A DNA stretch of 28,320 nucleotides, taken from positions 1 to 28,320 of IMG/VR virus record IMGVR_UViG_3300025435_000063; one strand, given 5' to 3'. This DNA comes from a virus. The number at the start of each line of letters is the position of its first letter. Position 1 is the first letter of the stretch. This document shows, piece by piece, positions 1 through 28,320 of this stretch. A model generated the notes under the pieces. That model was not told where the DNA came from. It worked only from the letters and a program-made list of their open reading frames with translations, and searched no databases. The position numbers were made by a program, and so were the translations under genes.

Positions 1-234
1 TTCCCTTTCAATAACTTTGATGGTTGGGCAGGAGAAAGATTCGTGAAATTCGCACGCTTTACAGGTGCCTTGCACTTCGCCTGGCTTGTGTAATTCCACC
101 AAAGCCTTCAAGGCTTGCCATGCGTTGCGCTGGTCAACTGTATTCTCGTAAAATTCAGGCTTGGTGTAGTGAACAAGATTAGTCCAGTATTCTTCCTGCG
201 CTTTAATTTTCTTCAATAGTTCGTCGTGGGTCAT
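1..234 (-). CDS. Small early protein with Cys motif, partial (runs off left edge)
   Basis: The 78 codons from the ATG at 234 stay open to the window edge, so the C-terminus is missing. The protein begins MTHDELLKKI and later carries ALKALVELHKP followed by CKAC and SCPTI. From memory this pattern (MTHDELL at the start, a WxALxAVVELHKP stretch, then Cys pairs and YPCPTI) is a common small protein family of mycobacteriophages and other actinophages with no known function; the cysteines suggest metal binding. The start codon overlaps the upstream stop as ATGA, and a GAAGGGGA ribosome binding site lies upstream inside that gene. It is the last gene of the leftward operon visible here. Confidence 0.75.
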   Translation of the reverse strand, partial: MTHDELLKKIKAQEEYWTNLVHYTKPEFYENTVDQRNAWQALKALVELHKPGEVQGTCKACEFHESFSCPTIKVIERE

Positions 235-377
235 GATGCGCTTTTATCCCCTTCCAATATACGCAAGGCCCAATCTAGGCCGTGGTTAAATCCATCCATC
301 CATTCGTAGTCTTTATGATTCAATGGCACAGATGTTTTTGCATCTTCTATCTTCTGCTTTGCTCGCTCAATGTCCAT
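231..377 (-). CDS. Small hypothetical protein, 48 aa
   Basis: I do not recognise this gene. The frame encodes 48 residues starting MDIERAKQKIEDAK, and the middle contains YEWMDGFNHGLDWALRILEG, which reads as an amphipathic helix rich in Trp. The start overlaps the lysin stop by one base (TGATG), and the stop overlaps the next start as ATGA, so the three genes are translationally coupled. A GGGTGGT sequence four bases before the ATG can serve as ribosome binding site. Small proteins of the form MDgfnaGldwalriLe are frequent in actinophage early operons, with unknown function. Confidence 0.7.
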   Translation of the reverse strand: MDIERAKQKIEDAKTSVPLNHKDYEWMDGFNHGLDWALRILEGDKSAS

Positions 378-733
378 CAGTACCACCCGACACGCTTCTC
401 GTGTGCCAGAGCGTTACAGGCGTTATTATTCCAATGAGTTTTGATATAACGCAAGCCCCATCGGATCTGTGTTTGGTAGTCATACTTATAGTCGCGGCCA
501 AATTGCGCCATCTTGCTGGCTGGCAGGGCTTGAGGTATGCCTCTTGCCCCGCCATCCTTGTTCACTGCGGCTACTCGCCAGTTACTTTCCATTGTCCACA
601 ACTTCACGAGACAACGCCATTGACGAGCGTTGCCGCCTTGCCGTAAGTACAAAGTATGGGCAAAGGGTTTAGCGGGCGTGAGATGGTCGTTTGCGGCCTT
701 TGTAGGGCTATTTGAGAGCCATACTGCCATCAC
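377..733 (-). CDS. Lytic transglycosylase-like lysin (actinobacterial SLT/lysozyme-like fold)
   Basis: The protein would cleave the glycan of host peptidoglycan. Residues 46-98 carry the family signature: LWTMESNW with the probable catalytic Glu at 49, then GGARGIPQALPASKMA and a TQIRWGLRYI block; the C-terminus ends in GWY, as is usual in this actinobacterial lysozyme-like family. The GTG at 733 overlaps the whiB stop (TAGTG); an ATG follows at once. From GTG it is 118 aa, with only a short hydrophobic N-terminus (MAVWL). The same frame stays open upstream to 814 and would add PKTRRAT plus IGFFTIIV, making a good signal anchor, but no ATG, GTG or TTG lies there. The start is therefore uncertain. 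Its place in the leftward operon, far from the structural genes, is unusual for a lysin; it might be a virion or late-acting enzyme expressed from this operon. Confidence 0.85.
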   Translation of the reverse strand: MMAVWLSNSPTKAANDHLTPAKPFAHTLYLRQGGNARQWRCLVKLWTMESNWRVAAVNKDGGARGIPQALPASKMAQFGRDYKYDYQTQIRWGLRYIKTHWNNNACNALAHEKRVGWY

Positions 734-1170
734 TATGATGGTGAAGAATCCGATGGTTGCTCGGCGCGTCTTGGGCGTTGTTCGAGGTACATTTGTATAA
801 ATGATGTTGGCCTTTCACTACGGGGAATATCTATTAGGGTTAAGCCTTTCGCGGTTGCCAAAGCGCGAAGGTTGTGCTGCCAAATGTCGCCTTCTGATCC
901 GCGACCTGTTGCACCAATAGCCTTTCTTCTTTCAAAGGGTAAAGTTCCGCCATATATGCCATAGTCTATGCTGGACATATCTTGCATAGCAACTTCAACA
1001 CACTTCTTTTTTATGGGACAAGTCTCGCAAATTTGCATAGCGAGAAGGGCCTTTTTCGTCTCTGTTTGATCTACAATGATCCGCTTATTTACCTCTGAGC
1101 GAAGTTTCATCGTTTCGGGGAACCAAATATCAGGATCAACGCCGTTTTCGTAGCAGGCGGCTCTACTCAT
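733..1170 (-). CDS. whiB: WhiB-family iron-sulfur transcriptional regulator
   Basis: WhiB proteins hold a [4Fe-4S] cluster through four cysteines and bind the principal sigma factor to alter transcription; they are restricted to Actinobacteria and their phages. With the ATG at 1170 (145 aa) the cysteines are C6 (AACYENG, followed by DPDIWFPE), C48 and C51 (CETC) and C57 (KKKC). The glycine turn GIYGG at 71-75 is followed by a basic stretch with ERRKAIG. The distance from the first Cys to CxxC is longer than in most WhiB proteins, and about 60 residues follow the turn, more than in a minimal WhiB. A GTG at 1176 is an alternative start; the AAAGG site is better spaced for the ATG. It overlaps the preceding gene by 8 bases and is followed directly by the lysin gene. 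A promoter at 1362-1390 lies upstream of the pair. Confidence 0.95.
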   Translation of the reverse strand: MSRAACYENGVDPDIWFPETMKLRSEVNKRIIVDQTETKKALLAMQICETCPIKKKCVEVAMQDMSSIDYGIYGGTLPFERRKAIGATGRGSEGDIWQHNLRALATAKGLTLIDIPRSERPTSFIQMYLEQRPRRAEQPSDSSPS

Positions 1171-1312
1171 TGTCACTTGCCTTTACATCTACGTCGTTGT
1201 TCATATCGTAGATAGCCTGGTTGTAGCCTGTAAGCCACGCTTCGTGCAAGGCTCGCTCTGTAATCTTCTCAATGTCACGCAATACTCGCGTGTTTTGTTC
1301 GCGTATGCTCAC
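1163..1312 (-). CDS. Small hypothetical protein, 49 aa
   Basis: I do not recognise it. The frame runs from a GTG at 1312 to TAG at 1163 and encodes a mostly helical, charged protein: REQNTRVLRDIEKITERAL, then HEAWLTGYNQAIYDM and an acidic tail. It is preceded by a strong GAAAGGGA ribosome binding site four bases upstream and by the 1362-1390 promoter, which supports the GTG start. It overlaps whiB, so it may be made together with WhiB. A second overlapping frame in this area is considered less likely. Confidence 0.7.
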   Translation of the reverse strand: MSIREQNTRVLRDIEKITERALHEAWLTGYNQAIYDMNNDVDVKASDNE

Positions 1313-1361
1313 TTAGTTTCCCTTTCATGGTTGCCCGTACGATTGCGCGGGCGGTAGTGGT

Positions 1362-1390
1362 AGTTAATCCGTATTTCACGGCTTTGTCAA
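1362..1390 (-). promoter_or_regulatory. Sigma70-type promoter for the whiB block
   Basis: On the minus strand a perfect -35 TTGACA (1385-1390) is followed after 17 bases by TTAACT (1362-1367) as -10, with TAACTA one base on as an alternative. Transcription would start near 1355, about 40 bases ahead of the GTG at 1312 and its GAAAGGGA site. Position, spacing and lack of a solid gene here all fit. It would let whiB and the lysin be regulated apart from the first part of the operon. Confidence 0.65.
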
Positions 1391-1442
1391 GAATAAAAAC
1401 ACCCGCGCTGCGAGAGTGAAGTGCAAGCAATTCACTCGTCAC

Positions 1443-1465
1443 GCGTATCAAGGGGCTTGATACGC
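1443..1465. repeat. Perfect 10-bp inverted repeat with 3-base loop
   Basis: GCGTATCAAG and CTTGATACGC flank the three bases GGG. The stem is perfect and strong. No T-run follows on either strand, so it is not a classical terminator. It lies about 53 bases upstream of the -35 box of the 1362-1390 promoter, where it could be an operator or an RNA end-protecting hairpin. Confidence 0.6.
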
Positions 1466-1534
1466 TGCCAAAGGCGTATGCGCGGGCGTAGTTGATCGGT
1501 TTAACCGACTTACACGGCTTGATCGGTTATTTTT

Positions 1535-1693
1535 TCAATACCCATTTAGACATTTTGTACGTGTATGTCTAATGTGTTGCTTGAGTGTTTCCCGCAAGGT
1601 GGGATAATACGCAACAACGCCACAAGTCGGGCAAGTAGTCACCCACTCGCCCGCCTCGTAGTCGTGCTGATAGATTGAGGCTGTTATAGCCAT
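1535..1693 (-). CDS. Small zinc-finger protein, 52 aa
   Basis: The frame from ATG 1693 to TGA 1535 encodes 52 residues. CPTC at 21-24 and HIRH at 40-43 form a C2H2-like pattern (Cx2C, 15 residues, Hx3H), with a further Cys near the end. This points to a zinc-binding fold, possibly for DNA or protein contacts. Small C2H2-like proteins like this recur in actinophage genomes. It overlaps the previous gene by 10 bases, which indicates coupled translation. It is the last gene of the first part of the operon, since the next 220 bases are regulatory. Confidence 0.75.
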   Translation of the reverse strand: MAITASIYQHDYEAGEWVTTCPTCGVVAYYPTLRETLKQHIRHTRTKCLNGY

Positions 1694-1854
1694 TCGGGCA
1701 GGTTGCCTTCTATCTTCTCCATTTCGCGAGAGGCGCGGATTAGATCAACCAGGGCGGTGACAGTTTCGTCCACCTTGTCCTGCTCAGCGTTGAGGCGATA
1801 AAAATCTGCCTCTGCCTCTCGTGCTTGCTGTTTCCAATAGTCGAGGCGTGTCAT
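1684..1854 (-). CDS. Small coiled-coil-like protein, 56 aa
   Basis: Not recognised. The 56-residue product is highly charged and likely one or two long helices (WKQQAREAEADFYRLNAEQ, then VDETVTALVDLIRASREME), ending in LPEWL. AAGG just before the ATG and a longer GGAAAGGA further upstream supply ribosome binding. The start overlaps the previous stop as ATGA. A role as a small adaptor or host-protein inhibitor is possible but there is no direct evidence. Confidence 0.7.
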   Translation of the reverse strand: MTRLDYWKQQAREAEADFYRLNAEQDKVDETVTALVDLIRASREMEKIEGNLPEWL

Positions 1855-1988
1855 ACCTTCATCCTTTCCATTAGGTTGATGATGTCCTGTTCTTGAAAAT
1901 CAAAATCCGCAAAATCCTCTTGATCGAATTGAAAGTTATCCAATAAGCAGGTAAGCGCGACGGCTAGAATTAACTTATCTTTAGCCAT
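1851..1988 (-). CDS. Small acidic protein, 45 aa
   Basis: Not recognised. The product has a hydrophobic N-terminal helix (LILAVALTCLL at 6-16) followed by a strongly acidic, Phe-rich part (FDQEDFADFDFQEQD). The hydrophobic part could be a short membrane segment or a packing helix. It is embedded between two coupled genes: the stop of the previous gene is one base upstream of its start and its own stop overlaps the next ATG. Small size and overlap arrangement, not homology, support it. Confidence 0.6.
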   Translation of the reverse strand: MAKDKLILAVALTCLLDNFQFDQEDFADFDFQEQDIINLMERMKV

Positions 1989-2294
1989 TTATGCCATGTC
2001 GCTTTCGTCGTTCCAATCGTTTTCAATGTCGCTGGGCTTGTAGCCAAATCGTTCAAATTGCGAGGGTGTGGCACGATGTGGGCGAAATTGCCAAATCTCA
2101 AAAAGGGCGTAATCTGGCAAATTGCTTATTGCGCAATTGTCGTTGTTGCAATCCTCGTTTTCTTCGCACCCGTCGTGAAAGTCGGGAAAATCGCGGATAG
2201 TGTCGGCAATCTCTTTTTGAGTGGCGAATAGCCCCCAATTTTCGATCTGGAAAAAGTAATTGCCCTGCAAATCCTCTACAAAATAACCTTTCAT
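1989..2294 (-). CDS. Hypothetical acidic protein, 101 aa
   Basis: No family recognised. The frame is open further upstream to 2459, but the ATG at 2294 is chosen because an AAAGGGGC site lies nine bases before it and because the upstream portion is occupied by another gene (2291-2440) on the same strand. The product starts MKGYFVEDLQGNYFF, has a Cys/Asp/Asn-rich middle (DGCEENEDCNNDNC) and an acidic C-terminus (DIENDWNDESD). The three closely spaced cysteines may bind a metal. Confidence 0.7.
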   Translation of the reverse strand: MKGYFVEDLQGNYFFQIENWGLFATQKEIADTIRDFPDFHDGCEENEDCNNDNCAISNLPDYALFEIWQFRPHRATPSQFERFGYKPSDIENDWNDESDMA

Positions 2295-2440
2295 TTGCTT
2301 AGCCCCTTTACATATTCGCGGAATAGGCGCGTTGCCTCTTTTTTGGTGTAGCCCATAAATTGGCGTCGTTCGTAGTAGCCACCGACGGAGGCAGACAACA
2401 CCCACGCGCCTTGAAAAGTCTTTTCGTAATAAATAGTCAT
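2291..2440 (-). CDS. Small hypothetical protein, 49 aa
   Basis: The product starts MTIYYEKTFQGAWVLSA and ends with YTKKEATRLFREYVKGL. The last part resembles the gy(s/t)kkEAirlFree helix seen in many small early actinophage proteins; function unknown. It overlaps both neighbours: TAATG with the gene upstream and ATGA with the one downstream. The dense overlap and the SD site for the next gene lying inside its end are good evidence that the frame is used. Confidence 0.7.
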   Translation of the reverse strand: MTIYYEKTFQGAWVLSASVGGYYERRQFMGYTKKEATRLFREYVKGLSK

Positions 2441-2844
2441 TAGTAGTCACACGCCCCAATCATTTCGCGTAGGTGTGCGCTAGGGATAAAGCCTTCCCAC
2501 AGTTTCGCGTTGTAACCGACAGCGTCCCACACGCTTGCTGTGTTTTCGTCCCACCCAAAACAATCACCGAAACATTTCAAGGTCTGGCAAGATTGGTGGA
2601 TGTTGTAATCACTTGCTATCGCATTAATTACGTCCGCGACAGTTGTCTGTCTTACCGCCTTGCCCGTGTAGTAAGGCACAGCGACGTTGTAGCCGTCGTA
2701 GGACAGAATGGCTAGCCATGCGTTACTATCTTTTTGCCACTGTGAGGCATTGGCAGGTGTTTTGGTGCGTTTTAGTTCTAGTTCTATGCCGTACATCTCG
2801 CATAGTTCGGGGAGAGTTTTCTCCTCCATAGTTGTAAATGACAT
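2440..2844 (-). CDS. Conserved actinophage early protein of unknown function, 134 aa
   Basis: The ATG at 2844 is chosen over further upstream codons because GGAAGGGG sits at ideal distance before it; the product is then 134 aa. Key stretches are WLAILSYDGYNVAVPYYTGKA, TVADVINAIASDY and CFGDCFGWDENTASV. From memory this matches a widespread actinophage family that starts with a YGI...R(T) segment, has a W-x-(V/A)-x-L beta strand pair, then TxADVLxxLASD and FEDWxxEfGYDxDS; its function is unknown. Here the C-terminal half has FGDCFGWDENT in the same place. Start overlap with the downstream gene is TAATG. Confidence 0.75.
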   Translation of the reverse strand: MSFTTMEEKTLPELCEMYGIELELKRTKTPANASQWQKDSNAWLAILSYDGYNVAVPYYTGKAVRQTTVADVINAIASDYNIHQSCQTLKCFGDCFGWDENTASVWDAVGYNAKLWEGFIPSAHLREMIGACDY

Positions 2845-2889
2845 TTCTAGCCCCTTCCATAGGGTTGCCTTAATCTGTAGGCTCATCAG

Positions 2890-2924
2890 TAGGCGCGACA
2901 CGCCTAGACGGGCGGTAAGCCCGT
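2890..2924. repeat. Two tandem hairpins between early genes
   Basis: TAGGCG/CGCCTA (2890-2895, 2901-2906) encloses five bases, and ACGGGC/GCCCGT (2908-2913, 2919-2924) encloses five more, one base apart. They fill the only sizable gap in the first part of the operon (2845-2930), between the stop of the 52-aa gene and the ribosome binding site of the 134-aa gene. They may stabilise or segment the leftward message. There is no T-run. Confidence 0.6.
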
Positions 2925-2930
2925 TTCGCC

Positions 2931-3089
2931 TTATTTACTTTCCGCTCTCGTAATTTCTGAAATAAGATTATAGAAGGCGTCCGCTCTGTTAATTCCAAGT
3001 TCCTTATCTTCTTCTCTCAGCGCGAGCCAATGAGGATAAAGCACTTCTAATAAAGTCCCGCGCCACTTGGCGTCAATCTCGATTTTCAT
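2931..3089 (-). CDS. Small hypothetical protein, 52 aa
   Basis: Not recognised. The product starts MKIEIDAKWRGTLLEVLYPHW and is followed by charged helical sequence with LREEDKELGI and a C-terminal INRADAFYNLISEITRAES. GGAAGGATTAAGAA before the ATG gives a good ribosome binding site. The gene is followed by the two tandem hairpins at 2890-2924, suggesting that message boundaries lie at its 3' end. Confidence 0.7.
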   Translation of the reverse strand: MKIEIDAKWRGTLLEVLYPHWLALREEDKELGINRADAFYNLISEITRAESK

Positions 3090-3092
3090 TTC

Positions 3093-3245
3093 TTAATCCT
3101 TCCATGTTGTGCCACAGGCTACGCCGTCGGCGGTGTTGTGGCAGGTGGTGATTCGGTAGTGGTGATTGAGATAGTTCACTGTCAAAAATAGGGCGGTGAC
3201 GGCTAAAAGCCAGACAACGATACGCCCGCGACGTGTAAGGCGCAT
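3093..3245 (-). CDS. Small single-pass membrane protein, 50 aa
   Basis: The product has a basic start (MRLTRRGR) followed by a hydrophobic stretch IVVWLLAVTALFLTV at 9-23, then a 27-residue tail with two cysteines (TTCHN and VACGT). This is the layout of a single transmembrane segment with the N-terminus inside and a small external domain that may form a disulfide. Function is unknown; superinfection exclusion, lysis control or envelope interaction are options, with no direct evidence. The start overlaps the preceding stop as TAATG. Confidence 0.75.
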   Translation of the reverse strand: MRLTRRGRIVVWLLAVTALFLTVNYLNHHYRITTCHNTADGVACGTTWKD

Positions 3246-3427
3246 TAGTTGTCCTCGCTCTCGTATTTAATTGAGCCTGTAAAGGTTAGTTCTGTGATAT
3301 ATGCGCGGTTATATGCTAAAAAGTTTTCTAGTTCGTCAATCGTCGCAAAATCCTCCTCGCGGGTGATGTATTCATTATTGCTGTTCCCGCGTACATTTCG
3401 GCCGATTGTGTAGTGTGCTGTAATCAT
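3245..3427 (-). CDS. Small hypothetical protein, 60 aa
   Basis: Not recognised. The product starts MITAHYTIGRNVRGNSNNEY, continues with EEDFATIDELENFLAYNRAY and ends in an acidic strand-like tail. It looks like a small alpha/beta protein with one amphipathic helix. A CGGGGC site five bases before the ATG supports the start. Its stop overlaps the membrane protein start by one base. Confidence 0.75.
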   Translation of the reverse strand: MITAHYTIGRNVRGNSNNEYITREEDFATIDELENFLAYNRAYITELTFTGSIKYESEDN

Positions 3428-3428
3428 T

Positions 3429-3518
3429 TTAAGCCCCGATCTTTTCTAGTTGAGTTTCAATGAATGTTCTGAGTGTATTGAGAGATTCAAGTGCTGTCAA
3501 TAGTTCAAGTTCGGTCAT
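3429..3518 (-). CDS. Very small leucine-rich helical protein, 29 aa
   Basis: A 29-codon frame with ATG overlapping the previous stop (TAATG) and ending one base before the next start. The sequence MTELELLTALESLNTLRTFI is a continuous helix with leucines at regular spacing, consistent with a short coiled coil or dimerising peptide. It fills the only gap between two coupled genes, and the SD of the downstream gene lies inside its end. Evidence is from position alone. Confidence 0.55.
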   Translation of the reverse strand: MTELELLTALESLNTLRTFIETQLEKIGA

Positions 3519-3718
3519 TAGTTATTCCCCCATTGGTTCACAAGGTGTGCAATCATGGCAGGTGTCACAATGATTTTTTTGCCCTCGTTGATCTTGCCAA
3601 AACAGTTGCAATCCATTGAGTCAGGATGTCCACAGCGGACATACTTTCCGCCCTTGTACCAGGCTTGATTCTCGTAGTCGTAGCCGTCTTTAATTGTATC
3701 TAGCGAGGTTCTGCTCAT
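3518..3718 (-). CDS. Small hypothetical protein with Cys cluster, 66 aa
   Basis: Not recognised. The product begins MSRTSLDTIKDGYDYENQAW and contains YVRCGHPDSMDCNCFGKI: three cysteines and a histidine within about 12 residues, consistent with a small metal-binding knuckle. The C-terminus is a short helix (TPAMIAHLVNQW). Starts at ATG 3718, two bases beyond the upstream stop region; stop overlaps the next start. Confidence 0.75.
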   Translation of the reverse strand: MSRTSLDTIKDGYDYENQAWYKGGKYVRCGHPDSMDCNCFGKINEGKKIIVTPAMIAHLVNQWGNN

Positions 3719-3719
3719 G

Positions 3720-3815
3720 TTATTTTGCCTCGCAATTTTTAGCGCATTGAGAGAGGTTGTTGATTGTGATTTTTTCTGTGCCGTATTTGTTGCACTTTAC
3801 GCAAAAATAAGTCAT
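3720..3815 (-). CDS. Zinc-ribbon micro-protein, 31 aa (first gene of the leftward operon)
   Basis: The 31-residue product has CVKC at 5-8 and CAKNC at 24-28, giving four cysteines as Cx2C and Cx3C, typical of a minimal zinc ribbon or knuckle. GGAAGGGTGAAAAA gives a strong ribosome binding site. It is the first gene after the promoter at 3859-3888, with a leader of roughly 37 bases. The upstream context also contains a three-codon frame (ATG GAA GGG TGA) overlapping the ribosome binding site. Function unknown. Confidence 0.65.
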   Translation of the reverse strand: MTYFCVKCNKYGTEKITINNLSQCAKNCEAK

Positions 3816-3858
3816 TTTTTCACCCTTCCATAGGTTCGGCGGTGTTGCCGATAGCGCA

Positions 3859-3888
3859 AGTTTAAGGGCAACAATTTGCAAATGTCAA
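3859..3888 (-). promoter_or_regulatory. Main leftward (early) sigma70-type promoter
   Basis: On the minus strand a perfect TTGACA (-35, 3883-3888) is followed after 18 bases by TAAACT (-10, 3859-3864), or after 17 bases by TTAAAC. A start near 3852 would give a leader of about 37 bases to the ATG at 3815. It is the only consensus-quality element upstream of the 17-gene leftward block. Confidence 0.7.
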
Positions 3889-4008
3889 CACCATTTTAGA
3901 AATATTTTTTTCGGCGTGTTGCGGGTCAATTTGGCAGGTAATTAGTTGAAAGTTCAATCAACGGAAAGCCTGTGATATTGGCAGTCTGCCCCCGTGAGTG
4001 CTAATGGG

Positions 4009-4091
4009 TTGTCCACAGGTTGCCTGTGCCTGTGCATAAGTTGTGGATAGCGCGAGGGTGTGGAAAAGGTTGTGGATAATGTTGTGGATAA
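4009..4091. other. Cluster of DnaA boxes, probable replication origin
   Basis: Nine-base DnaA-box sequences occur at 4009-4017 (TTGTCCACA, plus strand, the form typical for actinobacteria), 4042-4050 (complement CTATCCACA), 4059-4067 (complement TTTTCCACA), 4071-4079 and 4083-4091 (both complement TTATCCACA, exact consensus). The last two are 12 bases apart in the same orientation. They lie in the only long non-coding region, between divergent transcription units, next to a repeat array and an AT-rich stretch. This suggests host DnaA takes part in starting replication here. The phage replication proteins lie outside this window. Confidence 0.7.
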
Positions 4092-4112
4092 GACAGTCCA
4101 CCCGCAATCACC

Positions 4113-4330
4113 CGACAACACGCCAAAACGCCCGCCAAAGGTTACTAATCGGTAACTTAACGCCCCAAAAGTCGACAAAACGGGTTGTAAATGCGGGCGT
4201 AATTGTCGACAATACCCGCAAGTAACCGACAAAACCACCCCGACAATTCGGACAATGCGAACAAAAAAATGCTATCAAATCGGACATTACTCACCAGTAA
4301 GTCGACAAATAAATCGGGCAAATCGGACAA
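4113..4330. repeat. Iteron-like array of CGACAA / CGGACAA repeats
   Basis: Short repeats in the same direction occur at 4113-4118, 4173-4178, 4207-4212, 4227-4232, 4241-4246, 4249-4255 (CGGACAA), 4281-4287 (CGGACAT), 4303-4308, 4315-4321 (CGGGCAA) and 4324-4330 (CGGACAA). The copy at 4207 is part of a perfect 12-base palindrome ATTGTCGACAAT (4202-4213). GTTAC/GTAAC (4141-4156) is a further inverted repeat. Such arrays usually bind a replication initiator or repressor. The area is free of genes on both strands. Confidence 0.65.
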
Positions 4331-4360
4331 TTCAACCCCAGGGTTTTTAACGTGGGTGTA

Positions 4361-4444
4361 TCTATACTATTACTATCCACCAAAATATTTTTTCTAAATA
4401 TAGGCGCCGAGGCTCAAACGGTAATTATTTTTAAACCAATATAG
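4361..4444. other. AT-rich stretch, possible unwinding element
   Basis: This part contains AAAATATTTTTTCTAAATAT (4381-4400) and TAATTATTTTTAAACCAATA (4423-4442) and is the most AT-rich segment near the DnaA boxes and the repeat array. In theta-type origins such a stretch flanks the initiator sites and melts first. The role is inferred from position. Confidence 0.4.
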
Positions 4445-4467
4445 GCTCTGACCTGCGGTTTTACTTA

Positions 4468-4516
4468 GTGTGACTAACATCACACGGTCCAAATAGGGAT
4501 AAAAGCGATTTATCCC
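4468..4516. promoter_or_regulatory. Two inverted repeats, possible operators of the rightward unit
   Basis: GTGTGA/TCACAC (4468-4473, 4480-4485, six-base spacer) and GGGATAAA/TTTATCCC (4496-4503, 4509-4516, five-base spacer) are both perfect. Just downstream, TAGTATATATAGG (4521-4533) could contain a -10 box of a rightward late promoter, though no consensus -35 is present. Dyads of this size and position are typical of dimeric repressor or activator sites. Confidence 0.45.
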
Positions 4517-4555
4517 GCCTTAGTATATATAGGGGTTAAAACAAAACAGCCCTGT

Positions 4556-4719
4556 CCGTTCGGCTCACGGCAGAGTGAGCCTCAAGCGAACGGCGCCGTT
4601 GAGACGAACTACGGTTTACCCAATGGCAGGCTCTACGGCCTGCCTTTAACCCATAGGGTTAGGCGCTGCAGGCGCCCCCCAAATACAACCCAAGGGTTGC
4701 CCATAGGCAACGCTTCGCG
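4556..4719 (+). promoter_or_regulatory. Highly structured leader upstream of the terminase gene
   Basis: Six hairpins follow one another: CCGTTCG/CGAACGG (4556-4562, 4587-4593) enclosing GCTCAC/GTGAGC (4563-4568, 4575-4580); GGCAGGC/GCCTGCC (4625-4644); AACCC/GGGTT (4648-4660); GGCGC/GCGCC (4662-4676); CAACCC/GGGTTG (4686-4699), which competes with GTTGCC/GGCAAC (4696-4711); and CGC/GCG (4711-4719). A 12-base palindrome AACGGCGCCGTT sits at 4589-4600. It ends just before the AGGAGA site of the terminase gene. It may be an RNA leader that controls late gene expression, or a DNA packaging or end-site (cos/pac), which often lies next to terminase. I know no named RNA family that fits. Confidence 0.5.
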
Positions 4720-4736
4720 GTAGGAGAAATAGGTTT

Positions 4737-6653
4737 ATGGCTAAACCAAAGTCAAACAACTATAAACTTGCCCCAGAGGCAACTTTATCCGCCCCAGAGG
4801 CTAAGAAGCGCCTTATCGCGCTGATTGCCGATGGGGTGAAGATTGAAGACGCTTGCCGCGCAGTCGGCAAGAGCGTCAAGTCGTATGAGTATTATCGCGT
4901 TTCAGATCCGCAGTTTAAAGAAGCAGTGGATCTTTCACGCGTCATCCAGAAGCGAAAAGGCGTAATCAGCGAAGATGACGCGAACATTAGTTTCGAAGAC
5001 TTTCGGGCGAAGTATTTAAACTCCCAGACCTTTCCTCACCAGCGCAACATCACCTCACTTCTTGAGGAAGGTGAGCCAGCCTGGCTTCACGGCAATATGA
5101 CCTATGAGCCAGGATTTAAGAACTACGTTCTTGTCAACATGCCACCTGAGCATGCCAAGTCCATGACAGTCTCCATTGACTATGTAACATATCGAATCGT
5201 TACAAATCCCAATGTGAGAATCAAACTTGTATCTAAGACTCAGGCTATGGCCAAGGAATTTCTTTACGCCATCAAGCAACGCTTGACCAGTCCGCAGTGG
5301 GCAGAACTTCAGCGTCGCTATGCTCCCGCCGAAGGCTTTAAGGCTACCGCTGAGAAGTGGACGCAAGATGCCATCTACCTTGAGCGTGACTCAGGTGAAA
5401 AGGATCCTACCGTCCAAGCCCTTGGTATCGGTGGACAGATCTACGGTGCGCGTGCTGATCTAATCATCCTTGATGACTGTGTAACTCTTGCCAACGCTGG
5501 CGAGTATGAGAAGCAGATCCGATGGATCCAACAGGAAGTTTTAACTCGTGTTGGTCCTACAGGTAAAATCCTCGTTGTAGGTACCCGCGTTGATCCTATG
5601 GATCTATACCGCGAAATGCGTAACCCTGAGCGGTACCCAGATAACAAGTCCCCGTGGACATATCTGGCTATGCCAGCCGTACTCGAATTTGACGATGATC
5701 CTGAAAAGTGGATCACGTTATGGCCAAAGTCTGATCGGCCATGGGATACTGATGAAACTCCAGCGGATGAAGATGGATTGTATCCGCGCTGGTCTGGTCC
5801 ACACCTTCGTCGTCGCAGAGGCTTAATTGACCCAAAGACTTGGGCTATGGTTTACCAGCAGCAAGATGTTGAGTCAACCGCCATCTTTGCCCCTGACTGC
5901 GTACGCGGATCAGTTTCAGGTATGCGAGCCATCGGCCCGCTTATTCCTGGCGCACCTGGTCATCCAGATAATTTGAACAGCCAATACATTGTTGCTTCAA
6001 TGGATCCAGCAATGTCAGGTGACACATTCTCTGTCATCATGTCAGGCGATAGAACCACAGGCAAGCGTTACCTGCTAGAAGCATCGCGCATGCCAGCACC
6101 TACACCACAGCAGATCAGAGACTTGATTTTCCACTGGACTGAGAAGTATCAGCCAAAGGTGTGGGTAATTGAGAAAAACGCTTTCCAGTTGTTCTTGACA
6201 CAAGATGAAAAGATCAACCAATTCTTAGCCTCACGCGGTATCCGCCTCGTTCAACACTACACAGGTGCGAACAAAATGGATGCTGAATTTGGCGTAGCCT
6301 CAATGGCACCACTATTCGGCTCGGTTGACAGCCAAGGCAAGCATCAAAAGAATAATCTCTTGGAACTGCCACGAGCCGATAACGAACATATCAAGGCTCT
6401 CATCGAGCAATTGATTACCTGGTCAGCAGGTACTAAAAATAAACAAGACGGTCCGATGGCCCTCTGGTTTGCAGAAACGCAGATGCGTGACTACATCAAC
6501 CAAGCAGGCGCATATGGCGGAACGTTTGTCAAGAATCCATTTGCTACTCGTTCTCAGTTGGCATCACGCAAAGTAATCAACTTGGAAGAATGGCAACAAA
6601 TGCAGGAGAAACTTGCATCTAACGGGGGATACATAAGTGGCAATAGATATTAA
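4737..6653 (+). CDS. terL: Terminase large subunit with N-terminal helix-turn-helix region
   Basis: This is the ATP-driven motor and nuclease that packages DNA through the portal. Residues 136-142 (PPEHAKS) form a variant Walker A loop, 240-247 (ADLIILDD) the Walker B, and GTR at 282-284 follows as coupling motif. The nuclease half has candidate metal-binding acids at D423 (SMDPAMSGD), E479 (VWVIEKNAF) and D571. At 638 aa it is longer than many TerL proteins, because residues 20-70 form an extra helical part (IEDACRAVGKSVKSYEYY) that resembles a DNA-binding helix-turn-helix of the small subunit. No separate small terminase gene is visible next to it. AGGAGA ten bases before the ATG supports the start. 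The gene ends 17 bases inside the portal gene. Confidence 0.93.
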   Translation: MAKPKSNNYKLAPEATLSAPEAKKRLIALIADGVKIEDACRAVGKSVKSYEYYRVSDPQFKEAVDLSRVIQKRKGVISEDDANISFEDFRAKYLNSQTFPHQRNITSLLEEGEPAWLHGNMTYEPGFKNYVLVNMPPEHAKSMTVSIDYVTYRIVTNPNVRIKLVSKTQAMAKEFLYAIKQRLTSPQWAELQRRYAPAEGFKATAEKWTQDAIYLERDSGEKDPTVQALGIGGQIYGARADLIILDDCVTLANAGEYEKQIRWIQQEVLTRVGPTGKILVVGTRVDPMDLYREMRNPERYPDNKSPWTYLAMPAVLEFDDDPEKWITLWPKSDRPWDTDETPADEDGLYPRWSGPHLRRRRGLIDPKTWAMVYQQQDVESTAIFAPDCVRGSVSGMRAIGPLIPGAPGHPDNLNSQYIVASMDPAMSGDTFSVIMSGDRTTGKRYLLEASRMPAPTPQQIRDLIFHWTEKYQPKVWVIEKNAFQLFLTQDEKINQFLASRGIRLVQHYTGANKMDAEFGVASMAPLFGSVDSQGKHQKNNLLELPRADNEHIKALIEQLITWSAGTKNKQDGPMALWFAETQMRDYINQAGAYGGTFVKNPFATRSQLASRKVINLEEWQQMQEKLASNGGYISGNRY

Positions 6654-8415
6654 CGAGTTGGGCGTAAAAGTCCGCAAGTTGCGGGATAGGTTCCACACCC
6701 GCGACTCTCGTTGGGCTGACCTTATGGCTATCCGCCAAGGTGACATCCAACAAGTCTTTCCTGGCATGTTCTCTGAAGAATATCCAAAGCCTATGGTGGC
6801 AAACTTCATTGACGTTGCTGCCCGCGATGTGGCTGAAGTTATTGCTCCGCTACCTGCCTTCAACTGCGATACAACAGATGCCATCTCAGATCGTGCGAGA
6901 AAGCGTGCTGATAAGCGCACCATGATTGTCGCTGGTTACCGCGACTCTTGCAACCTTCAGACCATGATGTATTCAGGTGCTGACCGTTACTTGACCTTTG
7001 GAATGCTTGCTTTTATTGTTGAGCCTGATTGGGAAAACAATCGCCCAATGATTCGCATTGACAACCCAATCAACTCATACCCTGAGTTTGATCGGTTTGG
7101 CAAGTTGCTTTCCTACACCAAGCGCTACCAGAAGTCCGTACGCGAACTATGCAATGACTTTCCAGAACTTGAAGGTCAGATTCTTACCAAGTATGAGAAC
7201 CGCAACTCAGAGCGTATGCTTGAGGTATATCGCTATCAGGATAAGAACGAGTTAGTTCTTTTTATCCCTGAGCGTAACAACCTTGTGCTTGAGCGTGCAG
7301 CCAACCTTCTTGATGAACTACCAATTGCCCTTGCCATCCGCCCTGGCGTTGACTCAGATGAGAACCAACGCGGACAGTTTGATGACATTATGTGGGTACA
7401 GGTTGCTCGCGCACGCATGGCAACATTTCAATTGGAAGCAGCACAAAAATCTGTACAGGCTCCATTCGCTTTGCCTTCAGATGTTAACGTTATTGAAATT
7501 GGTCCAGATGCGACTATCCGCTCTGCCAACCCAGAAAAAATTCGCCGTGTATCACTTGACATTCCTAACGGAATCTTCCAAGAGACTGGCGAACTAGATC
7601 AAGAACTTCGTGTAGGTTCACGTTACCCACAAGGCCGTCTAGGTCAGCAATCAGGTTCTATTGTTACAGGCCGTGGCGTAGAAGCCCTGATGGGTGGATT
7701 TGATACACAGGTTAAGACAGCACAGGCTGTATTTGCTGAGACATTCCGCCACGTTATGCGCCTATGCTTCAAGATGGACGAGAAATTATTTGGTGATGTT
7801 GAAAAGGAAGTACGCGGCGTAACTGCTGGTGCGCCTTACGAGATTACCTACACGCCTAAGAAGGACATTGCTGGCGATTACTGGTGCGATGTGTCTTACG
7901 GCATGATGGCTGGACTAGATCCAAACCGCGCACTCGTCTTTGGCTTGCAGGCTCGTGGAGATAAGTTAATCTCACGCGACTTCTTGCGCCGTCAAATGCC
8001 TTGGGATATGAACGTCACCCAAGAAGAAGAAAAAGTAGAAGTTGAAGAACTACGCGATGCTCTTATGCAAGCAGTTACTTCTTATGCAAATGCAATCCCA
8101 ACCCTTGCGCTACAAGGACAAGATCCTTCAAAGGCGTTAATGGCAATTGCTTCTGCTATCAAGGGCCGTATGAATGGCGACAACATCGAAGATGTTTTGT
8201 CTGAAGCGTTTGCACAACAAGTCTCCCCACCTGTTGCAGCCGCTAGCGCGCAAGGTCAGGCTCCTGGTGGGGAACCTACTCAACCAGGCGCACCGCAAGG
8301 TATGCCACCTGCACCACAGGGTCAACCATCTGCGTTGCAAAACCTACTTGCAGGACTTTCATCTTCTGGCGCACCGCAGTTATCTGCAAATGTCGCCAGA
8401 CGCTCACCAGCCTAA
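6637..8415 (+). CDS. Portal protein
   Basis: The portal forms the ring at one capsid vertex through which DNA enters and leaves. The 592-residue product has the N-terminal pattern known from actinophage portals: WADLMAIRQGDIQQVFPGMF, then YPKPMVANFIDVAARD and APLPAFNCD. A long mixed middle is followed by a C-terminal 70 residues rich in Gln, Pro, Gly and Ala, probably flexible. It starts at a GTG (6637), overlapping terminase by 17 bases, with GGGGGA seven bases upstream. Directly downstream of TerL is the standard portal position. Confidence 0.9.
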   Translation: MAIDINELGVKVRKLRDRFHTRDSRWADLMAIRQGDIQQVFPGMFSEEYPKPMVANFIDVAARDVAEVIAPLPAFNCDTTDAISDRARKRADKRTMIVAGYRDSCNLQTMMYSGADRYLTFGMLAFIVEPDWENNRPMIRIDNPINSYPEFDRFGKLLSYTKRYQKSVRELCNDFPELEGQILTKYENRNSERMLEVYRYQDKNELVLFIPERNNLVLERAANLLDELPIALAIRPGVDSDENQRGQFDDIMWVQVARARMATFQLEAAQKSVQAPFALPSDVNVIEIGPDATIRSANPEKIRRVSLDIPNGIFQETGELDQELRVGSRYPQGRLGQQSGSIVTGRGVEALMGGFDTQVKTAQAVFAETFRHVMRLCFKMDEKLFGDVEKEVRGVTAGAPYEITYTPKKDIAGDYWCDVSYGMMAGLDPNRALVFGLQARGDKLISRDFLRRQMPWDMNVTQEEEKVEVEELRDALMQAVTSYANAIPTLALQGQDPSKALMAIASAIKGRMNGDNIEDVLSEAFAQQVSPPVAAASAQGQAPGGEPTQPGAPQGMPPAPQGQPSALQNLLAGLSSSGAPQLSANVARRSPA

Positions 8416-8455
8416 CGTTCCTGGTGTGACACAACCCCTATAGGAGAAACAAAAA

Positions 8456-8662
8456 ATGGCACAATTCAAGTCAAGCCTTAACTCACCAAAGGTGAGCGTT
8501 AAGTTGCAGGGTGGACATGGTTCATCAGACGCAACAACACAGAAGACATCAATCCAGAAGGCACCATCTGTTAAGCCAACTGGCAAATCAGACATCAAGT
8601 ACACAGTACAGCCTTCAGGCACACGCGGAACAGGCACCGAAGCAGGAAAGCCACGCGACTAA
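8456..8662 (+). CDS. Small basic hypothetical protein, 68 aa
   Basis: Not recognised. The product is low in complexity, basic, and rich in Ser, Thr, Lys and Gly (HGSSDATTQKTS, PSVKPTGKSDIKYTVQPSG). It is probably unstructured. AGGAGA before the ATG is as strong as that of terL, so it is likely well expressed. A role as capsid accessory or packaging cofactor would fit its place after the portal, with no direct proof. Confidence 0.8.
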   Translation: MAQFKSSLNSPKVSVKLQGGHGSSDATTQKTSIQKAPSVKPTGKSDIKYTVQPSGTRGTGTEAGKPRD

Positions 8663-8665
8663 GTT

Positions 8666-8881
8666 ATGACTAATGAACAGGGCAAGGCTCCTACAAGCCT
8701 AAGCAAGTGGGATGCCTTTGCCTTGTTTGCTTCAACTGCATCCGAACTATGCGATGTAGCCTCTAACTTTTTTCAAGTTCTAACACACATGTTAGATACA
8801 CAAGCAAGTTTCGTGGATGACAAAAAATCGTTCCACGAGTATGCCGCTAGGACCATTGAGACATTACAAGAAGGTGAGTAG
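8666..8881 (+). CDS. Small hypothetical protein, 71 aa
   Basis: Not recognised. The product is largely helical with a core WDAFALFASTASELCDVASN and a following FFQVLTHMLDTQ. It starts three bases after the stop of the previous gene and ends four bases before the next start. No clear ribosome binding site is seen, so translation is likely coupled to the gene upstream. It belongs to the small accessory block between portal and the large virion proteins. Confidence 0.7.
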   Translation: MTNEQGKAPTSLSKWDAFALFASTASELCDVASNFFQVLTHMLDTQASFVDDKKSFHEYAARTIETLQEGE

Positions 8882-8885
8882 GTAG

Positions 8886-9371
8886 ATGCCAGCCCCACAA
8901 AAGCCAGCAACAACACCATCACTCCCAGGTGCATTAAGCACACGAACCGATGGACCAGGTAGCGTAGCCTCAAAGCAAGCAATGCGTTATGTTGCTGGTA
9001 TGCCAAATTATGGCGATGGTCAGGAACTAATGAATCTGCAAGCACAAGCCCCAATGTCCGCAACGCGTCTTGGTGGCAATGCACCTGCTCCATCTGCTCT
9101 TGCAGCAGCCGCACAGCAAGGTGGACAACAACCACAGCAAGGCGGCATGGCTCAACAAGTCACACCGCTTTCTGCTCCTACACAACGCCCAAATGAGCCT
9201 GTCACAACAGGCAGTCCAATGGGTGCTGGTGCAGGACCAGAAGCCATTGGTATCCAACCAGGTCAAATGACTCAGGGTGGACAATCAGCAAAGAACCTCG
9301 TGCAAGCACTTGCCGCAAACAAAGATGCTTCCCCTGAATTACAGGCACTTGCTAGCAAACTAGGAAAGTAA
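8886..9371 (+). CDS. Pro/Gln/Ala-rich virion accessory protein, 161 aa
   Basis: No known domain. The product is rich in Pro, Gln, Gly and Ala with QGGQQPQQGGMAQQ in the middle; the N-terminus has PSLPGALSTRTDGPGS, and the C-terminus a short helix (NLVQALAANKDASPELQALA). It is probably mostly flexible, like many small virion or assembly proteins. It lies in the same tightly spaced unit as its neighbours. Confidence 0.75.
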   Translation: MPAPQKPATTPSLPGALSTRTDGPGSVASKQAMRYVAGMPNYGDGQELMNLQAQAPMSATRLGGNAPAPSALAAAAQQGGQQPQQGGMAQQVTPLSAPTQRPNEPVTTGSPMGAGAGPEAIGIQPGQMTQGGQSAKNLVQALAANKDASPELQALASKLGK

Positions 9372-9374
9372 TAC

Positions 9375-9716
9375 ATGGCTATTACACCTCAACCGCCTGT
9401 ACAGCCAACCACACAAGCAAATATTGGTGCTGGCCCAAATATTGATTTTGCTAACGACGCCGTAAAAGGCAATCAAGAATTTTTTACTGCTTCTCCAACA
9501 CTTGGCGCAGAAGCGTTGCAGTCTGGCAATCAACAAACAGTTAACACGCTTGCAGCAGTCAATCACTTTGTGTCACATGCGCAAGCAATTGATGACCATA
9601 TTGCTACATACAATTCCAATGTATGGTTTAAAAATGCGTTAAAATCTACACCAGATGTAGCAAACGCAGTTATTGCAAATGCCTTTGATAAAATGATGGG
9701 TGGGATGAATCAGTGA
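9375..9716 (+). CDS. Hypothetical virion accessory protein, 113 aa
   Basis: Not recognised. A Pro/Thr-rich N-terminus (PQPPVQPTTQA) is followed by helical sequence with LAAVNHFVSHAQAIDDHIAT and a C-terminal DVANAVIANAFDKMMGG. It overlaps the next gene by four bases (GTGA), suggesting that it is made in fixed ratio with the large protein downstream. It may be a partner or chaperone of that protein. Confidence 0.75.
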   Translation: MAITPQPPVQPTTQANIGAGPNIDFANDAVKGNQEFFTASPTLGAEALQSGNQQTVNTLAAVNHFVSHAQAIDDHIATYNSNVWFKNALKSTPDVANAVIANAFDKMMGGMNQ

Positions 9717-12700
9717 GTGTTACTCAACCGCTTCCACCGACAGCACCACAACAGCCGCAATCTAATGGCGGTGGATTTTTTGGCTTTTTAAAAAGCATTC
9801 CTAGCGATATTAGCAAGGGCGTATCTGATATTCCAGTAGTTGGCAAAGCCGTTGGCACGGCGTTGTCATGGGCTAATAAGCCATTGCAGGAAGTTGAATC
9901 AGACTACAAGTTTATTCACAGCATGTTTGTGGATCATGGCATCGGTTCTGGCATCTTAAGCACAATTGGTGTGCTTGGCGGCGGAGCAATTGGTTCTTTT
10001 CTTGGACCTGAAGGTACAGCGCTAGGCGCTGCCGCAGGTGCTGCATTAACCCGCAATATTCTTGGCCGTGTTGTTCCAGCCTACAAAGATTCTTTTGACA
10101 AATCAAACGACCCAAATTACCTTGTGTCTTTTGGTCGTGATTTGTCTCATGGGCTTTCACACATTCCTGGTCTTGGCACACTTGCCAATACTGATACTGG
10201 TGTAGGTCAAATTGTTTCTGGTATTTCAGATGCTTCTTTTGATTTTGCTGCAGATCCGCTAGGCAAACTTGGCAAGGTCGGCGCACAACTTAAGGCTGGC
10301 GACCATCTTGCTGTTGTTAAGCAAACCGATGATGCTGGCAACATTATTAAAGATACTAACGGCATTCCGCTTACCAAATTGGATCCTGTTACTAATCAAC
10401 CAATTATCCGCAACACATTGCCTTTTGCTACAAACGCAAGTGGTTTAAGCGCTTTTCTTACCAATAAAGTTTCTAGCAAAATTATTACCGCTGACCAATA
10501 CGATAAATATATGGATCCATCAAATCCATTTTCTCGTGCGCAACGCTCAGCCCGTGAAGATATTGTAAATATTGCCACAAATAACACCCCGCAAAAAGCG
10601 GCTGGTATTATTGAGATGAAATACGGCGCACCAAACCAATGGTCAAGACCATTTGTTAAGGCTTTGGCTACAGTTAAAAGCGAAACTGAATTTGACCAAT
10701 TGGCAAAGCAATCGCTTTTCTCTAAAGAATTTGCTGACAAATCTACACAAGCACTTGGTGCTTTGCAGTTGCCTTCTCGTACAATGGCTAAAGCCCTTAA
10801 CGAAAAATGGGGTTTAGATCGTATTCGCAACAGCGAGCAAGCAACAAACTATAACGATCAAGTTAACTTGCTATTGCCTCGTAAAAGCGCTGTTATGGAA
10901 CCGCAGGTTGATGCCGACGGCAATCCGATCATTGACCCAAATACTGGTCAACAGCAAATGGCTCCTAAGTTTAGATCTGTTGTTGACAAAACAACTGGCG
11001 AAATTAAGCAAGAGCAAATGTGGAAAATCAATGCTCCTGCGTTGTTTAAGCCTGGTAATAGCGCTGTAATGAATGCCCTTGCTGGCAAGGTTCGTACCTT
11101 TACCAACAAGCGTGCAATGTCTTACGATACTGAAGCCAATGCGTTATCTACTGAAAAGTTTGATCCAGCAGATCCACGTGCTGCTACCACCGCGTATCAG
11201 ATTGCTTCATACGCGTTACCACACAAACTTGCCGTAGAACATGCTGGAGCCATGATCTTTGCTCCAGATGATACTGCTCGTCTTGCCCTTATGCACAGCC
11301 TTAATCAAGAAGTTCTCAAGAACTTTGGTTTGGCCGATGCTCAAGCATCTAAACTTTTTTCTGAACTTAAAGACGCCAGTATTAGCGCAAGTTCAGATCA
11401 TTCTGTTTACTACACAGTAAACGGCGTAGACGGTGGCGCTGTAGATATTAAGCCAGAATATGGCGATACACCACGATCAATGGCTGTTGTGCCTGCACAG
11501 CGCTATCAAGGCTCGCTTATTGACCTTAAGGCTACCCGTACAGCACTGCGTAATGCCAAGGCTTACGGCGCTTTGTACAACCCAATTGATGATGGATTTA
11601 CGCATTACACAAACGTAATCTTTGCACCTTTAACATTGCTTTCAACAGCATTTGGTTTGCGCGTATCTTCTGGTGAAGCGTTACAACAAATTATGCGTCG
11701 TGGTTTGGCTAGTTACATTGGCAACGTAATTACCAATACAACAAACAACCTTTCTCGCAAATATATGGATTACCATACCGAGAAGTTTAATCAAGGTCTT
11801 ACCGAAACTGACAAAGATGCTTTTGAAAAAGAACAGGAAACAGGTAAGCCTGTTCCAATTACTTCTAACGAAGTAACCAAAGAACTTGATGCTCAAGAAA
11901 GCAGAATGAAGCAACTTGCCAAGGCTATTGATAGCAAGCAGTCTTGGAACAATATGGCCAATTCTGTTGTTGCTGGTCGTTATCGCTTTATGCCAGTTGG
12001 CTGGGTAGCCAACAAGTTTAAAGAATCAAACCTTCTTCCGTATTTTGTTCGTGACAAAATTAACGCAATTGTTGAGCGTGAAGATGTGCTTGGCACTGGC
12101 CCTACGCCAGCCGTAAGCGGTGCGCACAACTCAAACGTTAGCCAAGAATTATGCGCTAAAGACAATGTTGACCTATTTGCTAAAACCAAGGGTCATGGAT
12201 CTGTGCCTGGCGAGGAACTTGCTGGACTAACATCGCAAGATCCTAACTTTCATTTTTACTATGCTCGCAACATCAACGATGCTGTTGATGACGAAGCGTC
12301 AAGAATCATTGCTCGTGATTATCTCAACCGTATGACAAATCCAGCATTTGCTGCTTTGCCAGCAGAACAACGATTTGCTCAACTTGTTGATGCGCAGGCT
12401 GCTCGTATTAAAGATCCTGCAATGTTTCAAAATCTACGCAGTTCTATGGATGGTTACACAAAAGCCGTTCCAGAATCTTTTGCAAAGGCTCAAGTTGAAC
12501 ATTTGCAAGGACTTGTAAGCGGTGCCGATGGTACCATCCAAAATGGCATTCTTAGCCGTATTGCCAACAACAAGCCAGTAACTGAAAAAGAAATAAAGCA
12601 GTTGCCACAAGCATCGTTGCCTATCAAGGTTCTTGGTAAGCGTCATATGCCTTCTATTGCAGATTCTATGCGCCGCGTAGAAGAATTTGGTTATCGCAAA

Positions 12701-14437
12701 TTCGTTACACCTGTGATGGATTATATTTCTCGTCAGCCTATATTTAACGACTTTTACTTTCGTCGTCGTGTTGAAAATCAACCATTGGTTGATATGGGCT
12801 TGATGAGTAAAGAAGAAGCAGTACGCATGTCTGCTACTCAGGCTACACGAGATATGATTCCGTGCATTCACAGCCCTGCTATTCGTAGCCAATGGGCAAT
12901 TATGCACCGCAACATCTTTCCGTTTTACTTTGCTCAAGAGCAGGCTTTGCGTCGTACGGGCAATTTGATTATGACAAACCCACAGGCGTTTCGTGATTAT
13001 CAGATGATCCAGCAAGGCATGAACAACCCTGGCTTTGTACATACAGATCCAAACGGACAGAAGTACATTGTTTACCCAATCTTGGGTGAATTTGGCAATG
13101 CGCTTTCTCGTGGCTTAAATGCCCTTGGCATGACTCAGTTTACAGGTTTGCCAGAATCTATTACTGGTAACACAGCATCCTTGTTATCTGTATTGCCAGA
13201 AATTAAAACACCTGGCGTTAGCCCATTTATCAACTTGGGATTAAACCAAATATCTAAGATGTTCCCATGGACTGATAAGGCTGTTAATCTTGCAAATGGT
13301 GGTTATCCAGCGCAAAACATTATTGACACAATTATGCCTAACTCAACCATGCGCGATATTTTCAATGCGCTAAATTTTGACGAGCGTGAGTCAACTGTTT
13401 ACAATTCTAAGTTGTCAGCAATTGCTGCCGCTTATTATCATGGTGATTTGCCAGAAAACTACACATCATTGCCACCTTATCAGCAAGCGCAGATTTTGGG
13501 CAAGATCCAAGACAATGCCAAGTCTAACTTGCTTATCAAAGGTTTGTTCTCGTTCTTCTTGCCATTGGCTCCAACGGTAAGCAATGACTATTATGACAAG
13601 AACCTACAAACACTACGCTCTGATTACCTTAGCCTGTTGAATCAAACCGATCCAACCACAGGCCAGAAGTACACGGCGGCTAGTGCGTTAAATAAGTTTA
13701 TTGAGCAAACTGGTTCGCCAAGCAATCCAAACAGGGCTTTGGGTTACACATTAGCCCGCAGCCAAAATGGCACAAGCGGGGCATATGTACCGTTGGCTGA
13801 CAGCACATTAAACTTTATTAACAGCAATGGGGCTTTGCTTAACAACCCTGCATATTCTAGCGCTGCACCATACCTTATCCCACAGGTAGCAGACGGCAAA
13901 GATGCGCTTGCAGTTGAGAATAAACTTTTGCTTGACCATTTTCGCTCAAAGGTAACATCAACAGATTTTCTTAATTCTTTGTATGTCAAGCAAGGATGGC
14001 AAGATTTAGCGCAAGATTATACTGATTATCAAAATGCTTTAACTGCTGCTCGCAAGGCTGGCAACCGTCAAGCCGAATATCAAATGGGCCAAGTGTGGAA
14101 ACAAATCACAACAGATTATGGTCAAAGCAATCCAATCTGGTTTGCAGACTATAACAATCCAACACGCCCAATTCAATCAGCAAAAGTTATTGGTCAATTT
14201 GAAGCAATGAATAAAAAAGGTTTAATTCCAAATACTGATGAAGGTAGCGGAATTAAAGAATTGCTTGCAAGTTATCAGGATTATCATGCTGGTTTATTGG
14301 CCAACACAATCAATGGTACACATCTACCAGGTTATTCAAATCTTCAAGATGCTTGGTACACATACCTTGACAACTTGGCTGCAGCAAATCCAAAGTTGCA
14401 AAGCGTTATTACAAGCGTATTTAGAAGGGCAGCATAA
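9713..14437 (+). CDS. Very large putative internal virion / DNA ejection protein, 1574 aa
   Basis: The largest gene of the window. After a Pro/Gln-rich start (residues 7-16) come an amphipathic segment (FFGFLKSIPSDISKG) and a Gly/Ala-rich hydrophobic stretch at about 77-113 (GVLGGGAIGSFLGPEG and following) that could insert in membranes. The rest is long, helical, without catalytic motifs I can name. Size, position between portal and scaffold, and a hydrophobic N-terminal part match internal proteins of short-tailed phages that are ejected to form a channel for DNA. A tape measure protein would be the alternative, but no tail tube or chaperone genes accompany it. Starts at GTG overlapping the stop before it; the next ATG overlaps its stop. 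Confidence 0.6.
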   Translation: MSVTQPLPPTAPQQPQSNGGGFFGFLKSIPSDISKGVSDIPVVGKAVGTALSWANKPLQEVESDYKFIHSMFVDHGIGSGILSTIGVLGGGAIGSFLGPEGTALGAAAGAALTRNILGRVVPAYKDSFDKSNDPNYLVSFGRDLSHGLSHIPGLGTLANTDTGVGQIVSGISDASFDFAADPLGKLGKVGAQLKAGDHLAVVKQTDDAGNIIKDTNGIPLTKLDPVTNQPIIRNTLPFATNASGLSAFLTNKVSSKIITADQYDKYMDPSNPFSRAQRSAREDIVNIATNNTPQKAAGIIEMKYGAPNQWSRPFVKALATVKSETEFDQLAKQSLFSKEFADKSTQALGALQLPSRTMAKALNEKWGLDRIRNSEQATNYNDQVNLLLPRKSAVMEPQVDADGNPIIDPNTGQQQMAPKFRSVVDKTTGEIKQEQMWKINAPALFKPGNSAVMNALAGKVRTFTNKRAMSYDTEANALSTEKFDPADPRAATTAYQIASYALPHKLAVEHAGAMIFAPDDTARLALMHSLNQEVLKNFGLADAQASKLFSELKDASISASSDHSVYYTVNGVDGGAVDIKPEYGDTPRSMAVVPAQRYQGSLIDLKATRTALRNAKAYGALYNPIDDGFTHYTNVIFAPLTLLSTAFGLRVSSGEALQQIMRRGLASYIGNVITNTTNNLSRKYMDYHTEKFNQGLTETDKDAFEKEQETGKPVPITSNEVTKELDAQESRMKQLAKAIDSKQSWNNMANSVVAGRYRFMPVGWVANKFKESNLLPYFVRDKINAIVEREDVLGTGPTPAVSGAHNSNVSQELCAKDNVDLFAKTKGHGSVPGEELAGLTSQDPNFHFYYARNINDAVDDEASRIIARDYLNRMTNPAFAALPAEQRFAQLVDAQAARIKDPAMFQNLRSSMDGYTKAVPESFAKAQVEHLQGLVSGADGTIQNGILSRIANNKPVTEKEIKQLPQASLPIKVLGKRHMPSIADSMRRVEEFGYRKFVTPVMDYISRQPIFNDFYFRRRVENQPLVDMGLMSKEEAVRMSATQATRDMIPCIHSPAIRSQWAIMHRNIFPFYFAQEQALRRTGNLIMTNPQAFRDYQMIQQGMNNPGFVHTDPNGQKYIVYPILGEFGNALSRGLNALGMTQFTGLPESITGNTASLLSVLPEIKTPGVSPFINLGLNQISKMFPWTDKAVNLANGGYPAQNIIDTIMPNSTMRDIFNALNFDERESTVYNSKLSAIAAAYYHGDLPENYTSLPPYQQAQILGKIQDNAKSNLLIKGLFSFFLPLAPTVSNDYYDKNLQTLRSDYLSLLNQTDPTTGQKYTAASALNKFIEQTGSPSNPNRALGYTLARSQNGTSGAYVPLADSTLNFINSNGALLNNPAYSSAAPYLIPQVADGKDALAVENKLLLDHFRSKVTSTDFLNSLYVKQGWQDLAQDYTDYQNALTAARKAGNRQAEYQMGQVWKQITTDYGQSNPIWFADYNNPTRPIQSAKVIGQFEAMNKKGLIPNTDEGSGIKELLASYQDYHAGLLANTINGTHLPGYSNLQDAWYTYLDNLAAANPKLQSVITSVFRRAA

Positions 14438-14904
14438 TGAGTACTACAACATCTAGTAGCACCACCACAGTGCCAACAAGTCAATTTAATGCTCTTTTGT
14501 CGCAAGCCCAAGGTGGCGCTGGCAATATTTATGCCAACATGGTTACAAAAACCAATACCACTTCTACAACACAAACATCACCTCAAGATATTGAGGGACT
14601 TGTAAACGCTACAATGCAATCACTTCTTGGCCGTAATGCCACACCGCAAGAAATTCAAACCTATGGTCAAGAATTGCTTGCTGCTGAGCGACAAAATTTT
14701 GGCACATTTAATGAAACAACCACCTATGGACCAACAGGTAAGCGTGCTGACATTACTGGCGGACAAGTAAGTTCTGGTGTAGATCCACAAACATTCTTGC
14801 AAACCATTATTCAAAACACTGGTGAAGCAAGGCAATATTATGCCATCAATAACTACATGGGTGCTTTACAATCCCTGACCGACCAATACAGAGGACCAAT
14901 GTAA
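14437..14904 (+). CDS. Putative virion protein with LLGRxxTxxE motif, 155 aa
   Basis: The first 50 residues are Thr/Ser-rich and probably flexible. The middle, DIEGLVNATMQSLLGRNATP then EIQTYGQELLAAERQN, reads as a helical domain; LLGRxATxxEIxxY resembles the small helical repeat found in virion proteins of several phages and in DUF4214-like domains. The C-terminus has ARQYYAINNYMGALQSLTDQY. Both ends overlap the neighbours as TAATG, so it is coupled to the 1574-aa and 635-aa proteins and probably works with them. Confidence 0.65.
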   Translation: MSTTTSSSTTTVPTSQFNALLSQAQGGAGNIYANMVTKTNTTSTTQTSPQDIEGLVNATMQSLLGRNATPQEIQTYGQELLAAERQNFGTFNETTTYGPTGKRADITGGQVSSGVDPQTFLQTIIQNTGEARQYYAINNYMGALQSLTDQYRGPM

Positions 14905-16811
14905 TGGCTACTGATAAACAATCACAATACAATCAACTTGCTTGGGAACTTGAACAGTTAAAGCAAGAGTATTATAATCAAGGTGGCACTGGTCAAATTG
15001 GCGGCGGCAATCTTCTTGCCGAAATGGAATTTAAACAAGGTTCTGGTGATGTACTTGCTCAGATCCAAAAAATTCAGTCTCAAATGGCAAAGATGGAGCC
15101 TAGCCTACCTGGCAACCCACAGGATTATATTCAGGCTCCAATCAATGTTCAGAATTATTCTGATGAATTGACATCGCTTCTTAACAGCGGTGTGCCACAA
15201 ACAGACCCTCGCGCACAGGCTTTAATTGCTGACATTAAACAACAAAATGCTTTGATTAAGCAACAGCAAGATTACAACACTCAATTGCAATCATTGCATG
15301 GTAGCGCACAAGATTACATCAAGTCTCAAAAAGGTCTTCAGGCTACAGAGCAATCTACCGATCAGCAAATTGCGTCTTTAGAAAAGCAAATAACTAAATT
15401 ACAAAATCAAAAAGTTGTAGATGCTGCCAACGGCAAAGATACATCTGCCATTGATAAGCAAATTTCTTCTTTGCAAGCACAAAATCAGAAAGCGCAAGTA
15501 CAGTACTTTAATGCTAAATCTGAATTAACCCCACTAGGTGCAGAAGCGGCAGCAAATTCTGCCAATGCTTTAGAGCAAAGCCAAGTTCGCAATCGTACTG
15601 CCGAACAAATTACTGGCGTTGCAACACCGCCTAAAACTAAGTCTGATGCAGGTGCTGGCGCGGGTGCTGGTGGTGGCGCAGGTGCTGGATCTTCAGGTGC
15701 GGGTGCTGGCGGTAGCACAAGCGATACTGGCTTTAATCAACTTGACCAATATGGTCAACCAATCTTTACAAAAGTAAATCAAACTGGCCCAGAAAGCCTT
15801 ACGCCAGTTTCGCCAATGGATGCCACAGCAAGTGGACCTTTAACCGTTAATGACCAGTTGGCAAAATTGGCAAAACAATACGGTGCATTTGGTGCCATGG
15901 CACTTGCTAATCCTTGGATGCTTAACATTCTCAACGAATCTGTTAACGCTAAAGGCGGAGCATTACCAACTCAAGCATTTATTGACAAGATCCAAGCAGA
16001 CCCACGTTGGGCGCAAATGGGTCAAAGCATGCAAAAAGCCAATGAAGATTTTTATGGCAGCGGCGGAGCAGCATGGTATACCCAATATGATGCTACTTGG
16101 AAAGCAATGTATAACAGCGCTGTTTCGCAAGGTCTTGACCCATCGGCTCTTGGCCCAGAACTTAAGCCTTCAGATACAGCAGGTATTACAGCAGCGTTTA
16201 AAGATACTAATAATCCAGTAACAACATTGCTTAATACTTATTATGATGACCCACAAACTTTAACAGCAAATCTTGATAAATTTGTTGCAACACATGCCAA
16301 GATTGCTTACAATCCTGCCAGCGGTACGCCACAAGGCGCAATTGCTGCAAATATTTCAAACTTAAAAAGCACATTGGCTGATTATGGAATGTCTGGCACA
16401 TACACAGATGCTCAATTGCAAGACTATGCTCAAAAGATTCAGGGCGGCATTTCAGGATATGATTTAGATAGTTTCAAGGCTCAACAACAACAAAACGCTA
16501 TCAACACATATAAGCCATTTGCAGAACAACTAAAAAGCGGACAAACTGTTTCTCAGATTGCAGCACCGTATATGACAACACTTACTGGTCTGCTTGAAGT
16601 GCAACCTAGCGATGTAACGCTTGGCTCAAATACTGGATATGGCAAGATTATATCTGACGCTTTGCGTGGCGATGCAAACGGAAATGTTATTGATCCGCTT
16701 TCCTTTGCCAATACTGTTCGCCAGCAACCACAGTGGCTTAATACTAAGAATGCTCAATCAACATTGCTTGGCAATGCTAACGCGATTATTCAGAAGATGG
16801 GACTTGGTTAA
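14904..16811 (+). CDS. Putative internal virion protein, coiled coil plus Gly/Ala linker, 635 aa
   Basis: Three parts can be seen. Residues 1-210 are coiled-coil (LAWELEQLKQEYYNQ; IASLEKQITKLQNQKV). A Gly/Ala linker follows at about 247-272 (GAGAGAGGGAGAG). The remaining 360 residues are a helical region with WMLNILNESVNAKGG, DPRWAQMGQSMQKANEDFYG and DATWKAMYNSAV. The layout fits an elongated structural or ejected protein. The start and stop overlap neighbouring genes by a single base. No enzyme motif is seen. Confidence 0.65.
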   Translation: MATDKQSQYNQLAWELEQLKQEYYNQGGTGQIGGGNLLAEMEFKQGSGDVLAQIQKIQSQMAKMEPSLPGNPQDYIQAPINVQNYSDELTSLLNSGVPQTDPRAQALIADIKQQNALIKQQQDYNTQLQSLHGSAQDYIKSQKGLQATEQSTDQQIASLEKQITKLQNQKVVDAANGKDTSAIDKQISSLQAQNQKAQVQYFNAKSELTPLGAEAAANSANALEQSQVRNRTAEQITGVATPPKTKSDAGAGAGAGGGAGAGSSGAGAGGSTSDTGFNQLDQYGQPIFTKVNQTGPESLTPVSPMDATASGPLTVNDQLAKLAKQYGAFGAMALANPWMLNILNESVNAKGGALPTQAFIDKIQADPRWAQMGQSMQKANEDFYGSGGAAWYTQYDATWKAMYNSAVSQGLDPSALGPELKPSDTAGITAAFKDTNNPVTTLLNTYYDDPQTLTANLDKFVATHAKIAYNPASGTPQGAIAANISNLKSTLADYGMSGTYTDAQLQDYAQKIQGGISGYDLDSFKAQQQQNAINTYKPFAEQLKSGQTVSQIAAPYMTTLTGLLEVQPSDVTLGSNTGYGKIISDALRGDANGNVIDPLSFANTVRQQPQWLNTKNAQSTLLGNANAIIQKMGLG

Positions 16812-18196
16812 TGGCTAGCGCTAAATTAACAGAAGACAATACAGTGGTGCCTGCTGCCAAAAAAACAACCACAAAATCTACACCAGTGCAGTCTGGTCCA
16901 CCAGATCCATCGCAGGTAACATTTAACCCAAATGCAACAACTGTTTCTTCTAGTTCGCCTTTAAATTACCTTACTGGAGCAGCATATGCTTCTGAGGTAA
17001 AACGCGAACAATCAAATGCTATTCTTGATGCAGCAAAGGCTAAAGTAACAGCAGATGTTGCCGCTGGACTTAATCCAACCACAACCATTACTAATGCTAG
17101 CGGAGTAAAAACGCAAGTTGCTGGCCCTACTTCTACAACACCATCAGGTGGCGCAACCAGCGGTTCTAATCTTACTAGCGGAACAAATCTTACAAGCCCT
17201 GTAAGTCCTACAGGCCCTACAGGCCCTACAGCGGCGCAAGCAAATGCTGCCGCTCAGGCAACAGCACTTCTTGAAAGTTATGGTTTAGGTTCAGGCGTTG
17301 GCGCAGGTATTACTTCGCTTGCTCAGGCTGGTCTTGATTCAACAACCATTACCAGTATTTTGGATAGTCCAGATCCTATGACTGCTATTAACGGTTTAGG
17401 ATTGCAAGGCACGCAATTGTCTAGCGCAACAAACCTTGTTTCTCAATGGCAACAGCGTTTTGTTGGCAACCAAGCCCGTATTGCCGCTGGTCTTACTCCG
17501 CTTGATCCTGCTACATATATTGCTAATGAGCAGTCATACAAGCAGGTTATGACAATGGCTGGCATTCCAAATAACAGCCCGTTGATGCAAACATCCTATC
17601 TTGGCAACCTTATTGGTGCAGATGTTTCTCCAGCAGAAGTTAAACAGCGTGTAGATGCTGCAACTGCTGCAGTGCAAAATGAAGATCCAGCGGTTATTTC
17701 TCAATTGCAATCGCAGTTTGGTCTTAGCCAATCAACCATTGTTTCGCACCTTCTTGATCCACAAGTATCTGCGCCAATTGTTCAACAGGAATATCAAGCA
17801 GCAACAATTGCCGCTGAAGCAGCCCGTGCTGGTGTAGCCATTACCGTTGGTAATACAGGTGGTAATACACAGGCTGGTGGATATGTCAACCAAAACGGTT
17901 TGCAAATGGGCTTAGCCGCACAAGGCGTTACACAGGCTCAGGCAGCGCAAGGATTTAGAACAATTGCTGAAGAACAGCCAGCACTGCAATCAATCGCTGA
18001 GCGATATGGTGCAGGTGTGGCAGGACCAGCAAATGTTGGTCAAGCACTTGTTGCATCCACATTTAATACCACAGGTGCCGCTGCTGCTCAACAGCAGATC
18101 AACCGCCTTACAACTGCAGAAACATCCGCCTTTAGCGGATCTGCAGGTGCTGCCACAGGCAGCCTTGGCCTACGAGATATTAGCGGCCTAAGTTAA
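16811..18196 (+). CDS. Putative internal virion protein, helical, Ala/Gln-rich, 461 aa
   Basis: The first 140 residues are Ser/Thr-rich and include a short collagen-like run (GPTGPTGPT). The remainder is helical with many Ala and Gln: ALLESYGLGSGVGAGI, LDSTTITSILDSPDP, YKQVMTMAGIPNNSPLMQTS and AAEAARAGVAITV. Similar sequence style to the 635-aa product and coupling of all four genes suggest one complex. It is the last gene before the scaffold, from which it is separated by 124 bases, so the unit may end here. Confidence 0.65.
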   Translation: MASAKLTEDNTVVPAAKKTTTKSTPVQSGPPDPSQVTFNPNATTVSSSSPLNYLTGAAYASEVKREQSNAILDAAKAKVTADVAAGLNPTTTITNASGVKTQVAGPTSTTPSGGATSGSNLTSGTNLTSPVSPTGPTGPTAAQANAAAQATALLESYGLGSGVGAGITSLAQAGLDSTTITSILDSPDPMTAINGLGLQGTQLSSATNLVSQWQQRFVGNQARIAAGLTPLDPATYIANEQSYKQVMTMAGIPNNSPLMQTSYLGNLIGADVSPAEVKQRVDAATAAVQNEDPAVISQLQSQFGLSQSTIVSHLLDPQVSAPIVQQEYQAATIAAEAARAGVAITVGNTGGNTQAGGYVNQNGLQMGLAAQGVTQAQAAQGFRTIAEEQPALQSIAERYGAGVAGPANVGQALVASTFNTTGAAAAQQQINRLTTAETSAFSGSAGAATGSLGLRDISGLS

Positions 18197-18320
18197 ACAA
18201 GATCCGTCACTAAAGACCAGCATAGATGACGCGTATTAAGACTGGTAGTAAGAGCCAACACTCCTTCCCCTGGGAAATGTTGAGGCTTACGCAAATCCGA
18301 CAACGAAAGGGAGTGCCGAA

Positions 18321-18806
18321 ATGGCAAACCAATATCAAGATGATGAAGACGACTTGGATCTGGATACAGAGATTCAGGCAGATGGCCCAGCAAATCTCCG
18401 CAAGGCTTTAAAGCGTGCAGAGAAAGAAAAGAAAGAATTGGCTGAGCAACTTGCTTCGATCCAATCCGATCTTCGCAATCGTTCCGTAAAGGAAGTATTG
18501 GCAACGAAAGGTGTACCTGACAAGGTAGCCAAGTTTATTCCTGGCGACGTAAGTACGCCAGAGCAGGTTGACGCATGGCTTACTGAGAATGCCGATGTAT
18601 TCGGTTTTCAACCAGCAAATGCAGAGTCTGCTCCTACCGATGAAGCGCAGGCAGCAAATCAGGCAGCGTATCAACGCATCAATGCCGCAACCCAAAACGC
18701 ATCAACACCATCACGCGACGCAGACCTTATGGCCAAAGTCGCAGGTGCAAAGTCAATTGACGAACTGAATGCCCTGACGGGTCAGATCAGCCAGCGTCGT
18801 CGGTAG
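18321..18806 (+). CDS. Capsid scaffolding protein
   Basis: The scaffold guides capsid assembly and leaves before or during packaging. The product is 161 aa with a very acidic start (DDEDDLDLDTEIQADG), a helical coiled-coil (LRKALKRAEKEKKELAEQL at about 26-44), and a Gln/Ala-rich tail ending RRR. The middle VKEVLATKGVPDKVAKFIPG with the following WLTENADVFG is a typical scaffold signature in actinophages. It lies directly before the major capsid gene. AAAGGGAG seven bases before the ATG supports the start. Confidence 0.85.
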   Translation: MANQYQDDEDDLDLDTEIQADGPANLRKALKRAEKEKKELAEQLASIQSDLRNRSVKEVLATKGVPDKVAKFIPGDVSTPEQVDAWLTENADVFGFQPANAESAPTDEAQAANQAAYQRINAATQNASTPSRDADLMAKVAGAKSIDELNALTGQISQRRR

Positions 18807-18853
18807 CACTTAACCCATCCAACGCACAAACCTTATAGAAAGAAGGTGACACA

Positions 18854-19891
18854 ATGGCAAACGCATATACAGATACATCGTCTGGCTCGCTTGGTACCTC
18901 ACTCGTCCAAACAGCCTATGACCGATATGTCGAGTTTGCACTTCGTGCTGTCCCTCTTATCCGCGATGTCGCAGATAAGCGTCCAGTACAACAGGCTATG
19001 CCTGGTTCTTCAGTAGTATTCCAGATCTACACAGATCTATCACCAGTTACTTCTGCATTGTCAGAAGACGTTGATCCAGATGCTGTAGCACTTGGAAACA
19101 CAACACCAGTTACCGTTTCACTCAATGAATACGGTAACGCTTCACTTGCAACACGCAAGTTGGAGTTGTTCAGCCTTTCAGACGTTGATCCTGCAATTGC
19201 AGACATCATCGCCTTTAACATGGCTGACTCACTTGATACAACTGTTCTTAACACCCTTGTTGGTGGACCAAACGCAATTGCTAAGGTCAACGGTGCTATC
19301 GTTTCAACATACGCTGGTTCATACACCAACGGAACAACACAAGCCTCAATCAAGAATACAGACGTAATCTCAGCAGCAATGGTTCGTACCGCAGTTGCTA
19401 AGTTGCGTGCTAACAAGGCTGTCCCACGTCAAGGCGAATACTACTGGTGTGGTATCCACCCAGAAGTTTCATACGACCTACGCTCAGAAACTGGCGCAGG
19501 CGGATGGCGTGATGACCATAAGTATTCTGAGAACGGTGCTTCAGAATTCTGGCCAGGTACAATCGGAACATACGAAGGCGCAATGTTTGTTGAGTCTCCT
19601 CGTTTGTTCAGCGCTACCGACGGTACAGGTGCTGGTTCATCTTCAGGTACTTTTGGTACTTCTTCATATGTCAACGCTACAGGTGGCGTACGTGTATTCC
19701 GTACACTTGTTGCTGGTAAGCAAGCACTTGCAGAAGCAGTTGCCGAAGAACCACACGTTATCTTCGGACCAATTGTTGATAAGTTGATGCGTTTCCGTCC
19801 AATCGGTTGGTACGGTGTACTCGGCTGGAGCCGTTACCGTGACGCCGCATTGGTTCGTCTCGAATCAACATCTTCAATCCACAACTCATAA
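18854..19891 (+). CDS. Major capsid protein
   Basis: This 345-residue protein forms the shell. The sequence DRYVEFALRAVPLIRDVADK, then PGSSVVFQIYTDLSPVTSAL and LNEYGNASLATRKLELFS, corresponds to the order of elements in HK97-fold capsid proteins of the N4 gp56-like type (helix, beta hairpin, then the NEYG strand and a spine helix with NMADSLDTTVLN). A position right after the scaffold, a strong AGAAAGAAGG site and a downstream hairpin fit a highly expressed capsid gene. The family assignment within HK97-like is from memory. Confidence 0.9.
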   Translation: MANAYTDTSSGSLGTSLVQTAYDRYVEFALRAVPLIRDVADKRPVQQAMPGSSVVFQIYTDLSPVTSALSEDVDPDAVALGNTTPVTVSLNEYGNASLATRKLELFSLSDVDPAIADIIAFNMADSLDTTVLNTLVGGPNAIAKVNGAIVSTYAGSYTNGTTQASIKNTDVISAAMVRTAVAKLRANKAVPRQGEYYWCGIHPEVSYDLRSETGAGGWRDDHKYSENGASEFWPGTIGTYEGAMFVESPRLFSATDGTGAGSSSGTFGTSSYVNATGGVRVFRTLVAGKQALAEAVAEEPHVIFGPIVDKLMRFRPIGWYGVLGWSRYRDAALVRLESTSSIHNS

Positions 19892-19901
19892 TTGAGTAGT
19901 T

Positions 19902-19936
19902 GTTGCCCGCCCTCGCACGTGGGGGCGGGTGGCAAC
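19902..19936 (+). terminator. GC-rich hairpin after the major capsid gene
   Basis: CCCGCCC (19906-19912) pairs with GGGCGGG (19923-19929) across ten bases, and flanking GTTG can extend the stem by wobble pairs. It lies 10 bases after the capsid stop. There is no T-run, so it may only reduce read-through or protect the 3' end of the capsid message and raise capsid yield over later genes. Confidence 0.55.
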
Positions 19937-19953
19937 GCCCTTGAAAGGTAGCC

Positions 19954-20214
19954 ATGACATACATCTTTAAACCACCAACGGTGGAAGAAGCACCAGCAGG
20001 TTTTAGCCGCTTATTCTGGCGCTTTAGAATTGCTCGTGGCGATAGCATCTTGGTTTACGGCACAGCCATTGTGCGTGAGCGTACGCCAGGTGTAGATGAA
20101 ACACAGGCAGCAGACTACTGCTATTTGGGTGGACATGAATATGTCATCACCCCAGTCGAATATAACATTCTTGTCAATGGTGGTTATGGCCAGTACATAA
20201 CCACAACAGCATAG
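19954..20214 (+). CDS. Small virion protein, 86 aa
   Basis: The product starts MTYIFKPPTVEEAPAGFSRL and contains FWRFRIARGDSILVYG and YLGGHEYVITPVEYNIL. It reads as a small beta-rich protein. Similar short proteins follow the capsid gene in many phages, and may be minor head or fibre-base components. GAAAGG before the ATG supports the start. I cannot name a family with confidence. Confidence 0.7.
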   Translation: MTYIFKPPTVEEAPAGFSRLFWRFRIARGDSILVYGTAIVRERTPGVDETQAADYCYLGGHEYVITPVEYNILVNGGYGQYITTTA

Positions 20215-20222
20215 GAGACACA

Positions 20223-22261
<2,039 letters not shown>

Positions 22262-22273
22262 TAAGATTGCGCT

Positions 22274-23350
22274 ATGGTCAAGATAGCAACCTACTCAATA
22301 TGTAAGAACGAATCTAAGCATATCCTACGGTGGGTTGAGGCAACGAAAGATGCCGACTATCGCATAGTAGTAGATACTGGATCTACCGATGGTAGCCAAG
22401 ATATGCTACGAGCATTGGGTGTAACTGTTCATCAGATTCACCTTAACCCATTTCGCTTTGATGTGGCTCGTAACACAGCCTTATCACTCGTACCAGAGGA
22501 TGCCGATGTCTGTCTTATCTTGGATATGGACGAAGTGCCAGAACCGACTTTCTTCAAAAAGGTCAGGAAAAAATGGATACCAGGTTCACATCTTGGCTGG
22601 ATCAGCATGGATACTGGGCAAAAATGGGAGAGGGACAGGCTTCACTCAAGGTTCGGTTGGTACTGGAAATATCCATGCCACGAAGTGCAATTGTGGTACG
22701 GGGAAGGCAGTACACGAGATTGCGATATCCGCAATGCCGTCATCCAACACCTACCAGACAATAGTAAATCCAGAGGACAATATCTAACGCTGCTAGAAAT
22801 GGCAGTCAAAGAAAATCCTCAAGATCCACGCATGTGGACATATATGACTCGTGAGTATTACTTCCACCATAGATGGCAAGATGTTATTGACTCAGCGGAG
22901 AAACAAATACCGCTCAATGGTTGGGATGTAGAACAAGCCGCTGTCTGCCGATGGGCAGGTGAGGCTTGCCACCAACTGGGCTTGCATGAACAAGCCACCG
23001 CTTGGTATGACAAAGGCGTACAACTTCTTCCCCGTGAAGGCGAATCGTGGTATGGCGTAGCAATTGACGCATATCGTCGTGAGGATTGGACAAGGTGTTT
23101 AGATGCTTCTATTAACGCTTTGGAACGTCCTCGCTCCGTCCATTACTGCTACGAATCAGCGGTATGGGACTGGAAAGCCTATGACCTTGCATCAATCGCT
23201 GCTTACAACCTCAAGCATATTGACGAAGCAATAGTCTTTGCCGAGCAAGCCGTAAAGGGCAATGGCGAAGAAACAGAGCGTATCCAACGCAACCTTAACT
23301 TCTTTAGACAGGTGAAGAATGCCACATCAACACACAGTAAAAATCCTTGA
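22274..23350 (+). CDS. Family-2-like glycosyltransferase with C-terminal TPR-like repeats
   Basis: The enzyme would transfer a sugar from a nucleotide donor. The first half is a GT-A fold: TYSICKNESKHILRWVEA, DTGSTDGSQDML at 34-45, RNTAL, and the metal-binding DMDE at 84-87 within LILDMDEVPEP. The C-terminal half has helix pairs typical of TPR repeats (WAGEACHQLGLHEQATAWYD; WYGVAIDAYRREDWTRCLDA) that often bind the protein target. It follows the collagen-like fibre by 13 bases and overlaps the next gene by 32 bases. A target in the virion, possibly the Thr-rich collagen, is likely but unproven; host surface modification is the alternative. Confidence 0.88.
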   Translation: MVKIATYSICKNESKHILRWVEATKDADYRIVVDTGSTDGSQDMLRALGVTVHQIHLNPFRFDVARNTALSLVPEDADVCLILDMDEVPEPTFFKKVRKKWIPGSHLGWISMDTGQKWERDRLHSRFGWYWKYPCHEVQLWYGEGSTRDCDIRNAVIQHLPDNSKSRGQYLTLLEMAVKENPQDPRMWTYMTREYYFHHRWQDVIDSAEKQIPLNGWDVEQAAVCRWAGEACHQLGLHEQATAWYDKGVQLLPREGESWYGVAIDAYRREDWTRCLDASINALERPRSVHYCYESAVWDWKAYDLASIAAYNLKHIDEAIVFAEQAVKGNGEETERIQRNLNFFRQVKNATSTHSKNP

Positions 23351-23762
23351 CTGGGGCTTAGACGCTAATTACGACTCAGTACCAATCAAGTACGGTTGCA
23401 CCAAGTGCGACGATGTATTTACAGAAATTCCCAAGTACGAAGAAGAACCATCTGAACATTCCAAACATACAGAATATGTAGATGGCTGCTTTGGCTGCAA
23501 GGCCAAGACGCTAGAACTTTCCACAGGTGATGCCGCAAGCAATAAAGGCATGTCAACCAAGAAGTGGAATGCAGAACTAGATGCTTATGCAGATGCTCGT
23601 TCACAAGGCATCCAACCTGCAGGTACAACCATGAAGGCTGTAGCAGAGGCTAAAGAAGCCAGCGACAAACTAGGCACAGCATTTGATGCAGGCACTATGC
23701 CAGCAGCAGCAAAGATTACCAAGCAAAGCGCAAAGGTAATGAAAGAAACAGGAGCAATCTAA
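23319..23762 (+). CDS. Zinc-ribbon protein, 147 aa
   Basis: The first 60 residues carry CTKC at 27-30, two histidines (H47, H50) and CFGC at 57-60, a good zinc-ribbon pattern. The rest is helical, with MSTKKWNAELDAYADARSQG and AGTTMKAVAEAKEASDKLG, a stretch that I have seen in a family of actinophage proteins encoded near the structural genes. Function unknown. It starts inside the glycosyltransferase gene (32-base overlap) and its stop overlaps the next ATG. Confidence 0.75.
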   Translation: MPHQHTVKILDWGLDANYDSVPIKYGCTKCDDVFTEIPKYEEEPSEHSKHTEYVDGCFGCKAKTLELSTGDAASNKGMSTKKWNAELDAYADARSQGIQPAGTTMKAVAEAKEASDKLGTAFDAGTMPAAAKITKQSAKVMKETGAI

Positions 23763-23947
23763 TGGCAGCAGCAAAAAAGGGTATGGGCTTCGCAGCCGCT
23801 CAAAAGTCAATCGCTAAAAAGTCTGGCGTATCAATGGAGTCAGCAGGAGCAATCCTAGCCTCATCAACACGCAAGGCTTCACCAGCAGCAAAGAAAGCAA
23901 ATCCAAATCTCAAGAAGGTAGCAATGCCTAAAAAGGGTGGTAAGTAA
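23762..23947 (+). CDS. Small very basic Lys/Ala-rich protein, 61 aa
   Basis: The product has about a dozen and a half lysines and no more than one or two acidic residues (MAAAKKGMGFAAAQKSIAKK; SPAAKKANPNLKKVAMPKKG), so it should bind DNA or another acidic partner. It could be a DNA-condensing or decoration protein in the virion. The sequence is too simple for a family call. The start overlaps the preceding stop as TAATG, and only one base lies before the next start. Confidence 0.75.
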   Translation: MAAAKKGMGFAAAQKSIAKKSGVSMESAGAILASSTRKASPAAKKANPNLKKVAMPKKGGK

Positions 23948-23948
23948 T

Positions 23949-24077
23949 ATGTGCATGTCATGCGGATGCAATAACAACGCAGTTAAGGTAACTGGCAAAC
24001 TAGACGGTAAGCCAACTGCTACACCAGAAGGTTCTTACGAGGGCGTGGGCGGCACCGTCACATGGCCAAGCAAGTAA
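23949..24077 (+). CDS. Small Cys-rich protein, 42 aa
   Basis: The frame begins MCMSCGCNNNAVKV, with three cysteines as CxxCxC close to the N-terminus, then a Gly/Thr-rich stretch (GKLDGKPTATPEGSYEGVGG) and a closing WPSK. The cysteines suggest a metal site or a disulfide link. It starts one base after the preceding stop and overlaps the next gene by 16 bases. Too short for a family assignment. Confidence 0.6.
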   Translation: MCMSCGCNNNAVKVTGKLDGKPTATPEGSYEGVGGTVTWPSK

Positions 24078-24178
24078 AGGCTACTGGCCAAGCAAACCAA
24101 ATAACCACTAAGACAATTGTCATCGGTGGTAAAGAAATAAAAGTATTGGCACATCCAAGTTCAGCGAAAGGTAGATAA
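24062..24178 (+). CDS. Very small basic protein, 38 aa
   Basis: The frame starts MAKQVKATGQANQITTKTIV and ends PSSAKGR. It looks like a single beta hairpin (TIVIGGKEIKVLAH) with basic tails. The ATG overlaps the previous gene by 16 bases and the stop overlaps the next ATG by one base, as in the other small genes in this unit. Placement is the only support. Confidence 0.55.
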   Translation: MAKQVKATGQANQITTKTIVIGGKEIKVLAHPSSAKGR

Positions 24179-24441
24179 TGACTATACCCACCTTGCAATA
24201 CAGTCTTAACAGACTGGCTGGCACCATTGTCAACGGGGTACCAACCCTTGACGCACAAGGTGCAGCCAATGTTTGGGCTGGTACTACAACACCGCTGGAC
24301 TTGGAAGGTGCGCTTAACTACCTTTATTCAAAGCGCTTTTCTGCACCAAACTACAACACCGACATGCCAGGTATTTTAAATAAACTTGCTGGCACTTATG
24401 GCTTGGGCGAAGCCTTAGCAGCCTCACTGATAGCATCATGA
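24178..24441 (+). CDS. Hypothetical virion protein, 87 aa
   Basis: The product begins MTIPTLQYSLNRLAGTIVNG and has a helical middle (LDLEGALNYLYSKR) and C-terminus (GILNKLAGTYGLGEALAASL). I have no firm family, though proteins of this style (short N-terminal strand, a WAGTT turn, then helices with LNxLAGTxGxxxxxA) are often seen next to connector genes in phages. Stop and next start overlap as ATGA. Confidence 0.7.
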   Translation: MTIPTLQYSLNRLAGTIVNGVPTLDAQGAANVWAGTTTPLDLEGALNYLYSKRFSAPNYNTDMPGILNKLAGTYGLGEALAASLIAS

Positions 24442-25328
24442 CTCTATTTTCAGATTTAATTGACGAGACTGCTTTATCTCTGACAGGTTACACCAACCGT
24501 CAAGATCAGGCTACATATCTTACTGCCCCAATGGCAGCAACAGACCTAACCTTTCAGGTTGCCGATGGCACAGTGCTAACTCGTGGCTTGGTTGAGATTG
24601 ATGAAGAATTGATCTGGGTTGATTCTTTCGACCGTACCAGCAACACAGCAACCATTCCTGCCTATGGTCGTGGCTTTAGAGATACAACCGCTACAACCCA
24701 CACATCAGGTACACGGGTAACTGTTACTCCATCATTCCCACGCTCAGTCATTCGCCGCAATATTCAGCAGGCAATTGATGCTGTGTATCCAGATCTATTC
24801 GGCGTGTACTACACAACCTTTACATTCCAAGCAGCGGTTACAACCTATGTCTTGCCAGATGAAGCGGTAGATGTATTGGCTGCCTCATGGCAGACCATCG
24901 GCCCTTCTAAGGAATGGCTACCAATCCGCCACTATCGTGTAGATCGTACTGCTAACCCATTGGTATGGAACAGTGGTAAGACTATCTCGATTCGTGAAGG
25001 CATTATCCCTGGCCGTCAAGTCATGGTGACTTACACCAAGAAGCCAACCGTGCTTCAGCAAGATTCAGATGACTTTTCAATGACTGGCCTTGAAGATACT
25101 TGCCGTGAGGTAATTGTCCTTGGTGCCGCCTACCGTACCGCAATGTACCTAGACTTTGGTCGTGTACCTGCGCTATCTGCAGAAGCAGGCTCAATGGGTC
25201 AAGCCAATCCAATTGGCTCAGCAGTCAACATTGGCCGTGCTATCCAGAACCTTTATCAGCAACGGCTGCAAATTGAGATTCGCCGTCTCCAAGAGCAGTT
25301 CCCACCACGCACCCACTACACCTCGTAA
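24438..25328 (+). CDS. Probable head-tail connector / tail base protein, 296 aa
   Basis: Two parts can be seen. Residues 20-105 form a beta domain: ATYLTAPMAATDLTFQVADG, then LVEIDEELIWVDSFD and GRGFRDTTATTHTSGTRV. A helical part follows (FPRSVIRRNIQQAIDAVYPD; GLEDTCREVIVLGAAYRTAM; IGRAIQNLYQQRLQIEIRRL), with a beta insertion between. Connector proteins that sit under the portal show such helices. The position between capsid and fibre genes agrees. The exact family is not certain; a tail tubular protein is another option. Confidence 0.6.
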   Translation: MTLFSDLIDETALSLTGYTNRQDQATYLTAPMAATDLTFQVADGTVLTRGLVEIDEELIWVDSFDRTSNTATIPAYGRGFRDTTATTHTSGTRVTVTPSFPRSVIRRNIQQAIDAVYPDLFGVYYTTFTFQAAVTTYVLPDEAVDVLAASWQTIGPSKEWLPIRHYRVDRTANPLVWNSGKTISIREGIIPGRQVMVTYTKKPTVLQQDSDDFSMTGLEDTCREVIVLGAAYRTAMYLDFGRVPALSAEAGSMGQANPIGSAVNIGRAIQNLYQQRLQIEIRRLQEQFPPRTHYTS

Positions 25329-25337
25329 GGATAGTAA

Positions 25338-25733
25338 ATGCCAGCGGTTAATAGATATTACACATCCACAGCGCAAGATACTACTCTTACCACTTCGATC
25401 AATTCAACTGGTACAACTATTCCTGTAAGCGCATTGGTCGGTTATCCGTCCCAATATCCTTACATTGTTGCCCTTGACTATAACAATGCTTCAGAGGAAT
25501 TGGTCCAGGTTAACGGCGTTACGGGTCTAACCCTGAATGTCACCCGTGGATTTAACAGCACTAACCCAACCAATCATGGCGTTGGTGCAATCGTGCGCCA
25601 TGTAATTACCGCCCAAGATATGACAGAAGCACAGCAGCATATTGCCGCTGAAAGCAATGTTCATGGCGTTGTTGGTCAACTTGCTGGCATGGGCGATGTA
25701 GTGGCTACAACATTTTTGACAATGGGCGGATGA
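25338..25733 (+). CDS. Virion protein with connector-type beta domain, 131 aa
   Basis: The protein repeats the beta domain of the 296-aa product before it: TTLTTSINSTGTTIPVSALV, then EELVQVNGVTGLTLNVTRGF, and a Asn-His-Gly segment like the THTSGTRV part (TNHGVGAIVRHV). A short C-terminal helix (AQDMTEAQQHIAAESN) follows. It is likely a structural part near the connector or tail base. GGATAGT before the ATG is a weak ribosome binding site. Confidence 0.7.
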   Translation: MPAVNRYYTSTAQDTTLTTSINSTGTTIPVSALVGYPSQYPYIVALDYNNASEELVQVNGVTGLTLNVTRGFNSTNPTNHGVGAIVRHVITAQDMTEAQQHIAAESNVHGVVGQLAGMGDVVATTFLTMGG

Positions 25734-25759
25734 CCCAACTACCGAGAAAAGGAAGATAA

Positions 25760-26110
25760 ATGGCAACAGCATATAAGGTACTTGGGCAGGCGGTGCCAGC
25801 GGCTACAACGGCTGCAGGAGCATCCTCTAACCTAACCACTCTTTACACACCGTCTGGCACAGCAGCGGCTGTAATTTCAAGCATCGTCATCACAAACCAA
25901 TCAACATCAACAATCACCTATCGTGTGTCAGTTCGTGTTGCTGGTGCTGCAGATACTCCAAAGCAATATATCGCATATGATATAGTTCTTGGTAGCAATT
26001 CAACAGATACTTTGACACTTGGAGTAACTCTGGCTAACACTGACATTCTGTCAATCGCCGCATCAAGCACATCAGTTTCCTTCAGCGCTTTCGGATCGGA
26101 AATTTCATAA
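25760..26110 (+). CDS. Beta-rich virion protein, 116 aa
   Basis: The pattern ISSIVITNQSTSTITYRVSV, then KQYIAYDIVLGSNSTDTLTL and LANTDILSIAASSTSVSFSA with a closing FGSEIS, matches a widespread phage protein type with one beta barrel encoded next to tail and fibre genes. Its job is probably structural (tail or fibre connector). AAAAGGAAG before the ATG is a good ribosome binding site. Confidence 0.75.
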   Translation: MATAYKVLGQAVPAATTAAGASSNLTTLYTPSGTAAAVISSIVITNQSTSTITYRVSVRVAGAADTPKQYIAYDIVLGSNSTDTLTLGVTLANTDILSIAASSTSVSFSAFGSEIS

Positions 26111-26111
26111 T

Positions 26112-27437
26112 ATGACTGTTAACCGTCACCCTAGCACTGGGTCGGCTGTTACCGTTAAGCAGTGGCGTTATACTGCCACTGGCGGAGAAACAACCCTCTC
26201 AGGTACAGATGGCTTTAGCCAAAGCCTAGCCTATACGGTAGGCGCAGAAGAAGTTTATGTTAATGGCGTACTTCTTGAGCGTGCCGTAGATTACACCGCA
26301 ACCACAGGTACTTCTGTCGTTCTAACCAATGCTTTGGTTGCTGGTGATATTGCGACTGTAATGTCTGCAAATGCCTTTAACGTGGCTAACGCCATTCCTA
26401 ACTCAACAGTAACCGCCAAAGGCGATTTGATCGTAGGTAATGGCGCAGCCAGCGTCACTAACCTCGGCGTAGGCGCTGACGGGTCAACACTCGTGGCAAA
26501 CTCTTCTGCTGGTGGTGGGGTAAGTTGGGCAGGGCCGATTGCTACGGCTGGTAAAAACAAAATAATCAATGGTGATTTTTCTATCTGGCAACGGGGAACA
26601 ACAGTTGTCACAAATGCTGGATACGGCTACCCATCAGACCGATATTTTGGTTATTCGGCTGGAAGCCAGTCTTGGACAAAAACAACTGATGCCCCAACAA
26701 ATGTAGGGCTTACCTATTGCATCTCTAACTCAACCTTGGTTGCCAGTTGGGTAATTGGTCAGATGATTGAGTTGGCTGCTACTGGCGTTTCTCAATTTAC
26801 ATCACCAAACTGGACATTTTCTTTTTACGGAAAATTTGATAACGGAAGAACCATAAATATCATTGCTCATTATGCCGATGATACTAGTGGAACAAATAAC
26901 TCAAGCAATCTAATATCCACAAGCGTTACTGGCACAGGCAGTTGGCAGCGATATACCGTAACTACAACTTTAGGTTCTAGTGTTTCTCCAAACGGAACAA
27001 ATAAAGGCCTTCGTGTTGTTATTTACGATTTGTCAGGAACTTCAAGCACAACCGTAAGAACAACAGGTTGGCAGTTTGAGCAAGGTAGCGTGGTAACACC
27101 ATTCACAACTGCTACTGGCACACTTCAGGGGGAGTTAGCCGCTTGCCAGAGGTACTTGCCAGTTTATTCAGGCGGTGCTTTGTCGGGTTATGCCTATGGA
27201 ACCAATTCAACTCTTTACGCCTTCAAGTTTCCAGTCACGGCTCGTGTTGCTCCAACCTCCATAACGGTTGTAAGTAATCCAAATATGTATGCTCTAAACA
27301 CGGCAACCAATGCTGCTCCAACTTTAGATTTAACGGCGATTGATGGGGCAGATTTGTTAGGAAGCATTACCATCGTTGCTGGACAAGGCAGTCGAATGAT
27401 GGGTGGAACAATTTTATTCAACGGATGTGAGTTGTAA
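26112..27437 (+). CDS. Tail fibre / receptor-binding protein A, 441 aa
   Basis: The N-terminal 90 residues have the fibre pattern SQSLAYTVGAEEVYVNGVLL, then RAVDYTATTGTSVVLTNALV, as seen in many phage tail fibres. Next come a triple-beta type repeat stretch (VTAKGDLIVGNG) and a typical stalk-to-head linker KNKIINGDFSIWQRGT at about 148-163, followed by a jelly-roll, sugar-binding-like domain (WTFSFYGKF; WQRYTVTTTL; TTGWQFEQGSVVTPFTTATG) and a C-terminal domain. It would contact host surface glycans. A second protein shares the linker and jelly-roll parts. Confidence 0.85.
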   Translation: MTVNRHPSTGSAVTVKQWRYTATGGETTLSGTDGFSQSLAYTVGAEEVYVNGVLLERAVDYTATTGTSVVLTNALVAGDIATVMSANAFNVANAIPNSTVTAKGDLIVGNGAASVTNLGVGADGSTLVANSSAGGGVSWAGPIATAGKNKIINGDFSIWQRGTTVVTNAGYGYPSDRYFGYSAGSQSWTKTTDAPTNVGLTYCISNSTLVASWVIGQMIELAATGVSQFTSPNWTFSFYGKFDNGRTINIIAHYADDTSGTNNSSNLISTSVTGTGSWQRYTVTTTLGSSVSPNGTNKGLRVVIYDLSGTSSTTVRTTGWQFEQGSVVTPFTTATGTLQGELAACQRYLPVYSGGALSGYAYGTNSTLYAFKFPVTARVAPTSITVVSNPNMYALNTATNAAPTLDLTAIDGADLLGSITIVAGQGSRMMGGTILFNGCEL

Positions 27438-27586
27438 TGGCTACAGTAACTAATTATGAAAACACTCTTGGCGAACCAATGATTATGGTCGTCAATGATG
27501 ACGGCACAACTTGGTCAGGCACTAAAGCGGCATACGATGCCAGCACACTCCCATCCAACTCTTCTACACCACAGGCAGGTGAATAA
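27437..27586 (+). CDS. Small protein between two fibre genes, 49 aa
   Basis: The frame starts MATVTNYENTLGEPMIMVVN, then DDGTTWSGTKAAYDAS and a Ser/Pro-rich tail. It overlaps the previous stop as TAATG and ends directly before the next ATG. A fibre chaperone or accessory role is suggested only by place. No family recognised. Confidence 0.65.
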   Translation: MATVTNYENTLGEPMIMVVNDDGTTWSGTKAAYDASTLPSNSSTPQAGE

Positions 27587-28320
27587 ATGAGTCGCGCACA
27601 ATTAACCAGCATGACGGCAGACAATGTTGTTCAGGAAACACTTGTTGGCTCAACTGGAAATTCCATTAAAGGTGGTTCAGTAGCTCCGTTCGTGGCGGGT
27701 AAGAATAAGATTATCAATGGTGATTTTAATATCTGGCAGCGTGGTACTTCATTTTCATCAATTTCTTCTGGAACTTTTACCGCAGACCGATGGTTTGTAA
27801 ATTTTGACGGTTCAGGAGCAACACGCTCAGTATCTCAACAAACCTTTACTCCCGGCTCTGCCCCAGTTGCAGGATATGAAAGTTCTTATTTCTTACGCTT
27901 GGCAACAACGGTGGCTGGTTCTGGTCAAACTTATTCCAATCTGGCTCAACGCATAGAGAATGTTCAAACTTTTGCCAATCAAACAGTAGTAGTTTCATTT
28001 TGGGCAAAAGCAAATGCTGCTATTTCCTTGGGAACAGTTTTTGGTCAGAACTTCGGTTCGGGTGGTTCATCTTCTGTTTATACAGTTGGCCCATCTTTCA
28101 CACTTTCAACATCGTGGGCAAGATATACAGGTTATATAACTCTTCCAAGCATTAGCGGTAAAACAGTTGGCACAGGTTCTTATCTTGAATTAGATTTGAC
28201 TTGGCCGCAAAACTCTACATTTACCTTGGATGTATGGGGCGTACAACTTGAGGCTGGTTCAGTAGCCACTCCATTCACCACCGCATCAGGCACATTCCAA
28301 GGAGAGTTAGCCCTCTGCCA
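27587..28320 (+). CDS. Tail fibre / receptor-binding protein B, partial (runs off right edge)
   Basis: At least 244 codons are open from ATG 27587 to the window end. The first 40 residues differ from fibre A, being short (MSRAQLTSMTADNVVQETL), but KNKIINGDFNIWQRGT and a jelly-roll-like part (VVVSFWAKANAAISLG; STSWARYTGYITLP; VWGVQLEAGSVATPFTT) correspond to fibre A, ending in FQGELALCQ, which matches LQGELAACQ there. The remainder of the gene is outside the window. It is likely a second receptor-binding fibre or an accessory head domain that assembles with fibre A. Confidence 0.85.
   Translation, partial: MSRAQLTSMTADNVVQETLVGSTGNSIKGGSVAPFVAGKNKIINGDFNIWQRGTSFSSISSGTFTADRWFVNFDGSGATRSVSQQTFTPGSAPVAGYESSYFLRLATTVAGSGQTYSNLAQRIENVQTFANQTVVVSFWAKANAAISLGTVFGQNFGSGGSSSVYTVGPSFTLSTSWARYTGYITLPSISGKTVGTGSYLELDLTWPQNSTFTLDVWGVQLEAGSVATPFTTASGTFQGELALC

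Follow-up and report, generated by a model that had tools for sequence, protein, structure and literature searches.

A predicted chromosome-end region with an exchangeable cassette of DnaA or SOS boxes in a freshwater actinophage

Comparison of a DnaA-box cluster in a freshwater actinophage with the corresponding DNA of its relatives suggests that the segment is a chromosome-end region, in which a direct terminal repeat adjoins an exchangeable cassette of DnaA or SOS boxes whose role is most likely regulatory; we give this interpretation about an even chance of being correct. The window, that is, the whole stretch of DNA analysed (28,320 nucleotides), is the entire IMG/VR record IMGVR_UViG_3300025435_000063. 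Because the cluster adjoins the predicted packaged end and relatives carry SOS boxes at the same place, an exchangeable host-sensing site at the chromosome end is more likely than the plasmid-like replication origin proposed in an earlier sequence-only reading. The segment is best filed with terminal-repeat regions, which are of a known kind; the exchangeable DnaA/SOS cassette is new.

The non-coding gap that holds the segment extends from about 3882 to 4736 and is the sole long one in the window, as had been noted before. To its right the late genes begin on the forward strand, with the gene for the terminase large subunit (terL, phrog_38; 4737-6653) followed by portal, capsid and tail genes; to its left runs an operon of small genes, a WhiB gene and a transglycosylase-like gene. 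The earlier description of early genes running left and late genes running right is accurate for the late genes; it fails for the genes of helicase, primase, a Cas4-like exonuclease, RusA and a sigma factor, which follow the tail genes on the rightward strand. Nearly all of the window is also contained in a 48.6-kb record (G001, 3300025390_000012), which matches positions 1-21480 at 99.97% and positions 21087-28320 at 100%.

Megablast of the window against cultured phages found no match, and neither did a search of Rfam. The terL product is nevertheless related to those of two groups of cultured phages. It is 49% identical to that of the Planktophila phages LanE43AprE7 and F5, which lyse 'Ca. 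Planktophila' (PMC10202952) and which likewise have WhiB, sigma-70, helicase and primase genes and CRP-like sites left of terL. It is 45-47% identical to those of the Streptomyces cluster BF phages (Beephvirinae: FlowerPower, ZooBear and WRightOn), which share the order of terminase, portal, large gene, capsid and tail, the DnaB-like helicase, the primase, the Cas4-type exonuclease, and, to the left of terL, non-coding DNA that has bracket motifs, CGGACA repeats and a CRP-like site; they differ in their higher GC content, their large tRNA array and the location of their replication genes on the other strand. The phage is probably a virulent freshwater actinophage akin to the cluster BF phages.

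Counted with a relaxed consensus, six of the 13 DnaA-type boxes in the 28,320-base window lie within 83 bp (4009-4091): TTGTCCACA on the forward strand (4009-4017) and, on the reverse strand, TTATGCACA (4031-4039), CTATCCACA (4042-4050), TTTTCCACA (4059-4067) and two copies of TTATCCACA (4071-4079 and 4083-4091) that are 12 nt apart from start to start. In 200 dinucleotide shuffles of the window, the biggest cluster in the same span comprised four boxes and was reached once. Equally dense clusters elsewhere would have counted against a special role for this one, and no second cluster was found in the 48.6-kb record. The DnaA-box feature is thus real and no artefact, as the sequence-only reading held, although that reading had counted five boxes rather than six. 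Since the boxes exceed chance and distant relatives also have them at this place (see below), their motifs make binding by host DnaA likely.

The cluster ends 4 nt short of the predicted left end of a terminal repeat. ZooBear, FlowerPower and WRightOn have exact direct terminal repeats of 274, 253 and 264 bp, respectively, and 253-bp repeats have been described for FlowerPower and four others (PMC9753666). Their left cuts (marked by a caret) read GGACA^GTCCC, GTACA^GTCCC or GGACT^GTCCC, and their right cut falls about 23 nt past GGGTTGTTAA, as GGGTTGTTAA-N23^AGTCCC. The window has corresponding motifs at matching positions, with AGACA^GTCCACC at 4096 on the left and, on the right, the conserved core GGGTTTTTAA (4341-4350, forward strand), 23 nt and then TATTAC^TATCCACC at 4373/4374; from this homology, a direct terminal repeat of 278 bp is predicted at 4096-4373 on the forward strand. 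A homologous terminase, the same gene order and bracket motifs at a matching distance left of terL all point to a direct-terminal-repeat phage of the cluster BF type, and the distance of the brackets from terL is similar in the window, its relatives and the Streptomyces phages. Among relatives the right bracket is highly conserved; the left one has the correct spacing in 27 of 61 lineages, where shuffles give 1.4, and was found with the pattern used in under half of the close relatives. In these the predicted repeat has a median length of 223 bp.

The position of the DnaA boxes relative to the left cut varies. In the window and in lineages L002 and L074, the cut comes 3-5 nt after the end of the last box, whereas in more distant relatives a pair of boxes lies about 20-30 nt inside it, within the repeat. 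An alternative left cut motif in the window, GGCA^GTCTGCCCCC (3983-3992, forward strand), may correspond to the cut of those distant relatives, to judge from sequence comparison; a cut at 3983 would put the window's boxes inside the repeat too.

The repeat array and the AT-rich stretch (4374-4440) of the sequence-only reading are both present as described. The 'iteron-like' CGACAA, CGGACA and CGGGCA repeats (4113-4329, forward strand) fall within the predicted terminal repeat, with CGACAA at 4113, 4173, 4207, 4227, 4241 and 4303 and CGGACA at 4249, 4281 and 4324; CGGACA is enriched in the terminal regions of the Streptomyces BF phages as well as in those of the window's group. The DNA just right of the predicted cut is a conserved AT-rich flank, TATCCACCAAAATATTTTTTCTAAATATAGG (4374-4404, forward strand). 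The DNA left of GGGTTTTTAA is hypervariable in relatives (for example L006 and L076), and the short repeats differ from phage to phage (for example CGGTTATG and TATGTCC).

On comparison of close relatives, the DnaA boxes prove to occupy an exchangeable segment, a putative host-factor cassette at 4008-4093. Two lineages, L005 and L002, have a terL 100% identical to the window's, hardly differ from the window between about 4094 and the end of terL, and are close to it for about 80 nt left of 4008; their sharp difference from it is limited to 4008-4093, and the swap boundary lies at GACAGTCC. Where the window has six DnaA boxes, L005 has instead two palindromes, CGAACAGATGTTCG and CGAACAAATGTTCG, and L002 has both palindromes together with three DnaA boxes. 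All listed palindromes of this type reach the 14-mer CGAACN4GTTCG, which we take to be the consensus of the actinobacterial and Bacillus SOS box, although the search required only 12 bases. Across relatives there are 25 of them against 1.7 expected. The record of the window's phage lacks them, and this site is the only one with such palindromes in the closed genomes G002 and G004. DnaA and SOS boxes were also considered as strict alternatives, an idea that was rejected because their association is not significant and three lineages (L002, L074 and L364) carry both.

The recurrence of DnaA boxes at this place is uneven. Pairs upstream of terL occur in 19 of 121 lineages and in none of the shuffles, yet at least two boxes are present in only three of the 81 lineages with terL identity of at least 74%, so that conservation among related phages, by which the sequence-only reading had proposed to judge the boxes, is absent from most close relatives. 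In the group with 30-60% terL identity, 17 of 39 lineages have at least two, mostly as tandem TTATCCACA boxes that are spaced 12, 13 or 20 nt apart and as a rule lie 400-620 nt upstream of terL; typically AAATATTTGCTAAAG-type DNA follows the tandem pair about 130 nt on. Four distant positives (L170, L194, L202 and L215) were found by a box-pattern search and the remaining ones by a terL search; because the former selects for boxes, it was set aside as evidence of conservation and the terL-selected set was used. On a FastTree tree of terL from 113 lineages, there are 13 changes of state for DnaA boxes and 11 for SOS boxes, so DnaA boxes are easily lost. Clusters of DnaA boxes are common among phages in general, two TTATCCACA boxes 12 nt apart being present in at least 119 viral contigs, most of them outside this phage group. 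In L170, a tRNA-Phe gene (2658-2731) is found between the DnaA-box region and terL.

Promoters are predicted on both sides of the cassette and repeat. The leftward one (TTGACA, 18-nt spacer, TAAACT; 3859-3888, reverse strand) has a TTGACA-type box that is found here in many relatives. The DnaA boxes are upstream of its -35 box by about 120-200 bp, a long way for a classical operator, and most SOS boxes are equally distant; direct repression of this promoter by overlapping boxes is therefore not claimed. On the right, a CRP/GlxR-like palindrome, TGTGACTAACATCACA (4469-4484, with its GTGAN6TCAC core at 4470-4483), precedes the predicted -10 element of the late promoter, TATATATA (4524-4531, forward strand). 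The core occurs in 101 of 121 lineages, including the Streptomyces phages, against 0.95 expected, and the palindrome is located at -250 to -430 relative to terL in relatives. The centre of the CRP-like site and TATATA are 47 nt apart in 65 of 98 lineages and 43-44 nt apart in a further 21, so that the TGTGAN6TCACA palindrome has the near-constant distance from a predicted promoter that a CRP/GlxR site should have. GTGAN6TCAC is accordingly read as a putative CRP/GlxR-type activator site near the promoter, and its placement suggests that a Crp-type activator of the host acts at the late promoter. Between this site and TATATA lies an inverted repeat, GGGATAAA/TTTATCCC (4496-4516); its letters differ in distant relatives, where an inverted repeat often stays. 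The terL leader (4538-4736, forward strand) is predicted to be structured (z = -2.9), with tandem short hairpins that are kept in close relatives.

From this arrangement we infer that the cassette is bound by protein and has a regulatory role. The direct terminal repeat of about 278 bp would carry the CGGACA and CGACAA repeats, probably as terminase or end-processing sites, and would be flanked by the promoter of the leftward small-gene/WhiB operon and by the rightward late promoter with its upstream CRP-like site. The cassette abutting the left cut, which is filled by DnaA boxes here and by SOS (LexA) boxes, both kinds or neither in relatives, would most likely let DnaA or LexA, as reporters of the replication or DNA-damage state, bind the right end of the chromosome, where the bound host factor may influence the neighbouring leftward operon or what becomes of the end itself. 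Regulation is thus the most likely function of the cassette, and roles as an origin or an injection stop are possible. More tentatively, and with rather less than an even chance of being right, a family of virulent actinophages may read the state of the host through a swappable cassette at the packaged end (DnaA or SOS boxes that are swapped as one block at the terminal cut site, beside a late promoter with a CRP-type site), or else may have host DnaA start synthesis at the concatemer junction and so duplicate the terminal repeat.

A precedent for joint control exists at Escherichia coli uvrB, where DnaA and LexA act on one promoter (PMC6015884). As there, boxes for both proteins, here read from sequence, occur in one control region; the uvrB boxes are chromosomal and overlap promoters, whereas those of the phages lie upstream, at the phage chromosome end. 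In phage lambda, DNA near the origin is bound by the DnaA of the host (PMC3985674). Among the cultured relatives, the terminal regions of the Streptomyces BF phages have neither tandem DnaA boxes nor SOS boxes, and neither kind was found in the region of Planktophila phage F5. For freshwater actinophages of this group, which are abundant and for the most part not in culture, the comparison provides a testable prediction of the chromosome ends. It also suggests that sites for host regulators of the cell cycle and of the response to DNA damage are exchanged among such phages at these ends. Should DnaA or LexA indeed bind there, phages of the dominant freshwater bacteria may couple their development directly to replication or stress in the host.

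That the segment is instead a DnaA-dependent origin is unlikely, though it has evidence in its favour. Host DnaA would bind the boxes, open the AT-rich DNA at 4374-4440 and load the host or phage helicase, perhaps at a concatemer junction, which would provide packaging with a second copy of the terminal repeat. The cluster is real, and its counterpart in the distant lineages is typically a tandem pair followed by AAATATTTGCTAAAG-type DNA. Moreover, a search of ten near-complete relatives for PolA homologues yielded none, so that replication probably depends on proteins of the host. However, the repeats and the AT-rich stretch, which the sequence-only reading took for parts of an origin, form part of the predicted terminal repeat and of the DNA beside it, and relatives that have no DnaA box retain them; the replication gene set (helicase, primase and RusA) is common to phages with and without boxes, the helicase of G002, which has only three boxes, being 100% identical; and the boxes are easily lost. 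The cumulative GC-skew minimum that had been expected at the cluster is found 19-35 kb from terL in near-complete relatives, in most of them near the boundary between late and replication genes. Because the shape of the skew differs between these relatives and the Streptomyces phages, it is used only as an absence of support, and because skew is a weak guide in phage genomes of small size, the boxes may still have an accessory role in initiation near the concatemer junction. The V-shaped skew of G002 was considered as the mark of a mid-genome origin with termini here, and this was rejected, the maximum in other relatives lying 33-38 kb from terL at a convergent gene junction. Of the proposal that host DnaA begins replication here, the binding by DnaA is thus likely to stand, whereas the interpretation as a replication origin, like that as a plasmid, is weakened. 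DnaA boxes, repeats and AT-rich DNA are insufficient to call a phage origin.

An injection-control site is improbable. Phage T5, which is unrelated, has a long terminal repeat that carries genes, in contrast to the non-coding repeat of about 278 bp predicted here. Its injection stop signal contains repeats, inverted repeats, palindromes and DnaA boxes (2026 paper; PMC13250531), and repeats, palindromes and DnaA boxes likewise lie near the terminal repeat predicted here, where they might hold the incoming DNA, as has been proposed for the T5 signal; the replacement of DnaA boxes by SOS boxes is left unexplained by such a role. Slightly less probable again is a DnaA sink, by which multiplying phage DNA with six boxes per genome would titrate host DnaA and halt host initiation: boxes that come and go are to be expected of an accessory trait, but many relatives have only two, and a sink does not need a fixed position beside the end of the repeat. 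Least credible of all is the origin of a plasmid prophage with iterons and a Rep protein, for although boxes, repeats and AT-rich DNA follow in the order known from oriC and iteron plasmid origins, there is no skew minimum here, the boxes are dispensable among relatives, neither an integrase (tyrosine or serine) nor ParA was found in ten near-complete relatives (whose records may be incomplete), a terL-profile scan of 84,980 genomes yielded nothing beyond a Lentzea match of 36% and a single MAG contig, and the repeats match those in the terminal repeats of virulent Streptomyces phages. Lacking integrase, ParA and PolA homologues, these relatives give no sign of the plasmid persistence, or of the ParA or partition gene, that the sequence-only reading had envisaged.

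Two further observations concern the records. A MAG labelled as a beta proteobacterium includes a contig of this actinophage group (L339, terL 86%), probably through a binning error. The 48.6-kb record that covers the window contains two alternative tail-fibre modules that are 74-78% alike (L304-L306), of which the window has one (21480-28320); this difference suggests that allelic tail modules are present in the population.
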